In this document: piece after piece, positions 1-64,000 of the stretch
Layout: every line of letters begins with the position of its first letter
Position numbering within the stretch: position 1 is the stretch's first letter
From: Candidatus Eiseniibacteriota bacterium
GTDB taxonomy: Bacteria > Orphanbacterota > Orphanbacteria > Orphanbacterales > Orphanbacteraceae
Length of the DNA stretch: 64,000 bases
Direction: 5' to 3'
Assembly (NCBI GenBank): GCA_029262235.1
Contig: JAJCZU010000003.1
Coordinates: forward strand, 62,001-126,000
Notes under the pieces: generated by a model
Databases searched by the model: none
Seen by the model: the letters and a program-made list of their open reading frames with translations, nothing else
Told to the model about the DNA's origin: nothing
Position numbers and translations under genes: made by a program

Positions 1-33
1 GGTCGCTTCAGTGGGAAAGGAGGGGGCTTTCAT
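1..33 (-). CDS. Start of a downstream gene, cut by the window edge
   Basis: An ATG at position 33 on the minus strand opens a frame reading MKAPSFPTEAT that runs off the window. It lies 9 nt beyond the radical SAM stop codon on the same strand, so it may be the third gene of the ArsM operon. Only eleven codons are visible, so no function can be given and the start is a guess from position. Confidence 0.3.
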   Translation of the reverse strand, partial: MKAPSFPTEAT

Positions 34-42
34 CGTGTGACT

Positions 43-969
43 CTACAATTCGCTGCAGGACGCGCCGTACGAGAAGCAGCTGAAGCAGCGGTGGTGCTTC
101 ATCGAAACACGCGGCTCCATGCTTTCGCGAAGCGTCGTGCCGAGGTCGTATTCGGGGTCGTCGTCAACGAGGGTGCAGGCGTAAACGCGCATGCCGTGTT
201 CGCTCTTCACGACCATTTTGCTGAACGCGCACATGAACTTCGCGCGCGTTGCCGCGGTCTGATAGGTCGTCATGCAGTTTTCGGTGACGTGCGGCGTGTC
301 GACGCGGGCCCCGGGCGGATGGAAATCCGGGAACGATACGATGCGCGCGTCGCTCGGAATGTCGTAGTCGGCGAGCATGGCATGGTACTCGTCTTCCGCC
401 GCGGCGGTGTTTTCGCCCTTTTCCATCTGGCGCGCGACAGAAACATGAAACCCGAGATCGTGCAGCATCTTCATTCCTTCGAGCGCCGCCCTGTAATTGC
501 CGGCGCCCCGGCCTTCGTCGTGACGCGCCTCGTCCGCAAAGTCGATACTGACACGAAACGAAATCGGATGCTTCGCTTCGAGCAGCGTCGCGATCTGGTC
601 GATGCGCCTGTGAACGGGTTCGGTCGCGTTCGTGAGCACGAGGCAGGGAAGGCGATCGGCGGCGTAGCCCAGGATCTTGACCATGTCCTTCGCCACGAAC
701 GGCTCGCCGCCCGTGAACGAAAACTGCTCGACCCCGAGCTCCATCGCTTCATCAATGAAGGGTTTCACTTCGTCGAATTTGACGAGGCCGAGACGTGTGT
801 CGCCTGGCTTTGATCCTTCAAGGCAGAACGGGCAGCTCAGGTTGCAGTTCGTTCCCGTGTGAAACCAGAGCTCCTTCAAGGTCTGCGGTTCGATATAGCC
901 GCGTGCCTTGCCGTCGGGCGTCGTGTGCCACGCCTCGGAGCGGCCCAGGTTTTGCGCCGGGATCGCCAC
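43..969 (-). CDS. Radical SAM enzyme coupled to ArsM
   Basis: Predicted 308-aa radical SAM protein. The cluster motif CNLSCPFC (Cys42, Cys46, Cys49) should bind a [4Fe-4S] cluster that cleaves S-adenosylmethionine, and the FTGGEP stretch after it is the usual SAM-contact motif. The C-terminus holds a second Cys group (CFSCFSYGASC) that could bind an auxiliary cluster. The GTG start overlaps the arsM stop as TAGTG, so translation is probably coupled and the two products likely act in one pathway. The sequence does not resemble ArsS of arsenosugar biosynthesis in its cluster region, and I cannot assign the substrate. An open frame continues upstream of the GTG but only antisense-like to arsM, so the GTG was chosen. 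Confidence 0.85.
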   Translation of the reverse strand: MAIPAQNLGRSEAWHTTPDGKARGYIEPQTLKELWFHTGTNCNLSCPFCLEGSKPGDTRLGLVKFDEVKPFIDEAMELGVEQFSFTGGEPFVAKDMVKILGYAADRLPCLVLTNATEPVHRRIDQIATLLEAKHPISFRVSIDFADEARHDEGRGAGNYRAALEGMKMLHDLGFHVSVARQMEKGENTAAAEDEYHAMLADYDIPSDARIVSFPDFHPPGARVDTPHVTENCMTTYQTAATRAKFMCAFSKMVVKSEHGMRVYACTLVDDDPEYDLGTTLRESMEPRVSMKHHRCFSCFSYGASCSEL

Positions 970-2018
970 TAGCAGCAGGCTCCGGACGTGTCTGACGGGT
1001 CGCGCGATTCCTGGAACGGAATCGAGGTGCCGCAGTCGGTGAAGATTCCGTAGTGCGTTTCCCAGTTGCCGATGAATTCGAAGTGCCTCCGAAAACGTGT
1101 GTCGTGGAGCATGCGCCACGTGTTGCCGCAGACGGGAAACACGCGACCCCGGTCGATGTGGTGATGCGCGTCGAGTACGAACATCTGTTCGCTCGCTTCG
1201 AGGCCGCCCTTGTATCGCACGGCCTGGCCGTAATCTTCGCACGCGCTTTCGAGGTCGGCGAGTTTGAAAAGCCGGTACGTGGCCGAGTAGAAGCCGACGT
1301 GTCCGATCTTCTGTACGATCGCTTTCTGTTCGATCGTGAGACGGCGGTCTTCGACGAGACGCGGATCGAGAAAGCCCGTTCGTTTTGCCATGTCGAGGAA
1401 ATCGTTCCAGTACATGGCGCCGCTCAGGCACTCGCCGTAGAGCACGGGGTCTTCTTTTAGATGGGAAGGAACGCGGCGGTCGGCGTAGACGTCGGAAAAG
1501 TAGAGTTCGCCGCCCGGCTTCAGAAGACGGTGCGCCTGACGGAAAACCGACTCTTTGTCGGGCGAGAGATTGATGACGCAGTTCGAAACGATGACGTCGA
1601 AACTTTCGGGTTCGAGGGGGAGCGCGTCGAGCTGTTCGATATATCCCTCGTAGAAGCGGACGTTCGGTTGCGCGTAGCCGAACTGCTTCTGATGGTATTC
1701 GATATGGCGGTTTGCGATGGCGAGCTGTTCGGGCGTCATGTCGACGCCGACCACTTCGCCTTCTTCGCCGACGAGCGCCGAAAGGACGTACGCGTCGCGC
1801 CCGCTCCCCGAGCCGAGGTCGAGAACGCGGCAACCCTTGAGATCGGCCGGCGCGATCAGCCCGCAGCCGTAATAGCGGCTGGCCACTTCGTCATGCACCT
1901 GCCCGAGGATCGCTTTCAGGCCGGCCGGAAGGTCCGTGTCCGTGCAGCAGGCGCTCGTCTGCAGATCATCCTTCGACTGCAGAATCTTGCCGTAATACTC
2001 TCGCACCGCGTCGTGCAT
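969..2018 (-). CDS. arsM: Arsenite S-adenosylmethionine methyltransferase
   Basis: 349-aa class I methyltransferase of the ArsM family, which methylates As(III) to mono-, di- and trimethylarsenicals. The SAM site is VLDLGSGSGRDAY (about residues 65-77). The arsenic-binding Cys are in the expected places: Cys52 (YYGCG), Cys147 (SNCVINL) and Cys197 (GECLSG), with a CC pair near residues 24-25. The C-terminal half carries the bacterial ArsM tail (VCGNTWRML, TRFRRHF) and the protein ends in GACC. AAGGAG sits 5 nt before the ATG. The next gene, a radical SAM enzyme, overlaps its stop codon, which suggests processing of arsenic beyond simple methylation. Confidence 0.92.
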   Translation of the reverse strand: MHDAVREYYGKILQSKDDLQTSACCTDTDLPAGLKAILGQVHDEVASRYYGCGLIAPADLKGCRVLDLGSGSGRDAYVLSALVGEEGEVVGVDMTPEQLAIANRHIEYHQKQFGYAQPNVRFYEGYIEQLDALPLEPESFDVIVSNCVINLSPDKESVFRQAHRLLKPGGELYFSDVYADRRVPSHLKEDPVLYGECLSGAMYWNDFLDMAKRTGFLDPRLVEDRRLTIEQKAIVQKIGHVGFYSATYRLFKLADLESACEDYGQAVRYKGGLEASEQMFVLDAHHHIDRGRVFPVCGNTWRMLHDTRFRRHFEFIGNWETHYGIFTDCGTSIPFQESRDPSDTSGACC

Positions 2019-2128
2019 CGAATCTCCTTCGCATAACCGGGGATATGGAATCGAAATTGTGCCTGTGGGTGGTCCCGGCCCTCGTTATCTTACAGCATCG
2101 GGGCGCCGGCCGCAGAGTGCCTGCCGCC

Positions 2129-3562
2129 TCAGCCTACGATGCCGCCCTCGGTCAGCTTGCGCATGTCCTTGAGGGCGTTCCCGACTTCGTCCGCTGTCAC
2201 TGTACGGTCTGCGTCGCGATGCCGAAGCTCGCCCCGGTCCGCCTTCTCCATCGCCAGCTTTCCGACCGTGCGGCCCCCCGCGAGCGCCTCTTTTACGAGA
2301 GCCGCGCCCTGCGAGTATCCGATCAGCGGATTGAGGGCCGTTACCACGATCGCGTTCTTCTCGAGCCACCCCTCGGCCTTCTCGCGGTTCGCCCGCACGC
2401 CGCGCACGCATTTCTCTGCAAACGCGTCGACCGACCCGATTGTGACCTGCATCATCTCGAAAAGATTGTGTGCGATGACGGGCATCATGACGTTCAGCTC
2501 GAGCTGGCCCGCGCTCGATGCCATCGCCACGGTCGTGTCGCACCCGATCACGTGGTACATCGCCTGGTTCAGCATTTCGGCCAGCACCGGGTTCACTTTG
2601 CCAGGCATGATGCTCGAACCGGGCTGCACGGCGGGGAGCCGGATCTCGTCGAGTCCGGTGCTCGGGCCCGACGAAAGCAGGCGGAAGTCGTTCGCGATGC
2701 GGGTCAGCGTGAGGGCGAGAGTCCGGATCGAGGCCGAGAAATGCGCCGCGTCCGCGAGCGACTGCATCGACTCGAACAGGTCGTCCGACTCGCGCACTTC
2801 GATTCCCGTGACCTCGCCGATGCGCTTGATCATGCGCGTATGATATTCGGCGTGGGCGTTCAGTCCGCTCCCGGTCGCGGTTCCGCCGATCCCGAGCCGG
2901 CGGAGCCCTTCCGCCGCTTGCGCGATCCGCTCGGCGTCACGCGCCACGGCCCGCCCGTACGCGCGGAATTCCTGCCCGAGGCGCACCGGTACCGCGTCCT
3001 GCAGATGCGTGCGCCCGGACTTCACGATGTCGTCGAACTCCTCGCCTTTCTCATGAAGGGCCGCGGCCAGGTTGTGCGCCGCGCCGAGCAGTTCGTCAAG
3101 CCGCCAGAGGCACCCCAGGCGGATTGCCGTCGGGATCGTGTCGTTCGTCGACTGCGCCATGTTCACATGATCGTTCGGATTCACGCGATACTCGCCAGCC
3201 TGGCCACCCATGATCTGCGTGGCACGGTTCGCGAGGACCTCATTCGTGTTCATATTATGGCTCGTCCCGGCGCCCGCCTGGAATGGGTCGACGACGAAGT
3301 GCCCGTCCCATTTCCCCTCGATCACCTCTTCGGCCGCCCGGGCGATCGCGCCGGCCACCTCGGGATCGAGCATACCGAGATCCTTGTGTACATCGGCCGC
3401 GCACCGCTTGATTGTGGTCATCGACCAGATGAACGCTCTCCAGGGGCGAAGACCCGAGATCGGGAAATTCTCGACGGCGCGCTGGGTCTGGGCGCCGTAA
3501 AGCGCGTTTTCGGGAACGCGGACCTCACCCAGGGAATCTTTTTCGGTGCGGAATCCGGTCAT
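2129..3562 (-). CDS. Class II fumarate hydratase / aspartate ammonia-lyase family lyase
   Basis: 477-aa member of the fumarase/aspartase superfamily. Family signatures are GTSHNMNTNEV (about 99-109), THLQDAVP around residue 186 and the catalytic loop GSSIMPGKVNP (about 315-325). It either hydrates fumarate to malate (TCA cycle) or deaminates aspartate to fumarate. Local motifs pull both ways: NTNEVLAN and THLQDAVP look like aspartase, while YGAQTQRAVENFP and the ending LTEGGIVG look like fumarase. The ATG at 3562 follows an AAGGA stretch; the frame stays open to 3661, but that extension is low-complexity and lacks homology to the family N-terminus. It stands alone and is divergent from the bacilliredoxin gene. 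Confidence 0.88.
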   Translation of the reverse strand: MTGFRTEKDSLGEVRVPENALYGAQTQRAVENFPISGLRPWRAFIWSMTTIKRCAADVHKDLGMLDPEVAGAIARAAEEVIEGKWDGHFVVDPFQAGAGTSHNMNTNEVLANRATQIMGGQAGEYRVNPNDHVNMAQSTNDTIPTAIRLGCLWRLDELLGAAHNLAAALHEKGEEFDDIVKSGRTHLQDAVPVRLGQEFRAYGRAVARDAERIAQAAEGLRRLGIGGTATGSGLNAHAEYHTRMIKRIGEVTGIEVRESDDLFESMQSLADAAHFSASIRTLALTLTRIANDFRLLSSGPSTGLDEIRLPAVQPGSSIMPGKVNPVLAEMLNQAMYHVIGCDTTVAMASSAGQLELNVMMPVIAHNLFEMMQVTIGSVDAFAEKCVRGVRANREKAEGWLEKNAIVVTALNPLIGYSQGAALVKEALAGGRTVGKLAMEKADRGELRHRDADRTVTADEVGNALKDMRKLTEGGIVG

Positions 3563-3686
3563 CGGTATCTGCTTCCTTTCCATGCGATCGGGCTGTCGGG
3601 CGGTCGGGGCGGCCCCTTCCGTGGAACCGGTTCGGTCCCTAGAAGGTAAAAGGGCCGTCACGCAGCGTCAACACCGAGGGGTTCGG

Positions 3687-3715
3687 TTGCGGGGCTCTCC
3701 TGTGCCCGGTATACT
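3687..3715 (+). promoter_or_regulatory. Sigma70-type promoter of the bacilliredoxin gene
   Basis: TTGCGG (3687-3692), a 17-nt spacer, then TATACT (3710-3715). This leaves a leader of about 65 nt that ends in AGGAGGAG before the ATG at 3786. Predicted by eye from spacing and consensus. Confidence 0.6.
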
Positions 3716-3785
3716 ATGGGGCAGGGGCAATGGCTCCCACGAAATTCGATCGATATCCACTATCATACTCAGGAGGAGATACTCC

Positions 3786-4220
3786 ATGCCTTACGATCCG
3801 CAACTCGTGCAGCCGATGCGGCAGGAACTGACCGATCTCGGCGTGACCGAACTCGCGACGGCCGAAGCCGTCGACACGTTCATGGGCTCGAAAGAGGGAA
3901 CGACCCTCGTCATCGTGAATTCCGTCTGCGGATGCGCCGCCGGTATGGCCCGTCCCGGCATCAAGCTCGCGCTGCGCCACGAGAACAAGCCCGTGCGCGT
4001 CGGTACCGTCTTCGCAGGCCAGGATCTCGACGCGACCGCCCGCGCCCGCGCCTACTTCCCGGACGTGCCGCCGAGCAGCCCGTCGTTTGCGCTCTTCAAG
4101 GACGGTGAGCTCGTGCATTTCGTGCCGCGCCATCAGATCGAAGGACAGGACGCGCAGTCCGTGGCCTTCAATCTCATGTCGGCCTTCGATCAGCATTGCG
4201 CTTCCGGGCAGTCCGCCTGA
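3786..4220 (+). CDS. BrxA/BrxB (YphP/YqiW) family bacilliredoxin-like protein
   Basis: 144-aa thioredoxin-fold protein of the bacilliredoxin family, whose known members remove bacillithiol from modified protein cysteines. The active-site motif is present as VNSVCGCAAG (CGC, about residues 45-54), and the rest of the fold (PSFALFKDGELVHFVPRHQIEG) matches family members. The start has an AGGAGGAG site 7-8 nt upstream. It shares an operon with the small gene at 4222. Whether this organism makes bacillithiol cannot be judged from the window; several Gram-negative phyla carry the family. Confidence 0.88.
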   Translation: MPYDPQLVQPMRQELTDLGVTELATAEAVDTFMGSKEGTTLVIVNSVCGCAAGMARPGIKLALRHENKPVRVGTVFAGQDLDATARARAYFPDVPPSSPSFALFKDGELVHFVPRHQIEGQDAQSVAFNLMSAFDQHCASGQSA

Positions 4221-4221
4221 T

Positions 4222-4497
4222 ATGGAGCGCACGTTTCATCACGGAAAGCATGAGCTGCACGGCATCACCGTTGTCGTGGAGACAAGCGGCGCTCATACGT
4301 TCATCGGTCGCTGCGACGACATCACCGACGAAGGCGTCATGCTGCTCGACGTTGCCATTCACGATGGCACCGACGGCCCGAAAGACGACTTCATCGCAAA
4401 AGCAGCGAAGTTCGGGCACTGGGCGAAAGAGAAAGCCCTCGCCGTCCCGCGCGAAAGCGTAACGAACGTGACCCGCCTCGCCGACGTAACCGCATGA
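4222..4497 (+). CDS. Small conserved-looking protein downstream of bacilliredoxin
   Basis: 91-aa acidic soluble protein that starts 1 nt after the bacilliredoxin stop codon, so it is almost certainly cotranslated. It has no signal peptide or membrane segment. The first half looks like a small beta barrel (GITVVVETSGAHTFIGRC, then GVMLLDVAIHD), and the C-terminal part is basic and helical. I do not recognise the family. Two cues support a real gene: tight spacing, and the strong terminator that follows 10 nt after its stop. Confidence 0.7.
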   Translation: MERTFHHGKHELHGITVVVETSGAHTFIGRCDDITDEGVMLLDVAIHDGTDGPKDDFIAKAAKFGHWAKEKALAVPRESVTNVTRLADVTA

Positions 4498-4507
4498 ACA
4501 CTCCAGG

Positions 4508-4538
4508 ACGGCGGGGACCACTCCCCGCCGTTCTTCCT
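4508..4538 (+). terminator. Rho-independent terminator after the bacilliredoxin operon
   Basis: A perfect 10-bp stem ACGGCGGGGA / TCCCCGCCGT with a 4-nt loop, followed by a T-rich run (TTCTTCCTTT). Confidence 0.8.
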
Positions 4539-4640
4539 TTCTCCTCTCAATTCTTCATCCCTGAATTCTTTATCCTTCTCTCTTTTCTCTCTCTTCTCTT
4601 TCTCTTCTCTTTCTCCTCTCCTTCCCTTCTTCACCTCAGC
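4531..4640. repeat. Long pyrimidine tract
   Basis: About 110 bp made almost only of C and T on the plus strand (CTCTTCTCTTTCTC-like), directly between the terminator and palindromic repeat copy A. No gene lies in the 370-bp gap 4498-4867 apart from these elements. Confidence 0.75.
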
Positions 4641-4670
4641 GTAGCTTGTCGGTAGTCGTATTCGCGAAGG

Positions 4671-4815
4671 TGCCGGTCCCGGCGCGTGTCGGTTCCCCGC
4701 AGCCTGAGCCCCATTGGAGGACCGGGGGTACGGCATTCCCGTTTCGATCCAGGTGAAAGCAGGTCCGACAGGGCGAAGGCGAGGAGAGCCGACACGCGCC
4801 GAGGATCCGGCCTCT
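4671..4815. repeat. Palindromic intergenic repeat, copy A
   Basis: Outer arms GGCGCGTGTCGG (4681-4692) and CCGACACGCGCC (4789-4800) are exact inverted repeats. The interior holds GAGCCCCATTGG and AGGGCGAAGGCGAGGA, shared with the other copies (orientation as copy D). This is the longest copy: about 45 bp are inserted in the centre. Confidence 0.6.
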
Positions 4816-4867
4816 TCGACGACCCCCCTATTGACAAGCGGAGCCCCCCACTCCTACCGTCCCCCTT

Positions 4868-6286
4868 ATGAACCGTGCCCCCATTGCGCTCGTACTCCTG
4901 TTGATCGCGCTCTCCCTCGTTTCGTGCGGGCGGGGCGGCGACAGGCCGAACGTCATTCTCGTGACGCTCGACACCACGCGACGCGACTTTCTCTCTCCCT
5001 ATAACAGTGAAGCGAACACGCCCGCGATCGGTCGGATTGCGGCCGGGGGGGCGGTTTTCGATAACGCGTACGCGCCGATGACGGTGACGAGGCCGTCGCA
5101 TGCCACGATGTTCACCGGCGTTTATCCGCGCACGCACGGCGTTCTCAATAACACTTATCATCTGTCCGACGAGCGTCCGCTGCTCGCCGAGCGCTTTCGC
5201 GATGCGGGGTATCGTACGATCGCGCACGTGGGAACGGGGCTCTTCCAGACGGCGAGCGGCTTCATGCGCGGCTTCGAACGCATGAATCCGGCGGATGAAA
5301 AGTCGAGCGACGCGACGCAGGGCGTGGAAAGGGCGCTGGCTTCACTCCAGATCGACGACGGGCGCCCGTTTTTCCTGTGGCTGCATCTGTTCGACGCGCA
5401 CTTCGACTACAAGCCGCCCGTGGAGTACCTGCCGGAAGGGGAGTGGGCACGCCGCGTTCCTCAGGTGAACCACGAAGCGCTTCGCGCCGAGTCCGAGCCG
5501 CGCGGCGGGGACGTGAGCCTGGCGTTTTACGAGCATGCACGCGCCATGTACGCGGCCGAGATCGCGCACATGGACGACGGGCTCGCGAGACTCGACGACT
5601 GGCTGTCGGAAGCCGGGCTCCGCGAGCGCACGATCTTCCTCGTCGTGGCCGACCACGGGGAGGGTTTCGAACAGGGCATTTTCTTCGCCCACGCGCCGAT
5701 GATCACCGAACCCGGGATCGCCGTGCCTCTCATCATGAGGGGGCCGGGCATTCCGCCCGCCCGCCACGATGAACTGACATCGCTCACGGATCTCGCTCCG
5801 ACCATTCTCGCTCTTGCGGGGCTCGATCCGCTTCCGGACGGACAGGGGCGGTCGCTCGCGCCTCTCTTTCGCGGGGAAACGGTCGATCCCGCGCCGGTCT
5901 ATTTCGCCTACGGCGCGGACATTCCCGACGAAGTGCTCGCGACGAGGGAGCGCCGGGTGGCGAAGAACGAAATCCGGCGTCTCGCCTTCGGATCCGTCGA
6001 CGGCGAACGGCGAACCGACCTCGACCCGTATCACTTTCACGACGGCATCGTCTGGGACGGTTGGAAGCTGGTCGTTCGCGAGGGGGAACCGGTCGCGCTC
6101 TACGACCTGCGGACCGACCCGCAGACACGGAACAACCGGATCGAGCGGGAGCAGGACCGTGCACGGGATCTTGGCCTGCTGCGCCGCGATTATCTGGCCC
6201 GGATTCCGGAATCGGGCAGCGGCCCGCCTCCCGTTCTTACCGAGGAAGAAGCCACCCGTCTCCGGGCTCTCGGGTACATGGATTAA
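4868..6286 (+). CDS. Sulfatase-fold (alkaline phosphatase superfamily) lipoprotein
   Basis: 472-aa exported hydrolase. The signal peptide ends in a lipobox (LVSC, Cys20). The first metal-site motif is NVILVTLDTTRRD (Asp35), and the second is VADHGEGF. At the position where type I sulfatases carry the Cys or Ser that becomes formylglycine (C/S-x-P-S-R), this protein has Thr74 in TRPSH. It therefore probably works with an unmodified Thr, as in phosphonate/phosphodiester hydrolases of the superfamily, or is a distinct sulfatase-like subgroup. The end LRALGYMD is typical of this group. No partner gene; the substrate is unknown. Confidence 0.85.
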   Translation: MNRAPIALVLLLIALSLVSCGRGGDRPNVILVTLDTTRRDFLSPYNSEANTPAIGRIAAGGAVFDNAYAPMTVTRPSHATMFTGVYPRTHGVLNNTYHLSDERPLLAERFRDAGYRTIAHVGTGLFQTASGFMRGFERMNPADEKSSDATQGVERALASLQIDDGRPFFLWLHLFDAHFDYKPPVEYLPEGEWARRVPQVNHEALRAESEPRGGDVSLAFYEHARAMYAAEIAHMDDGLARLDDWLSEAGLRERTIFLVVADHGEGFEQGIFFAHAPMITEPGIAVPLIMRGPGIPPARHDELTSLTDLAPTILALAGLDPLPDGQGRSLAPLFRGETVDPAPVYFAYGADIPDEVLATRERRVAKNEIRRLAFGSVDGERRTDLDPYHFHDGIVWDGWKLVVREGEPVALYDLRTDPQTRNNRIEREQDRARDLGLLRRDYLARIPESGSGPPPVLTEEEATRLRALGYMD

Positions 6287-6300
6287 CCGTATCGCCATCC

Positions 6301-6329
6301 TTGACAACACGTTCCGCCCTGCCTAGCAT
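6301..6329 (+). promoter_or_regulatory. Promoter of the sdhCAB operon
   Basis: Consensus TTGACA (6301-6306), a 17-nt spacer and TAGCAT (6324-6329), about 48 bp before the sdhC ATG. Confidence 0.65.
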
Positions 6330-6376
6330 CTGTAAGCGCAATCGCAACTCGAACGCCGCAAAGGACGAATAACCAT

Positions 6377-7039
6377 ATGGGCTGGCTCGCGGGGACTCTC
6401 GGTTCCTCAATCGGCAGGAAGTTTCTGATGGGCCTGTCGGGGCTCGCGCTCTGGTTCTATCTCGTCGTCCATCTGGCGGGGAATCTGGCGTTCTTTCTCG
6501 GCCAGGACGCCTTCAACGGCTACGCTCACTTCCTGGAATCGCTCCCGATCGTGCGCCCCGTGGAGCTCGGGCTGGCCGCGGTCTTCCTGGTGCACATCAT
6601 CCTCGGCATCATACTCACGATCTCGAACCGCACCGCGCGCGCGGGTGGCTACGCCGTGAAGGGCACGAAATCGAGCAACACGCTCTCTTCGAAGACCATG
6701 ATCTTTTCCGGCATCATCACGCTCGCGTTTCTGATCGTTCATCTCTGGCAGTTCCGTTTCGCTGAAGTGATGATCGACGCGCACGGCCACAAGGACTTCT
6801 ACTCCATCAATATTGCCGTATTTTCGAACCTGTTCTATTGCGGCTGGTACGTGTTCGCCGTGTCCGTGCTCGGTTTTCACGTGGGCCACGGATTTCAGAG
6901 CGCGTTTCGATCGCTCGGCTTTCTGCACGACAAATATCAGCCGCTCGTTCGGTTCGTCGGACTGGCGGCGGCCGTGATCTTCTCGATCGGCTTCAGTTCG
7001 ATTCCGCTCTGGGTCATCCTTGCGGGAAAGGGGGCGTAA
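6377..7039 (+). CDS. sdhC: Succinate dehydrogenase cytochrome b subunit (B-type)
   Basis: 220-aa integral membrane protein with five predicted helices, which anchors SdhAB and carries haem b for electron transfer to the quinone. The single long subunit (no separate SdhD) and His residues within helices (VVHLAGN, VHIILG, VHLWQF, FHVGHGF) fit the B-type, di-haem anchor shared with fumarate reductases of Bacteroidota, Campylobacterota and Bacillus. AAGGA lies upstream of the ATG. It is the first gene of sdhCAB. Confidence 0.93.
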
Positions 7040-7040
7040 C

Positions 7041-8954
7041 GTGAGTTTGAACTCCCATGTTCCCGATGGGGCGATTCAGGAGAAATGGACGAACCATCAG
7101 TTCAATCTGAAGCTCGTGAATCCGGCGAACAAACGTAAGTTCGAAATCATCGTGGTCGGTACGGGGCTGGCGGGCGGAAGCGCCGCCGCGAGTCTGGCCG
7201 AGCTCGGCTACAAGGTGAAATCGTTCTGCATTCAGGACAGCCCGCGCCGCGCGCACTCGATCGCCGCGCAGGGCGGAATCAACGCCGCGAAGAATTACGC
7301 GAACGACGGCGACAGCGTCTGGCGCCTCTTTTACGACACCGTGAAGGGGGGCGACTACCGCTCGCGCGAGGCGAACGTCTATCGGCTGGCCGAGATCTCG
7401 AAGGCGATTATCGACCAGTGCGTCGCGCAGGGCGTGCCGTTTGCGCGCGAATACGGCGGGCTGCTCGACAACCGGTCGTTCGGCGGCGCCCAGGTCTCGC
7501 GCACCTTTTACGCGCGCGGCCAGACGGGCCAGCAGCTGCTGCTCGGGTGCTACAGCGCCCTCATGCGCCAGGTCGATCTCGGCGCGGTGGATCTCTATCC
7601 GCGCACGGAGATGCTCGACCTGATCGTGATCGACGGCCAGGCGCGCGGGATCGTTACGCGGAACCTGGTCACGGGGAAAATGGACGTGCATATCGGCGAC
7701 GCCGTCGTGCTCGCGACAGGCGGCTACGGGCGCGTCTTCTATCTTTCGACAAACGGGCAGGGCTCGAACGTAACCGCTGCCTGGCGCGCGCACAAACGCG
7801 GCGCGTATTTCGCGAACCCGTGCTTCACGCAGATTCATCCCACGTGCATTCCGGTGCATGGCGAACATCAGTCGAAGCTCACGCTCATGAGCGAATCGCT
7901 CCGTAACGACGGGCGCGTCTGGGTGCCGAAGGAGAAGGGCGACAAGCGCGCGCCCGGTCAGATCCCCGAGAATGAACGCGACTACTATCTCGAGCGGCGC
8001 TACCCGAGCTTCGGGAACCTCGTACCGCGCGACGTGGCTTCACGCGCCGCGAAACAGGCGTGCGACGAAGGGCGCGGGGTCGGCGAAACCGGCCTTGCGG
8101 TCTATCTCGACTTCGCGGACGCGATCAAGCGTGTCGGCGAAGACGCCATTCGCAGCAAGTACGGCAATCTCTTTCATATGTACGAAAAGATCACGGGCGA
8201 AAACCCATACAAGACGCCGATGCGCATCTATCCCGCCGTGCACTACACGATGGGCGGGCTCTGGGTCGACTACAATCTGATGTCGAACCTGCCGGGGCTC
8301 TTCGTGCTCGGCGAAGCGAATTTCTCCGACCATGGCGCGAACCGTCTGGGTGCGAGCGCGCTCATGCAGGGACTGGCCGACGGCTACTTCGTGCTGCCGT
8401 ACACGATCGGCGGCTACCTCGCCACGGCGAAGATCGCGCCGGCCGACGCGACGCATGCCGCCGCACAGGAGGCGCTTTCCGGATCGACCGAGCGCATTGC
8501 GAAGCTGCTCGGCGTGCGCGGGAAGAAGACGGTCGACGAACTGCATCGCGAACTCGGCCTCGTGATGTGGAACCGCTGCGGGATGGCGCGGAACGCAGCG
8601 GGCCTCGAGAAGGCGCTCGGCGAAATTCCGCTCATTCGCGAGGAGTTCTGGAAGAACGTGAACGTGCAGGGCTCCGGCGACGATCTGAACCAGACGCTCG
8701 AACTCGCCGGGCGCGTGGCCGACTTTCTCGAGTTCGCCGAAACGATGGTGATCGACGCGCGCGAACGGAACGAGTCGTGCGGCGGCCATTTCCGCGAAGA
8801 GTCGCAGACCGAAGACAACGAAGCGCGGCGCGACGACGAAAAGTTCAGCTACGTCGCCGCCTGGGAGTACAAGGGCGTAGGAAAGCACCCGACTTTGCAC
8901 AAGGAAGATCTCACGTTCGAGAACGTGAAGTTGACGCAGAGGAGCTACAAGTGA
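7041..8954 (+). CDS. sdhA: Succinate dehydrogenase / fumarate reductase flavoprotein subunit
   Basis: 637-aa FAD subunit that oxidises succinate to fumarate. Visible parts are the dinucleotide fold [19 protein letters not shown] near the N-terminus, [10 protein letters not shown] with the His that carries covalent FAD, and HPTCIP and [13 protein letters not shown] of the active site and FAD-binding region. The GTG start, 1 nt after the sdhC stop, follows AAAGGGGG. The frame is open a little further upstream, but those codons overlap sdhC and lack homology. Its TGA overlaps the sdhB start. Confidence 0.95.
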
Positions 8955-9718
8955 GCGACCGCAACATCCGGCTCAAGGTGCGCGTCTGGCGGCAGAACGG
9001 CCCGAACGACAAGGGGCGTTTCGAAAGTCACGAACTCGCCGCGATCTCGCAGGGCATTTCGTTTCTCGAGATGCTGGATCTGCTGAACACGCAGCTCGCG
9101 CTCGAGGGAACCGAGCCGGTTGCATTCGACAGCGATTGTCGGGAAGGCATCTGCGGCTCCTGCAGCATGATGATCAACGGGATGGCGCACGGCCCCCAGA
9201 AGGGGACCACCGCCTGTCAGCTCCATATGCGTCATTTCGAAGACGGCGCGACGGTCACGATCGAGCCTTGGCGCGCGAAGGCGTTTCCCGTCATCAAGGA
9301 TCTCGTGGTCGACCGGGACGCGTTCGACCGCATCCAGCAGGCGGGCGGGTATGTCAGCGCCCGCACCGGTTCCGCGCCCGACGCCAACGCCATCCCGATC
9401 GGGAAAGAGGCCGCCGACGCCGCTTTCGACGCCGCAGCGTGTATCGGATGCGGCGCCTGTGTCGCGGCCTGTCCGAACGCTTCCGCCATGCTGTTCGTGT
9501 CGGCCCGGGTCGCGCAGTTCGCCCATCTGCCGCAGGGCCAGCCCGAGCGCTGGCGCCGTGTGCAGCGGATGGTCGCGCAGATGGACGAAGAAAAGTTCGG
9601 CGCCTGCACGAACGTGGGCGAATGCGAAGCCGCCTGCCCGAAGGAAATTTCCGTCAAAAACATCGCCCTCTTGAACCGCGACTACCTGCTCGCCCGCTTT
9701 ACGAAAGAACCCGTCTAA
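8951..9718 (+). CDS. sdhB: Succinate dehydrogenase / fumarate reductase iron-sulfur subunit
   Basis: 255-aa subunit that passes electrons from SdhA to SdhC. It has a [2Fe-2S] site ([10 protein letters not shown] plus a later Cys), a [4Fe-4S] site ([11 protein letters not shown]) and a third cluster site ([11 protein letters not shown]). The GTG start overlaps the sdhA stop as GTGA, so the frame open upstream is not part of the gene. Its form (CPNASAMLF) goes with the B-type anchor. Confidence 0.95.
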
Positions 9719-9805
9719 ACCATTTTTTCTTGACTCGTCCCCGTGATTTGCGGTCATTTTAGCCGTAACGAAGCCGGGGAGGACTTTCCCAAGAGGAGAA
9801 TGATG

Positions 9806-11059
9806 ATGAAAAGGCCCATCCAGTTTCTGATTCCTGTACTCGCTCTGATGTTCGGCGCGGCGCCCGTCGCTGCCGGTGATCTCGAAACCGACATCGAAGT
9901 GCGCTGGCGCGCGTTCGGCGACAAGCGTTCGTTCAGCGAAAAGGCGAACGTAGCCGGCCACCAGGAGCTGCGCACGCGACTGTCGATGCTGTACGGCATG
10001 CACGGGAGCGCGCAGGCGAAGCTGACGGTCCAGGACTCGCGGATCCACGGCGCGCCGAGCTCCGGTAACACGATGGGTGACAGCAACCTGGGCGTCTACG
10101 AAGCGTATCTGATGCTGGACGAGGTCTTTTCCGACAACCTCGCGCTGCAGGCGGGGCGCTTCCCGCTCGACTACGGGAACGGCCGCGTACTGAGCGAGTT
10201 CGACTGGGACAACAACGGCCGTACCTGGGACGCCGTGCGCGCCACGCTCAGCAACGAGAAAGTGGCCGTGGATCTCTTTCAGGGGCGTCTCATGGAACGC
10301 AGCCTGAACCCGGCCGCCGGAGTCGACTCGCCGGATCGCGACCTCTTCGGACTCTATGTGATGTTTCTCGAGCAGATGGTCGACGTCTACTACCTGTTCG
10401 ACTATGACGGTGCCGTGATCGGCGAAGACCGGGCGCTGCGCCGCTCGACCGCCGGTGTCTATACCGGGCGCGATTTCGCCGACAAGTTCGACTACACCTT
10501 CAACGGCGCGTTCCAGTTCGGCGATGCGCATCCGTCGTCGATCGCCAAGACCGCGGCCGAAGAGAAGATCGATCTCGCCGCGTTCATGGTGAACTTCGAA
10601 ATCGGCGCGACGACCGAAATGGGCGACAGAAGCAACCGCGCCGCGCTCGGCATCGACTTCACCTCCGGCAACGATCCCGAAGAAGCCGACTACGGCGCGT
10701 ACGACAACCTCTATCATGACGCGCACAAGTTCAACGGCTGGATGGACATGGTTTCGACCGGATCCGCCGGCCTGATCGACCTCTACGTGCGCGACTGGTT
10801 CCGCCCGAACAGCGACTGGAAAGTCGGTGGCGATCTTCACTACTTCATGACGCACCAGGATTTCGTGAGCCGCGTCGACTCCGACGAAACTTCGAAGAAC
10901 GTCGGTCTCGAAGTCGATCTCTTCGCGAAGACTCAGGTTGTCGACAACGGAACCGTGGGCGTCATCGTGGGCGGGTTCTTCCCGACCGAAGACTATGCCG
11001 GCAAGAACGCCGACCCGGGTCTGTGGGGCTATTTTCAGGCGAGCGTCGATCTGCCGTAG
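9806..11059 (+). CDS. Outer-membrane porin-like beta barrel
   Basis: 417-aa exported protein with a clean signal peptide (cut after PVAAG) and then alternating amphipathic strands rich in Tyr, Asp and Gly to the C-terminus (GYFQASVDLP). Phrases such as LRTRLSMLYG, LQAGRFPLDYGNGR and TWDAVRATL match the alginate-export/AlgE-like porin group, whose members form outer-membrane channels; the actual solute is unknown. Three ATGs follow one another; the third was chosen because it lies 7 nt from AGGAG. It lies alone after sdhB, with a TTGACT at 9730 as a possible -35 box. Confidence 0.8.
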   Translation: MKRPIQFLIPVLALMFGAAPVAAGDLETDIEVRWRAFGDKRSFSEKANVAGHQELRTRLSMLYGMHGSAQAKLTVQDSRIHGAPSSGNTMGDSNLGVYEAYLMLDEVFSDNLALQAGRFPLDYGNGRVLSEFDWDNNGRTWDAVRATLSNEKVAVDLFQGRLMERSLNPAAGVDSPDRDLFGLYVMFLEQMVDVYYLFDYDGAVIGEDRALRRSTAGVYTGRDFADKFDYTFNGAFQFGDAHPSSIAKTAAEEKIDLAAFMVNFEIGATTEMGDRSNRAALGIDFTSGNDPEEADYGAYDNLYHDAHKFNGWMDMVSTGSAGLIDLYVRDWFRPNSDWKVGGDLHYFMTHQDFVSRVDSDETSKNVGLEVDLFAKTQVVDNGTVGVIVGGFFPTEDYAGKNADPGLWGYFQASVDLP

Positions 11060-11090
11060 GGAGCAGGACAGGAAAGACAATTGTGAACTG

Positions 11091-11171
11091 TGCGAAGGCC
11101 GGTTCCCTCGACCCCTCGCCCTGGCTGAACCAGCCAATGGGGCTCGGGGATCCGGGAACCGGCCTTTCGCA
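11091..11171. repeat. Palindromic intergenic repeat, copy B
   Basis: Arms AAGGCCGGTTCCC (11095-11107) and GGGAACCGGCCTT (11154-11166) are exact inverted repeats and extend with one bulge to TGCG/CGCA. The centre contains CCTGGC and GCCAATGGGGCTCGG. It begins 32 nt after the porin stop and could also end transcription. Confidence 0.75.
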
Positions 11172-11214
11172 CAGGCTCACGAATGTACTTGAGGTAAAGG
11201 GTAGTGGTGGCAGA

Positions 11215-11282
11215 TCGACGGGGTGCCGCCCGGCGAGGTTGGCGTGGCCAACGGGACTCGCGGGCTCCGAGGACCGGCCTTT
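11215..11282. repeat. Palindromic intergenic repeat, copy E
   Basis: A more diverged copy in the same orientation as B: GGCCAACGGGACTCGCGGG, then CTCCGAGGACCGGCCT. Only the right half is well kept. Confidence 0.55.
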
Positions 11283-11365
11283 TTGGTTCTCTGCCCTGCT
11301 GAGCGCGAGTGAAGACCGGCCTTTCGCGCATGCTCACGAATCGACGATCCCTTTTGCGCATTGGT

Positions 11366-12148
11366 CTACGTGATCTGTGCAAGCAAGCCGAGCGCCCATG
11401 GATCCTGCTTTTTTCTGCCGTTGCGCAGTGCGTGCTTCAGAATCCACTTCCTTTCCGGCGTCATTTCCGGCAGTGCCCATGCTTCGATCACTCTCCGCCC
11501 GATCTGCGGGTTGTCCTTCAGGATGTCGTTCAGATTGTTCGCTACTGATGTCTGAACGTATCGGGAAGGATCGTCCCTCAATTGTTCGAGTATCGGCAGA
11601 ATGAGTGACGGATCGTCGATGAAGACGTCCAGCTTCCTGGCCCAGGGGAGTCGAGGCCGAACACCCTCACTCGCGAGCCGACGGACGTGGCTGCTGGGAT
11701 GGCGGGCCCATTCGTTCATGACGGCGACAGTTCGCTCCGTATCCTGCACCAGAAACGGCCGGATTGCGTATTCTCCGGTGTTCCTCTTTGTAATCTCTTC
11801 GATGGCGCGCATGGAGAGTGCGAAGTGATTGTGTCCATATCGCTCGACATACGTTGCGATCGGCATGATCCAGTAGTAGTTCGTGAACATGCCCGTTTCT
11901 TCTTCGTTCTCGGGACCCAGAATCCGAAGCAGAACTGCCATTCCTTCCGTGAAACTTCCGCCGAGCCCTTCGTGCAGTTCTTCGGCAATGGCCGCCACGC
12001 GATCCTTGAGTTCCAGCGGCTTTACTCTTCGGGTGACGGCGGAGACGAAATCCGCTCCCGCAAAATCCGGGGACTGCTCCTGGATCTTTTCCGCCAGCAT
12101 GCCCGCCAGCTCCCCATCAAACCAGTACTTCAGCTTCTTGTAGGCCAT
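11366..12148 (-). CDS. AlkD-like DNA alkylation repair protein (HEAT-like repeats)
   Basis: 260-aa all-helical protein related to the AlkD/AlkC-like DNA glycosylases, which wrap damaged DNA with HEAT-like repeats and remove 3- or 7-alkylpurines. Recognisable are the repeats around VMNEWARHPSSHVRRLASEGVRPRLPW and the following VQTSVANNLNDILKDNP (about residues 155-225). The ATG has GGAG 8 nt upstream. Its 5' leader runs through a GGAGCGGAA-type tandem tract, which is unusual. Function in repair is inferred from the family. Confidence 0.8.
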   Translation of the reverse strand: MAYKKLKYWFDGELAGMLAEKIQEQSPDFAGADFVSAVTRRVKPLELKDRVAAIAEELHEGLGGSFTEGMAVLLRILGPENEEETGMFTNYYWIMPIATYVERYGHNHFALSMRAIEEITKRNTGEYAIRPFLVQDTERTVAVMNEWARHPSSHVRRLASEGVRPRLPWARKLDVFIDDPSLILPILEQLRDDPSRYVQTSVANNLNDILKDNPQIGRRVIEAWALPEMTPERKWILKHALRNGRKKQDPWALGLLAQIT

Positions 12149-12151
12149 CGC

Positions 12152-12290
12152 ACTTTCTCCACTTCCGCTCCGCTCTTTCCGCTCCGCTTCCTGTTCCGCT
12201 CCGCCTCCTGCTCCGCCTCTGCTCCGCCTCCGCTCCGCTTCCTGTTCCGCTCCGCTTCCTGTTCCGCTCCGCTCTTTCCTGTCGCTTCAA
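12152..12290. repeat. Tandem TTCCGCTCCGC-type tract
   Basis: About 140 bp of imperfect tandem units (TTCCGCTCCGC, CTTCCTG) on the plus strand, that is GGAGCGGAA units on the AlkD-like gene's leader. The tract offers many GGAG boxes just before that gene's start. Confidence 0.7.
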
Positions 12291-12307
12291 AGAAGATGAA
12301 AGAGAAA

Positions 12308-12399
12308 GCGCGAGGAGTTGCTTCCCGGATCCCGCGCGGCCTCCGTACTTGGCCAGTTTGGCCAGGACGCGCGGGTCGAGGGAAGCAACGACCTCGCGC
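12308..12399. repeat. Palindromic intergenic repeat, copy G
   Basis: Arms GCGCGAGG-A-GTTGCTTCCC (12308-12326) and GGGAAGCAAC-GA-CCTCGCGC (12380-12399) pair almost fully. Read on the minus strand the inside matches copy B at TTCCCTCGACCC, CCTGGC, GCCAA and GGATCCGGGAA. Confidence 0.65.
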
Positions 12400-12425
12400 C
12401 ACTTCTCTTTTCTTATTCCCAATCC

Positions 12426-13502
12426 CTAGTGGAAGTGAACCGAGTAAACCGGCGGCAGATAATTCCCCTGCCCTTCCCAGCTCTCGCCGCCGTCGGCTGA
12501 CACGAACAGATTCCCCGTCGTCGTTCCGAATGCGAGCTCATCGCCGTTGATGTCGAGTGCGTGACGGAAGGTGACGTCGTAGCAGTCCTTCTGGGGCAGC
12601 CCCTTGCGGTGCTCGGTCCATGTCTTGCCGTAGTCGTCGGTGCGGCAGACGACCATCTTCCCGTCGACCGCGATCCGGCATTCGTCGGACACGGCGGGGA
12701 CGACCCACGCGGTCTGCGGGCGTTCTTCGTGCACGGCGATCGCGAAGCCGAAGTTCGCGGTGCCGTCGGTCGTCACGTCGGCCCAGTTCATGCCGCCGTC
12801 CTGCGATACGAAGATCCCGCAATGGTTCTGCTGCCAGAGTGTGTCGAAGTCTGACTTTGCGGCCACGACGACGTGCGGGTCCTGGCCCACTTCGGAGGCA
12901 GGGTCCGGAAGAAAGTCGGCGCGGAGGCCCTTGTTGCGCGCCGCCCACGTCTTGCCCGCGTCGGTCGTTTCGAAAACGCCGGCGCAGCTGACGCCTACGA
13001 GCACGCGGTCGTGATTGCGCGGGTCGACCAGAATGGAATGGATCGCGGCCTGATCGCGTCCGCCGCCGAACCACCCCTTGCGGGTAGGATGTTCCCAGAG
13101 TGAGCGCACGAGTTCGAAACTCTCGCCGTCATTGTCGCTGCGAAAGAGTCCGCCCGGCTCGGTACCGAGATAGATGCGCCCCGGCTGATCGTTCGACCCG
13201 GTCGCGGCCACCCAGATCAGGCGCATGGTCGCGGCGGTGTCGTCGTTCACCATTTCGCCGTCGGGATACTTCGGCGATTCGATCTCCTCCCACGTTTTCC
13301 CGTCGTCGGTCGATCGGGAAAGCTTCTGCCCCCAGTGTCCGTGGTCGAGCAGCGCCCAGAGTCGTCCGGTGCGCTCGTCGAACAGCGTATTCTGGACGGG
13401 GATGCCGAGGTGCGACGAGCGTTTGAGCCGGTAGCCCGCGCCGTTCCGCTCGAAGATGAAAAGCCCCTTGCGGGTGCCGACGTACAGTTTCTTTTCAGGC
13501 AT
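12426..13502 (-). CDS. BNR-repeat beta-propeller protein (sialidase/VPS10-like)
   Basis: 358-aa protein with repeated Asp-box (BNR) motifs S-x-D-x-G-x-x-W: STDDGKTW, SDNDGESF, TTDAGKTW, SQDGGMNW, TDDYGKTW and SADGGESW, spaced 40-60 residues, which makes a six- or seven-blade propeller. The start has GAGGAG 6 nt upstream; no signal peptide, so it is probably cytoplasmic. The glycosidase residues of true sialidases cannot be made out. It is the second gene after a MoaD/ThiS-like protein, a pairing that suggests a joint role. Known relatives are annotated only as exo-alpha-sialidase-like or YCF48-like propellers. Confidence 0.82.
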   Translation of the reverse strand: MPEKKLYVGTRKGLFIFERNGAGYRLKRSSHLGIPVQNTLFDERTGRLWALLDHGHWGQKLSRSTDDGKTWEEIESPKYPDGEMVNDDTAATMRLIWVAATGSNDQPGRIYLGTEPGGLFRSDNDGESFELVRSLWEHPTRKGWFGGGRDQAAIHSILVDPRNHDRVLVGVSCAGVFETTDAGKTWAARNKGLRADFLPDPASEVGQDPHVVVAAKSDFDTLWQQNHCGIFVSQDGGMNWADVTTDGTANFGFAIAVHEERPQTAWVVPAVSDECRIAVDGKMVVCRTDDYGKTWTEHRKGLPQKDCYDVTFRHALDINGDELAFGTTTGNLFVSADGGESWEGQGNYLPPVYSVHFH

Positions 13503-13544
13503 GAAGATCTCCTCGCGCCGGCTTCGGATCGCCGGGCCGTCGGC

Positions 13545-13820
13545 TCATCCGCCGGAGAGCGCCTGCAGCACGTAGACGGAGTCGTCCGCCTGCACTTCGT
13601 CGCCGAGGCGCTTTCGGTCGCGTATGAGTTCGTTTCCGATGAAGATGTTCACGTGCTGGCGGAGGGCGCCCTGGTCGTCGACGATGTACGCGGCCAGGCC
13701 GGGAAACCGGTCATTCAGGCCGCTTACGATTTGCGCGACGGTGTTTCCCTCGACCTCGACGTTCTGCTCGAGATCAGGGAAGTAGCGCGAAAGATGTCGG
13801 GTGAATTGAACCCGCGCCAT
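13545..13820 (-). CDS. MoaD/ThiS family ubiquitin-like sulfur carrier
   Basis: 91-aa beta-grasp protein ending in ALSGG. The C-terminal Gly-Gly is where MoaD/ThiS proteins are adenylated and charged with sulfur as a thiocarboxylate. Sequence cues are HLSRYFPDLEQNVEVEG, LNDRFPGLAAYIVDDQG and VNIFIGNELIRD. No MoeB/ThiF, MoaE or ThiG gene lies nearby; instead a BNR-propeller gene follows after 42 nt on the same strand. It might serve molybdopterin, thiamine or another sulfur-transfer route, or protein modification; the window does not decide. Confidence 0.85.
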   Translation of the reverse strand: MARVQFTRHLSRYFPDLEQNVEVEGNTVAQIVSGLNDRFPGLAAYIVDDQGALRQHVNIFIGNELIRDRKRLGDEVQADDSVYVLQALSGG

Positions 13821-13870
13821 AGATCGGGGAATCCTCCGGGCATCGTGACATGGATTGAATCGGGCTGGTG

Positions 13871-15430
13871 CTAGCCCTGATTCTGATGCACGTCGCTCAG
13901 GAGATCCACGACTTTTTTGACCGGGCTGAAGGTCTCGGCCGGTACTTCGACAAACACCGTATTCCAGTTCGCCATCGCGCCGTTCCAGAGGCCGGGACGC
14001 TCGAGCGCCTTCAGCTCTTTGCCGTCCTTGGATTTGCGCGAGATGAAAACGGCGTTCGGGTCGATGTAATTTCGAAGCTGGAACGGATGGCCGAGGTAGT
14101 CGCGCACGCCGCAGACGAGATCGACCGGATTGAAGTGCGTGGCGCTGGCGAGTATGGCCTGCTGCTCGTCATCGTTCGGATCGATCTGAGCCGTCTCGAC
14201 GATCTGGATCGACTGCGAGCCGTCGCTTTCTGTCACCCAGAACGGACCGCCGCCCGGGTTCCCTTCGCTTCGCACCATGCCGCACACGCGGATCGGGCGC
14301 TGCAGTTTGTCGAGCAGGAACCGTCGCTTGCTGTCGTCACTCTCGAGCTCCGGCGGAACGACATTCAGGTCCGTCCTCATGAACTCGAGCGCTTCGTCGA
14401 GCAGAGACGTGTTCTCGATGCCGCCGGAGAGCTGCGTTACATAGTGAAACACGCGCTCCTGCAGCTTGACGAGATGCCCCGCGAGAAACCGCTTCCATTC
14501 GATGTACTGCGGCGTGAGCTGCAGCGGCGAAACGTTGTCGATGTTCTTGATGAAGACGAGGTCGCCATGCATGTCGTTCAGATTCTCGATCAGCGCCCCG
14601 TGCCCGCCCGGGCGGAAAAGCGGCGTGCCGTCCGCGTTTCGGAAGAGCGCGTTGTTCGCGTCAACGGCAATCGTGTCCGTTTCCGGCTTCTGCACGGAGA
14701 ATGAAGTATCGAACGTGACGTGCTGGGCGCGTAGGTGGTTCTGCGCGCGCTCGGTGATTTCCTGAAACAGCGGGAGATGCGCCGGGGAGACCGTGAAGTG
14801 GACATGGCACGTGCGATCGGCGTTGTTCGCATGAACGAGCGCCTCCTGCATGTGTTCTTCGATCGGCGTCCGTACTTCGCCGTCGTAGCGGTGAAACGGA
14901 ATGGCGCCCTTCGGCAGCGCGGCGTAGTTCAATGCGTCTTCGTTCAGGAGCGCGCCGAGAATCGATTTATAGTCGAACTGATCCGCCAGACGCGGGAGTT
15001 CACCGGAGAGGGCCTTGTCGAGATCGCCCGCGAAAGCGAACTGCGCTATCCCGTTCATGAAAGCGAGAAGATTCGAATCGTGTTCTTTGGCTTCGGTCGC
15101 GCCGCGCTCGATCTCTTCGCGCGTTTCGGTTTCGTCACGATGCAGAAACCAGAGCAGCGACTGGAACATGCGCGACGCCGCCCCGCTTGCGGGCACGAAC
15201 TTCTGGAAACGGTTGCCGGCGGCCGCGTAGTTGAAATGGAGAATGGCGTCGCTCTTATCTTTGTCGCCCAGAACCTGAATGCCGTCGTTCGGCAGGCACG
15301 CGCGGTCGAGCGCGGCGTACGGAGGCGGGTTCTTGAAGAGGTCGAGCTGGTACGCCGCGTCCGCTTCTGAAATACCGTGTTTTTCGATCGCTTCCAGGTC
15401 GTGTTGTTCCAAAATCATCGAAGTTTTCAC
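13871..15430 (-). CDS. DUF4301 family protein
   Basis: About 519-aa cytoplasmic protein. The N-terminal part reads like a nucleotidyltransferase fold, with FKNPPPYAALDRAC (about 33-46) and FVPASGAASRMFQSLL (about 78-93), which mark DUF4301, a family of unknown role related to sugar-phosphate nucleotidyltransferases. Later FRPGGHGALIENLNDM and VCGMVRSEGNPGGGPFWV are also typical. A GTG at 15430 was taken as start because GGGAGG lies 7 nt before it; the ATG at 15418 is the other option. It stands alone. Confidence 0.8.
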   Translation of the reverse strand: MKTSMILEQHDLEAIEKHGISEADAAYQLDLFKNPPPYAALDRACLPNDGIQVLGDKDKSDAILHFNYAAAGNRFQKFVPASGAASRMFQSLLWFLHRDETETREEIERGATEAKEHDSNLLAFMNGIAQFAFAGDLDKALSGELPRLADQFDYKSILGALLNEDALNYAALPKGAIPFHRYDGEVRTPIEEHMQEALVHANNADRTCHVHFTVSPAHLPLFQEITERAQNHLRAQHVTFDTSFSVQKPETDTIAVDANNALFRNADGTPLFRPGGHGALIENLNDMHGDLVFIKNIDNVSPLQLTPQYIEWKRFLAGHLVKLQERVFHYVTQLSGGIENTSLLDEALEFMRTDLNVVPPELESDDSKRRFLLDKLQRPIRVCGMVRSEGNPGGGPFWVTESDGSQSIQIVETAQIDPNDDEQQAILASATHFNPVDLVCGVRDYLGHPFQLRNYIDPNAVFISRKSKDGKELKALERPGLWNGAMANWNTVFVEVPAETFSPVKKVVDLLSDVHQNQG

Positions 15431-15520
15431 CGAATGGCCTCCCGAATTCGTACCGGACTCGCAGTCACTACTTCTTACGCAATCCATCGGGAGGTCGGAA
15501 AGCAGCCTTGAGTGAAGGAA

Positions 15521-16012
15521 TCAGTAAATATAGGGAAAGAATCTTTTTGCTGTTCTTGCGTACTCCGCATACTCGGGATGCTTCGCCACGAGCCTCGCTT
15601 CTTCATACCGGGACTTCCTGTCGAAGAACAATACGAGCAGCAGCCAGAGAGCGAAATGCGTAACGCTGCAGCGCCGGAGCGCGTAGGCGGAGCACGCGAG
15701 GAGAATGCCCGTATAGATCGGATGGCGCACGAGGGAATAGATCCCGTTCTGCACGATCCAGCTGTTCTCTCGGGGGGAGGGTAGCGGCGTTAAATTGCGA
15801 CTGAGATTGATGATACCACGAGTCATGACGTAGAGCCCAACCAGAAACAGCACGAACGCCGCGAGCTGGTACGCGTAGCGGACCGTGAACGGGAGGTCGC
15901 CGACCTCGTAGATAGGAAGGCCCGGCGCGAGAATAAAGACGAAAATGAGTACGAATTGCGCCGCGACCCAGGCTCGGTCACGATGGATCGATCCTGTTGA
16001 TTTGACTTCCAT
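15521..16012 (-). CDS. Isoprenylcysteine carboxyl methyltransferase (ICMT)-like membrane protein
   Basis: 163-aa membrane protein with four predicted helices and the C-terminal methyltransferase signature GIYSLVRHPIYTG (about 91-103) followed by EEARLVAKHPEYAEYARTAKRFFP. Bacterial members methylate lipids or unknown small membrane substrates with SAM; protein prenylation is not expected here. It is divergent from the aldo/keto reductase gene. Confidence 0.8.
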   Translation of the reverse strand: MEVKSTGSIHRDRAWVAAQFVLIFVFILAPGLPIYEVGDLPFTVRYAYQLAAFVLFLVGLYVMTRGIINLSRNLTPLPSPRENSWIVQNGIYSLVRHPIYTGILLACSAYALRRCSVTHFALWLLLVLFFDRKSRYEEARLVAKHPEYAEYARTAKRFFPYIY

Positions 16013-16086
16013 TCCGATTCGACCTTACGCTCGGGGCTGAGATACGATCACGGCATTCTACGCGACTCACAAGGAGCAGGCTTCTC

Positions 16087-17088
16087 ATGAAATATACACG
16101 GATGGGGACAACGGGCACGCAAGTTTCGCGGATCTGCATGGGCTGTATGACGTTCGGGAATCGCGACTGGGTGCCGTGGGTGCTGAGCGCGGAGGATGCC
16201 GGCCCGCATTTCGAGAAGGCGATCGAGCTCGGCATCAACTTCTTTGACACGGCGAACATCTATTCGAAGGGGATGAGCGAAGAGATCACGGGGAAGTGGC
16301 TCCGCAAGCTGCTGCCGAATCGCGAAGAGTATGTGCTCGCCACGAAAGTCTTCTTTCCCATGAGCGAGCGAAAGAACGACGGCGGACTTTCGCGCAAGCA
16401 CATCATCGCGCAGTGCGACGCGTCGCTCGAGAGAATGGGCGTCGACTACATCGACCTCTATCAGATTCACAGATGGGATCCCGACACGCCGCTTGACGAG
16501 ACGCTGGAAGCGCTCGATTCGCTCGTGCGGTCGGGCAAGGTGCGTCATCTGGGCGCGAGCAGCATGGCAGGATGGCAGTTCGCGAAAGCGCTCTTCGTCG
16601 CGGGCGTGAACGGCTGGCATCAGTTCGTCACGATGCAGAATCATTACAATCTGATCTATCGCGAAGAAGAGCGCGAGATGATTCCGCTGTGTAACGATCA
16701 GGGCGTCGGGCTCCTGCCGTGGTCGCCCCTTGCGCGCGGCTTTCTCGCCGGCACATGGAAGAAAGACGGCGGGCGCGAAACGACGCGCGCGAAATCCGAC
16801 GCGTTCGCCGAGAAAATGTACGGGCACGACAGCGACTGGAACGTGCTCGACGCGCTGCTCGCCGTCGCGAAGGCGCGTGGCGAGTCACCCGCCCGCGTGG
16901 CGCTTGCGTGGCTGCTTACGGTGCCTGCCGTGACGGCGCCGATCATCGGCGCGACGAAGATCGCACACCTCGAAGACCTGTGCCAGGCCGTCGATATCGA
17001 GCTCAGCGACGATGAGGTCGCGGCGCTCGAGAAGCCGTACCAGGCGAAGGAAATCCTCGGGCACCAGCAGCCGGGACCGCGGGAGTAG
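16087..17088 (+). CDS. Aldo/keto reductase
   Basis: 333-aa NADP(H)-dependent TIM-barrel oxidoreductase. The catalytic set is present: Asp and Tyr in FFDTANIYSKGMSEE, Lys in LATKVFF and His in YQIHRWDPDTP. The cofactor end is APIIGATKIAHLEDL. The form resembles the YghZ/Tas and PdxI-like branch that reduces small aldehydes and ketones; the substrate is not clear. AAGGAG lies 11 nt before the ATG. Confidence 0.9.
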   Translation: MKYTRMGTTGTQVSRICMGCMTFGNRDWVPWVLSAEDAGPHFEKAIELGINFFDTANIYSKGMSEEITGKWLRKLLPNREEYVLATKVFFPMSERKNDGGLSRKHIIAQCDASLERMGVDYIDLYQIHRWDPDTPLDETLEALDSLVRSGKVRHLGASSMAGWQFAKALFVAGVNGWHQFVTMQNHYNLIYREEEREMIPLCNDQGVGLLPWSPLARGFLAGTWKKDGGRETTRAKSDAFAEKMYGHDSDWNVLDALLAVAKARGESPARVALAWLLTVPAVTAPIIGATKIAHLEDLCQAVDIELSDDEVAALEKPYQAKEILGHQQPGPRE

Positions 17089-17199
17089 CATTTCTTCGCT
17101 GCGCGGGACAGGGCTGCGGGTATAGGATGGAGAGGAATCAGCGGGATCCGTCCGCCGCGGCCGGGGAATGTTCACGGTTTCCGAGAGGAGCTGCCGATC

Positions 17200-17571
17200 A
17201 TGGACCTCGCGCTTGACCTCGCCCTTGTACTGATCCTCGCCGTCAGCGTGGCCCACTCGTATCTCGGCGAGCGATACATTCTCGTTCGCCTGTTCTGCCG
17301 GGAGGACCTGCCCCGGATCTTCGGAAGCGCGAAGTTCACGAGGCGGACACTCCGGTTCGCGTGGCATATCACGTCGGTGGCATGGCTCGGGTTCGCGGCG
17401 GTGCTGTACCTGCTGGCGCACGGGCCGTCTACGCGAAGCGCGATCGGACTCGTCGTCGGCGTCACGTTTCTCGCAAACGGCGCCATCGCGCTCTTCGCGT
17501 CACGCGGGAAGCACCTGTCGTGGCCGGTCTTTTTCGCGATCGGGGTGCTGGCGATTCTGGCGACGCGGTAG
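17200..17571 (+). CDS. Small integral membrane protein
   Basis: 123-aa protein with four hydrophobic segments (about residues 3-19, 54-73, 78-97 and 105-121), an arginine-rich loop (FTRRTLRFAWH) between the first two, and no known signature. AGAGGAG lies 9 nt before the ATG. It follows the aldo/keto reductase by 111 bp and is tail-to-tail with the hydroxylase operon, 2 bp apart. Unknown function. Confidence 0.7.
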   Translation: MDLALDLALVLILAVSVAHSYLGERYILVRLFCREDLPRIFGSAKFTRRTLRFAWHITSVAWLGFAAVLYLLAHGPSTRSAIGLVVGVTFLANGAIALFASRGKHLSWPVFFAIGVLAILATR

Positions 17572-17573
17572 GG

Positions 17574-18575
17574 CTACATCACCTTCAGTAACGCACGCTT
17601 CGTAAACGGCATCACCATCTCTTTGCGATAGCTGAGCAGGTAGTCGGTGTTGTCCATCGGCTTCGCGATCTTGAATGCGGCCTCGGCGGCGTCTTCGATC
17701 GACTCTTTCGTAAGCGGGCGACCGACAAGCGCGTCCGCCGCGCCATGCACGATCGTGGGCTCGGAGAACACGGCGCCGAGCACAACGCGTGCCTCTTCGA
17801 CGGGCGCGTCTTTGGCGGCCGCGCCTTTCGCGTTCGCGAACTTCACAAAAACCGCGACGCCGAGCACGGGGAAATCGAAGCTGCCGCGCCGGCGCAGTTT
17901 CATGTAGCTCGAACGCCAGCCGTTCGGCGCGGGCAGGTGAATCGAGGTCACGAGCTCGTCGTGTTCCTTCTTCATGTAGTCGATGCCGTCGTTTCGAAAG
18001 AAATCACCGGCCGGAATGCGTCTTGTTTCGCCCTTTGCGCTCGTCACTTCGATTGCGGCCCCGAGCGCGACTGCAACGGGCGCGGTGTCGGTGGAGCTCA
18101 CGGCGAGGCATTTGGGAGACGACTTCGCGACCCAGCAGATGTCGCCGTCCTTCTTCATGCAGAAGTTGATCCCTTTGCGCCATTCGTACGACTGGTCGTA
18201 GTAGTTGCAACGCGTGTCCAGACACAGATTGCCGCCGAGCGTTCCCATGTTGCGAAGCAGCGGCGTCGCGACCGATTCCGCGGCCTCGGCGAGCGCGTGG
18301 TAGTCGCGGGCGATCCGTTCGTGCTGGTGCACGGCGGTCAGCGTGAGTCCGGCGCCGACGCGCACGTGGCCGCCCTCATCGCGCACTTCGTGCAGTTCGC
18401 GCAGCTGCGAGATCTGAATCACGTGATGCGGCTCCTGCTGGCGCCGCTTCATGTTCGGGTAGAGGTCTGTGCCGCCCGCAACGTAGCTCGCGTGCGGGCC
18501 GTGCTCGGCCTTGAGCGCCACGGCCTCGGCAACGGTCGCCGGCACGTGATAATGAAAGTTCGGAAGACGCAGCAT
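17574..18575 (-). CDS. Molybdenum hydroxylase FAD subunit, 4-hydroxybenzoyl-CoA reductase beta type
   Basis: 333-aa FAD-binding subunit of the xanthine dehydrogenase family (AGGTDLYPNMKRR and GTLGGNLCLDTR bind FAD). It carries an extra loop with Cys123, Cys139, Cys147 and Cys156, the spacing known for the additional [4Fe-4S] cluster of 4-hydroxybenzoyl-CoA reductase (HcrB), which lets that enzyme run in the reductive direction. The ATG overlaps the stop of the large subunit as TAATG. Last gene of a three-gene operon. The substrate is inferred; other aromatic or heteroaromatic CoA esters are possible. Confidence 0.85.
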   Translation of the reverse strand: MLRLPNFHYHVPATVAEAVALKAEHGPHASYVAGGTDLYPNMKRRQQEPHHVIQISQLRELHEVRDEGGHVRVGAGLTLTAVHQHERIARDYHALAEAAESVATPLLRNMGTLGGNLCLDTRCNYYDQSYEWRKGINFCMKKDGDICWVAKSSPKCLAVSSTDTAPVAVALGAAIEVTSAKGETRRIPAGDFFRNDGIDYMKKEHDELVTSIHLPAPNGWRSSYMKLRRRGSFDFPVLGVAVFVKFANAKGAAAKDAPVEEARVVLGAVFSEPTIVHGAADALVGRPLTKESIEDAAEAAFKIAKPMDNTDYLLSYRKEMVMPFTKRALLKVM

Positions 18576-21046
18576 TACTTCTTCAGCGCCTCCTCTTCGA
18601 GCGGCTTCCCGTCGCCGCCTTCCCATGGCGGCGGTACGACGAGCGGATCGCCCCAGTCGACGTCCGGGAACTTCGTGGGGCCGAAGCGTCCTTCGCGGCC
18701 GCGTTCCTTGTCGCGCATGGCGCGCCGGATCTTCTCGGCGGTCACGGGGATCTCGTCGATGCGCACGCCGACCGCGTCGTAGACCGCATTCGCAACCGCG
18801 GGCATGATGGGGAGGAGCGGACCCTGGCCGGCTTCTTTCGCGCCGAACGGGCCGTTCGGGTCGGGGTCTTCGATCAGGTACGTTTCGACATCGCACATTT
18901 CGAACGTGGTCGGGCTCTTGTACTCGAGCATGCTCGGGATCTTGTGCACCATGTTGCGATTTTCGCGATAGACCATCTCTTCCATGATCGCTTCGCCGAG
19001 GCCCATATAAACGCTGCCTTCGACCTGTCCTTCGACGAGAAGCGGGTTGATCGACTTCCCGATATCGTGGCCGATCCAGATCTTGTGCACTTGCGGGGCG
19101 CCGGTGTCGGGGTCGACGTCGAGCTCGACAACCGCAGCGGAATAGCTGTAGGCGGGGGAGGGGCCGACGCCCGCGCCCTTGAAGCGTCCGGGCGAGCGCG
19201 GCGGCGTATAACTGCCCACGGTGCCGATCGTGCCGAACTTCGCTTCGGCGTACTGCACCGCTTTTGCGAACGAATACCCTTCGTCCGGATTCGACGCGCG
19301 AAACACGCGCCCGTCGGCAAACACGATGTCGTTCACTTTCGCTTCGAGCTTTTCCGCGACGGCTTTCGCAACGAGTTCACGCGCGCGTTCGGCCGCCTGG
19401 AGCGCGGCGTTCCCTGTCATGAGCGTGACGCGGCTCGAATAGCTGCCGAGATCGACGGGCGTTAAATCCGTGTCGGCCGTCACGACGCGAATGTCGAACG
19501 GGTCGATGCCGAGCACTTCGGCGACGACGTACGCGAGCACGCTGTCGGAGCCCTGGCCGATATCGGTCGAGCCGCAGAACACGGCGACGCCGCCCGAGCG
19601 GTCGAGCTTCAGCTGCACGCCCGAGTGCGGCATATGATTCCAGTAGATGGGAAGCCCCGCGCCTGACAGATAGCTCGAGCACGCGATGCCGACGCCGCGC
19701 CCGTACGGCAGCTTGCGATGTTTGTTCTTCCAGTCGGAACCCGCGACCACTTTTCTGATGCATTCGCCGAGACCCATCGACCCGATCTTGAGATAATTCG
19801 CGGTGACCGAGTCGGGCGGCGTGAGATGCTTCAGGCGAATTTCAGCCGGATCCATCTTGAGATCTTCGGCGATCTTGTCGAGCTGCACTTCGAGCGCGTG
19901 ACGCGGCTGCGGCGTACCGTGGCCGCGCTTCGGACCGCACGGCGCCTTGTTCGTGAAGAGCCGGATGCCCTGAAAATGATAGCGCGGAATCTTGTAGGTC
20001 ACGGTCTGCAGCGCGCCGGTATAGAACGTGCTCGCCACGCCGTACGAACCGTACGCGCCGCCGTCGAGCGCGCTCTGAAAATGCATGCCCGTGATCGCGC
20101 CGTCCTTCTTGACGCCGGTCTTGATGCGCATGAGCACGGGGTGGCGCCCGCGGTGGCAGTAGAAAACTTCTTCGCGCGTCAGCGTCACTTTCACGGGGCG
20201 CCCGGTCATCATCGCGAACTTCGCGACGACGATTTCGTGGTTGAACGGGTCGCTCTTGCCGCCGAAGCCGCCGCCGTTCGGACACGCGATCACGCGCACG
20301 CGCGCGGCCGGCATCTCGAGCACCTTCGCGAGCGCGCGATGCACGTAGTGCGGCGTCTGCGTCGAGCTCCAGAGCGTCAGCTTCCTGTCGGCCGACCACT
20401 CCGCGAGCGACGCGTGCTGTTCCATCGGAAGATGCGTGTTGCCTTCGAAAAAGATCACGTCATCGCGCACGTGGTCCGCTTCGGCGAAGCCCGCTTCGAC
20501 ATCACCGAACTGCAGGTTCACGACCTTGTGCACGTTGCCGCGCGTTCCGTAATCGTGAATGCGCGGTTCGTCGATCTTGATGCCGTCTTCGATGCCCGTG
20601 ATGGTCGGGAGCGGCTCGAGCTCGACTTTGATCGCGTGGATCGCGGCCTCGGCCGTCTCTTCGTCCTCGGCGCAGATCGCGGCGATCGGGTCGCCGATGA
20701 AGCGCGCCTTGTCGAGCGCAAGCGCGTGTTCGTCCTGGCTGACGGGCAGAATCCCGAACTGGATCGGCATCTCCGCGCCGGTAAGGCCCGCAACCACGCC
20801 TTCCATCGCGAGAGCGGGGCCGAGGTCGATGTTCTTGATCGTGGCATGGGGGAGATGCGACCGGAGCAGCTTGCAGTAGAGCATGCGCGGGCGCACGAGG
20901 TCGTCCGCGAACAGCGTTTTGCCCGTGACCTTGTCGGTCGCGTCGACCTTGCGAAGCGGCTTCCCTACGACGCGCGTCGGTTCGCCGGCGCGATGGCTGC
21001 CTCGCGAACTCGCACCGCCGTCGTTCTGACTTCGTTTCGCGCTCAC
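18575..21046 (-). CDS. Molybdenum hydroxylase large (molybdopterin) subunit
   Basis: 823-aa catalytic subunit that binds molybdopterin cytosine dinucleotide. Motifs: IACPNGGGFGGKSDPFNHE for cofactor binding, CGPKRGHGTPQP and GSTDIGQGSDS around the Mo site, and GPFGAKEAGQGPLLP with the conserved active-site Glu. The GTG start overlaps the stop of the [2Fe-2S] subunit gene as GTGA; a longer open frame upstream lies inside that gene in another frame and is not real. The FAD subunit's extra Fe-S loop suggests the 4-hydroxybenzoyl-CoA reductase class rather than purine oxidation. No XdhC-type maturation gene is next to it. Confidence 0.9.
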   Translation of the reverse strand: MSAKRSQNDGGASSRGSHRAGEPTRVVGKPLRKVDATDKVTGKTLFADDLVRPRMLYCKLLRSHLPHATIKNIDLGPALAMEGVVAGLTGAEMPIQFGILPVSQDEHALALDKARFIGDPIAAICAEDEETAEAAIHAIKVELEPLPTITGIEDGIKIDEPRIHDYGTRGNVHKVVNLQFGDVEAGFAEADHVRDDVIFFEGNTHLPMEQHASLAEWSADRKLTLWSSTQTPHYVHRALAKVLEMPAARVRVIACPNGGGFGGKSDPFNHEIVVAKFAMMTGRPVKVTLTREEVFYCHRGRHPVLMRIKTGVKKDGAITGMHFQSALDGGAYGSYGVASTFYTGALQTVTYKIPRYHFQGIRLFTNKAPCGPKRGHGTPQPRHALEVQLDKIAEDLKMDPAEIRLKHLTPPDSVTANYLKIGSMGLGECIRKVVAGSDWKNKHRKLPYGRGVGIACSSYLSGAGLPIYWNHMPHSGVQLKLDRSGGVAVFCGSTDIGQGSDSVLAYVVAEVLGIDPFDIRVVTADTDLTPVDLGSYSSRVTLMTGNAALQAAERARELVAKAVAEKLEAKVNDIVFADGRVFRASNPDEGYSFAKAVQYAEAKFGTIGTVGSYTPPRSPGRFKGAGVGPSPAYSYSAAVVELDVDPDTGAPQVHKIWIGHDIGKSINPLLVEGQVEGSVYMGLGEAIMEEMVYRENRNMVHKIPSMLEYKSPTTFEMCDVETYLIEDPDPNGPFGAKEAGQGPLLPIMPAVANAVYDAVGVRIDEIPVTAEKIRRAMRDKERGREGRFGPTKFPDVDWGDPLVVPPPWEGGDGKPLEEEALKK

Positions 21047-21549
21047 TTCACGCCTCGCATGCGTGCGGCGGCGAGTTCGATCGCTTCGTAAATCTTGAGA
21101 TACCCGGTGCATCGGCAGAGGTTTCCGGCGAGCGCGGCGATCATCGTTTCGCGCGACGGGTCGGGGTCGCGGTCGAGCAGCTCTTTCGCTGTCAGCAGAA
21201 AGCCGGGCGTGCAGTAGCCGCACTGGGCCGCGCCGAGTTCCGCGAACGCCTCCTGAAGCGGGTGCAGTTCCGGACCGTTCGCCATCCCTTCGACTGTCTC
21301 GACAGACTTGCCCTGGCACGCCACGCCGAGAACGAGGCACGAAAGCACCGGTTCCCCGTCGACGAGAACCGCGCAGGTGCCGCATTCGCCGAGCTCGCAG
21401 CCGTGCTTCGTGCCGGTCAGCAGCAGGTCCTCGCGCAGCACTTCGAGCAGTGTCTTGTGAGGACGGATCGCCTCTTCGATGCGCACACCGTTCACCTTCA
21501 TGTGAAGAACGGTCTTCGGCGGCTCGGGGATAACGCGGTGGTCAGACAT
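21043..21549 (-). CDS. Molybdenum hydroxylase [2Fe-2S] subunit
   Basis: 168-aa electron-transfer subunit with the two family clusters: plant-ferredoxin type CELGECGTC plus a later Cys (VLSC), and CGYCTPG with CRCTGY. First gene of the operon, in the order [2Fe-2S] - Mo - FAD with stop/start overlaps. The ATG at 21549 has no clear ribosome binding site, and a promoter at 21560-21588 would place the transcript start within a few bases of it. The TTG at 21588 would fall inside the -35 box, so it was not used. Confidence 0.9.
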   Translation of the reverse strand: MSDHRVIPEPPKTVLHMKVNGVRIEEAIRPHKTLLEVLREDLLLTGTKHGCELGECGTCAVLVDGEPVLSCLVLGVACQGKSVETVEGMANGPELHPLQEAFAELGAAQCGYCTPGFLLTAKELLDRDPDPSRETMIAALAGNLCRCTGYLKIYEAIELAAARMRGVK

Positions 21550-21559
21550 GATGCGTATG

Positions 21560-21588
21560 AGGGTAGGGCCAAGGCGTGGGGGAGTCAA
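21560..21588 (-). promoter_or_regulatory. Promoter of the molybdenum hydroxylase operon
   Basis: On the minus strand TTGACT (21588-21583), a 17-nt spacer and TACCCT (21565-21560), with only 10 nt from the -10 box to the ATG. The mRNA would be nearly leaderless. Confidence 0.55.
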
Positions 21589-21602
21589 GACGCTGCAACG
21601 CG

Positions 21603-22256
21603 TTACCGGGAGAACTCACCCTCGAGCGCCGCGATCCCGTCTTCGGTGACGAAAAACGTGACGCCGTCCCGCGTCAGGTAGCCTTTGTCGAGGTTTTTCG
21701 CGAGACACGCGCTCGGGTTTCCGATGCGCCGCTCGTCGCGCTTGTAGAGCGCCTTCGTGACCTGGTTCGTCTGCACGCGCGTCAGTCCGAGCGTATGCAG
21801 CCAGACCGTGGTGGCGAGAAAGCGCTTCCATTGCGAGGGGGCCGGGCCGAGTGCCGAGATCAGGTCTTCGAGCTTCGGGGCGTTCTCGCCGAGCAGGTCA
21901 TCGGGGATCGGCGGGCGAAGTGCGTTCCCGTTCGTGCCATGACCGTTTCCGCCCGTGCCATTCCCGCCGGCGCCGTTTCCGTTCGCACCATGACCGTTTC
22001 CGTTCGCGCCCGGTGCACGGCCGGCAGCGCCGTTCCCGTTCGCACCCTGTGCGTGTGCGGTGGCGCCGTCCCCGTTCGTGCCTGCGCGGTTGGCATGGGC
22101 CACGGGTTCCGTCTGAATCAGTTCGGGCATGTCGGTGCCTGGAAGGATGTCCTGAAGCTGGGCGATGAGTTCCGGGAGCTGTTTGAACAGATAGGTGTCC
22201 GGGCCTTCGTATTCGATTTCGAGAACACCTGCGCGGATGCGAATGCGAGTCTGCAT
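21603..22256 (-). CDS. Protein with Gly/Asn-rich linker and C-terminal winged-helix-like domain
   Basis: 217-aa soluble protein with three parts. Residues 1-50 look like a small folded domain (RIRAGVLEIEYEGPDTYLF, QLPELIAQLQDILPG). Residues 55-113 are a linker of GANGNG-type repeats. Residues 125-217 look like a winged helix: LHTLGLTRVQTNQVTKALY, then NPSACLAKNLDKGYL, then a hairpin GVTFFVTEDG. It may bind nucleic acid, but I do not know the family. AAGGGG precedes the ATG. It is transcribed toward the molybdenum hydroxylase operon, which starts 54 bp further on, so it may share a transcript. Confidence 0.75.
   Translation of the reverse strand: MQTRIRIRAGVLEIEYEGPDTYLFKQLPELIAQLQDILPGTDMPELIQTEPVAHANRAGTNGDGATAHAQGANGNGAAGRAPGANGNGHGANGNGAGGNGTGGNGHGTNGNALRPPIPDDLLGENAPKLEDLISALGPAPSQWKRFLATTVWLHTLGLTRVQTNQVTKALYKRDERRIGNPSACLAKNLDKGYLTRDGVTFFVTEDGIAALEGEFSR
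21918..22094. repeat. Coding tandem repeat for the Gly/Asn linker
   Basis: Imperfect 9- to 18-bp units (GGTGCGAACGGAAAC-like on the minus strand) that code for GANGNG-type residues. Likely length-variable between strains. Confidence 0.65.
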
Positions 22257-22335
22257 CGGGAACCCCTTCCCCCCGGATTGCCCTGGATAATTACCTTCTC
22301 ATTGTAGCAGATATTGGTGGAACTGTGTACATAGT

Positions 22336-22776
22336 TTACGATTCAAGGGGTTTTGCCATGATCACGCTGATGTAATTCGTGGCGGGCCAGTCCACGCGGT
22401 CCACGATTCCGTATCCACGGCCCTCGTAGAGGGCTACGAGGCGTTCCGCGCCCTCCGCCGTGTCCAGAGCGAGCTCCCTCGCTCCCCGGGCGGCCGCCTC
22501 CTGCTCCACGCGGTCCAGCAGCAGGCTTCCGATCCCCCCGCCCTGGCGGTCGGGGGCTACGCCGAACATCCCGAAATACGTGACGCCCTCGCGTTTGTAG
22601 TACTCGCAGGGGCCGCGGTGCTTTTCGTAGAACGAAATCGTGCCGACGAGCTCATCGCCGGCGAAGGCCAGAAACGTCACGCCGGCCTCGACGCGCCGCC
22701 GGGTGATCTCGTCGTCCTGCCAGGTTGCCACGTACCGGAAACCGGCCTCACCGAGCGCGGCATAGGCGCGATTCAC
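22336..22776 (-). CDS. GNAT family N-acetyltransferase
   Basis: At least 146 aa. The acetyl-CoA site is FGMFGVAPDRQGGGIGSLLLDRVEQEAAARG (V-x-P-x-x-Q/R-G-x-G-I/S), followed by LDTAEGAERLVALYEGRGY, all usual for GNAT enzymes. The GTG at 22776 is the only standard start in the frame, but the 12-17 codons before it still read as a GNAT N-terminus (ISIREYEPGDSIPAITKL), with GGGAG nearby. The true start may be a rare codon such as ATC or ATT, or a base may be missing. It follows the lipoprotein gene on the same strand. Substrate unknown. Confidence 0.8.
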   Translation of the reverse strand: MNRAYAALGEAGFRYVATWQDDEITRRRVEAGVTFLAFAGDELVGTISFYEKHRGPCEYYKREGVTYFGMFGVAPDRQGGGIGSLLLDRVEQEAAARGARELALDTAEGAERLVALYEGRGYGIVDRVDWPATNYISVIMAKPLES

Positions 22777-22843
22777 GAGCTTCGTGATCGCCGGGATGGA
22801 GTCGCCGGGTTCGTATTCCCGGATTGAGATCGGCTCCCGCGTA

Positions 22844-23569
22844 CTAATTGCCCGAACCGATGAACTCGCGGAACAGCGTGTCCGAGAACGCGCTCTCCGA
22901 GAAGTCGTTGACCGACGCGACCTGGAACGCGTCGAGAAACGATTCCACGTTATTGCGAAGGTCCGCGAGGGCGACGCGGGCGGTCGGCCCGGAGGAGATC
23001 GTCCGCACTACGGGCGCGTTCGCTCCCGGCAGGAACTCCTGGTACCGGATCGTGTGCGTCTCGGCATCGCGCATTTTCTTCCAGACGAGAAAATCACCGC
23101 TGTCTTCGAAGGAGAGCGCAAGGCTGTCGGGAATGAACGGCTCGAGAACGATGTCGACCTCCGCAACGCCCGACGCCGGGATGTTCACCGGATCTGAAAA
23201 TCCCTGCATCGCAACGCCCGACTCGGTCTTGCCGCCGTCGGGATTGAGTCCTGAACCGCGCGGTTCGACGAGAATGATCATCCCCTCGCCGGCCGGCACG
23301 TCGAACGACACGTCGAAGAGTCCCGTCGCGCGCGACTCCTCGACCGCAATCGCGAGCGTGTTGATGAGTGGATTGAAATCGCCGTCGAACGCCCGGACCA
23401 GCACGGTGCCGACCGAATACTCGCGCGGATCGTCCTGCGGTTCGAACTTGAGGTTCAGAACGAGCGAAGGGCCTTCCGGCGCCGCTACCCGCTCGCCGCA
23501 ACCGAACGCCATCGCCGCCGCCAGAACGAACAGCGCGCCCGTCTTCAGGTTGGGAATGGACATTTTCAT
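22844..23569 (-). CDS. Lipoprotein of unknown function, third gene of envelope operon
   Basis: 241-aa lipoprotein: signal peptide, lipobox AFGC (Cys24), then beta-rich repeats without a signature (NLKFEPQDDPREYSVGTVLVRAFDG; PAGEGMIILVEPRG). The style of a lipoprotein with fibronectin-like or carboxypeptidase-regulatory-like folds is common in large secreted proteins. Its ATG overlaps the end of the barrel gene (ATGA-type, 4 nt), so it is coupled with the barrel and CsgG-like genes. Confidence 0.75.
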   Translation of the reverse strand: MKMSIPNLKTGALFVLAAAMAFGCGERVAAPEGPSLVLNLKFEPQDDPREYSVGTVLVRAFDGDFNPLINTLAIAVEESRATGLFDVSFDVPAGEGMIILVEPRGSGLNPDGGKTESGVAMQGFSDPVNIPASGVAEVDIVLEPFIPDSLALSFEDSGDFLVWKKMRDAETHTIRYQEFLPGANAPVVRTISSGPTARVALADLRNNVESFLDAFQVASVNDFSESAFSDTLFREFIGSGN

Positions 23570-24726
23570 TGGGATCGAAGCTCCAGGGTGAAGAGGATGT
23601 CACTGCCGTCGAACGAAACGTCGCCGTCGCCGTGCCCGTCGATATAGCCGTACTGCAGCCCGACCGACGCGGACCGGCCGATGCGCCAGCCGATACCGGG
23701 CCCGAACTGGAACGACGTGCCGTTCGCCCCGATGGCGTATTCCGATTCGTCGCTTGCGGTGATGCGTCCGAAGACGTGGAACAGAAAGTTGCGTGTGAAT
23801 GCATAGGCGACGCGACCGTCGAAGTAGAGATACGAACCGCTGGCCTGCGCGATTTCGACGAGCGAGTCGGCGTCATCGGTCTGGAAGAGCGTGTTGTCCC
23901 CCTTCGTTACGCCGCGCACGGCCCACGTGGTCGTGAAAGCGCCAGCCGGAAGGTGAAGCTGCGCGCCGAGCTGAATCTGATCGCCCTGGTCCACGAAATC
24001 CGCGCCCCCGAGCTGGTCGGTGCCGAACAGCACGTAGGCGAAGTCGAGCCGGAGCATGCGCCCGCGCGCGAACCGGATGTCGAGCGCGGACGAAAGGCCG
24101 AACTCGTCGCCGAGCTGGTATTTGCCCGTGCCGCCCGCGAGCAGGTCGAACTCCGCGTGCTTCAGGAACGCGCCCGCAAATCCGGCGGAGACGTTGTCCG
24201 AAAGATCGAACGCGCGTGCGAGCGTGAGCTCGTACCCGAGGCCCGCGCCGAAGCTCGAGAGTGGAAAGCCCGAGCGCGGGTTCCACGTCCACTGCGCCGC
24301 GGTCACCTCGTTCGCGGTAAGTTCGTACAGCCCGAACGGGATGATCGTGCCGACGCCCAGCACCCAGGCGGGCGCGGGGCGGTAGAGCAGGCGAAGGCGG
24401 CCGTCGGTCATGCCCGTAAGCTCGGTGTCGTTCAGTTCGAGAAACGATTTCGCCCAGCCGGTCTGTGCAACAACGGTGAGCTTTTCCGTGGTGCGCCATG
24501 TCCATGTGGAACGCACGCTCGTCTGTTCGTTGTCGACGGCGGGAAAGTCGCCGCCGGCCGGGTCGTCTACGCCGGCGATATTCAGGCGACGGTCCTGCAC
24601 TCCGATCACGAAGCTGCTCGGGCCCGCCCATGCTTCACTCGTAAACAGAATGCCGAGCGCGCCGACCACGAAGAGAGGGAGGAGCGCAATGGCTCGGTTT
24701 TCATTTCCGATACGAAGATGTCTCAC
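23566..24726 (-). CDS. Outer-membrane beta-barrel protein, second gene of envelope operon
   Basis: 386-aa exported protein: N-terminal signal (cut after SEAWA), then about 16 predicted amphipathic strands to a C-terminus ending LFTLELRSQ. It has no known domain; it resembles transporter-type outer-membrane barrels. The GTG start overlaps the upstream stop as GTGA, with GGGAGG 9 nt before. Placed between a CsgG-like lipoprotein and a second lipoprotein, it may form a secretion or assembly pore, which is inference. Confidence 0.75.
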   Translation of the reverse strand: MRHLRIGNENRAIALLPLFVVGALGILFTSEAWAGPSSFVIGVQDRRLNIAGVDDPAGGDFPAVDNEQTSVRSTWTWRTTEKLTVVAQTGWAKSFLELNDTELTGMTDGRLRLLYRPAPAWVLGVGTIIPFGLYELTANEVTAAQWTWNPRSGFPLSSFGAGLGYELTLARAFDLSDNVSAGFAGAFLKHAEFDLLAGGTGKYQLGDEFGLSSALDIRFARGRMLRLDFAYVLFGTDQLGGADFVDQGDQIQLGAQLHLPAGAFTTTWAVRGVTKGDNTLFQTDDADSLVEIAQASGSYLYFDGRVAYAFTRNFLFHVFGRITASDESEYAIGANGTSFQFGPGIGWRIGRSASVGLQYGYIDGHGDGDVSFDGSDILFTLELRSQ

Positions 24727-26372
24727 TGGTTCGACCCTCCCCGCGTGCCGGGCGCCGGCCAGCTGCCGGTGGCGCGCACAGTGCCGAGCGGAGGGCCCGA
24801 AGCCTGCGGCGTGCGTTTCGTCGAGTCATCCTCGCCGAGCGTGGCCTCTTCCACTTCGAGTCCGATCGCGCCGACCGCGCGTGCGGCCGCGTCGCCGCTC
24901 GCAGACCCGTACGAACTGCTCGCCGCGGCGCCGGTGCGCTGGATGCGGTTCAGCGCGGTCTGGAACGAGGCGCTTCCGATCTGCGTGATCGCGACGCGGT
25001 CGCGCGCGAGTTGAAAGCCTGGATCGAGGCGCACGGCTTCGGCGAATGCTTCGTTTGCGTCGGTGATCATGCCCCGGTCTTCGAGATCGATTCCCTTGCC
25101 GAACGCGAGAAAAGCCGCAAGCGATTTCGTTGCCGGGGGAAGCGACAGGATCTCGCGTCGCTCCTTGTCCGTCAGCTCGATCGCGAGCGCATCGGCCGTC
25201 TGCACGACGAGCTCGCCCGGCACGACATGGAATTCACTGAGCGGTTGTTCCGACGTGAAATTGGCGATGACCGAACCTTCGACGGTGTCGAGCAGCTGCG
25301 CGTCGACCCGCAGGTCGGTCTCGTTCGGCGTTTCGTAACGACCGCTGATCAGCTTGCGCGCGCCGAGCAGCATGCCTACGCGCGCTTCCCCGGGGTCGGC
25401 CGGCGCGCCGCCGATCGTATGCGGAATGCCCGCAACCGATTGCGCCGCGAGCCAGTCCTGCATCGCGAGATCGAGGTTGCGCTGCGTATTCGGCCCGGGG
25501 ATGCCGTCGACACCCAGTCCGCGGTCACGCTGGAACGCGCGAATCGCGCGCAGCGTCTCTTCGGAGCGCGCCCCGTCGAGCGGGCCCGTATAGTACGTGT
25601 TGCCGTCGTCGTCGGTCAGATACTGCAGGCGCTCCTGCACGCCCTTCAGCTGGTTCACCGGAGTCAAATCAGGCATGGAGCGGCGCGCGGGCTCTCCGCC
25701 GGAGCGATCAATGCGCGCATTCCCGATCCCGAACTGCGACATCTCCTGCTGCAAGGTGGCGAGCTTTCGTCGTTCGACGAGCCTGAGTTCCGAGAGGCGC
25801 GAGAGGTCGGTGAGAAGCACCGCGCTCAGCGCCTTTCCCATCTTGTCGAGTTCCCAGGCGCTCGGGCCGGGCCGGAACTCGTACACGGCCAGCGAGTTCT
25901 CGGGAATCCGGCTCGTTTCGATCTGACTCTCACCGGCGAGAATCTTGCGCATGTTCTCGCCGTCGCGCTTCCGCGACACTTCTTCCAGTGTTGCCTGCAC
26001 GAGATTCTCCGCGTCGCGCCCGTCGGGTTCCGCCTGAAGCAGCACCGCTTCGGCGGCGGCCAGGTCACCGCGCGACTCGTAGATCTCGCCGAGCACGAAC
26101 GCCGCTTCGACACGGCCCGGATCGAGAGTGCACGCTTTGCGAAGTCGCGGAATCGCTTCGTCGTCCCGGCCGAGCGCGTGAAGCGCAAGCCCGAGGCGGT
26201 AGTTCACGTCGACATCGTTTTCATCTTTCGCGATCGACTCTTCGAGCAGCGGGATCTCCGACTCCGCATCGGCGGGGGAGAGCGCGGTGATCACCGGCGC
26301 GGTCGCGCAACCCGTCAGTGCGAATGCCAGTGCCGCCGCGAAGAAAAACCGTATCCCATCGCCTTTCAACAC
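24723..26372 (-). CDS. CsgG-like lipoprotein with TPRs and an inserted peptidoglycan-binding domain
   Basis: 549-aa lipoprotein (lipobox LTGC, Cys22). Order of parts: TPR-like helices (about 40-135), first half of a CsgG-like fold (about 160-208, LSRLSELRLVERRKLATL), a PG_binding_1-like domain (about 238-303, ending FQRDRGLGVDGIPGPNTQ), second CsgG-like half (about 330-405, LLGARKLISGRYE), and a last TPR (about 418-460). CsgG proteins form secretion pores for curli; many relatives only act in envelope stress or assembly. The GTG at 26372 follows AAGGA; the upstream open codons lack a signal peptide. First gene of a three-gene envelope operon. Confidence 0.8.
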   Translation of the reverse strand: MLKGDGIRFFFAAALAFALTGCATAPVITALSPADAESEIPLLEESIAKDENDVDVNYRLGLALHALGRDDEAIPRLRKACTLDPGRVEAAFVLGEIYESRGDLAAAEAVLLQAEPDGRDAENLVQATLEEVSRKRDGENMRKILAGESQIETSRIPENSLAVYEFRPGPSAWELDKMGKALSAVLLTDLSRLSELRLVERRKLATLQQEMSQFGIGNARIDRSGGEPARRSMPDLTPVNQLKGVQERLQYLTDDDGNTYYTGPLDGARSEETLRAIRAFQRDRGLGVDGIPGPNTQRNLDLAMQDWLAAQSVAGIPHTIGGAPADPGEARVGMLLGARKLISGRYETPNETDLRVDAQLLDTVEGSVIANFTSEQPLSEFHVVPGELVVQTADALAIELTDKERREILSLPPATKSLAAFLAFGKGIDLEDRGMITDANEAFAEAVRLDPGFQLARDRVAITQIGSASFQTALNRIQRTGAAASSSYGSASGDAAARAVGAIGLEVEEATLGEDDSTKRTPQASGPPLGTVRATGSWPAPGTRGGSNQ

Positions 26373-26424
26373 AAGAGTCCTTTCGTTTCCGAGGTTAGTT
26401 CGATGCTGCATTTCGTTCGTTCGT

Positions 26425-28602
26425 CTACGTTTCGAGCCGCGCGATCACGGATTTGAAGGCCGGCGTTCGCGACTGCTTGTCGAGCCTGGCCGGCACGATC
26501 GCATTCGCCTCCGGATAGTACATCGCGAGATTGCCCGGCGTGATCGGTACGATGGCCACGCGCACCTGCATGCGTCCGACCTCCGTCACCACGCTCACGC
26601 GATCGTCTTCCCGCAGCGATAGCGTTTGCGCGTCTTCGGCCGCCATCATCACCACATCCCGTCTCGTCGTGCCTCGATACAGGTCCTCTTCATCGTAAAC
26701 GACCGTGTTGAACTGCCCCTCCGAGCGCAGCGTCATGAGCCGGAACTCGTCCTTCTTCGGGCCGAACGCGGGCAGCGGCGTCGCATGAAAATGCGCCTTC
26801 CCGTCGGGCGTCGAAAAGCGCATGTCGTGATACGTGCGGCCCGGAATCTGAAACTCGCCGCTCGTTTCGATGCCGTCGATTCGCTCGTAGCCCGGCACCG
26901 TGGCCGCCATCGCTTCGCGCAACTTCGCGTGCGAGCGGAGCGACGCCCAGTCGTAACCGTCGGCTGATTGCAGAACCGCTTCCGCAAGCGCGGCGATGAT
27001 TGCGACCTCCGATCGAAACTCTCCCTCAAGCGCGGGAGCGCCGCCATCTGAAAGGCGCACGAAGTTGAACATCGACTCCTGCGTCGTCTTTTCCGACTCT
27101 TCATCGCGTGCGAGAACCGGCACGATGACCGCTTCTCTCCCGCGCCCGTGAAAATGCCCCGGATTCAGCTTCGTTGTCATCGAATACGTCGTCCCGATCC
27201 GGCGCATCGACTCGCCCGCCCACGCCAGGTTCGGGTTCGACCCCCACAGGTTGCCGCCCATGAGCACGGCCGCGTCGATCGCGCCCGCGTGAGCCGCCTG
27301 CATTGAAGCAAACGTGTCCTGTCCGCCTTCGCGCGGAATACGAATCGAGAAGAGGCGCTCCATATTATCGGCGAATGCCTCTTTGAGTTGCGGAGAAACG
27401 CCGACCGAACCGACGCCCTGCACGTTCGAGTGCCCCCGGATCGGCATGAGACCGGCGCCGGGCCTTCCGAGCCAGCCGCGCGCCAGCGCGATGTTCGTGA
27501 GAGCGAGAATGTTGTCGACGCCGTGTTCGTGATGCGTGAGCCCCATCGCCCAGAGACACATTCCGTTACCCGCTTCGCAGATCATGCGTGCGGCGCTCTC
27601 GATCGATTGTGCGGGAACGCCGCAGATCGCGGTAAGTTCGTCGAACGACGCCGCGTCGAGATCGCGCGACAGTGTGTCCCAGTTCGTCGTGTGCTCGTCG
27701 ATGTACGTTTGCTGCGCGCCGCCCATCTCCCGCACTTTGATCAGGATCGCTTTGAAGAGCGCGATGTCCGTTCCGACATGCGGCTGCAGATAGAGATCGT
27801 TCATCGTGCTGCCGAAGATCATGCTGCGCCAGTCCGAAGGGACACGAAAACGCTCGAGGCCGAGTTCGCGCAGCGGGTTCACCACGATCACGCGGCCGCC
27901 GCGTCTGCGGAGCTGCATGAGCTTTGTCATGAGGCGCGGATGGTTGCTCGCCGGGTTGGCGCCCGCAAGAAATGCGAGATCGGTCTTGTCGAGGTCGTCG
28001 AGCACGACCGAAGCCGTGCCCGATCCGTACACGCGATTCAGCGCCACGCCCGATGCCGAGTGACAATAATAGGAACAGTTGTGCACGTTCGCCGTGCCGT
28101 ATGCGCGGGCGACGAGTTGCAGCAGGTACGCCGCTTCGTTGCTCGAGCGTCCGGATGCGTAGAAGAAGGTGCGGTCGGGAGTGGTGGTGCTTAAAGCGCG
28201 CGCGATCCGGGCGTCCGCGTCGTCCCACGACGTGCGGCGAAAGTGAGTGTCACCCGGTTCCGCGACGATGGGAAACGCGAGGCGACCGAGCGCCTCCGCC
28301 TCGCCAGAAGTCAGGTTTTCGAGCGCCGCGATCGGCCGTTCGCGAAAATACGATGCGGGAATCGCGCCGTGCATGTCTCCGGCCTGCGCCTGCACGGACT
28401 TCTTGCAGACCTCGGGGAAGTGGCCCGCCTCGTTCACCATGCCGCCCGCCTGGCCCCCCATGCCGAACGCGCACGTCTTGCACGTATTGCGGGAGGAGAG
28501 ACGCCGGTACATCTTGAGCAGTCCCCCGGCGTCATGACTCTTCTTGAGCACGTACCAGAGCGCGGCAAGACCACCGCCGGCGGATACACGGGGATTCGGC
28601 AT
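26425..28602 (-). CDS. YdeP/FdhF-like molybdopterin oxidoreductase
   Basis: 725-aa member of the DMSO reductase superfamily, in the YdeP branch (oxidoreductase alpha subunit, formate dehydrogenase-like). The N-terminal Cys set is CKTC with a later FPEVCKKS. The region HNCSYYCHSASGVALNRVYGSGT is typical of YdeP proteins, whose substrate is not known (E. coli YdeP is linked to acid resistance). The molybdopterin dinucleotide folds are seen at IVVNPLRELG and in the last third (LREDDRVSVVTEVG). No beta subunit is nearby. The frame is open for about 550 nt upstream of the chosen ATG, but that part contains two intergenic repeats. Confidence 0.88.
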   Translation of the reverse strand: MPNPRVSAGGGLAALWYVLKKSHDAGGLLKMYRRLSSRNTCKTCAFGMGGQAGGMVNEAGHFPEVCKKSVQAQAGDMHGAIPASYFRERPIAALENLTSGEAEALGRLAFPIVAEPGDTHFRRTSWDDADARIARALSTTTPDRTFFYASGRSSNEAAYLLQLVARAYGTANVHNCSYYCHSASGVALNRVYGSGTASVVLDDLDKTDLAFLAGANPASNHPRLMTKLMQLRRRGGRVIVVNPLRELGLERFRVPSDWRSMIFGSTMNDLYLQPHVGTDIALFKAILIKVREMGGAQQTYIDEHTTNWDTLSRDLDAASFDELTAICGVPAQSIESAARMICEAGNGMCLWAMGLTHHEHGVDNILALTNIALARGWLGRPGAGLMPIRGHSNVQGVGSVGVSPQLKEAFADNMERLFSIRIPREGGQDTFASMQAAHAGAIDAAVLMGGNLWGSNPNLAWAGESMRRIGTTYSMTTKLNPGHFHGRGREAVIVPVLARDEESEKTTQESMFNFVRLSDGGAPALEGEFRSEVAIIAALAEAVLQSADGYDWASLRSHAKLREAMAATVPGYERIDGIETSGEFQIPGRTYHDMRFSTPDGKAHFHATPLPAFGPKKDEFRLMTLRSEGQFNTVVYDEEDLYRGTTRRDVVMMAAEDAQTLSLREDDRVSVVTEVGRMQVRVAIVPITPGNLAMYYPEANAIVPARLDKQSRTPAFKSVIARLET

Positions 28603-28609
28603 GGGTACT

Positions 28610-28639
28610 AGGCTAGGGGATGAGCACGGTTTCGTGCAA
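28610..28639 (-). promoter_or_regulatory. Promoter of the YdeP-like gene, with a small palindrome
   Basis: Minus strand: TTGCAC (28639-28634), 18-nt spacer, TAGCCT (28615-28610), then 7 nt to the ATG, so the message could be leaderless. GCACG-GTTT-CGTGC (28624-28637) overlaps the -35 box and spacer and could be an operator. Confidence 0.4.
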
Positions 28640-28689
28640 GCGGCGGAAGGAATAGAAAAGAAAGCAGGAGGGGGAGAGGCGGAACAGCG

Positions 28690-28765
28690 AGCGGCCGGAT
28701 CCCCTTCGCCCGCTCGTCCTGGCGTACGGCCAATGGGCCTCGCGGGCTCCGGGGACCGGACCGAC
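28690..28765. repeat. Palindromic intergenic repeat, copy C
   Basis: CGGATCCCC, CCTGGC, GGCCAATGGGCCTCGCGGG and CTCCGGGGACCGG in the same order as copy B. Confidence 0.65.
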
Positions 28766-29012
28766 GCTTCGGCGCGCCGCCCGCCCCATTTCACCTCGTC
28801 CAGCCGCTTGTCCGAACCGTACGTGGAAGCGAAGGGAATGAAGAAAGAGAGAAAGAAAAAGAAAGGGAATGAAAGTCGTTCTGCCGAGTCCGCGATGCTC
28901 ATCGCCTTGCCGCACAGCCAGCAAGCAAAGACATTGTCCGCGACGACGACCGGGCCGCCCCATCGAAGTGAATACCTATCTCCAACAACGAAGTCGCCCG
29001 GTCCTGAACGAC

Positions 29013-29086
29013 GAAGAGGCCGGTCCCCGCAGCCCTGAGCCCCCTTGGCCGTCAGCCAGGGCGAGGGGCGAGGAGACCGGCCTCGT
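29013..29086. repeat. Palindromic intergenic repeat, copy D
   Basis: Arms GAGGCCGGTC (29016-29025) and GACCGGCCTC (29075-29084). The inside, GAGCCCCCTTGGCC then GCCAGGGCGAGGGGCGAGG, is copy B read on the other strand. It begins 7 nt after the superoxide dismutase stop and may form that gene's 3' end. Confidence 0.7.
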
Positions 29087-29093
29087 AGAGGCG

Positions 29094-29708
29094 CTAGCTC
29101 GTGGCGGCCTCGAACCGGCGGTTCACTTCGTCCCAGTTGACGACGTTCCACCATGCTGCGATGTAATCGGGACGCCGGTTCTGATAGTTCAGGTAGTAGG
29201 CATGCTCCCAGACATCGAGGCCGAGAATCGGAATCATGCCGCTCATGAGCGGGTTGTCCTGGTTCGGCGTCGAGGAAACGACGAGTTCTTTGTTCGCATC
29301 AACGGAGAGCCATGCCCAGCCGCTGCCGAAGCGCGTCATGCCGGCCTTCTGAAATTTCTCCTGGAATGCGCCGAACGAACCGAATTTCTTGCCGATCGCG
29401 TCACCGACTTTACCGGTCGGATCGCCGCCGCCCTTCGGACTCATGATGTTCCAGAAGAGCGAGTGATTCCAGTGACCGCCTCCATTGTTGCGAACGGCGC
29501 CGCGAATCGAATCCGGAACCGCTTCGAGCGACGTAATCAGTTCGTCGAGATTCTTCGCCTGCAGATCGGCGTGACCTTCGAGCGCCGCATTCAGATTCGT
29601 CACGTACGCGTTGTGATGCTTGCCGTGATGGATTTCCATCGTTTTCTTGTCGACATGCGGCTCGAGCGCGTCATGCGCGTACGGAAGCGAGGGAAGTTCG
29701 TGAGCCAT
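29094..29708 (-). CDS. Superoxide dismutase (Mn/Fe type)
   Basis: 204-aa cytoplasmic enzyme that converts superoxide to oxygen and peroxide. Metal ligands are visible: His28 region ([13 protein letters not shown]), His in GHWNHSLFW, and Asp and His in [21 protein letters not shown] together with STPNQDNPL (Gln in the second half) points to Mn use. It has AAAGGAGA before the ATG and its own consensus promoter. Confidence 0.95.
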
Positions 29709-30235
29709 GTAAGTCTCCTTTATTAAAAGGCTTAGATTAAGGACTTCGTACCGGGTGATTCCCTATGAGAATGTAGGGCCGGGCCAAAAATGTGTCAAGT
29801 TTCGCCAGAATGGGGGGTGACGGAGTCCCCCTTCCCGTGTACCATTTTCGACAGAGATTCGAGCCCCTTCGATCCCAGCCCCGGCCCGCCTCGTGCGGTG
29901 GGGACGTACATCGACAACTCGACAAACGATTGCTATATAGTAACTTGTGAGTGTTTTGACTGTCGCTGGTCGCGATTTCCAGCCCTGAATCTCGTAGAAT
30001 ATCGGAAATGTACCGGCTCGCGGCCCGGGAGGGCGTTTCAGCCCCTGTGCGGCGAGCCCGGCACGATACGTGCACGATACGTGATGGGATTCCGGCCCTT
30101 CGGACGCGATGCGGCCCGGGCCCATCCGAATGAAGAGGGACTTGTAGCCACTTGGCCCTTTTCATGCCTCCGCGCCCCCGTCTCACGCGAGGCGGGGGCG
30201 CTCCCATTTACCGGCCGGGATCAGGATGGTGCGAA
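29709..30235. other. 527-bp divergent intergenic region
   Basis: Lies between superoxide dismutase (minus) and the DUF456 gene (plus). Holds the dismutase promoter and, for the right-hand gene, a possible promoter TCGACA (29911-29916), 17 nt, TATATA (29934-29939), which would give a 5' leader of nearly 300 nt. An 11-nt unit GCACGATACGT occurs twice in tandem at about 30060-30081. I see no gene or RNA family in the long leader. Confidence 0.5.
29770..29798 (-). promoter_or_regulatory. Promoter of superoxide dismutase
   Basis: Minus strand TTGACA (29798-29793), 17-nt spacer, TACATT (29775-29770), about 60 nt before the ATG. Confidence 0.65.
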
Positions 30236-30769
30236 ATGGATCGATTTCTTGGCGCGCTTCGCACCTGGTCGCAGATCGCGGGCTGGTTCTGTTTCGACGC
30301 GCTGCTGATTCTGTGCCTGTTTCTGGTCCCCCTCGGCCTGCCCGGCAACTTCGTGATTATCGCCCTGGCACTTTTCGGCGCCTGGATCACTGAATTCGCG
30401 CACTACGGCTGGATTTCGATCGGCGTCATGCTGGGCGCCGCGATCGTGGGCGAAATTCTCGAAGCGATTCTCGGATCGCTGGTCGCCGGGCGTTACGGCG
30501 CCACGCGCTACGGCATGCTCGGCGCGTTCGCGGGCGGCATAATCGGCGCGATCCTGGGCACGATGGTGCTCCCGATCATCGGCACCTTCATCGGTTCGCT
30601 GGCCGGCACGGCTCTCGGCGCGCCCCTTCTCGAATGGTCACGCGGCGCGAACCGGGAAGACGGCGTGCGTGCGGGTTTCGGCGCGTTTCTCGGGCGCGGA
30701 CTCGCGACCGCCGTCAAACTCGCCATCGGGATTTCCATGGTCACGTTCATTCTGCGCGCGCTCCACTGA
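30236..30769 (+). CDS. DUF456 family membrane protein
   Basis: 177-aa integral membrane protein with Gly-rich helices: LIALCLF-type segment, then GLPGNFVIIALALFG, and the family core GAAIVGEILEAILGSL followed by GATRYGMLGAFAGGIIGAI. DUF456 proteins are widespread and of unknown function. ATG chosen at 30236 with AGGA upstream; the frame extends further but the extra residues are not membrane-like. Confidence 0.82.
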   Translation: MDRFLGALRTWSQIAGWFCFDALLILCLFLVPLGLPGNFVIIALALFGAWITEFAHYGWISIGVMLGAAIVGEILEAILGSLVAGRYGATRYGMLGAFAGGIIGAILGTMVLPIIGTFIGSLAGTALGAPLLEWSRGANREDGVRAGFGAFLGRGLATAVKLAIGISMVTFILRALH

Positions 30770-30862
30770 CCCGATAGGGTTTGACTCTCCCTTCCGACTC
30801 CGTTACGAATCGCAGCGCAGCACGCAATCGGGCGTGCGCGTCTCTTGCATGGAAGCGCTGCA

Positions 30863-31753
30863 TTGAACGTACTCGTCACAGGAGCATCGGGATTCATCGG
30901 AAGCGCGCTCGTGCGTGACCTCGCACTCGAAGGCCACAGCGTGCGCACTCTCGTTCGCGACAAGACGCGTGTGGGCCCGGACGCATTCTTCTGGGACCCG
31001 GCGCAGCTGCTCGTCGATGATGCAGCATGGGAAGGGGTGGACGCCGTCGTGCATCTCGCCGGAAAGAGCATCGCCGCGAAGCGCTGGACGAAATCATTGA
31101 AAGATGAAATTTATGCGAGCCGTGTCGACGGGACGACGCTTCTCGCCACGGCAATGTCCGCTCTGGAACATCCCCCCCGCACATTTCTTTCGGCTTCGGC
31201 AGTCGGTTTCTACGGCGATACCGGGCCGATTGCCGTATCCGAAGAGTCCCCGCCGGGGCAGGGGTTTCTGGCCGAGCTCTGCATGGACTGGGAGGAAGCG
31301 ACGGCGCCCGCCGCCGAGTCGGGTGTGCGCGTGGCCATCGTGCGGATCGGAGTCGTGATCGAAACGGTTCTCGAAAAGATGCTGCCGGTCTTCAAGCTCG
31401 GACTCGGCGGTCGCATCGGTCGCGGGGGCCAGTCGATGAGCTGGATCGCGCGTGAAGATCTCGTGAGCGTGTTTCGCTTTCTGCTGGCGAACGACTGGGT
31501 GGGGCCGGTGAACGCGGTCAGCCCGCATGTCGTCACGAACGCGGACTTCACCCGCGTGCTGGCCAGCGCGCTCGACAAGCCGGCGCCTCTCCCCGTTCCC
31601 GCTTTGGCGCTCAAGCTTCTGATGGGCGGAGAGATGGCGGAAGAGACGATTCTCAAGAGCAACGCGGTGGAGCCGAAACGACTGCGCGACGCCGGCTTTC
31701 CCTTCGCCCTTGCTTCGATCGATGACGCGGTCCGCGCGTATCTCAAACAATGA
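30863..31753 (+). CDS. TIGR01777 family NAD-dependent epimerase-like protein
   Basis: 296-aa short-chain dehydrogenase of the extended SDR39U1/YfcH group. The N-terminal VLVTGASGFIGSALVRDL is the NAD(P) loop; SASAVGFYG replaces the usual SSxxxYG site, and the C-terminal domain ends ... GFPFALASIDDAVRAYL as in the family. The TTG at 30863 follows GGAAG by 7-8 nt. Substrate is unknown throughout the family. Confidence 0.85.
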   Translation: MNVLVTGASGFIGSALVRDLALEGHSVRTLVRDKTRVGPDAFFWDPAQLLVDDAAWEGVDAVVHLAGKSIAAKRWTKSLKDEIYASRVDGTTLLATAMSALEHPPRTFLSASAVGFYGDTGPIAVSEESPPGQGFLAELCMDWEEATAPAAESGVRVAIVRIGVVIETVLEKMLPVFKLGLGGRIGRGGQSMSWIAREDLVSVFRFLLANDWVGPVNAVSPHVVTNADFTRVLASALDKPAPLPVPALALKLLMGGEMAEETILKSNAVEPKRLRDAGFPFALASIDDAVRAYLKQ

Positions 31754-32081
31754 TATAATTATAGATACGGCGCGCGTCGCTGCGCCGTGCGCATCCCGAA
31801 TGTGCGCGGCCTTGCGATCCCTGGCCGTCCGCCTTTGTTGTTTTCGGGTGGCAGGTGTCGTTGGGGGTGACTTCTGTTGCGTGCAGACGGGGGATGCAGG
31901 TGAGCCGAAGGCGGCCGGCTCAAGGTTGGTCTCGCTTCGCCGCGCACACACGGGACGCACACGGCGCTCGACGGCGGCGTGATAGGGGCGTGAAGGAAGT
32001 GGAAGGAAGCGGAAGGAAAGCGGGAGGAAGTGGAAGGCGTGAAGGGCGAGCAATTCGGATCAAGCAAAACGAAAGATACAG
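31754..32081. other. 328-bp intergenic region before DAHP synthase
   Basis: An AT-rich patch right after the epimerase stop (ATATAATTATAG), a hairpin ACGGCGC / GCGCCGT (31767-31788), then a purine run of GGAAG units (about 31985-32052) just upstream of the DAHP synthase start. No gene is visible. Confidence 0.5.
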
Positions 32082-33116
32082 ATGAAACGGATCGATAACG
32101 TAAATCTTCGCTCGAGTCGGCCGCTGATCACGCCGGCGGAACTGACGGACCGCATCAAGGTGAGCGAGCCCGGGGCTGAGAACGTCTTTCGCGCGCGCGA
32201 GGAGATCAAGGCCATCCTGCGCGGGCGGGACAAGCGCCGCATTGTGATTGCGGGGCCGTGTTCGATTCACGACATGGACCTGGCGCGCGAGTACGCGAAC
32301 AGGATTCACGCGCTCGCCGAGGAGCTGAAAGATTCGCTCCTGATCGTCATGCGGGTTTACTTCGAGAAACCGCGCACGACGGTCGGATGGAAGGGCCTGA
32401 TCACGGACCCGATGCTCGACGATTCGTTCCAGATCGACGAGGGGCTCCGGCTGGCGCGTTCGTTTCTCGTCGATCTTGCGGAGATGGGATTGCCGGCGGC
32501 GACGGAATTCGTCGACCCGGTCATACCGCAGTTCATCGCCGACCTCGTGAGCTGGACCGCGATCGGGGCACGCACGGCGGAATCACAGAAGCATCGCGAA
32601 ATGGCATCGGGTCTCTCGTCGCCTGTCGGCATCAAGAACGGCACGGACGGCAATCTGAACACGGCGATCAACGGGCTGCTGAGTGTTTCGAATTCGCATC
32701 AGTTTCTGGGCGTCAACAAAGAGGGCGTGACAACGGTATTCGAAACGAATGGAAACGCGGACGCTCATATCGTGTTGCGCGGCGGAAAGCGGCCGAACTA
32801 CGACTCGGTCAGTATCCGGATCTGCGAAGAGGAACTGACGCGCGCGGGACTCGACAAGACGATCATGGTGGACTGCAGTCACGGAAACTCGCGCAAGGAC
32901 CACACGCTGCAGCCGATGGTGTTTCATGACTGCATGAAGCAGATTACGGGCGGTACCGAGTCGATCATCGGCCTCATGCTCGAAAGTAATATTCATGCGG
33001 GTAAGCAGAAGCTGAAGGATCCCGCGTCGCTCGACTACGGCATTTCGATTACGGACGCGTGCATCGACTGGGAGACGACCGAGGCGCTGCTTCGCGAGGC
33101 GGCGGAGCTGCTTTGA
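32082..33116 (+). CDS. 3-deoxy-7-phosphoheptulonate synthase, class I (AroF/G/H type)
   Basis: 344-aa enzyme that joins phosphoenolpyruvate and erythrose 4-phosphate, the first step of the shikimate pathway. Family motifs: IAGPCSIHD (about residues 56-64), RVYFEKPRTTVGWKGLI (PEP site, about 89-105), GARTAESQ and VDCSHGNSRKDH. The length and N-terminal region (about 30 residues before the barrel) fit feedback-regulated class I enzymes. It has no aro neighbours here. Confidence 0.95.
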   Translation: MKRIDNVNLRSSRPLITPAELTDRIKVSEPGAENVFRAREEIKAILRGRDKRRIVIAGPCSIHDMDLAREYANRIHALAEELKDSLLIVMRVYFEKPRTTVGWKGLITDPMLDDSFQIDEGLRLARSFLVDLAEMGLPAATEFVDPVIPQFIADLVSWTAIGARTAESQKHREMASGLSSPVGIKNGTDGNLNTAINGLLSVSNSHQFLGVNKEGVTTVFETNGNADAHIVLRGGKRPNYDSVSIRICEEELTRAGLDKTIMVDCSHGNSRKDHTLQPMVFHDCMKQITGGTESIIGLMLESNIHAGKQKLKDPASLDYGISITDACIDWETTEALLREAAELL

Positions 33117-33410
33117 GGGCAGGATCGCGTGAAAAGAGAGACCGCTGCGGACCGCCGCAGGATCGGTGGACGGGAGTCGATGCCCCTGTGTTCGAATAGA
33201 CCACGGACGATCCGACAGACGATCTCTCACTCAATTGGGCGAGGCTGGTGTGAGCTGGCAACTCCCCACTATTATACCGCATTCCGGAACGCTTCGATAG
33301 CCCGACACTCCCACTGGCAGACACACACGTAAGGCATCCCTCACACCCCCTTCCCGGGCGTCCTTTCGTTTCCAAGCGGATGAGACGGGGCGCGGTCGGC
33401 TTTTTTGTGT

Positions 33411-33439
33411 TTGACGACTGATTGAAACGTTCGTATGAT
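33411..33439 (+). promoter_or_regulatory. Promoter of the TetR-efflux operon
   Basis: TTGACG (33411-33416), 17-nt spacer, TATGAT (33434-33439), about 60 bp before the TetR ATG. Confidence 0.7.
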
Positions 33440-33449
33440 TCAAGCGAAC
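33429..33449 (+). promoter_or_regulatory. Likely TetR operator
   Basis: Inverted repeat GTTCG-N11-CGAAC lies over the -10 box. A related half site (GTTCAAGTAAACG, matching ATTCAAGCGAACA) recurs about 30 bp downstream. Position fits autorepression by the TetR protein; untested inference. Confidence 0.5.
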
Positions 33450-33499
33450 AGATTCTTTAAGTAGACGTACAGTTCAAGTAAACGTATGATGACAAACCG

Positions 33500-34183
33500 A
33501 TGCCCCAGACAAATACACCAACGCGAATTCTCGATGCCGCCGAGAGACTGTTCTCGGAGGAAGGGTTGCAGGGGGTGTCGCTCAGACGGATTACGAAGGA
33601 GGCGGATGTGAATCTCGCTTCGATCCACTATCACTTCGGATCGAAGGAGAATCTCTTTCGCCGGGTTCTCGAGCGGCGGATCGAGCCGCTCAACGCGGAG
33701 CGACTGGAGCTTCTCGGCACCGTGGAGAGTGGGAGCGCGAAGGGGGTGCTTTCACTCGAAGCGGTGCTGGAAGCGTTCCTGGCCCCGGCGGTACGCCTGC
33801 GCTACAACCGAAGCGGAGCCGGCGTTCTTTTCTCGGCGCTCATGGGCCAGATCTTCCAGAATCCCGATTCGGAGATCCGGGCTCTCGCGGCGCAGCTGTT
33901 TCGCGAGGTCTATCTCCGATTTCTTTCCGCGCTCGGCAACGCGCTTCCGGGGCTCACGGAAGAGGAACGCCGCTGGCGCTTTCATTTGATGGTCGGGACG
34001 GCGGCCTTCACGCTGTCGGCTCCCGGCGGCCTGATCGGCGACGGAGGTTCGCTCGCGGACGGGGGAATGTTTGTGGACGGAAATCCGCTCCCGGACGATC
34101 CGGACGAAGCTCTTTCTCGTCTTGTTTCTTTTCTCACGGCGGGGATGCGGTCGCGTGGGCCCTCACAGGGGGAGGGCGCATGA
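33500..34183 (+). CDS. TetR/AcrR family regulator of the efflux operon
   Basis: 227-aa regulator. The N-terminal helix-turn-helix is clear (RILDAAERLFSEEGLQGVSLRRI, then VNLASIHYHFGSKENLFRRVLERR, about residues 9-60); the rest is a helical ligand/dimer domain. It is the first gene of an operon with TolC, adaptor and RND genes and overlaps the TolC gene start by ATGA, so it probably represses its own operon through the palindrome at -10. Ligand unknown. Confidence 0.9.
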   Translation: MPQTNTPTRILDAAERLFSEEGLQGVSLRRITKEADVNLASIHYHFGSKENLFRRVLERRIEPLNAERLELLGTVESGSAKGVLSLEAVLEAFLAPAVRLRYNRSGAGVLFSALMGQIFQNPDSEIRALAAQLFREVYLRFLSALGNALPGLTEEERRWRFHLMVGTAAFTLSAPGGLIGDGGSLADGGMFVDGNPLPDDPDEALSRLVSFLTAGMRSRGPSQGEGA

Positions 34184-35628
34184 GGATCCCCCCGCTGCTT
34201 TTGATCCTGGTCTCGCTGGCGGCGCTCTCGTGCGGAGGGGCCCCCGACGTGAAACTTCCTCCCGTCGACTGGGAGGATTCCGTCGGCAGGGGCTCCGATG
34301 CGTTCGCCGGCGAGACCCCTGTTTCTGAAACGTGGTGGCTCGCGTTCGAGTCTCCGGAGCTCGACACGCTGATTCACGCCGCGCTCGCGCGGAACCACGA
34401 TCTGCGTGCGGCGGCCGCGCGCGTCGAGCAGGCGAAAGCCGATGCCCGGATCGCGGGCGCCGCACTCTGGCCGCAGTTGAACGGCGGGCTTGCGGCCTCC
34501 CGTTCTCGAAGCGTGATCATCGGAATCCCGATCCCGGGCGCCGTGAGTCCGATCACGACCTATTCCAACCGTTTCTCTCTCTCAGCCGATGCCGCCTGGG
34601 AGATCGATTTATGGGGACGCATCCGTTCCGCAAAGTCGTCGAGCCTTGCGCGCTTCGAGGGGAGTCAGGTCGATTTGGCTGCTGCCCGACTCTCCCTCGC
34701 GGCTACAACCGCACGGCTCTGGTTCGCTTTGTCGGAGGCTGAGATGCAACGGACGCTCGCGGAAGAGACCGTGGCGAGTTTTCGCTCGTCGACGGAACGC
34801 ATCCGCAGGCGATACCAGCTCGGCGTCCGTTCCCCGCTCGATCTTCGCCTGGCCGAATTCAATCTCGCATCGGCGGAAGCGCTCCTGGCAGCGCGCGAGG
34901 ACCAGCGCGACGCGCTGGCTGTTTCCTTGCAGCGTGTCATCGGAGCGTATCCCGACGCGTCCTTCCGGGGCGCGGCCGACCTTCCCTCGCTCGGCGAACC
35001 GGTTCCGGCCGGACTCCCGAGCGATTTACTGCTGCGGAGGCCTGACGTGGTGAGTGCGGAACGCGCTGTGGCTGCGGCGCGGGCGCAGGCTTCTTCAGCG
35101 CGCAGGGCGCTCCTCCCGTCGATCTCGCTTACGGGATCGGGGGGGACGCTCAGCGATCAGTTCGCGGACCTTCTGGATGGCGACTTCAGTGTCTGGAGCA
35201 TCGCCGGCGGCATCCTGCAGCCGCTTTTTCAGGGGGGCCGCCTCCGTGCGAACGTAGCGCGGGCAGACGCCGTTCGTGACCAGTCGCTCGCCGCGTATCT
35301 CGCGACGGCGCTGGGCGCGTTCGGCGAGGTGGAGCTTGCGCTTCGCGCGGAGCCGAGGGCCGCGATTCAGGTCCGATCCCTGATGAGAGCGGCACACGAA
35401 GCGGATGCCGCGAAACGGCTCGCCGAGAATCAGTACGACAACGGGCTGATCGACTACATCACGATGCTCGAATCGCAGCGAGCGGCGCTGAATGCGCGGA
35501 GTCAGGAGATGACGGCGCGTCGGGCGGCGCTCGACGCCCGGCTCGATCTGTTCGTCGCGCTCGGCGGGGGTTTCGACAGCACACAGGACGACTTCGCCGG
35601 GTTCCTCGCTGTGGAAGTTGCGGAATGA
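34180..35628 (+). CDS. TolC-family outer membrane efflux lipoprotein (OprM/NodT type)
   Basis: 482-aa outer-membrane factor. The signal peptide ends in LSC (Cys18), so it is probably acylated like OprM. It has the two OEP repeats (helices with LARNHDLRAAAARVEQAKAD and later VSAERAVAAARAQASSARRALLPSISL), and family phrases PSDLLLRRPDV and AENQYDNGLIDYITMLESQ. Forms the exit duct for the RND pump encoded two genes on. Confidence 0.93.
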   Translation: MRIPPLLLILVSLAALSCGGAPDVKLPPVDWEDSVGRGSDAFAGETPVSETWWLAFESPELDTLIHAALARNHDLRAAAARVEQAKADARIAGAALWPQLNGGLAASRSRSVIIGIPIPGAVSPITTYSNRFSLSADAAWEIDLWGRIRSAKSSSLARFEGSQVDLAAARLSLAATTARLWFALSEAEMQRTLAEETVASFRSSTERIRRRYQLGVRSPLDLRLAEFNLASAEALLAAREDQRDALAVSLQRVIGAYPDASFRGAADLPSLGEPVPAGLPSDLLLRRPDVVSAERAVAAARAQASSARRALLPSISLTGSGGTLSDQFADLLDGDFSVWSIAGGILQPLFQGGRLRANVARADAVRDQSLAAYLATALGAFGEVELALRAEPRAAIQVRSLMRAAHEADAAKRLAENQYDNGLIDYITMLESQRAALNARSQEMTARRAALDARLDLFVALGGGFDSTQDDFAGFLAVEVAE

Positions 35629-35668
35629 TGCTGCATGGCGCGAACGACAGGCCCTCGGGAATGATGCG

Positions 35669-36790
35669 ATGAAGAACAGGCTTCCTTACATTCTGCCTCC
35701 CGCGATTCTGATCGCGGGGGTACTCGGCGCGGTACTGCTCATGAAGCTGAAGCCCGAGCCGGCGCAGCGCCCCCGTGTTGCGAGCGCGCCGCTCGTGCGC
35801 GTCGAAAGTGTAACGGTCGGCCCGTACCAGGTTCGCATTGCGAGTCAGGGCTCGGTTACGCCACGCACGGAAACGAATCTGGTGTCGGAGGTTGCGGGCC
35901 GCGTTGTCCGCGTGGCGCCGTCGTTCGCCGCGGGCGGGGCGTTTGCAAAAGGGGACGTGCTGCTCTGGATCGACGATCGCGACTATGAGATCGCGGTCAT
36001 CCGCGCCGACGCGCAGGTGGCCCAGGCGCGGGTCGCGCTCGAACAGGAAGGAGCCCAGGCTGCGATCGCGCGCGAGGAGTGGGGCGAACTCGGCAAGGGC
36101 GATCCCTCCCCGCTCGCATCCCGCGAACTGCAGCTCGCGCAGGCGCGTGCCGCCCTCGCTTCGGCGGAAGCGTCGCTTCGCAAGGCCAAACTCGATCGCG
36201 AGCGTACGGCGGTGCGCGCTCTGTATGACGGCTCGGTGCGCCAGAAGCTTGCGGACGTCGGCCAGTTCGTTTCTCCGGGGCAGGTGCTCGGGCGCATCTT
36301 CGCCACGGACTACGCCGAGATCCGCCTGCCGATTCCCGACGAGGATCTCGCGTTTCTCGCGCTGGGCGAAAACCCTCCGGTCGTGCTGCGTGCGCGCTAC
36401 GGCGGCGCCCTGCGCGAATGGAAAGGCACGATCGTACGCAAGGAAGCGGAGATCGACCCGGTTACGCGCATGGTAACCGTCGTCGCGCGCGTCGGGCGCC
36501 AGGAGAACGAACTGCCGTTCGGGCTCTTCGTCGACGCCGCAATCGAAGGCCGGGATCTCGCGAGCGCCGCGGTACTGCCGCGGGCGGCCATGCGCGGCGA
36601 TGACCGCGTCTATGTAGTGGAAGAAGAAACGCTGCGTTTTCGAGAAGTTCAGGTTGCCCGTCGCGAAAGGGATCGGGTGGTGGTGAGGCTGGGACTCGCG
36701 ACGGGTGACCTTGTCATATTGTCACGGCTTACGGCGGCAACGGACGGGATGAAGGTGCGGACGGCGGACCAGGCGGGTGGTGATGTGTGA
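35669..36790 (+). CDS. RND efflux periplasmic adaptor (membrane fusion protein)
   Basis: 373-aa adaptor: N-terminal membrane anchor (LPPAILIAGVLGAVLL), a barrel-sandwich hybrid (SQGSVTPRTETNLVSEVAGRV, about 60-80), a short helical hairpin, and beta-barrel and membrane-proximal domains (IRLPIPDEDLAFL). It links the RND pump to the TolC protein. Its TGA overlaps the pump GTG start. The 40-nt gap after the TolC gene holds no other gene. Confidence 0.92.
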   Translation: MKNRLPYILPPAILIAGVLGAVLLMKLKPEPAQRPRVASAPLVRVESVTVGPYQVRIASQGSVTPRTETNLVSEVAGRVVRVAPSFAAGGAFAKGDVLLWIDDRDYEIAVIRADAQVAQARVALEQEGAQAAIAREEWGELGKGDPSPLASRELQLAQARAALASAEASLRKAKLDRERTAVRALYDGSVRQKLADVGQFVSPGQVLGRIFATDYAEIRLPIPDEDLAFLALGENPPVVLRARYGGALREWKGTIVRKEAEIDPVTRMVTVVARVGRQENELPFGLFVDAAIEGRDLASAAVLPRAAMRGDDRVYVVEEETLRFREVQVARRERDRVVVRLGLATGDLVILSRLTAATDGMKVRTADQAGGDV

Positions 36791-39700
36791 AGGGTCTGAT
36801 TGCCTGGTTCGCGGGGAACTCCGTTGCCGCCAATTTACTCATGGGGCTCATCGTGATCGCGGGGCTCTTCACGCTCCCTGCGATCAAGCAGGAGATCTTT
36901 CCCGAGTTCTCGCTCGATCTGATCGTGATCTCGGTCGTGTATCGCGGAGCCGCCCCGGAAGAAGTCGAAGAGGGCGTCTGTCTTCGGATCGAAGAGGCGG
37001 TGCAGGACCTCGAAGGGATCAAGCACATCACGGCGAACGCGTCCGAAGGGGGCGGGTCCGTCACGGTCGAACTCGAGATCGGCTACGACTCGCGTGAACT
37101 GCTCGACGACATCAAGGCGCGCATCGACGCCATCGAAACGTTCCCGGTAGAAACCGAAAAGCCCGTCATCACGGAGCTCACGAACCGGCGCGCGGTGATC
37201 GACGTCGTGATCTGGGGCGATGCAGGCGAAGGCGCGCTGAAAGCGATCGGCCAGCGCGTGCGCGACGGCATCAACGCGATCCCGGGCATCACGCAGGTCG
37301 ATCTCGTGAGCGCGCGGCCGTACGAAATCGCGATCGAAATCTCCGAGACGGACCTGCGGCGCTACGGGCTCACGTTCGAAGAGGTCGCCCGCGCGATCCG
37401 GCGCTCGTCGCTCGACCTTCCCGGCGGATCCATCCGCGCGCGGGAAGGGGAGATCCTTCTGCGCGCGACGGGGCAGGCGTACGAAGGCGACGAGTTCGCG
37501 TCGATCGTGCTGCGCACGCGCCCGGACGGCACGCGCCTCCTGCTCGGCGATGTCGCAAACGTGGTCGACGGCTTCGCGGAGACGGACGAGTCCGCGCGTT
37601 TCTCCGGCAAACCCGCTGTCGGCGTCCGCGTGTTCCGCGTCGGCAACCAGGCGGCGCTCGACGTTGCGGAGAAAGTAAAAGCGTACGTCGACGAGGCGCA
37701 GGCGGACATGCCGGCCGGCGTCACGATCACGCACTGGAACGATCAGTCGCGCATTCTGCGCGGGCGTCTCGACCTCATGACACGGAGCGCGCGGAACGGG
37801 TACCTGCTCGTACTCGGCGTGCTCGCGCTCTTCCTTCGCTTCCGGCTCGCGTTCTGGGTAAGCCTCGGCATCCCGATCTCGTTCCTCGGCGCGATCTGGC
37901 TCATGCCCGCACTCGACGTTTCGGTCAATCTGATCTCACTCTTCGCGTTCATCGTGGTGCTCGGGATCGTGGTCGACGACGCGATCATCATCGGCGAAAA
38001 CATCTTCAAGCATCAGGAACGCGACGGCGCAAGCGTGGCCACTTCCGCACGCGGCGCCGCCGAAGTCGCGCTTCCCGTCGTGTTCGGCATTCTGACGACT
38101 GTGGCCGCGTTCTATCCATTGCTGAACGTGGTCGGCACGACCGGCAAGATCATGCGCGTCATTCCCACGATCGTGATCGCCACGCTTCTGTTTTCGATGA
38201 TCGAGTCGCTGCTCATACTGCCCGCGCATCTCGCGCACAAGTCCGAACGGCGCCTGCCCGTTCTTTCGACAATCTCGGACGTCTGGCGCCGCTTTCAGGG
38301 CAGGTTTTCGAACGGGCTCACGGATTTCGTCGAGCACCGCTACCGGCCGTTCCTGTACCGCGCGATTCGCTGGCGCTATACGACGCTCGGGATCGCGGTG
38401 GCGACTCTCGTCCTGACGATCGGAGTCGTTTCGGGCGGGTGGATCCGCTTCCAGTTCTTCCCGCGCGTCGAATCCGATTTCGTGGCGGCGTCGCTGACGC
38501 TTACGCCGGGGACTTCGGTCTCGATTACGGACGAGGCCATGACGCGGATCGAAAGTGCCGCGATCGAACTGCAGCGCGAACTGAAAGAGGAGGCGGGGGA
38601 AGACGCGCGCGGCGAAGACTCCGGGCCGATCGTTTACATCTATACGGGTATCGGGAATCAGCCGTTTCGATCCGCGCAGCAGCAGAACGGCGGCGGCGGC
38701 GGGGGCGTCAGCGGGTCGCCCCATCTCGGCGAGATCACGCTCGAGCTTACGCCGTCGGAATCGCGCACGATCCCGAGCGTCGATATCGCGCAGCGCTGGC
38801 GCGAGAAGGTGGGCCCGATTCCGGACGCCGTGGAACTCACGTATTCTTCGAGCATTTTCTCTCCCGGCGAGCCGATCAACATCGAACTGCGCGGGCAGAA
38901 CATCGACGCGCTCACGGGGGCGGCGGCGCGCGTGAAGGAAGCGTTGCGGCAATACGACGGCGTGTTCGACATCACCGACTCGTTCCGCCCCGGCAAGTCA
39001 GAGCTCGAACTCAGCGTGAAACCCGCGGCCGAGGCTTACGGCGTCACGCTCGCGGACCTCGCGCTGCAGGTGCGCCAGGCCTTCTACGGGGAAGAGGCGC
39101 AGCGCATTCAGCGCGGTCGCGATGACGTCCGCGTCATGGTGCGCTTCCCGAGTGAGGAGCGCCGGACGCTCGGCGATCTCGAGAACCTGCGCATCCGCAC
39201 GCCGGGCGGGCTCGCGATTCCGTTCGTCCAGGTCGCGGAGGCGAAAGCGGGGCGCGGGTATGCGTCGATCCGGCGCGTCGATCGCGAACGCGCCGTGAAT
39301 ATTACGGCGGACATCGATGTCAGCAGGGGGAACGCGAATCAGATTCTCGCGGAAATGGCGGCCGACGTGCTGCCCGGCATTCTGGCCGACTTCAACGGCG
39401 TCCGTTTCAGCCTGGAAGGACAGCAGCGGGAGCAGGCCGAGACGATGCAGGCGCTCGTGCGCGGTTTCATACTGGCGCTGATCGTGATTTACGGCCTGAT
39501 GGCGATTCCGTTCCGCTCGTATCTGCAGCCGTTCATCGTGATGTCGGTGATTCCGTTCGGCATCGTCGGAGCGGTCTGGGGGCATGTCATCATGCGGCTC
39601 GACCTCACGATTCTCTCGATGTTCGGTATCGTGGCGCTGACGGGCGTTGTCGTGAACGACAGCATCGTGTTCGTCCATTTCGTGAACCAGCATCGGGGCG

Positions 39701-40011
39701 AGCGGAAGCGCGTACGCGACGCGGTCGTTGACGCGGGAACGCACCGGTTCCGCCCGATTCTGCTCACCTCGCTGACCACCTTCGCGGGTCTCATGCCGCT
39801 GCTGCTCGAGAAGAGCGTGCAGGCGAAGTTCCTCGTTCCGATGGCCGTTTCGCTCGGCTTCGGCGTGCTTTTTGCCACGCTGATCACGCTCGTGATGGTG
39901 CCGCTGCTTTACGTCGTGCTGATCGATCTGAGACGGGGGGCGCGCGCGTACATGAAAGGGCTGCACGGCGAATCGGACGATCTGGCGCTCGGCGAAACTC
40001 CTATCGAATAA
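36787..40011 (+). CDS. RND-family efflux transporter
   Basis: 1074-aa inner-membrane proton-driven pump of the AcrB/HAE type. TM1 is followed by the porter domains; TM4 contains the proton-relay acidic pair in VVLGIVVDDAIIIGENI, and the second half has GIVALTGVVVNDSIVFV. A poly-Gly stretch sits in the second porter region (near residue 638). N-terminal FPEFSLDLIVISVVYRGAAPEEVE is close to metal/lipid-type pumps of the wider family rather than AcrB. Substrate cannot be read from sequence. The stop region overlaps the tail of the EamA gene by 11 nt. Confidence 0.93.
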   Translation: MKGLIAWFAGNSVAANLLMGLIVIAGLFTLPAIKQEIFPEFSLDLIVISVVYRGAAPEEVEEGVCLRIEEAVQDLEGIKHITANASEGGGSVTVELEIGYDSRELLDDIKARIDAIETFPVETEKPVITELTNRRAVIDVVIWGDAGEGALKAIGQRVRDGINAIPGITQVDLVSARPYEIAIEISETDLRRYGLTFEEVARAIRRSSLDLPGGSIRAREGEILLRATGQAYEGDEFASIVLRTRPDGTRLLLGDVANVVDGFAETDESARFSGKPAVGVRVFRVGNQAALDVAEKVKAYVDEAQADMPAGVTITHWNDQSRILRGRLDLMTRSARNGYLLVLGVLALFLRFRLAFWVSLGIPISFLGAIWLMPALDVSVNLISLFAFIVVLGIVVDDAIIIGENIFKHQERDGASVATSARGAAEVALPVVFGILTTVAAFYPLLNVVGTTGKIMRVIPTIVIATLLFSMIESLLILPAHLAHKSERRLPVLSTISDVWRRFQGRFSNGLTDFVEHRYRPFLYRAIRWRYTTLGIAVATLVLTIGVVSGGWIRFQFFPRVESDFVAASLTLTPGTSVSITDEAMTRIESAAIELQRELKEEAGEDARGEDSGPIVYIYTGIGNQPFRSAQQQNGGGGGGVSGSPHLGEITLELTPSESRTIPSVDIAQRWREKVGPIPDAVELTYSSSIFSPGEPINIELRGQNIDALTGAAARVKEALRQYDGVFDITDSFRPGKSELELSVKPAAEAYGVTLADLALQVRQAFYGEEAQRIQRGRDDVRVMVRFPSEERRTLGDLENLRIRTPGGLAIPFVQVAEAKAGRGYASIRRVDRERAVNITADIDVSRGNANQILAEMAADVLPGILADFNGVRFSLEGQQREQAETMQALVRGFILALIVIYGLMAIPFRSYLQPFIVMSVIPFGIVGAVWGHVIMRLDLTILSMFGIVALTGVVVNDSIVFVHFVNQHRGERKRVRDAVVDAGTHRFRPILLTSLTTFAGLMPLLLEKSVQAKFLVPMAVSLGFGVLFATLITLVMVPLLYVVLIDLRRGARAYMKGLHGESDDLALGETPIE

Positions 40012-40948
40012 GAAGCAGCGCGATGCCGGCAATGGCGACGAGAAGCCCTGCCGTTTCCCGCATGGTCGGCGCGTGGTCCTGAAAGCGGCCGCCGAGCGGA
40101 ATGAGCCAGATGGGCGCGGTGCTCAAGATCGCGAGCGCGATCCCGGCGGGCGCGTAGTCGAGCGACATCGTCATGAGCCAGACCGCGACGAACTGCCCCA
40201 GGAAGCTCGCGACGAACAGCGGCCAGAACAGGCGATGCACGCGGATCAGGCCGGCCCAGTGGCCGAAGCGCCCGCGCACGATCCCGAGCACGAAGAGCGC
40301 CGCCGTCCCCCCGTACATGCGAATCTGCGTCGCCGTGAGGTTGTCGATGCGTGCAAGCGCCGGCTTCGCGAGCAGCGCGCCTGTCGCCTGACAGCACGCC
40401 GCCCCGAGCCCGAACAGTACGCCATACAGAAGAGCACGCTCTCCGACCGACGCCGCGCGAAACGAACGGAATCCGTTCGCCGGCCAGAGCACCACGAGCA
40501 CGCCGGTCATGGTAATGGCGATGCCGGCCAGGCTTTGCGCGTCGAGCGTTTCATGCAGGACGATCCATCCGAACGCGGTGCCGATCAGGGGATTGAGACT
40601 CAGAAGCAGGAGGCCCTTGCGCGCGCCGATGCGAACGAACGACGAGAAGAGGCAGGAGTCGCCGATGGCCAGCCCGATCACGCCGCTTGCGAGAAGAATG
40701 AGCCAGTCCGCGAGCGAGGCCGAGGGATAAGGAGTGCGTTCGATCAGAAAGTGGGCAAGCGTGAGAAGAACCGTCGCCACCGCGCACTTGAACGTGTTGG
40801 CCGCAATCGGGGAGATCAGGCGGCCGGCCCGCGCGTAGAACAGTGACGTGAAGGCCCAGATGATGGCCGCGCCGAGGGCCGCGGTTTCGCCGCGCGGCAA
40901 GCCGGCCGCGAACGGCAGGCCGGCGCTTAAATACTCTTGAGGTCCCAA
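40001..40948 (-). CDS. EamA (DMT) family transporter
   Basis: 315-aa membrane protein with ten predicted helices in two EamA repeats (ALGAAIIWAFTSLFYARAG at the start; a second repeat from about residue 165). Members export metabolites or drugs. The TTG start is the first usable codon and overlaps the glgP end by 22 nt; the true start is uncertain and may be later. Confidence 0.85.
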   Translation of the reverse strand: MGPQEYLSAGLPFAAGLPRGETAALGAAIIWAFTSLFYARAGRLISPIAANTFKCAVATVLLTLAHFLIERTPYPSASLADWLILLASGVIGLAIGDSCLFSSFVRIGARKGLLLLSLNPLIGTAFGWIVLHETLDAQSLAGIAITMTGVLVVLWPANGFRSFRAASVGERALLYGVLFGLGAACCQATGALLAKPALARIDNLTATQIRMYGGTAALFVLGIVRGRFGHWAGLIRVHRLFWPLFVASFLGQFVAVWLMTMSLDYAPAGIALAILSTAPIWLIPLGGRFQDHAPTMRETAGLLVAIAGIALLLIR

Positions 40949-43362
40949 ATGTCGGTCGCGTATTCGCGAATCGTGCGGTCGCTCGAGAACTTGCCGATCC
41001 GCGCCACGTTCAGAATGGTCTTCTTCGCCCAGAGCGCGCGGTTCTCATACTCCTCCCGCGCCCGCCGCTGCGTGTCGCAGTAGGAACGCAGGTCGGCGAG
41101 ATGAAAGTAGCGATCGTCGCGGCTCATGAGCTTGTCGTAGATCCACTGGAATCGGCCCGGCTCGTCCGGCGCGAACGTTCCGTCGCGCAGCGTGTTCATC
41201 ACGCGTTCGATGTCCGGATTCCCGGCCGCGATCGCGCCGGGATCGTAGGTCTCGGAGCTCCGCAGCTCCTCGATCTCGCCCGCGGTCAGCCCGAAGATGT
41301 AGATGTTTTCTTCGCCGACCTCTTCGCGGATTTCGATGTTGGCCCCGTCAAATGTCCCGATCGTCATGGCGCCGTTCAGCGCGAACTTCATGTTCCCCGT
41401 GCCCGACGCTTCCATGCCGGCGGTCGAGATCTGCTCGCTGATGTCGGCCGCGGGAAACATCTTCTCCGCAAGCGACACACGGTAGTCGGGGATGAAAACG
41501 ACCTTCAGGTATCGGCCCGCGATTTCGTGATCGTTCACGACGGCGCTGACCGACGTCACGAGCTTGATGATCTGCTTCGCTTCCCAGTACCCCGGCGCGG
41601 CTTTGCCGGCAAAGATGTACGTCTTCGGACGCGCGGGCCTGTACCCGTCGAGAATCTGATGGTACTCGTGAATGATCTGGAGGACGTCGAGAAGCTGTCG
41701 CTTGTATTCGTGAAAGCGTTTGGCAAGCACGTCGAAGATGGACCCGGGATCGACTTCGATGCCGGTCGTGTTCTTGATGTGCCTGACAAGGGTGCGCTTG
41801 TTGGCGGTCTTGATCCGCGTGAATTCGTCCTGGAACCCGGCGTCGTCCGCATGCGGTTCGAGCCCGCGAAGCGCGTCGAGATTCGTGATCCAGTCGTCGC
41901 CGATGGTCGCCGTCACGAGAGTCGCGAGCTCCGGGTTCGACTTCAGCAGCCAGCGGCGCTGCGTGATGCCGTTCGTCTTGTTGCTGAAGCGCTTGGGATA
42001 GAGCTCGTAGAAGTCGGGGACGAGATCGCTCTTGATCAGCTCGGAATGAAGTTCGGCAACACCGTTCACGGAATGGGTACCGACGATCGCCAGATGCGCC
42101 ATGCGCACGTCGTTTTCGGCGCCTTCGCCGATGATGCTCACGTGTTTCGCTTTCTCTTCGTCGCCGGGCCATTTCGCGCGCACGACCTCGAGGAAGCCGT
42201 CGTTCACGTCGCGAATGATCGCGAGATGGCGCGGCACGACCTTCTCCATGAGCGAAACCGGCCACTTCTCGAGCGCTTCGGGAAGCAGCGTATGATTCGT
42301 GTAGGCGAGCGTGCGCCGCGTCACGTCGAACGCGCGGTCGTGCGAGAACCCGTGGTCGTCGATCAGAACGCGCATGAGCTCCGCGACCGCGAGGGCCGGG
42401 TGCGTATCGTTCAACTGGATCGCGACGCGGTCAGGAATCTGTTCGAGGGCGCCCGGCGTCGACTGAAAGCGCTTCAGGATGTCCCGCACGGCACAGGCGA
42501 CGAAGAAATACTCCTGCATCAGGCGCAGCCGTTTTCCCTGGTCGACGGAATCGGAAGGGTAGAGCACCTTCGAGATCTTCTCGGAGCGCACCTTCTGCGC
42601 CACGGCTTTCAGATAGTCGCCGGCGTTGAAAATGTCGATGTCGAATTCCTGCGAAGAACGCGCGCTGTAGAGGCGAAGCCAGTTCACGGTGCGGCCGCCG
42701 TAACCGACAACCGGCATATCGTACGGACAGCCGATCACGACGTTCCATCCGACCCATTCCTGTTTCCCGTCCTTCTCGGCCAGGTGGCCGAAGAGCGGAA
42801 TCAGACACGCTTCGTCGTCGCGCTGAATCTGCCACGGGGACCCCTCGGCCATCCAGTGATCCGGTTTCTCGACTTGATGCCCGTCTTGAATCAGCTGTTT
42901 GAAGAGCCCGTACTCGTAGTTGATGCCGTAGCCGAAGCCCGGCATGTCGAGCGTGGCGAGAGAGTCGAGGAAGCACGCGGCGAGCCGGCCGAGACCGCCG
43001 TTGCCGAGCGCCGCGTCGAACTCGCCCTCGCGCACTTCTTCGAGATCGGCGCCGAGGCCGCGGAGCGCGGTTTCGAACGGATCGATGAGTCCCAGGTTGA
43101 TCAGATTGTTGCCGAGCGACCGGCCGATCAGAAACTCCATCGAGAGGTAATAGAGGCGTTTGGCCGACGCGGCCTGATAGCGCTCTTCGGTCGCGTGCAT
43201 CCGGTCGATCAGAGTCTCGCGGAGCGCCAGAGCGACCGCGGTGAAGAGATCGTGCCGGTCGAGCTGGTGGAGCTCGCGGCCGAGTGTATAGCGAACGTAA
43301 CGCTGAATCGTCTTTGTGATCGACGCGACAGTCAGCGCGTCATTTTGAATGAGTGTACCCAA
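40927..43362 (-). CDS. glgP: Glycogen/starch/alpha-glucan phosphorylase
   Basis: 811-aa enzyme that releases glucose 1-phosphate from alpha-1,4-glucans. GT35 motifs: KRLYYLSMEFLIGRSLGNN, ALGNGGLGRLAACFLDS, and the PLP site EASGTGNMKFALNGAM with the Schiff-base Lys. Length is normal for the family. The TTG start has AGGAG 6 nt upstream, and a promoter (43382-43410) precedes it. No other glycogen gene is nearby. Confidence 0.95.
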   Translation of the reverse strand: MGTLIQNDALTVASITKTIQRYVRYTLGRELHQLDRHDLFTAVALALRETLIDRMHATEERYQAASAKRLYYLSMEFLIGRSLGNNLINLGLIDPFETALRGLGADLEEVREGEFDAALGNGGLGRLAACFLDSLATLDMPGFGYGINYEYGLFKQLIQDGHQVEKPDHWMAEGSPWQIQRDDEACLIPLFGHLAEKDGKQEWVGWNVVIGCPYDMPVVGYGGRTVNWLRLYSARSSQEFDIDIFNAGDYLKAVAQKVRSEKISKVLYPSDSVDQGKRLRLMQEYFFVACAVRDILKRFQSTPGALEQIPDRVAIQLNDTHPALAVAELMRVLIDDHGFSHDRAFDVTRRTLAYTNHTLLPEALEKWPVSLMEKVVPRHLAIIRDVNDGFLEVVRAKWPGDEEKAKHVSIIGEGAENDVRMAHLAIVGTHSVNGVAELHSELIKSDLVPDFYELYPKRFSNKTNGITQRRWLLKSNPELATLVTATIGDDWITNLDALRGLEPHADDAGFQDEFTRIKTANKRTLVRHIKNTTGIEVDPGSIFDVLAKRFHEYKRQLLDVLQIIHEYHQILDGYRPARPKTYIFAGKAAPGYWEAKQIIKLVTSVSAVVNDHEIAGRYLKVVFIPDYRVSLAEKMFPAADISEQISTAGMEASGTGNMKFALNGAMTIGTFDGANIEIREEVGEENIYIFGLTAGEIEELRSSETYDPGAIAAGNPDIERVMNTLRDGTFAPDEPGRFQWIYDKLMSRDDRYFHLADLRSYCDTQRRAREEYENRALWAKKTILNVARIGKFSSDRTIREYATDIWDLKSI

Positions 43363-43381
43363 GATGTGCTCCTTTCCCCGG

Positions 43382-43410
43382 ATTATATCCGCAGGGAAGC
43401 CTTAGATAAA
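43382..43410 (-). promoter_or_regulatory. Promoter of glgP
   Basis: Minus strand TTTATC (43410-43405), 17-nt spacer, perfect TATAAT (43387-43382), 19 nt before the TTG. Confidence 0.5.
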
Positions 43411-43433
43411 CCCATGGGGGGAAATAGGCGGAA

Positions 43434-43802
43434 TCAGGCGACCGAGATTTCCGAGAGGAGGTCTGTGAGCGATTCCCGGACGCGCTCGACTTCGTTCCTG
43501 AGGGCGTCGAGGTGAGGACGCGCCGGGGAGGTCTGTTCCCTGCGGCCGATCGTTTCGAGCTCGTTGCAGATGGCGGCCAGGGCGACGGCCCCGATGCTGG
43601 CGCTGCTCCCCTTGAGGTTGTGAGCCTCGCGGTGGAACTCTTTCGCGTTGCCTGAAGCCACGGCATCGATGATGGCCGCGGTTCTCGTGGGGAGGTCCTC
43701 GAGATACGTCTCCACGATTTCCCGCACGATATCCGGTGATCCGTCGTCTCCGAGATCGCGATAGCGGTCGAGCACCGATCGGTCGAGTGTGGCCTCAGCC
43801 AT
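43434..43802 (-). CDS. Stand-alone histidine phosphotransfer (Hpt) protein
   Basis: About 122-aa four-helix Hpt protein. Phosphoacceptor His lies in REAHNLKGSSASIGA. Hpt proteins relay phosphate between receiver domains of hybrid kinases and separate response regulators. It lies just downstream of a hybrid kinase that has its own Hpt, so this operon codes for two Hpt modules. Of three in-frame ATGs (43832, 43814, 43802) the last was used for its distance from AGGAAGG. Confidence 0.85.
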   Translation of the reverse strand: MAEATLDRSVLDRYRDLGDDGSPDIVREIVETYLEDLPTRTAAIIDAVASGNAKEFHREAHNLKGSSASIGAVALAAICNELETIGRREQTSPARPHLDALRNEVERVRESLTDLLSEISVA

Positions 43803-43859
43803 CTGGCGTTCCATCCTTCCTGGAGTCTGCAATTGTTCCTGATCCGAGGATCGGCCGCG

Positions 43860-46643
43860 TCACGCTTTGGATTGAGCGGAAGACGCCACTACGATCTGGT
43901 GCACTCTTTCGAATTCTCCGCGAATTTCGCGTAAGACGCGGTCGGCTTCTCCCGTATCGCCCGTTCCGGCGAAATCTTCGAGAATTCCGCAAAGTTCGGC
44001 CAGCCGGTCCGCGCCGAGGTTGGCGCTGGCCCCGCGAAGGCTATGGGCGGAGCGCTGCACTTCCTCGAGATTTCCTGACGAAAGCGCTTCATTCGCAGAC
44101 TCGATGCGCAGGGGGGTCTCCGCGAGGAACATCTGGAGAATCTCGCCGACGATATCCGTGTACTCGTCTTCCGTGTCGTCGCTCAAATGATTGAGACGGG
44201 ACCAGTCGAACGTGCGCGATTTTTCGGCAGCGCCCGTGGACAGCGGCTTCGTTTCGACCAACGTGCGTTTCAGCTCTTCGAGATCGATCGGCTTCGAAAT
44301 GTATCCGTTCATCCCGGCGGCCAGGCATTCGTTTTTCGTCCCCTGCAGCACGTTCGCGGTCATCGCGACAATGCGCGGCTGGTGCCCGGCCTCGATCTCG
44401 CTCCGGATCGTCTGCGTCGCCGTGACGCCGTCCATCACGGGCATCTGCACATCCATCAGCACGAGGTCGTAGCGCTGGCGCTGCACCGCGTCGAACGCTT
44501 CCTGCCCGTTCGAGGCAATGTCCGCCCGGTACCCCAGCTTCGCGAGTACATGCAGGGCCACACGCTGGTTCACGAGGTTGTCTTCGGCCACCAGAATGCG
44601 GAGCGGGTTGTGGGCCCCGATCCCTTCGTCGTACGCGGGGGCCGCGGCGCGCGCGCTCTCTTCCGCCACGGTTTCGCTGTAGAGCTCGATGATCGCGTCG
44701 AAAAGCGTCGAAGGCTTGACCGGTTTCGTCAGGAACGAGGAGAACTCCGGCTGCGATTCGTACTTATCGAGAAGGCCTTCGAAATCGGCCCGCCGGCCGA
44801 GCGACGAGAGCATGATGAGAGGCAGCGACTGCGGCGAGTGGAGCTTCTGAATCCGGATCGCGAGCTCGATTCCGTCCATCTCCGGCATCTGCATGTCGAG
44901 CAGCGCCAGGTCGAACGGACCGTCTGCCAGCAGCGTATCGAGCGCTTCCCGGCCGCTTGCGGTGCGCACCGTGTTCATGCCCCATGAGCGCAGCTGCTTT
45001 TCGAGGATCGTGAGGTTCGTGGGAATGTCGTCGACGAGAAGCACGCGCTTTCCGCAGAGCGCGGGCTGTGTCCCCGTGAGATAGCGGCGCATGCGCCCCG
45101 GCTTGCTCTCGGCCTTGATCGTGAAGTGGAACGTGGACCCTTTGCCCAGGGTGCTCTCCACCCACATGGTGCCGCCCATGAGCCCGGCGAGACGCCTGCT
45201 GATCGTAAGGCCGAGTCCGGTTCCGCCGAATCGCCGCGTGGTCGACGAGTCGACCTGGCTGAACGATTCGAAGATCGCGGCCAGCCGGTCTTCGGGGATG
45301 CCGATGCCCGAGTCGCTGACGCGGAAGTGGACTTCGTGTTCCGTGCCTGCGAGCGGAGTCGTTTCGACCCAGACGTATACTTCGCCCTGCTCGGTGAACT
45401 TGACCGCGTTGCTGAGAAGGTTCACGAGAATCTGGCGCAGGCGCGTCTGGTCGCCGACCAGGGTTGCCGGCACGTTCTCTTCCATGAAGTAAGCGAGATC
45501 GATCTTCTTCTCCGCCCCTTTTGACGCGACGAGGTCGAGACAGTCTTCGACGCAGTCGCGCAGATCGAACTGCGTGGTTTCGATTTCGAGTTTGCCCGAT
45601 TCGATCTTCGAGAAGTCGAGAATGTCGTTGATGATGCCGAGAAGAGAGTCGCCGCTCACGCGAATGGTCGAAGCGTACTCCTTCTGCTCGGGCGTCAGCC
45701 TCGTGTCGAGCAGCAGGCCCGTCATGCCGATTACGGCGTTCATCGGTGTGCGGATCTCGTGGCTCATGTTCGCGAGGAACATGCTCTTCGCCTTCGTAGC
45801 GGCTACGGCTCGTTCGCGCGCGCCGATCAGTTCCAGTTCCGCGCGTTTCCGCTCCTGAATCTCCTCGCTGAGCTCTTTCGTGCGTTCCTGCACGCGTTGC
45901 TCCAGCCTTTCCTGCGCGTTCGTGAGCTGCTCGTCCCGTGACTCGATCTGACCGAGCATCTCATTGAAGCGGTCGATGACGAGCCCGACTTCATCGCCGC
46001 TCCCCTCCGGGGCGCGCAGGGCGTAGTCGCGTTCGGTCGACACGAGGCGTGCGGTCTCGGCCAGATTTACGAGGGGCGCGAGAATACGCGCCTGGAGCCG
46101 GGTGGACAGGAACCAGGCGACGAGCACGGTCAGAAGCCCGATCAGGCTGGCGGCCTTGACGTAGAGTTCGATTCGCTGCTCGAGAGACCGGAGATCCGCG
46201 CGCAGAGAGAGCGTCCCGATGCGTTCGCCGTCGATCTGGATGGATCGGTGCACGTCGAGGGTGCCCTTCCCGAACGTGGCGCCCTCCTGCGGGAGAGAGC
46301 GCCGCGATGCCGGCCCCGCATATTCGCCGAACCGGGTGAACAGGGCGCCGTCCGCGTCGAAGATGGCGCCGGCCCGTATCGACGGATTCGCGCGGATGGA
46401 CTGCAGCACCCGGCTTGCGCCCGTATCGTCCCCGAACATGAGCGCGGCCGCGCAGTTTCCGGCCACGATCTCGGCTTCGATCATGAGCTCCTGCGCAAGG
46501 CCGTTACGAAACGAGCGGTAGTCGTAGAGCGTGACGGCTGCCGTCGCGATGACGAGCGCGATCAGGCATGTGCAGACGACGATCAGTGCCAGCTTCGTCT
46601 GGAGCGACATCCCGGCGGGCATGCGGGGGCGGAACGGATTCAT
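43860..46643 (-). CDS. Tripartite hybrid sensor histidine kinase (two receivers, Hpt)
   Basis: 927-aa membrane kinase. Order: TM (about 15-38), periplasmic sensor (about 40-158, CHASE8-like size), TM (160-180), HAMP (181-235), coiled coil, HisKA with His295 in SHEIRTP, HATPase_c ([23 protein letters not shown]), receiver 1 (Asp583), receiver 2 (Asp731), Hpt (His867 in AHSLRGAS). This is the BarA/TorS/EvgS layout, ending a relay toward a response regulator not in the window. AAGGAGG inside the upstream gene serves its ATG, 3 nt after that gene's stop. Confidence 0.92.
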
Positions 46644-46646
46644 GAT

Positions 46647-47024
46647 CTAGACGGCCTCCTTCGGAGGCCTGAGGATGCTCAGGAATTCCATGCGAAAGTA
46701 CATCCCCCACTTGCTCTTCGGTCGCAGGGGATCGTTCCAGAACGGCTCGCTCGCGCACCAGACCCTGTACGGGTTGCCGCCGCGCCGCCGCTTCAGAACG
46801 CCTGTAATGTCGGCGCCGGCCGACTTGTCGCTTCCATTCGCGAGCGTGATCTTCTGCCCGGCGCCGGAATGATAGATCACGAGTTTGTCCTCGCTCTCCG
46901 AGACGATTTCCACATCCTTCTGCAGGAATTTCTTCACCTGATCCCAGTTGGCGCTCGCAGAACCGGGAAGCCCGGCCAGCACGCACAGAGTGATCCCGAT
47001 GAAGGTCGCGGCGCGCCCCGGCAC
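46647..47024 (-). CDS. Small secreted protein in the kinase operon
   Basis: About 125-aa exported protein: signal peptide (VLAGLPGSASA), then WDQVKKFLQKDVEIVSE and a basic region (VLKRRRGGNPYRVWC). One Cys only. No family recognised. The GTG at 47024 overlaps the upstream stop as TAGTG and lies 6 nt from GGGGGA; an ATG at 47030 is the alternative start. It ends 3 nt before the hybrid kinase, so it may present the signal to the kinase sensor; that is inference. Confidence 0.7.
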   Translation of the reverse strand: MPGRAATFIGITLCVLAGLPGSASANWDQVKKFLQKDVEIVSESEDKLVIYHSGAGQKITLANGSDKSAGADITGVLKRRRGGNPYRVWCASEPFWNDPLRPKSKWGMYFRMEFLSILRPPKEAV

Positions 47025-47839
47025 TACCATTCCCCCCACGTGGCGTCGAAGAAGTGGCGGTATTCGAGCCCCAGATGGAGGTCGTTGCCGCTGTTCTCGA
47101 ACGGGAAGTTCTTCTTGAAGCTGATGCGGTAGTCACCGATTTCGTAGCCGGCGTTGAACGTCACGGCCGAGTTCTTGAGATGGGCGAAGCGTATGTCGAA
47201 ATCGTCACCCGGGTTGAACGGGTCGGTGACACCGTTCAGGGCGTGAAACGCCGTGAGATAGAGATTGCACTCGTTATGCCAGACGCCGATCCCGCCGATT
47301 GCCTGCACGCGCCCGTACCGGCTCACGGTCGTGCCGCCATATGCGGAAGGGTAGAAGGGGCGTCCGAGAAAGAGACCGGCGCCGTCCGCGTCGTACCAGA
47401 TCAGCTTCGCGGTCGCGTCCGTGTCCGCCGCGTAGTACACGGTCGATTCGTCGGTGTCCGTCAGGCCGACGCGACCCGAAAGATCGAAGTGAAAGCGCTC
47501 GTTGATCACCCAGTCGTAGCCCGTTGTCAGCATGGCGCCGTCTTCGGAGAAGGTGGCGTCGTCCTTCTGGTCGATCGCGCGCTGATAGATGCCCCCCACG
47601 CGCCAGGGGCCGCGTCCGAACTGAACGCCCGTGTTATGGCGATAGACGGTCGGCTCCTTGCGCTCGCCCGCGACCCATGCCTCCGTGATCTGCATGAGTT
47701 CATAGGAAATGAATACGTCGTCGAACGTATTGCCCGCCGACGGGCCCGGGGTCAGCAGGAGCAGTGCCGGAAGCACGAACGCGAACGGCCATGCGCTTCG
47801 CGAACTCTGTCGTGCCTGTCTGTCATGCGAAACTGGCAA
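47024..47839 (-). CDS. Outer-membrane beta-barrel protein, first gene of the kinase operon
   Basis: 271-aa exported protein with signal peptide (LLLLTPGPSAGN) and about ten to twelve beta strands, ending LGLEYRHFFDATWGEW. No known domain; no porin or lipase signature. A TTG start with GGGGG upstream fits; no ATG gives a signal peptide. It is followed without gap by a small secreted protein and the hybrid kinase, so it may be part of an envelope-sensing module. Confidence 0.7.
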   Translation of the reverse strand: MPVSHDRQARQSSRSAWPFAFVLPALLLLTPGPSAGNTFDDVFISYELMQITEAWVAGERKEPTVYRHNTGVQFGRGPWRVGGIYQRAIDQKDDATFSEDGAMLTTGYDWVINERFHFDLSGRVGLTDTDESTVYYAADTDATAKLIWYDADGAGLFLGRPFYPSAYGGTTVSRYGRVQAIGGIGVWHNECNLYLTAFHALNGVTDPFNPGDDFDIRFAHLKNSAVTFNAGYEIGDYRISFKKNFPFENSGNDLHLGLEYRHFFDATWGEW

Positions 47840-48002
47840 GAGAACCCCCGGTCGCTCGAAAAGTCCGTGTCGAGAGAGATGTCTCTCGCTGCGAGAGAAT
47901 TCCGCCTCTCATGGAACTGTTCGGCTGTCGGGAGAAAGGGCTTGATCTCATGAGGATGAAAAAACAGCGGGAAAAGGGCAGGGTGACCTGCCGAGGCTCG
48001 CT

Positions 48003-48677
48003 TCAGGCGGATTCTCCTGTGGGATCGAGCTGCAGCAGGAACGGATTCGTGCGTCGCTCCTCGCCCATGGTCGTGTCGGGTCCATGCCCGGAATGGATGG
48101 CGATCTCGTCGGGGAGGGTACGCATGAGGTCGCGCAATGTCCCCATCAGCGTCGCGTAGTCGCCGCCGGGGAGGTCCGTGCGTCCGATCGACCCCTGAAA
48201 GAGCACGTCGCCGCCGATCATCCGGTTATCCAGAAAGAAGCTGACGCTGCCGGGAGAATGACCGGGCGTAAGTAGAAGGGAAAGAGTCAGGCCGGCGAGT
48301 TCGAGCTGCTCGAGGCCGTCGAGAAGATGGTCGACTCCCGGCACGACCGGAGGCGTGATTCCGAACAGGCGCGCGTGGTCGGGCGCCGCTTCGAGGATCG
48401 GAATCTCGTGGGAGTGCAGATAGAACGGGATCGAGTAGTGGTCCTTCAGCGCCTGGACGGCGCCGATATGGTCGAGATGCGCATGGGTGTTCACGATCGC
48501 GACCGGGGACCAGCCGCGCCGGTCCAGTTCGGTGATCAGGCGCTCGGCTTCATCGCCGGGATCGATCACGATCGTCTCGGGCGAGTCGGTCGCCTTCAGG
48601 AAGAACGTGTTTTCCTGGAACGGGCCGACGGTGATTCCGAGAAGTTCCGTGTAGTCGTGTTGCGTGCGCGTGTTCAA
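48003..48677 (-). CDS. Metallo-beta-lactamase fold hydrolase, glyoxalase II-like
   Basis: 224-aa soluble dizinc hydrolase. Metal motifs: THAHLDH (HxHxDH), TPGHSPGSVSF, GGDVLF and a final SGHGPDT. Short members of this group act on thioesters such as S-lactoylglutathione or related persulfides; the substrate here is open. The TTG start overlaps the upstream lipoprotein stop as TTGA and has GGGAG upstream. Confidence 0.88.
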   Translation of the reverse strand: MNTRTQHDYTELLGITVGPFQENTFFLKATDSPETIVIDPGDEAERLITELDRRGWSPVAIVNTHAHLDHIGAVQALKDHYSIPFYLHSHEIPILEAAPDHARLFGITPPVVPGVDHLLDGLEQLELAGLTLSLLLTPGHSPGSVSFFLDNRMIGGDVLFQGSIGRTDLPGGDYATLMGTLRDLMRTLPDEIAIHSGHGPDTTMGEERRTNPFLLQLDPTGESA

Positions 48678-49102
48678 TTGTTCTTTGCTCCCTGATCGAT
48701 CCAGTCTGCGATGATTCTCTGCTGCGTGATGAGGAGCGGCGTGCCCGTGAGGGGCATCCGCGATCCGAAGGGCGGCGAGGTCGTCGTTTTGGTGTAGAGG
48801 CTGCTCGCGCCGCTGTTTCCGGGCACGACCGTATTCCCCGTGTTCCCCCCGGCGATCGTGGACGCGTAGGTGCGAAGGTCCAGGCCGCCGTTTCCGACGG
48901 CGGATCCGTGGCAGTTCGAGCTCAGGCACCCCTTGGTCTGCAGAACGGCGCGTACGTCCGTGTAGGTCGACAGCGTGTCCGCCCCGCCGTGATTCCCGCC
49001 ACCGTTGCCGTCGGGTTCCGTACCGAGGTCTCCGCAGCCTGTCATGAGCAGCGCTGTGACGAGCGCGAACGAAAGGAGGCAGGCTCCCTGGAATCGAGGC
49101 AT
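48674..49102 (-). CDS. Lipoprotein with a single CX4CH haem-like motif
   Basis: 142-aa lipoprotein: lipobox MTGC (Cys22), a Gly/Asn-rich linker, then VLQTKGCLSSNCHGSAVGNGGLDL. The latter is like the planctomycete cytochrome c-like (PSCyt) and cytochrome c551/c552-type folds, but the haem motif is C-x4-C-H rather than C-x2-C-H. A Met within SRMPLTG could be the second axial ligand. Ends IADWIDQGAKNN, typical of such domains. Coupled to the MBL gene. Confidence 0.75.
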   Translation of the reverse strand: MPRFQGACLLSFALVTALLMTGCGDLGTEPDGNGGGNHGGADTLSTYTDVRAVLQTKGCLSSNCHGSAVGNGGLDLRTYASTIAGGNTGNTVVPGNSGASSLYTKTTTSPPFGSRMPLTGTPLLITQQRIIADWIDQGAKNN

Positions 49103-49171
49103 AGGGCGAATCCTTTCATCGACGGGGGATGACCGGGATACTTACGATTGCGCGAAAGAGGAGTCGGGGGC

Positions 49172-49212
49172 AAAAAAAATGACCCCGAACGGCGAACCGT
49201 CCGGGGTCATTA
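49172..49212 (-). terminator. Rho-independent terminator after the twin secreted genes
   Basis: Stem AATGACCCCG-ACGG / CCGT-CGGGGTCATT with loop near 49193-49196, followed on the minus strand by eight Ts (plus-strand AAAAAAAA at 49172-49179). Confidence 0.8.
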
Positions 49213-49229
49213 TAATCAAACCGCACTGA

Positions 49230-49943
49230 CTAACGGAAGAGACCCTTGACGTCAGTCCAACTGCTCTGTTCGGTAGCCGTCGAGCCACCGCAGTTGTCTT
49301 CGATCGAGAAGTTCCCGTTCGTATGATGCGTATAACCGGCAGGAATCGTGAAGTTGCCGTTGCACGGCGTATCACTGTACGTAGCGTCGATCGTACCGAC
49401 GCAACCCGCGACGAGCGAGCCGTACGTACCACCCTGACCGTAAACCAGATCCGTGTGCCAGTCTCCGGAGATGCCCGGGGGGCAGCCGAAGAGCGCATTG
49501 ATCGTGGTCGTCATGCCATTCGTCGTACCTTCGATCATCAGGGTGCCGTCCGTGAACGTACCCGGATTCGCGAAGTCGGCATTAGCGGCCGCATCTTCGT
49601 ACACCTGGAAAGTACCAGGTCCGTAGATCGTGTAATGAATCCCTCCGAAGTCCGTCGTCCCGAGCGACGTCGCAGTCAATTCGAAGGTGTACTCATTCGC
49701 GTTGCTTCCCGTTTCGAGGAAGTTGAGCGGTCCGTTGAACGGATCGGCCTGATAGGCCTCTCCGGTCACGCCATGCAGTGTAAAGGTGTTACCGCCAGGG
49801 TGGCTGTGCGTGCCGAGTACGTACCCGTCCGCGTCTACCTTACCCTGTGAACCCCAATCGATTAAGAAGTCTGTCCCCGCTGTTGCTGTTCCCGTAAGTG
49901 CTGTAACCAATACGAGGGAGAGACCGATGCAGAACCTTTTCAT
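49230..49943 (-). CDS. Secreted beta-rich protein with SW-VK-LF tail (paralogue 2)
   Basis: 237-aa exported protein: signal peptide (ALTGTATAG), then a Thr/Gly/Asn-rich all-beta body with few Cys, and the tail SSWTDVKGLFR. A second ATG was chosen because AGAGAGGA lies 7 nt before it. The body shares layout with the upstream gene (FGGIHYTIYGPGTFQVYEDA versus FGVYTYGPNTFVGLYEDA). The protein resembles PEP-CTERM-like or choice-of-anchor proteins in style but lacks a hydrophobic anchor. Followed by a strong terminator. Confidence 0.72.
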   Translation of the reverse strand: MKRFCIGLSLVLVTALTGTATAGTDFLIDWGSQGKVDADGYVLGTHSHPGGNTFTLHGVTGEAYQADPFNGPLNFLETGSNANEYTFELTATSLGTTDFGGIHYTIYGPGTFQVYEDAAANADFANPGTFTDGTLMIEGTTNGMTTTINALFGCPPGISGDWHTDLVYGQGGTYGSLVAGCVGTIDATYSDTPCNGNFTIPAGYTHHTNGNFSIEDNCGGSTATEQSSWTDVKGLFR

Positions 49944-49967
49944 GTTCTTGTCCTCTCTGTTCATTGG

Positions 49968-50633
49968 TTACTGGAACAGCTCTTTGACTTCGGTCCACGA
50001 CGCGTCTTCGGTGGCCGTAGCGCACAGAAGGCTGATTTCGCCGTCGATGTCCCAGACATAACCGACCGGCACGCCCGGATCGCCATGTCCGATGACTGCG
50101 AAGTCCGTGGTCGTGCAACCGGTGAGATTCGCGAGCTGCGAACCGGCGTTCCAGCCGATCGTGCCAGCGAGCGAACCGTCAAGCGTGCTGAGGTTGACCG
50201 TGATCGTGAGATCAGGGCTGATACCACCGAGAATCAACGCGCCGTCCACAAACGTGGCCGGGGCCGAAGCATTCTGCGGGTTGGTGCCGTAGGCGTAAGC
50301 CGTACCGCCACCGATGGCATCTTCGTACAGGCCGACGAACGTGTTCGGACCGTACGTGTAGACGCCGAAGAGGCCGCCCAGCGTATCCGCGGTCGCGATA
50401 AAGTCCGAAAGCATGTAGAACGTGTACTGGTTATTACCGAAGTCGGTGGTCAGATACGTGCCGTTTGCACTCTGAATCTGGCCAAGGGCTTCGTAATAGT
50501 TGTTCGGTGCCGTGAAGTCACCGCCTGTCACCGGGAACGTATAATCGAACCCGCTGATGTCCACAAGCTGGACGGCGGTGGCCGGTACGGCCACGAACAG
50601 GAGCATTGCGATGGAAATTCTTAGCAATTTCAA
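49968..50633 (-). CDS. Secreted beta-rich protein with SW-VK-LF tail (paralogue 1)
   Basis: 221-aa exported protein; signal peptide (LLFVAVPATAVQ), Gly/Asn/Thr-rich beta body and the tail ASWTEVKELFQ, nearly the same as the tail of the next gene. A TTG with AGGAGGGG 7 nt upstream is the start. The two genes are 25 bp apart on one strand and similar in size, so they form a tandem pair of exported, probably interacting, structural or adhesin-like proteins. Confidence 0.72.
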   Translation of the reverse strand: MKLLRISIAMLLFVAVPATAVQLVDISGFDYTFPVTGGDFTAPNNYYEALGQIQSANGTYLTTDFGNNQYTFYMLSDFIATADTLGGLFGVYTYGPNTFVGLYEDAIGGGTAYAYGTNPQNASAPATFVDGALILGGISPDLTITVNLSTLDGSLAGTIGWNAGSQLANLTGCTTTDFAVIGHGDPGVPVGYVWDIDGEISLLCATATEDASWTEVKELFQ

Positions 50634-51028
50634 CTGAGAACCCCTCCTTGTTTGGCTGCTGCAATTTGCCTGTTTCATTCCAAAAATCGAATAAAGCCCC
50701 ACACCGTAACTGCTGTTTCCGGCAACCTTTACGGGAGGAAATTGTGGAGACATCTTCGCCTATGGAGAGAAGATTACCAGATTTCCGGGAAAACTTCAAT
50801 CCAAATCGTCGATTTCTGTTCAGTAAGTATCCAGTCCGGGCAGGATGGTCTTTGCGGTACGAAAGAATCTTAGCGGATTCAAAGGGGCGGAATCAAGCGA
50901 AATCGGGCTTCGGGGGGCCAGGGGCTCGAAATCGCACGGGGACTGCCAGGGTGCGGAGCGAGGGAAGACCGGCCTGTGAACGGATTCTGGCCGATCATCC
51001 CTCGAATCGCCGCAAGTATCTGCAAAAA
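50634..51028. other. 395-bp intergenic region with a degenerate repeat (copy F)
   Basis: 5' region of the twin secreted genes and 3' region of the M24 peptidase. Positions 50935-50976 contain GCCAGGGTGCGGAGCGAGGG and GACCGGCCT, matching the right half of palindrome copy D; the left half is not seen. No gene found. Confidence 0.5.
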
Positions 51029-52147
51029 TTAGACTTCGAGTATCTTGGCGAAACGGGTCAGGTTCTTACCGCCTTCCGGGGTCACGAGGATCAGGTCCTC
51101 GAGCCGGATTCCGCCGTGCCCCTTATAATAGAGGCCGGGTTCGACGGTGATGACATGGCCGACCCGGAGCTTCCCTTTCGCCTTGGAAACGCGCGGCATT
51201 TCATGAATGTCGAGCCCCACCCCGTGGCCCGTGCCGTGGATGAAGCCCTCCATCTTGCCGTTCGTCATGTTCGTCTGAAAGCCGGCCTCTTCGAAATGGT
51301 CGTGGATCGCCTTGTGAATCAGGTCGGCGCGGGCGCCCGGCTTGATCATCGTCATCGCGATTCGCTGGCCCTCGCGTACGGCCCGGAACATTTTCTTGAC
51401 CGTAGGAGTCGCCTTGCCCTTTACGACCGTGCGCGTAATGTCGGCCCAGTAGTAGTGGGTCAGCGAGCGTGGAAAGATATCGATGATGATGGGCTTGTTC
51501 GCGCGGAGGGCGCCGGATCCCACATTGTGAGGGTCGATGCCGTCGTCGCCGCATGCCACGATCGTGTGCGTTGCCAGGCAGCCCGCTTCCATGAGCTGCA
51601 GTTCGATCCGCTTGCGCACCATTTCCGACGTGAGCGGCTTGCCCGAAACGTAGAGCGTGCCGCGCCGCACCGACGCCGAGCGGATCCACTGGATCGCGGC
51701 TTCCATCGCCTTCTCCGCCTTGCGCTGCGTCTCCTTGATGAGCTTGACCTCGTACGAGTTCTTCGTCGCGCGCTCGGGCACGAACGCGCCTTCGACGATT
51801 TCGATCGCGATGCCGTCGGCTTCGAACCGCTTCGCGATCCCGAGCGGAAACTGCTCCGGCACGGTGATCGTACCTACGTCCTTGTCCCGCAGAAACTGGA
51901 GCGCCGCGTCGTAGAGGTCCATGCCGCCCGCTTTGGCGGCCAGCCCGGAAAGCGCGAGAACTTCGTCGACGTCCGACTCCTCGCCGGCGCGCCCCACTTC
52001 AAAGTCCGTGACGATCAGGTAGCGTTTGCGACCGACGTGAGCGTATGCGAAAGGATCGCCGCATCGGAAACCCGCGAGATAGAGAAGGTCCGCGTCGGTT
52101 TCGCTGCTGGCGTAGTGAAAAATCGCTGATTTGCTGGACTTGCTCAT
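51029..52147 (-). CDS. M24 family metallopeptidase (Xaa-Pro peptidase-like)
   Basis: 372-aa pita-bread-fold peptidase. Metal ligands are seen in order: two Asp (IIIDIFPRSLTHYYWADITRT), His in FIHGTGHGVGLDIHE, Glu in TVEPGLYY and Glu in GGIRLED. N-terminal creatinase-like domain is shorter than in PepP. Probably removes Xaa-Pro dipeptides in the cytoplasm. Confidence 0.9.
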   Translation of the reverse strand: MSKSSKSAIFHYASSETDADLLYLAGFRCGDPFAYAHVGRKRYLIVTDFEVGRAGEESDVDEVLALSGLAAKAGGMDLYDAALQFLRDKDVGTITVPEQFPLGIAKRFEADGIAIEIVEGAFVPERATKNSYEVKLIKETQRKAEKAMEAAIQWIRSASVRRGTLYVSGKPLTSEMVRKRIELQLMEAGCLATHTIVACGDDGIDPHNVGSGALRANKPIIIDIFPRSLTHYYWADITRTVVKGKATPTVKKMFRAVREGQRIAMTMIKPGARADLIHKAIHDHFEEAGFQTNMTNGKMEGFIHGTGHGVGLDIHEMPRVSKAKGKLRVGHVITVEPGLYYKGHGGIRLEDLILVTPEGGKNLTRFAKILEV

Positions 52148-52221
52148 GAAATGGAACCCTTACTGAAAATGGAACCCCTGCTGATGATGTGACGGGAACT
52201 CTACGGTACCGTGCCGACCGA

Positions 52222-53298
52222 TCATGGAAGGAATGCGATCGTTTCGTCAAGCCGTCCGACAACCCTGTCGGGCGCGGCGCCGCGTACCTCGTCCTCGTCC
52301 CGAAAACCGCCGAGCACCGCGATCGTATAGAGACCGGCCGCGCGCCCCGCGTGTATATCCACACTGGTGTCCCCCACGAAGATCGACTCACCCGCGCTCC
52401 GGCCGAAATCGGAGAGCGCGCGCTCGATCAGAAGGGGACTCGGTTTTTTCTCCTCTTCCGTCTCAGGACCGTAGATCCGCTCGCACTGCGCAAGGCCGAG
52501 AGCTTCACAGATCTTTTCCGTGAATGGACGCGGCTTGTTCGAAACCACCCCGATCGGAATCGCGCGGTCGGTGAGGGCATCGAGAAGCGGCAGGGCGCCG
52601 GGAATCAGGGCCGTGTGGTCCGCGAGATGCTCGTCGTAGTGGGCGGTGTAGATCGCGTGCGCCTCGTCGAGCCGGGACGCGTGCTCCTCGCCGAGGGCCT
52701 GCGACAGCAGATGCCGTACTCCATGGCCGACGAACGCCCTGATCTCGGGAAGCGTGCGCGTGGGGAGCCCGAGTTTCGCGAGCGCGAAGTTCGAGGAAAC
52801 CGCGATGTCCTGCAGGCTGTCGGCGATCGTGCCGTCGAAATCGAAGAGCGCGAGCCGGAGCGGGGACGGAAGAGGCGCGGGGAGCGACTTCTCAATGTGT
52901 CGCAGAGCCCCGTCACGGGCGAGCGCCTTGATCAGATCGCGATCGCCCTCGAGAAAGGGAAGCGCCGCCGCGTGTTCGGGCGTGACCCACTCGATGCGCC
53001 CGCCGTCGAGCGCCGCCGGTTCGCCACGGAGACGGACCGCGTAGAACTGGAGGTCGACCGTGCGATCGCCGTATTCGTGCACACCCTGCGCCACGAGCGC
53101 GCCGACTTCGGATTCGACGCCGAGCTCTTCGCGCAGTTCCCGCACGAGGGCCGAAAGCGGCTGCTCCCCGTCCTCGATCTTGCCGCCGGGAAACTCCCAG
53201 CGTCCGGGAAATGCGCCTCCGGGCGGGCGTTCCGCCGCCAGCATGCGGTCGCCGCGGACCGCGATTCCGGCCACGACTCGAATCGGGGCCGGGGTCAT
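52222..53298 (-). CDS. MutT/NUDIX - HAD phosphatase fusion
   Basis: 358-aa two-domain enzyme. Residues 1-130 are NUDIX with a complete Nudix box (G-x5-E-x7-REUXEE-x-GU, about residues 40-62) in the MutT-like context EFPGGKIEDGEQPL. Residues 145-358 are a HAD hydrolase with motif I DFDGTIADS, SNKP and GDTSVDIHAGRAAGL, closest to phosphoglycolate phosphatase/PpaX. MutT hydrolyses 8-oxo-dGTP to the monophosphate; the fused phosphatase could remove the remaining phosphate, or act on another monophosphate. The ATG has no strong ribosome binding site. Confidence 0.88.
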   Translation of the reverse strand: MTPAPIRVVAGIAVRGDRMLAAERPPGGAFPGRWEFPGGKIEDGEQPLSALVRELREELGVESEVGALVAQGVHEYGDRTVDLQFYAVRLRGEPAALDGGRIEWVTPEHAAALPFLEGDRDLIKALARDGALRHIEKSLPAPLPSPLRLALFDFDGTIADSLQDIAVSSNFALAKLGLPTRTLPEIRAFVGHGVRHLLSQALGEEHASRLDEAHAIYTAHYDEHLADHTALIPGALPLLDALTDRAIPIGVVSNKPRPFTEKICEALGLAQCERIYGPETEEEKKPSPLLIERALSDFGRSAGESIFVGDTSVDIHAGRAAGLYTIAVLGGFRDEDEVRGAAPDRVVGRLDETIAFLP

Positions 53299-53358
53299 AT
53301 ACGGACCCCGGGCCGGTCGCTCAAGAGTCTGCGGCGGGCTGTCGATCCTTGGAAAGTT

Positions 53359-53439
53359 ATGCGGAAAGATATCTGGTTCGGTGTGATTTTTACTCTCTTC
53401 GTGCTCAGCGTTGTGATGGTCCAGGCCGTCCACCGCTAG
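53359..53439 (+). CDS. Possible 26-aa single-pass membrane peptide
   Basis: ATG with GGAAAG just upstream; peptide MRKDIWFGVIFTLFVLSVVM followed by VQAVHR. It has a charged N-end, one hydrophobic helix and a basic C-end, like known small membrane proteins. It lies on the plus strand between two minus-strand genes and overlaps the trxB tail by 4 nt. No homologue can be checked here; it may be chance. Confidence 0.35.
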   Translation: MRKDIWFGVIFTLFVLSVVMVQAVHR

Positions 53440-54371
53440 GCGAGGCCGTTCTCCGCCAGCCAGCGCTCGGCATCGAGCGCCGCCATGCATCCCATGCCCG
53501 CCGCCGTGACCGCCTGACGATACACGTGATCCGCCACATCGCCTGCCGCGAACACGCCGGGCACATTTGTACTCGTGCCGTTGCTCACGATGGCGTACCC
53601 GTTCTCGTCGAGTTCGATCTTCCCTTCGACAACACTCGTGTTCGGAACATGCCCGATGCCGAGGAAGAGCCCGTCCACGTCGAAGTCGGTCACCTCATCC
53701 GTTTTGCGGTTCTGCAGACGAAGCCCCGTGACGACATCGTCGCCGAGGACTTCCGTCACGACCGTGTCCCAGATGAAATGCACTTTGTCGTTTTCCATCG
53801 CGCGGTCCTGCATGATCTTCGAAGCGCGCAGTTCGTCGCGACGATGAATGACGTGCACTTCCGACGCGAACTTCGCGAGATAGGTCGCCTCTTCCATCGC
53901 CGTGTCACCGCCGCCGACCACGGCAACTTTCTTCCCTTTGAAGAAGAACGCGTCGCAGACGGCGCAGGCGCTGACGCCCTTGCCCATCAGGCGCTGTTCG
54001 GACTCGAGGCCCAGGAATCGCGCGCTGGCACCTGTCGCTATGATCACGGCGTCGGCCGTTACGCTCTCCGCGCCCCCGTCGAGCGTGACCGTGAACGGAC
54101 GTTTCGTGAAGTCGACTTCGCTCACGGTCTTGAACATGCAGTCCGCGCCGAAGCGCTGGGCCTGCTTGCGGAAAATGTCCATCATTTCGGGGCCCATCAC
54201 GCCGTCGGCGAAGCCGGGATAGTTTTCGACGTCAGACGTGATCGTCAGCTGCCCGCCCGGCTGCTCCCCTTCGAAAACCACCGGGGGCAGTTCCGCGCGC
54301 GCGGCGTAAATCGCGGCCGTCAGCCCCGCGGGGCCGCTGCCGACAATGGCGACTTTATAATGCTCTTTCAT
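53436..54371 (-). CDS. trxB: Thioredoxin-disulfide reductase
   Basis: 311-aa flavoenzyme that reduces thioredoxin with NADPH. FAD site VAIVGSGPAGLTAAIYAAR, active-site pair CAVC (most members have CATC), NADPH site VVGGGDTAMEEATYL, and the FAD end GVFAAGDVADHVYRQAVTAAGMGCMAALDAERWL. The ATG overlaps the pepA stop as ATGA and follows GGGGGATC. Operon with pepA. A redox partner for the bacilliredoxin/thioredoxin pool. Confidence 0.95.
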   Translation of the reverse strand: MKEHYKVAIVGSGPAGLTAAIYAARAELPPVVFEGEQPGGQLTITSDVENYPGFADGVMGPEMMDIFRKQAQRFGADCMFKTVSEVDFTKRPFTVTLDGGAESVTADAVIIATGASARFLGLESEQRLMGKGVSACAVCDAFFFKGKKVAVVGGGDTAMEEATYLAKFASEVHVIHRRDELRASKIMQDRAMENDKVHFIWDTVVTEVLGDDVVTGLRLQNRKTDEVTDFDVDGLFLGIGHVPNTSVVEGKIELDENGYAIVSNGTSTNVPGVFAAGDVADHVYRQAVTAAGMGCMAALDAERWLAENGLA

Positions 54372-55849
54372 GATCCCCCTCGACCGGAGCGTTCCATAAG
54401 ATAGGTAAGAATCAGACTCGCGCCGAATCCGGACGGTCCGGGCCGGCCGAGATCCGTGGCCGCGTTCGCCCAGGCGAGGCCTGCGATATCGAGATGCGCC
54501 CACGGCGTGTCGTCCACGAATCGATGCAGGAACGACGCGGCGACCGAAGCGCCTCCGCCCGGTCCCGACTTTCCTACGTTCTTCATATCCGCGACATCGC
54601 TTTCGAGTTCCAGATCGTATTCGTCCCAGAGCGGAAGCTGCCATACGCGCTCGCCCGAATAGCGCCCGCATTGCATCAGGCGCGCTGCGAACGCGTCGTC
54701 GTTCGAAAAGAGGCCGGCGGCATGACGGCCGAGCGCGATCCGGCACGCGCCGGTGAGGGTCGCGGCGTCGATGATCTCGTCGGGCTTCTGTGTTTTCTCG
54801 ATCCAGGCGAGTCCGTCCGCCAGCACGAGGCGGCCTTCGGCGTCGGTATTGTCGACTTCGATCGTGAGCCCCTTGTAAGACCCGATCACGTCGCCGGGCC
54901 TGTACGCGACATCGCTCGGCATGTTTTCGGCCGAGGGAACGACGGCCGTGATCCGGATCGGGAGCTTCAGGCGGACGGCCGATCGAAACGCGCCGAGCAC
55001 GGCGGCCGAACCGGCCATGTCGTACTTCATGTGCATCATGCGGTCCGCGGACTTGAGGGAAAGACCGCCGGAGTCGAACGTGATCCCCTTTCCGACGAGG
55101 CCGATTTTGGGGGCGTTTCCGTCGCCGCCGCTGTATTCGGCCACGATGAAGCGCGGCTTGTTTGCGCTGCCCTGTCCCACGGCGACCAGCGCCTTCAGTC
55201 CTTCGCGCTCGAGTTCTTCGCCTTCGAGAATGCGCACTTTCACGCCGTCTGCTTCGAACGCGCGGACCGCGTCGGCGAGCGTTTCGGGCGTCAGCGTATT
55301 CGGTGGCTCGTCGACGAGCATGCGCGCGTACAGCGTCGCTTCCGCCAGGGCCGTCCCCGCGTCCACCGCATCCTGATTGCCGTCGACCGCGTGGATCACG
55401 ATCGCTTCGACACCCCCCTGCGTTTTGCGCGGGTGGTCGTAGTGGCAGCCGAGTACGACGCCTTGCGCGGCCGCGGACACGACCTCCGGGCCCACCTCGT
55501 CGGGGAGCCGCAGCGTGATCGTTTTCAGCCCGAGGCGCGCCGCTTCCCGGCCGGCCTGTGACGCCCAGCGCCGAAAGAGATGGACCTCGAGCTTCGCGGG
55601 ATCGCCGAGTCCGATGGCCATCAGACGCTCCGGCTCTTTCATCGGAGGGTAAACGGTGGCGATTTCCATCGCCCGCCCTTTGAAATCGCCGCGATGGATC
55701 ACGTCTTCGAGAGGCTGTGCGCCTTCGGGAAGTACGGGAGGCCGGTTTTCGGTGATCTCCGGGATGCCGACGACGAAGAGGGGAAGCCCCTTCAGGTCAG
55801 GCTTCCCGGATCGGAACGAGACTTGCGGTAACTGGAAGGGACGAATCAA
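54368..55849 (-). CDS. pepA: Leucyl aminopeptidase (M17)
   Basis: 493-aa dizinc aminopeptidase. Catalytic motifs: GLVGKGITFDSGGLSLK, MKYDMAGSAAVLG and the signature NTDAEGRLVLADGL. The TTG at 55849 follows AGGAG by 7 nt; longer open frames upstream lack homology. Directly upstream of trxB, stop/start overlapping. Confidence 0.93.
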   Translation of the reverse strand: MIRPFQLPQVSFRSGKPDLKGLPLFVVGIPEITENRPPVLPEGAQPLEDVIHRGDFKGRAMEIATVYPPMKEPERLMAIGLGDPAKLEVHLFRRWASQAGREAARLGLKTITLRLPDEVGPEVVSAAAQGVVLGCHYDHPRKTQGGVEAIVIHAVDGNQDAVDAGTALAEATLYARMLVDEPPNTLTPETLADAVRAFEADGVKVRILEGEELEREGLKALVAVGQGSANKPRFIVAEYSGGDGNAPKIGLVGKGITFDSGGLSLKSADRMMHMKYDMAGSAAVLGAFRSAVRLKLPIRITAVVPSAENMPSDVAYRPGDVIGSYKGLTIEVDNTDAEGRLVLADGLAWIEKTQKPDEIIDAATLTGACRIALGRHAAGLFSNDDAFAARLMQCGRYSGERVWQLPLWDEYDLELESDVADMKNVGKSGPGGGASVAASFLHRFVDDTPWAHLDIAGLAWANAATDLGRPGPSGFGASLILTYLMERSGRGGS

Positions 55850-55918
55850 CGGTTCACTCCTATCGCAACGAGAAATCGATCCTCGCCTGCGGAACGAAGA
55901 TGTGTGCTGGAATTGACT

Positions 55919-55977
55919 GCGTGGGTTGAAACCCGGGTCGCGGGTTGGAAACCCAAGTCGTGGGTTCGTTGCAGAAC
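55919..55977. repeat. Cluster of small GGGTT/AACCC inverted repeats
   Basis: Three units in tandem: GTGGGTTGAAACCC, GCGGGTTGGAAACCC and GTGGGTTCG, each a small hairpin or half of one, in the 259-bp gap between divergent pepA and the DHH gene. May be operator or regulatory RNA; nothing more can be said. Confidence 0.45.
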
Positions 55978-56042
55978 CAGAATCGGAATTACAATACCCA
56001 AAGAATTCCAATATAGCAGATCGGGTCCGCCGGATCGAGCCA

Positions 56043-56071
56043 TTGACACCCCGCGAAGGGCAGCGTTATCT
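56043..56071 (+). promoter_or_regulatory. Promoter of the DHH phosphoesterase gene
   Basis: Perfect TTGACA (56043-56048), 17-nt spacer, TTATCT (56066-56071), about 38 bp before the start. Confidence 0.7.
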
Positions 56072-56108
56072 TGACCGCCGCTCGTGGGGCTCAGGAGGTA
56101 CACAGGAA

Positions 56109-57104
56109 TTGTCTGACATCTGGTCCGAGTTTGCAAAAACAGCCGAAGAGGCGCGGAGCTTCCTCGTCGTAAGCCATGTGAACCCCGATCCCGACGCTGT
56201 CGGGTCCGTCGTGGGGCTGGCGCGCTATCTGGAGACCCTTTCGAAGAGCGTCCGCATGGTCACCCCGAGTCCGATCCCCGAAAACTGCCGGTTTCTCGAC
56301 CCGAAAGGCGAAATCGTTCTGTTCGACCAGACGCGCGCGGATGCGCTGCTCGGCGCGGTCGATGTGGCCATCATTCTCGATCTGAGCAGCTGGAATCAGC
56401 TCGGCGAGATGGGCGCGGCGCTGAAGGAGTCGGATGCCTACCGGGTCGTGATCGATCATCACACCGACCCCGACGAAGATATCGCCGATCTCATGGTGCG
56501 CGATCCCGGCGCAAGCGCCACGGGTGTGCTGATCTACGAGCTGATTCGCGAACTCGGGGGGAAAGTCACGCTGCCGATCGCCACGGCGCTCTTCGCGGCG
56601 ATCATGACCGACACGGGCTCCTTTCGTTTTTCGAACACCGACGGCCGCACGTTCCGCGTCGTCGCCGACCTGATCGACGCCGGCGTTCGCCCGGACGACG
56701 TCTACCGGCGCATCTATGAAGGAAAACGATGGGGCACCGTAAAGCTTCTGCCCGCGGTGTTCGCCACGGTGGAACGGAGCGCGAACGGCAAGATTGCGTG
56801 GATGCACGCGAATCGCACGATGCTTTCACAGGCGGGCGCGAGCTTCGAAGACACCGACGGCTATATCGATCACATCCGCGCCGTAAAGGGCGTCGAAGTG
56901 GCGCTCTTCTTCAAAGAGGTCGACAGCGGACGCGTGCGCGTTTCGCTCCGTTCGCAGGGGGGCGTGGACGTTGCTCGTTTCGCGGCGTCGATGGGGGGCG
57001 GCGGCCACACGCGGGCGGCCGGTCTTGCATTCGAGGGAACGCTCGAAGAGGCGATCGCGAAGGTCGTTCCCGGGCTCGAATCGCTCCTCCGCTCTCACTC
57101 CTGA
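56109..57104 (+). CDS. DHH/DHHA1 family phosphoesterase (NrnA-like)
   Basis: 331-aa Mn-dependent phosphodiesterase. DHH motifs: SHVNPDPDAVGSVVGLARYL, IILDLSS, VIDHHTDPD; DHHA1 end: GGGGHTRAAGLAFEG. Proteins of this type degrade nanoRNA or cyclic dinucleotides and their linear products (pAp, pApA). TTG start with AGGAGG about 10 nt before; the frame is open 180 nt further up but the promoter lies inside that stretch. Confidence 0.9.
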   Translation: MSDIWSEFAKTAEEARSFLVVSHVNPDPDAVGSVVGLARYLETLSKSVRMVTPSPIPENCRFLDPKGEIVLFDQTRADALLGAVDVAIILDLSSWNQLGEMGAALKESDAYRVVIDHHTDPDEDIADLMVRDPGASATGVLIYELIRELGGKVTLPIATALFAAIMTDTGSFRFSNTDGRTFRVVADLIDAGVRPDDVYRRIYEGKRWGTVKLLPAVFATVERSANGKIAWMHANRTMLSQAGASFEDTDGYIDHIRAVKGVEVALFFKEVDSGRVRVSLRSQGGVDVARFAASMGGGGHTRAAGLAFEGTLEEAIAKVVPGLESLLRSHS

Positions 57105-57122
57105 AGGGGGCTCCTCCCACTC

Positions 57123-57151
57123 CAGGGCGCTTTGCGCCGCAAACGGCCCTG
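57123..57151 (+). terminator. Hairpin after the DHH gene
   Basis: CAGGGC / GCCCTG outer arms with TTTGCG / CGCAAA inner arms, 18 nt past the stop. No T run, so it may not be a simple terminator. Confidence 0.35.
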
Positions 57152-57262
57152 TCCCGCTCTCTTCTCGTGCGCAAAATCGGGTCACACCGTTCGCTAATTC
57201 TGGCACCCACGGGGCGCCGATGATATATTGTGAAGCGTCAGCCGACAGAATGGGAGCCACAC

Positions 57263-57715
57263 ATGGCACGATCACCGAAACAGTTTGTATTCGGGTTCAC
57301 GATTATTATAGCCGCGCTGGGGTACCTGGCATACGCGGGCTACGAAGAAAGCAAGGCCTACTACCGCACGGTGGAAGAGGTCAAAGCGATGTCCAGGGAA
57401 GATATCGGCGACCGGCGATTCCGTGTCGGCGGCGATGTCGATGAGGGAAGCATCGAATGGGTGGGCGAAGGCGTCGATTTCCGCCTGCTCGAAGAGGGAC
57501 ATCTCCTGACGGTTCAATACCGAGGCAAGGATCCGGTGCCGGATACTTTTCGTGACGGGTCGCAGGCGATCGTCGAAGGGACTCTGCGCGAGGACGGTAC
57601 GTTCCACGCGATGAAGATCCAGGCGAAGTGCGCCTCGAAGTACGAAGCCGAATACGATTACGAGAATCACTCGATCGAGTCGGCTGCTGTGGTATCTGAG
57701 GACCCGACGTACTAA
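57263..57715 (+). CDS. ccmE: Cytochrome c maturation haem chaperone CcmE, CxxxY type
   Basis: 150-aa periplasmic haem carrier with an N-terminal anchor (FGFTIIIAALGYLAYAGYEE) and an OB-fold. The usual haem-binding HxxxY is replaced by Cys in KCASKYEAEY, the CxxxY variant known from some Deltaproteobacteria-like and archaeal members. ATG at 57263 with GGAG 6 nt upstream; a longer frame was not used. First gene of the ccm cluster. Confidence 0.93.
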   Translation: MARSPKQFVFGFTIIIAALGYLAYAGYEESKAYYRTVEEVKAMSREDIGDRRFRVGGDVDEGSIEWVGEGVDFRLLEEGHLLTVQYRGKDPVPDTFRDGSQAIVEGTLREDGTFHAMKIQAKCASKYEAEYDYENHSIESAAVVSEDPTY

Positions 57716-57751
57716 ACTCGGGCCTCGACACGAACCCGGAGGAGTCTTCCC

Positions 57752-59722
57752 GTGCTGGAACTCGGCAGCGTCGCGCTCATGACGCTCTATCCTGTCTGCC
57801 TGTTTGGAATCATCGCGTCGTTTCTGGGCGGTTATCAGAAGAACCCGCGCTTCGTCCGCGCAGGCGAACGCGCCGTTCTGTTTTCGTGCATTCTCGTCGT
57901 GCTCGCCACGGCGGTTCTGTCGATCCAGTTTCTGCAGGACGACTTCAGCAACGCTTACGTTGCGAGCCACTCCAACGTCGACCTGCATACGATATATAAG
58001 TTCACGGCGCTCTGGTCGGGCCAGGAAGGGTCGCTCCTCTTCTGGAACTGCCTGCTCGCGATGTACGCGTTCGCGGCCGTCGTTTCCCAGCGCAACCGGA
58101 ATCGGGACCTCATGCCGTACGTGAACGGCATCCTGCTCGTCTCGATCTTCTTCTTCACCACATTGCATCTGTTCGTCGTGAATCCGTTCCGCCCGCTCAT
58201 GCTCGAGCAGGGCACGGTGCTTTCCACGTTTACGCCGATCGACGGCAAGGGCCTGAACCCGCTGCTGCAGCATCCGGTGATGGCGATTCATCCGCCGATG
58301 CTCTATCTCGGCTTCGTCGGTTTCGTCGTGCCGTTCGCGTTCGCGATGGCGGCGCTCATGGTTCGCTCGCCCGGCGCACGATGGATTCGCGTCACGCGCC
58401 GCTGGACGCTCTTCGCGTGGTTCTTCCTGACCTGCGGCATTCTGCTCGGCGCGCGCTGGGCGTATGTCGAACTCGGCTGGGGCGGCTACTGGGCATGGGA
58501 CCCGGTCGAAAACGCTTCGCTCATGCCGTGGCTGACCGGAACGGCGTTTCTGCACTCCGTGATGATTCAGGAAAAGAAGGGGATGCTGAAAGTCTGGAAC
58601 GTGTCGCTCGTAATCGCGACTTACTTCCTGTGTCTCTTCGGTACGTTCCTGACGCGAAGCGGTGTCGTGAGTTCCGTGCACGCGTTCGCGCAAAGCCCGA
58701 TCGGCGGGTACTTCATTACGTTTATCGTGATCGGCGTAGGGCTTTCGATCTGGCTGGTCCGTTCGCGCCGCGAATACCTGCAGAGCGAAACGGTGCTCGA
58801 CTCGGTTGCGTCGCGCGAATCGAGTTTTCTGTTCAACAATCTCATTCTGCTCGCGGCGTGCTTCGCCGTGCTCTGGGGAACGCTTTTTCCGGTGATATCC
58901 GAAGCGATCCAGGGCGAAAAAATTTCGGTCGGACCGCCGTTCTTCAATAAGGTGAACGTCCCGATCGGGCTGTTCCTGCTCTTCCTGACCGGCGTCGGGC
59001 CCCTGCTCGCGTGGCGCAAGACCTCGTGGTCGGGCGTCCGCAGGAACTTCACGTGGCCCACGATCACGGCCGTCGTTGTGGCGCTCGCGCTCGTAGCGGC
59101 CGGAATCCGCGAGTTCTATTCGGTTGTCTGCTTCGCGCTCAGCATGTTCGTCACGACTTCGATCTGGATGGAATTCTATCGCGGGGCGCGTGCGCGCATG
59201 CGCCAGCTCGGCGAAAATCTCCTTGCCGCGCTCTTGAATCTGGTCGGTCGCAATACCCGCCGATATGGCGGCTACATCGTCCATATCGGAATGGTGCTTC
59301 TCTTCGCCGGAATCGCAGGCACTGCGTTCAACGAAGATACGCGCGCCGAGCTGCAGGCAGGGGAATCACTCACGATCGGGAAGTACAACGTGCGGGTAAA
59401 CGAGATCCAGTCCGGGGAGACCCCGAACTACGAATACGCGCGCGCCGAGGTCATGGTGCAGTCGGGCGACCGCACGCTGCGCACAATGTATCCCGAGCGT
59501 CGCTTTTATCTCGCCAGTGAGCAGCCGAGCAGCGAAGTCGAAATCCACACCACACTCCGGGAAGACCTCTACGTCGTCTACGCGTCCGCGGGACCGAACG
59601 GCGGGGCCGTGCTGCAGGTCTATCGCAATCCGCTCGTGCGCTGGCTCTGGATCGGCGGGCTCGTGGTTGCTTTCGGGACGCTGATTACGTTTCTCCCCAA
59701 TCAGAAAAAAGTTCTGGCCTGA
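57752..59722 (+). CDS. ccmF: Haem lyase subunit CcmF
   Basis: 656-aa multi-spanning protein that attaches haem from CcmE to apocytochrome c. The WWD-type motif is present (WGGYWAWDPVENASLMPWLTG), with conserved His (HPPMLYLGFVG and HSVMIQEKKG). About fifteen helices and a periplasmic C-terminal domain before the last helix. GTG start with GGAGGAG upstream. Confidence 0.95.
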   Translation: MLELGSVALMTLYPVCLFGIIASFLGGYQKNPRFVRAGERAVLFSCILVVLATAVLSIQFLQDDFSNAYVASHSNVDLHTIYKFTALWSGQEGSLLFWNCLLAMYAFAAVVSQRNRNRDLMPYVNGILLVSIFFFTTLHLFVVNPFRPLMLEQGTVLSTFTPIDGKGLNPLLQHPVMAIHPPMLYLGFVGFVVPFAFAMAALMVRSPGARWIRVTRRWTLFAWFFLTCGILLGARWAYVELGWGGYWAWDPVENASLMPWLTGTAFLHSVMIQEKKGMLKVWNVSLVIATYFLCLFGTFLTRSGVVSSVHAFAQSPIGGYFITFIVIGVGLSIWLVRSRREYLQSETVLDSVASRESSFLFNNLILLAACFAVLWGTLFPVISEAIQGEKISVGPPFFNKVNVPIGLFLLFLTGVGPLLAWRKTSWSGVRRNFTWPTITAVVVALALVAAGIREFYSVVCFALSMFVTTSIWMEFYRGARARMRQLGENLLAALLNLVGRNTRRYGGYIVHIGMVLLFAGIAGTAFNEDTRAELQAGESLTIGKYNVRVNEIQSGETPNYEYARAEVMVQSGDRTLRTMYPERRFYLASEQPSSEVEIHTTLREDLYVVYASAGPNGGAVLQVYRNPLVRWLWIGGLVVAFGTLITFLPNQKKVLA

Positions 59723-59730
59723 GCCCCGTC

Positions 59731-60012
59731 ATGAACTGGATTCCCCTTTTACTACTGCCCCTCATCGCGCTCATTTTTCTGATCCCGCCGCTGTTCCAGA
59801 AGCGCGTGGAAAAGTGGGACGTGCCCGAGGCGCGCATCGAAGCGCTCGAAGAAAAGAAGAGAATGCTCGTTGTCGCGATTCGCGAGTTCGACTTCGACTT
59901 CGATACGGGAAAGCTCTCGCTCGAAGATTATGAAGAGCAGCGGGCGCGATTCAAAACCGAGCTTGCCGAAGTCATTCGCAAGCTGAAGGAGGAGGAAGGC
60001 CGTGTGGGCTAA
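59731..60012 (+). CDS. Short CcmI-like anchor protein
   Basis: 93-aa protein: one N-terminal helix (LLLLPLIALIFLIPPLF), then a charged coiled coil with REFDFDFDTGKLSLEDYEEQ, the conserved stretch of CcmI N-terminal segments and short relatives. It lacks the TPR domain that binds apocytochrome c in full CcmI. Starts 8 nt after ccmF and overlaps the next gene by 11 nt. Confidence 0.75.
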   Translation: MNWIPLLLLPLIALIFLIPPLFQKRVEKWDVPEARIEALEEKKRMLVVAIREFDFDFDTGKLSLEDYEEQRARFKTELAEVIRKLKEEEGRVG

Positions 60013-61039
60013 ACTTCTTCGCAGCCTGCCGATCGCGTTTGCGGTCGCGGCTGTTCCCTGCAGCATGCCCGTGATCGGGGGCGAGGCGCACGCGGCCACG
60101 CTGCGAGGCACGGTCACGAACGGCACCGGCGTGGCGCTCACGGACACGGTGGGACTCGGGGTTCTCGCCTTCGGCGGCGTGGACCGGGAGTGGAGTCTTC
60201 GCGACGTGCGCGAGGGGTTCGTGCTCGACTCGCTGCCGGACGGCGCCGACGTACAGTTCATCCTTCAATTGTTCTACCAGGACGTATCGTACTCCACGAG
60301 CTTCGCGTTTCTGAACGGAAGCAGCGACACCACGATCGCGATGGTCGTGTATGAATCCACGTCCGAGGATGTGGATGCCGTGACGCTCACCGAAGCCGAG
60401 CTCGACTTCAGCCGGTCCGAGGGGGGGCTTCGCATCGATCACATTCTGCGCTACGGAAACGATCTCGATCCGCCGCGTTCGATCGTCTCGAACGGGGAGG
60501 GAACGATGCGCGTCGGCCTTCCGATTCAGGTCACGGACCCGTCGCGCGTGATCGCGGCCGTTTCGACCGGAATCGTGCCCGTGCAGCGCCCCGCGATTCT
60601 GACCGGCGACCCGCGCGTCATCGCGATCGACTATCCTGTGCGGCCCGGGCGCACGACCGCGGCGGTTTCCGTCGAAGTCTCGTACGCGAACGCGTTCGCA
60701 TACGACGCCGTGGCCCTCTACGACATCCCCGCTCTCTTCGTCGTCGTACCCGGCGGCGCCCGCGTGAACGGGGAAGGGTTCGTTCCGGTTTCGGGCGAGG
60801 AAGAGTCGGGACACATCGTGTATCAGAAAGAAAACCTCGTAGCCGGCGACCCGATTTCGTTTCTCGTAACGGGCAGTCTTTCGCTGCCCGAAACGATGGA
60901 GGCGCCCGGCGCGCCCCGCACCGAGACGCGTGTGATCGTGGGGGATGCGCGCTTTGCCGGGGTCCAGTGGTACGCAATGGGCGCTATGCTGATTCTGCTC
61001 TTCGGATCCATGATGATTGCGGGGGGAAGCCGTGAGTGA
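60002..61039 (+). CDS. Unknown periplasmic, C-terminally anchored protein within the ccm cluster
   Basis: 345-aa protein with a signal peptide (to about residue 31), a beta-sandwich body opening RGTVTNGTGVALTDTVGLG as in carboxypeptidase-regulatory-like folds, and a single C-terminal helix (WYAMGAMLILLFGSMMIAG). No Cys pair for thiol chemistry and no haem motif. GTG start in the overlap with the CcmI-like gene and an 8-nt overlap with ccmA, so it is bound into the operon; it takes the place where CcmG or CcmH would be expected. Confidence 0.78.
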   Translation: MWAKLLRSLPIAFAVAAVPCSMPVIGGEAHAATLRGTVTNGTGVALTDTVGLGVLAFGGVDREWSLRDVREGFVLDSLPDGADVQFILQLFYQDVSYSTSFAFLNGSSDTTIAMVVYESTSEDVDAVTLTEAELDFSRSEGGLRIDHILRYGNDLDPPRSIVSNGEGTMRVGLPIQVTDPSRVIAAVSTGIVPVQRPAILTGDPRVIAIDYPVRPGRTTAAVSVEVSYANAFAYDAVALYDIPALFVVVPGGARVNGEGFVPVSGEEESGHIVYQKENLVAGDPISFLVTGSLSLPETMEAPGAPRTETRVIVGDARFAGVQWYAMGAMLILLFGSMMIAGGSRE

Positions 61040-61754
61040 TGCGGTCGCCCGCTGGGATTCGATCGAACACGCCTACCAGGATGATTACGTATTCCGTCAT
61101 TTGACATCGGAACTGAACCGCGGCGAGTGCAGGCTGCTCGCGGGTTCGAACGGATCCGGCAAGACGACCCTGCTGCGCATCGTGGCCGGGCTTCTGCGTG
61201 CGACCGGAGGATCCATGACGTGGTTCGGCGTATCGGATGCGCCGGATCCGGATGAAGCCGCGCGCAGGCGGATCGGATACCTCGGACACGGGGTCGGCCT
61301 CTATGCGGACCTCACGGGCCGCGAAAACCTTCGTTTTTTCGCACAAATGTACGACGCCGACGAAAGCCGGATCGACGGACTCCTCGCCCGACTCGAACTC
61401 GCGAACCGCGCCGGAGAGCCGATCCGTTCGTACTCGCGCGGTATGAAGCAGCGCCTGGCGATCGCCCGGGCATTCGTGCACGGGCCCGAACTGCTGCTGC
61501 TCGACGAGCCTTTCACGGGCCTCGACGCGTCCGGCGCCGACATTCTGGAAACGCTGCTGCTGGAAGCCACGGGCGCCGGGGGAAGCGTGCTCTTCACGAG
61601 CCACCGCCTCGACCGCGCCACACGCGTGGCAACCGGGGCGACCGTCTTCGCCCGCGGTGCGACCCGTGACATCGACTTCCGCGCGATCCCCGTGAGCGAT
61701 CGCACGGCCCTCGTCCTGGCTGCCATGGAAAGCCGGGAGCAGGCGCCCGCATGA
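61032..61754 (+). CDS. ccmA: Haem exporter ATP-binding protein CcmA
   Basis: 240-aa ABC ATPase: Walker A AGSNGSGKTTLLR (about 37-49), signature YSRGMKQRLAIAR, Walker B LLLLDEPFTGLD, switch His in TSHR. Works with CcmB, CcmC and CcmD to load and free haem on CcmE. GTG start overlaps the previous gene by 8 nt. Confidence 0.93.
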   Translation: MSDAVARWDSIEHAYQDDYVFRHLTSELNRGECRLLAGSNGSGKTTLLRIVAGLLRATGGSMTWFGVSDAPDPDEAARRRIGYLGHGVGLYADLTGRENLRFFAQMYDADESRIDGLLARLELANRAGEPIRSYSRGMKQRLAIARAFVHGPELLLLDEPFTGLDASGADILETLLLEATGAGGSVLFTSHRLDRATRVATGATVFARGATRDIDFRAIPVSDRTALVLAAMESREQAPA

Positions 61755-62419
61755 GAACCCTTCGCAACATACTGCTGCTTGTCGGCAAAGACATCCGCCT
61801 CGAGCTTCGTACGAAGCAGGGCGTCGTAAGCATGACCGTGTTTTCGATACTGACGGTTCTGCTTCTTGCGTTCGCGTTCGAACCGGGCCGCGAGGAAACG
61901 GAATGGATCGGCCCGGGACTGTTATGGATCGCGTTCAGCTTCGCCGGCACGATCGGTCTCGAAACGACGCAGACATCCGAACGCGAGGAGGGCGCGCTCG
62001 AAGCGCTTCGCATGGCGCCGGTCGGGCGCGGCAGTCTCTACCTGGGCAAGCTCATCGCAAATGTGATTCTGCTTTCGGTGGTCGAACTCGTCACGCTTCC
62101 CCTGTTCGGCATCCTCTTCAACTTCGAAGTGCTGCCGATGCTCCCGGAGTTGCTGACCGTGCAGTTCTTCGGTACGATCGGGTTCGCGGCGGTCGGTACG
62201 ATTCTCGCAGCCGTTACTTCGTATACGAAACTTCGCGGCGTTCTGCTGCCGGTCGTTCTGTTTCCGATGATCGTGCCCGTGCTTCTCGCGGCGGTGGAAG
62301 CGACCGCGGCCGCGTTTCGAGGCGATCCGATGACGGGAGCCCTGCGGCTTCTGATCGTTTACGACATTGTGTTCGTCACGACCGGCGTTCTGCTGTTCGG
62401 TTCGGTCCTGGAGGAATGA
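61751..62419 (+). CDS. ccmB: Haem exporter membrane protein CcmB
   Basis: 222-aa permease with six predicted helices; N-terminal LVGKDIRLELRTKQGVVSM and LETTQTSEREEGALEALRMAP are family marks. ATG overlaps ccmA by 4 nt. Confidence 0.92.
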   Translation: MRTLRNILLLVGKDIRLELRTKQGVVSMTVFSILTVLLLAFAFEPGREETEWIGPGLLWIAFSFAGTIGLETTQTSEREEGALEALRMAPVGRGSLYLGKLIANVILLSVVELVTLPLFGILFNFEVLPMLPELLTVQFFGTIGFAAVGTILAAVTSYTKLRGVLLPVVLFPMIVPVLLAAVEATAAAFRGDPMTGALRLLIVYDIVFVTTGVLLFGSVLEE

Positions 62420-62420
62420 T

Positions 62421-63128
62421 GTGAGCAGCGAAAAACAAAACACGCGCGCCGTCGCCGATACCGTATGGCTTCTGCTTCTCGGCACGGCCATGGCCGTGAA
62501 CATCTGGCTGATTTTCGGTTTCGCGCCGCTCGAACGGACGATGGGCCTCATGCAGAAGGTCTTCTATTTTCATGTCCCCGCGGCGTGGGTTTCGTTCCTG
62601 GCTTTCTTCGTAACCTTCTGCGGTTCCATTACTTATCTGATCACGAAGCGCGAAGGCGCCGATCGTCTCGCCGCCGCGTCCGCCGGCCTCGGCACGGTAT
62701 TCTGCACGATGGTACTGATTACCGGGCCTCTCTGGGCGAAGCCGATCTGGGGCATCTGGTGGACGTGGGATGCGCGGCTCACCTCGACGTTCGTGCTCTG
62801 GCTGCTCTTTCTTTCGTACCTGATTCTGCGGTCGTACCTGCCCGCCACGGGCACACGCAGGCAGACGCTCTCCGCCGTGATCGGCATCCTGGGATTTCTG
62901 AACGTGCCGATCGTTTACATGTCGATTCGATGGTGGCGCACGCAGCATCCGCAGCCCGTCATTGCGGGCGGCGACGATTCGGGGCTCGCCCCCGACATGC
63001 TGGTGACGTTCTTCTTTTCGCTGTTCGTTTTTACGCTTCTCTACTGGGTGCTGCTCCGGCTCCGACTTCGTCAGGATGTCAGTGAGCGGAAGCTGCGCGC
63101 ATTGCAAAGAAGGGAGACTGCCCGATGA
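62421..63128 (+). CDS. ccmC: Haem-handling protein CcmC
   Basis: 235-aa six-helix protein that loads haem onto CcmE. WWD motif: GIWWTWDARLTS, with flanking His (FYFHVPAAWVSF and VYMSIRWWRTQHP). GTG start 1 nt after the ccmB stop, with GGAGGAATGAT upstream. Confidence 0.94.
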   Translation: MSSEKQNTRAVADTVWLLLLGTAMAVNIWLIFGFAPLERTMGLMQKVFYFHVPAAWVSFLAFFVTFCGSITYLITKREGADRLAAASAGLGTVFCTMVLITGPLWAKPIWGIWWTWDARLTSTFVLWLLFLSYLILRSYLPATGTRRQTLSAVIGILGFLNVPIVYMSIRWWRTQHPQPVIAGGDDSGLAPDMLVTFFFSLFVFTLLYWVLLRLRLRQDVSERKLRALQRRETAR

Positions 63129-63262
63129 ACGAAGCCAACACCGGTTTCTGGGTCAGCGCATTTTTCGTCGTCTGGGGACTGCTCTGGATGTACCTGGTAG
63201 TGCTTCACAAACGCCAGCGGAGTCTCGAAGCCCGCGTAGCGAAGTGCGAACGCCGCGATTGA
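63125..63262 (+). CDS. ccmD: CcmD-like small membrane protein
   Basis: 45-aa single-pass protein (TGFWVSAFFVVWGLLWMYLV, then a basic tail KRQRSLEARVAKCERRD). CcmD holds the CcmABC-CcmE complex together; size, one helix and place after ccmC fit. The ATG overlaps the ccmC stop as ATGA. Its TGA overlaps the TTG start of nfo. Confidence 0.8.
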   Translation: MNEANTGFWVSAFFVVWGLLWMYLVVLHKRQRSLEARVAKCERRD

Positions 63263-64000
63263 TTGCGCCTGACCTGCTGGGCGCTCACATGTCGATTGCC
63301 GGGGGAGTCCCGCGCGCGCTCGAACGCGGCCTCGACGCCGGCTGCCACGCTGTACAGATCTTCACGAAGAACAACAACCGCTGGGACGGGAAGGCGATTT
63401 CCGAAGAGGACGCCCGCTCGTTCCTCACGCTCGCCCGTGATTTCCCGCCGGGCTCTCTCTTCTCCCATTCCAGCTACCTGATCAATCTCGGTGCGCCCCG
63501 TGGAGAGACGCGCACGCGATCCATCCACGCCATGGTGGACGAACTCGAACGCGCCGAACGACTCGCGCTGCTCGGCGTCGTGCTTCATCCGGGAAGCCAC
63601 GTCGGGGCGGGGGTGGCGACGGGCATCAAACGCATCACAGGCGGGCTGAATCGCGCGCTTCGGGCCACGTCCGGTTTCGAGACGCTCGTGCTGCTCGAAA
63701 CAACGGCCGGGCAGGGCTCGAACCTGGGGCACCGGTTCGAAGAGATCGCGCGTATCATCGGCGGCGTGCGCGAGCCTGAGCGGATCGGCGTCTGCGTCGA
63801 CACGTGCCATGTTTTCGCTGCCGGCTATCCGATTCACGAGCGCGACGGCTACGACGAGACCATCGACGCGTTCGATCGCGTGATCGGGCTGGGTCGCCTG
63901 AAGGCCATGCACCTGAACGACTCGAAGATGCCTTTCGCAAGCAGGCGCGACCGCCACGAGCATATCGCGGAGGGAGAGATGGGAATCGATCCGTTCCGGT
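63259..64000 (+). CDS. nfo: Endonuclease IV, 3' end beyond the window
   Basis: Visible 247 residues of an AP endonuclease that cuts abasic sites in base excision repair. Zinc ligands: LLGAHMSIAGG start, His in VVLHPGSHVG, Glu in LLETTAGQGSNLG, Asp and His in CVDTCHVFAAGY, His in MHLNDSK and Asp/His in RRDRHEHIAEGEMG; the last Glu lies past the window. The TTG at 63259 overlaps the ccmD stop as TTGA; an ATG at 63289 would cut into GAHMS, so it is too late. Confidence 0.9.
   Translation, partial: MIAPDLLGAHMSIAGGVPRALERGLDAGCHAVQIFTKNNNRWDGKAISEEDARSFLTLARDFPPGSLFSHSSYLINLGAPRGETRTRSIHAMVDELERAERLALLGVVLHPGSHVGAGVATGIKRITGGLNRALRATSGFETLVLLETTAGQGSNLGHRFEEIARIIGGVREPERIGVCVDTCHVFAAGYPIHERDGYDETIDAFDRVIGLGRLKAMHLNDSKMPFASRRDRHEHIAEGEMGIDPFR

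Follow-up and report, generated by a model that had tools for sequence, protein, structure and literature searches.

A nine-residue C-terminal tail on many exported proteins, likely to act as a modular sorting tag

Two beta-rich exported proteins encoded side by side in the window (the whole stretch of DNA that was analysed, 64,000 nucleotides from a Candidatus Eiseniibacteriota genome) end in nearly the same residues, SSWTDVKGLFR and ASWTEVKELFQ. The question raised by this locus is whether so short a terminus belongs to one gene family or is a signal carried by many unrelated proteins. The features of the locus are the following.

49968..50633, minus strand: gene A, upstream member of the pair; exported beta-rich protein of 221 aa with a TTG start
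49971..49997, minus strand: tail of gene A, WTEVKELFQ, nine residues, from the motif matches (G000:C3:111974-111997, which is window 49974-49997, plus the last codon)
49230..49964, minus strand: gene B; exported beta-rich protein of 244 aa from 49964, or 237 aa from the ATG at 49943
49233..49259, minus strand: tail of gene B, WTDVKGLFR, nine residues, from the motif search
49178..49211, minus strand: intrinsic terminator-like hairpin beyond gene B, 15 pairs and then a T run
48674..49102, minus strand: PSCyt1-type cytochrome gene whose product starts like a lipoprotein, immediately after the pair and the hairpin

Genes A and B lie end to end on the minus strand, and each encodes a signal-peptide protein of about 220-240 residues. 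The start of gene A, a TTG after AAGGAGGGG, was picked by eye and gives a signal peptide-like N-terminus, MKLLRISIAMLLFVAVPATA. Gene A ends in ASWTEVKELFQ (ATEDASWTEVKELFQ) and gene B in SSWTDVKGLFR (ATEQSSWTDVKGLFR); the C-termini of the pair read TATEDASWTEVKELFQ and TATEQSSWTDVKGLFR. Two terminator-like sites were found in the region against 2.3 expected by chance, the site after gene B having the longer stem. A relative of the PSCyt1-type body (32% identity, E 2e-10) bears the tail at another locus, L077. Elsewhere in the window a single ORF (52222-53490, minus strand) joins a Nudix domain (residues 71-189) to a HAD-type hydrolase domain (residues 212-416), both above the Pfam cut-off.

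The original prediction had described the pair as tandem secreted paralogues with a common C-terminal tail, and this held: the proteins were 30% identical by BLASTP (E 3e-14), and both have signal peptides and the tail. It had also claimed that the bodies had diverged far more than the tail. Judged on the pair alone this contrast is modest, with 67 of 187 positions matching (36%) when the last 16 residues are left out compared to 11 of those 16, but across the genome, as described below, it is overwhelming. A second-round profile match of the window proteins was inflated by the common tail and was dropped as evidence of body homology. Neither gene had a Pfam family at E up to 1, and the 261-aa ORF of gene A had no match in Pfam or NCBIfam. 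The body of gene B weakly resembles PepA, a flocculation-associated PEP-CTERM protein (NF033554, E 1.8e-5, 24.7 bits, cut-off 80). The AlphaFold model of gene A, built on 8 sequences, was poor (mean pLDDT 48).

A DNA-level search of the window's genome for W-x-x-V/I/M-K-x-L-F/Y returned 53 matches, compared to 3 for the reversed pattern. Translation around each match showed that the tryptophan was the ninth residue from the C-terminus in 50; the remaining three were two internal copies at locus L061 and one tail that is one residue longer. A tail found only in this pair would have refuted the prediction, and this is clearly not so, since there are dozens of tail proteins. With a tail profile (E up to 0.1), 86 tails were found in this genome. 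To these counts can be added a sample chosen without regard to the motif, the 632-kb contig C3 with 509 crude genes, in which W occupied position -9 in 11 of 186 signal-peptide genes (8 of the 11 being tails) and in none of the 323 other genes. At every other position from -1 to -20 the signal-peptide genes had W between 0 and 5 times. Codons vary among 54 tails of this genome (Lys: AAG 35, AAA 19; Arg: CGG 21, CGC 15, CGA 9, CGT 3, AGA 2), and this free variation indicates that selection acts on the protein. The internal copies at L061 (G000:C4:1094400-1099700) lie in tandem lipoprotein genes that are fusions of two units, both with the tail at their end. The internal tail is intact in two cases and has decayed in a third gene of the cluster (SSTWTQLLSLFDW), which makes this a natural test of whether tail function is restricted to the C-terminus.

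The motif first proposed, S-W-x-x-V-K-x-L-[FY], can now be refined to [ST]-W-[GST]-x-[VI]-K-x-L-[FY]-R-COOH; E is frequent at -13, and tails of the window's own genome tend to have T-x-T-E ahead. In a pooled profile of tails with W at -9 (56 from this genome and 185 others) the residues were mostly [ST] at -10, W at -9, G/S/T at -8, V/I at -6, K at -5, L at -3, F/Y at -2 and R at -1. The canonical end was present in 246 of 9367 distinct ORFs in all DNA examined, from which ORFs under 80-110 aa, depending on the script, were left out. Departures comprised tails with 1-9 extra residues after them, two that were one residue short, four ending in Q and two intact-looking internal copies. The absence of R-for-K exchanges among the 246 canonical tails is partly built in by the search patterns, because the genome-motif and multi-genome patterns demanded W and K and all but the first also demanded R. 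The unbiased figures are those from contig C3 and from the 49 tails outside the bait set, of which 41 come from named loci and 8 from contig C3. In these 49, K was present every time and the last residue was R in 48, Q in one and K in none. One variant has F for W (NASFGSVKSLFR). No true R-for-K exchange occurred among them; the sole R-for-K match ends in P and looks unrelated. The loosest regular expression gave one R at -5 in 241 ends.

These figures bear on the possibility that the tail is an amphipathic helix that binds membrane directly, as a peripheral anchor of exported proteins at the inner face of the outer membrane. FtsA and MinD have C-terminal membrane-targeting helices of the kind this model would require. 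The helical moment of the tails is raised (0.59 against 0.40 for shuffled sequences), their composition is rich in W, F/Y, K and R, and the model of gene A has a short helix at the tail, albeit at very low confidence. However, the beta moment is raised too (0.51 against 0.39), the tail keeps an almost constant distance from the C-terminus, and a lipid-binding helix should allow K and R to exchange, which the tails not used as bait do not do. The failure of K and R to substitute for each other makes a lipid-binding helix less probable than capture by a receptor, and we consider it an unlikely explanation. Receptor capture is itself an inference, drawn from the discrimination between K and R and from the nearly fixed end position.

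The original prediction had proposed searching for the tail on other proteins with signal peptides, and many unrelated ones were found to have it. A signal peptide was recognized in 226 of 234 distinct tail proteins by a permissive heuristic that allows any start codon, nine of them being lipoprotein-like; the figures were 224 of 241 when the first 12 starts were used and 105 of 128 under a stricter heuristic. All eight tail genes of contig C3 have a signal peptide, compared to a background of 186 of its 509 crude genes that pass a comparable test. No LPXTG was present in the last 60 residues of any of the 234 proteins. Single-linkage clustering divided 233 tail proteins into 82 body clusters. 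Between cluster representatives the mean pairwise identity was 0.673 over the last nine residues, 0.204 over the preceding nine and 0.068 further upstream.

The bodies that could be named are of kinds that carry other termini elsewhere. Among the 136 of 234 tail proteins scanned against Pfam and NCBIfam, Pfam matches included right-handed beta helix (9), NHL (2), CHRD (2), lamin-tail (2) and copper-binding (2) domains, and NCBIfam matches (E up to 0.01) included choice-of-anchor V, J, X, W and C, the MYXO-CTERM-anchored MXAN_6652, the PEP-CTERM families ScyF and PepA, and ExeM. 'Choice-of-anchor' domains are those that occur with different C-terminal anchors. Ten tail proteins were scanned singly, and three matched any family: L163:1066-1683 is a choice-of-anchor V protein above the cut-off (91 bits against 42), L124:4071-5054 matches ScyF with E 1.3e-79, under the cut-off (268 bits against 350), and L015:1498-2238 matches ExeM in its N-terminal part only.

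In two cases the same kind of body was found with the tail in one protein and a domain resembling that of the type IX secretion system (T9SS) in another. At a locus labelled Latescibacterota (L131), a 180-residue one-domain tail protein (L131:2999-3538) is followed by a 614-residue protein (L131:4023-5864) that has three copies of the same domain (35-37% identity) and then a T9SS-like C-terminal domain (CTD; TIGR04183, E 5.4e-4, 19.9 bits, cut-off 23). Scanned singly, the tail protein itself matched no family. Similarly, a beta-helix protein with the tail (L189:4712-6436) is 36% identical over 255 residues to a protein of the window's own genome (L235:4674-6047) that ends without a tail in a T9SS-like CTD (E 2.6e-4, 20.9 bits, also under 23). 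Although both CTDs fall just under the TIGR04183 cut-off, these pairs show that the tail sits where other lineages, or the adjoining gene, place a sorting domain. Related bodies that end in T9SS-like CTDs, or that resemble PEP-CTERM, MYXO-CTERM and choice-of-anchor families, argue that the tail acts as an interchangeable sorting tag. For the same reason, that the bodies resemble those with other sorting or anchoring termini elsewhere, the proposal of a sorting or anchoring signal is supported and favoured over a generic conserved end; location remains an inference without experiment.

The tail is not confined to one lineage. The strict pattern occurred in 26 of 386 genomes spread over the domain and the reversed control in three; some of the genomes with a single match are probably chance. 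When 39 of these genomes were searched with the tail profile (E up to 0.1), 19 tail-rich genomes in 8 families had 20-86 tails each. The other 20 had few or none: one each in G080, G221, G087 and G357, two in G108, five in G109, one each with E near 0.1 in G051 and G150, and none in twelve. A stricter pattern applied to named genomes gave 115 stretches, 80 of which were listed with labels: Candidatus Eisenbacteria 25, Krumholzibacteri- 4, Latescibacterota 3, Gemmatimonadetes/-ota 3, and one each for Neomarinimicrobiota, Zixiibacteriota, UBP1 and Fibrobacter, the rest having no phylum name. These labels are the submitters', and several stretches come from one genome. The labelled phyla are usually placed in the FCB assemblage.

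It remained conceivable that the tail is a relic of one duplicated gene family, or a DNA or RNA element that overlaps gene ends. The pair in the window does consist of true paralogues, and L071 and L213 are tandem families, but the 82 body clusters, the free codon variation and the spread over genomes labelled as several phyla already contradict this reading, which is all but excluded.

Genomes of three families (f75, f82 and f46) have essentially one tail each. It ends a protein of about 130-150 residues, TWGSIKALFR or, in f46, TWGSIKAMFR, which is also found at L120 (loci L275, L276, L277, L286 and L120). The body is about 30% identical between families while the end is preserved, and no Pfam family above cut-off was found for it. 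In f75 an M23-peptidase gene is close by; f46 has a gene nearby whose start looks similar, without Pfam confirmation. The protein was rejected as a core component of a tail system, as full-length matches were restricted to f75, f82 and f46 (60 genomes searched) and L120, with none in tail-rich genomes. The near-solitary occurrence of the tail in these genomes raises the possibility, and no more than that, that it began as an ancient binding peptide and was later adopted by many cargoes.

The search for co-distributed machinery only bracketed the answer. The T9SS translocon protein SprA (TIGR04189) was above cut-off in all 19 tail-rich genomes, none of which had fewer than 61 matches to the type A CTD model, and in 10 of 41 other genomes. 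In all genomes searched, SprA was above cut-off in every tail-rich genome that is at least 90% complete. Less complete tail-bearing genomes (69-86%), G394 (14 tails), G395 (26) and G404 (15), lacked SprA or had no more of it than a match of about 50 residues; in G397, G413, G417 and G420 there were only fragments under the cut-off. Conversely, G015, G067 and G163 have SprA without tails. In the phylum of G200, SprA was above cut-off in 38 of 47 genomes, and the number of tails varies while SprA hardly does, which is why the T9SS cannot be sufficient. The T9SS is compatible with the tail and perhaps necessary to it. One family of this phylum, f268 (G422-G430), provides a natural loss experiment in which the reader of the tail might be sought: its nine related genomes retain 0-3 tails, and seven have SprA above cut-off (G425 has only a fragment and G427 only a side match).

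Other candidate partners were rejected. Exosortase (PF09721) is not required, being present in 8 of 19 tail-rich genomes and absent from 11, including all seven searched from the window's family. An expansion of the PorV family was excluded by overlapping counts: 9-15 in nine tail-rich genomes of the G200 phylum, 6-10 (lower on average) in seven f268 genomes and 9-15 in three other tail-poor genomes. Clustering of neighbours at 115 loci revealed no dedicated gene neighbour; one large cluster covered 20 loci, with one displayed member ending in a T9SS-type CTD, and all others covered at most 4. No tail receptor or processing enzyme was found by comparing gene neighbourhoods, SprA, exosortase and the PorV family. 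Peptidase_C25 (gingipain/PorU-type) had 12-27 matches per genome in G075, G216, G345, G140 and G277.

A tail that acts independently of the T9SS is possible. Here the tail would dock non-covalently to a dedicated envelope receptor, or be trimmed and attached, as a soluble-peptide analogue of the PEP-CTERM/exosortase system, and the T9SS would merely be part of the phylum background. In its favour are the near loss of tails from f268 despite SprA, the three tail-less genomes with SprA, the lack of similarity between tail and CTD, and the single small protein of f75, f82 and f46, which suggests one old receptor-ligand pair. Against it, no co-distributed gene was identified, SprA was above cut-off in each tail-rich genome at least 90% complete that was searched, and bodies have been swapped with T9SS CTD-like proteins.

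We favour the reading that the tail is a short, modular C-terminal sorting tag, bound by a receptor in the periplasm and used as an alternative to the T9SS CTD; this is likely but not established. Its modularity, the heuristic signal peptides, the end position, the near-invariant W, K and R, and the related bodies with T9SS-like CTDs are shown. Recognition by a receptor and delivery to the surface are inferred, there being no experimental data on protein location; delivery to the outer membrane or surface rests on the exchange of bodies with T9SS-like and CTERM-type proteins. According to this model a tail protein would cross the inner membrane through its N-terminal Sec (or lipoprotein) signal and would then present W-[GST]-x-[VI]-K-x-L-[FY]-R in the periplasm, its carboxylate free, on a short linker containing T, P and E. 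A receptor would bind the nine residues sequence-specifically and hand its cargo on to the outer membrane or the surface of the cell, the tail serving in place of the 70-100-residue T9SS domain. Exit through the SprA translocon by way of an adaptor that reads the tag is a guess and the least certain part of the model, and we lean slightly against it. Short T9SS signals are nonetheless conceivable, since in HBP35 the T9SS signal has been narrowed down to the final 22 CTD residues (PMC11285876).

A bolder reading, for and against which we find the case evenly weighted, is that the tail represents an undescribed class of sorting code: nine residues, free of a membrane span and locked to the end as WxxVKxLFR-COOH, on dozens of envelope proteins per genome in several candidate phyla, read by some unidentified receptor that is neither an exosortase nor a rhombosortase nor part of the T9SS CTD pathway. 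No description of the tail was found in the open-access literature searched, outside which most subscription papers and preprints lie; the terms 'T9SS', 'type IX' and 'C-terminal' were absent from the main text of PMC11495043. If the sorting reading is true, it becomes possible to predict where some 86 proteins of one genome go, as well as many others in phyla that have hardly been cultivated, and T9SS-bearing bacteria may employ, next to the T9SS domain, another C-terminal code that is far smaller. The strictness of the tail means that its reader should be findable by peptide pull-down or complex prediction, and a tail that functions on foreign proteins would be a handy tag for display or export.

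Among known systems, PEP-CTERM/exosortase (PMC1569441) is similar in placing a short C-terminal homology region on many exported proteins, and some tail-protein bodies resemble the PepA and ScyF families. PEP-CTERM consists of a PEP motif and then a transmembrane helix. The tail proteins differ, with no PEP in the last 40 residues of any of 234 and a hydrophobic C-terminal stretch in only one, and in 11 of the 19 tail-rich genomes exosortase is missing. The MYXO-CTERM/myxosortase system (PMC11980579) likewise marks dozens of proteins per genome, and it and GlyGly-CTERM/rhombosortase (PMC3237569, PMC6219818) share related bodies with the tail proteins (choice-of-anchor V with a weak MXAN_6652 match, and the N-terminal part of ExeM). 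Their tripartite tags include a hydrophobic region and a basic terminus, whereas the tail has nine residues, the last an arginine, and is without a hydrophobic region.

The closest comparison is with the T9SS type A CTD (TIGR04183), also a C-terminal signal of exported proteins, which occurs in the same genomes, on related bodies and once in adjacent genes. That CTD is an Ig-like beta-sandwich of 70-100 residues, and its end tolerates extension in the cases tested (PMC11285876); the tag is about 9-16 residues with near-invariant W, K and R. TIGR04183 was absent from the 25 of 32 NCBIfam families displayed for the 136 scanned tail proteins. Contig C3 contains eight tail genes and, by a home-made profile, 18 CTD genes, none having both; the 18 are a lower bound, as five of the eight seed sequences of the profile were wrong ORFs. 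The tail is not a T9SS type A CTD and, unlike the CTERM tags, it has no hydrophobic segment. Its occurrence satisfies one thing that would be asked of T9SS cargo, namely that the translocon SprA be present (19 of 19 tail-rich genomes), T9SS-dependent export itself being no more than a guess. It also meets the general criterion for a C-terminal sorting tag, one terminus common to many exported proteins whose bodies are unrelated.
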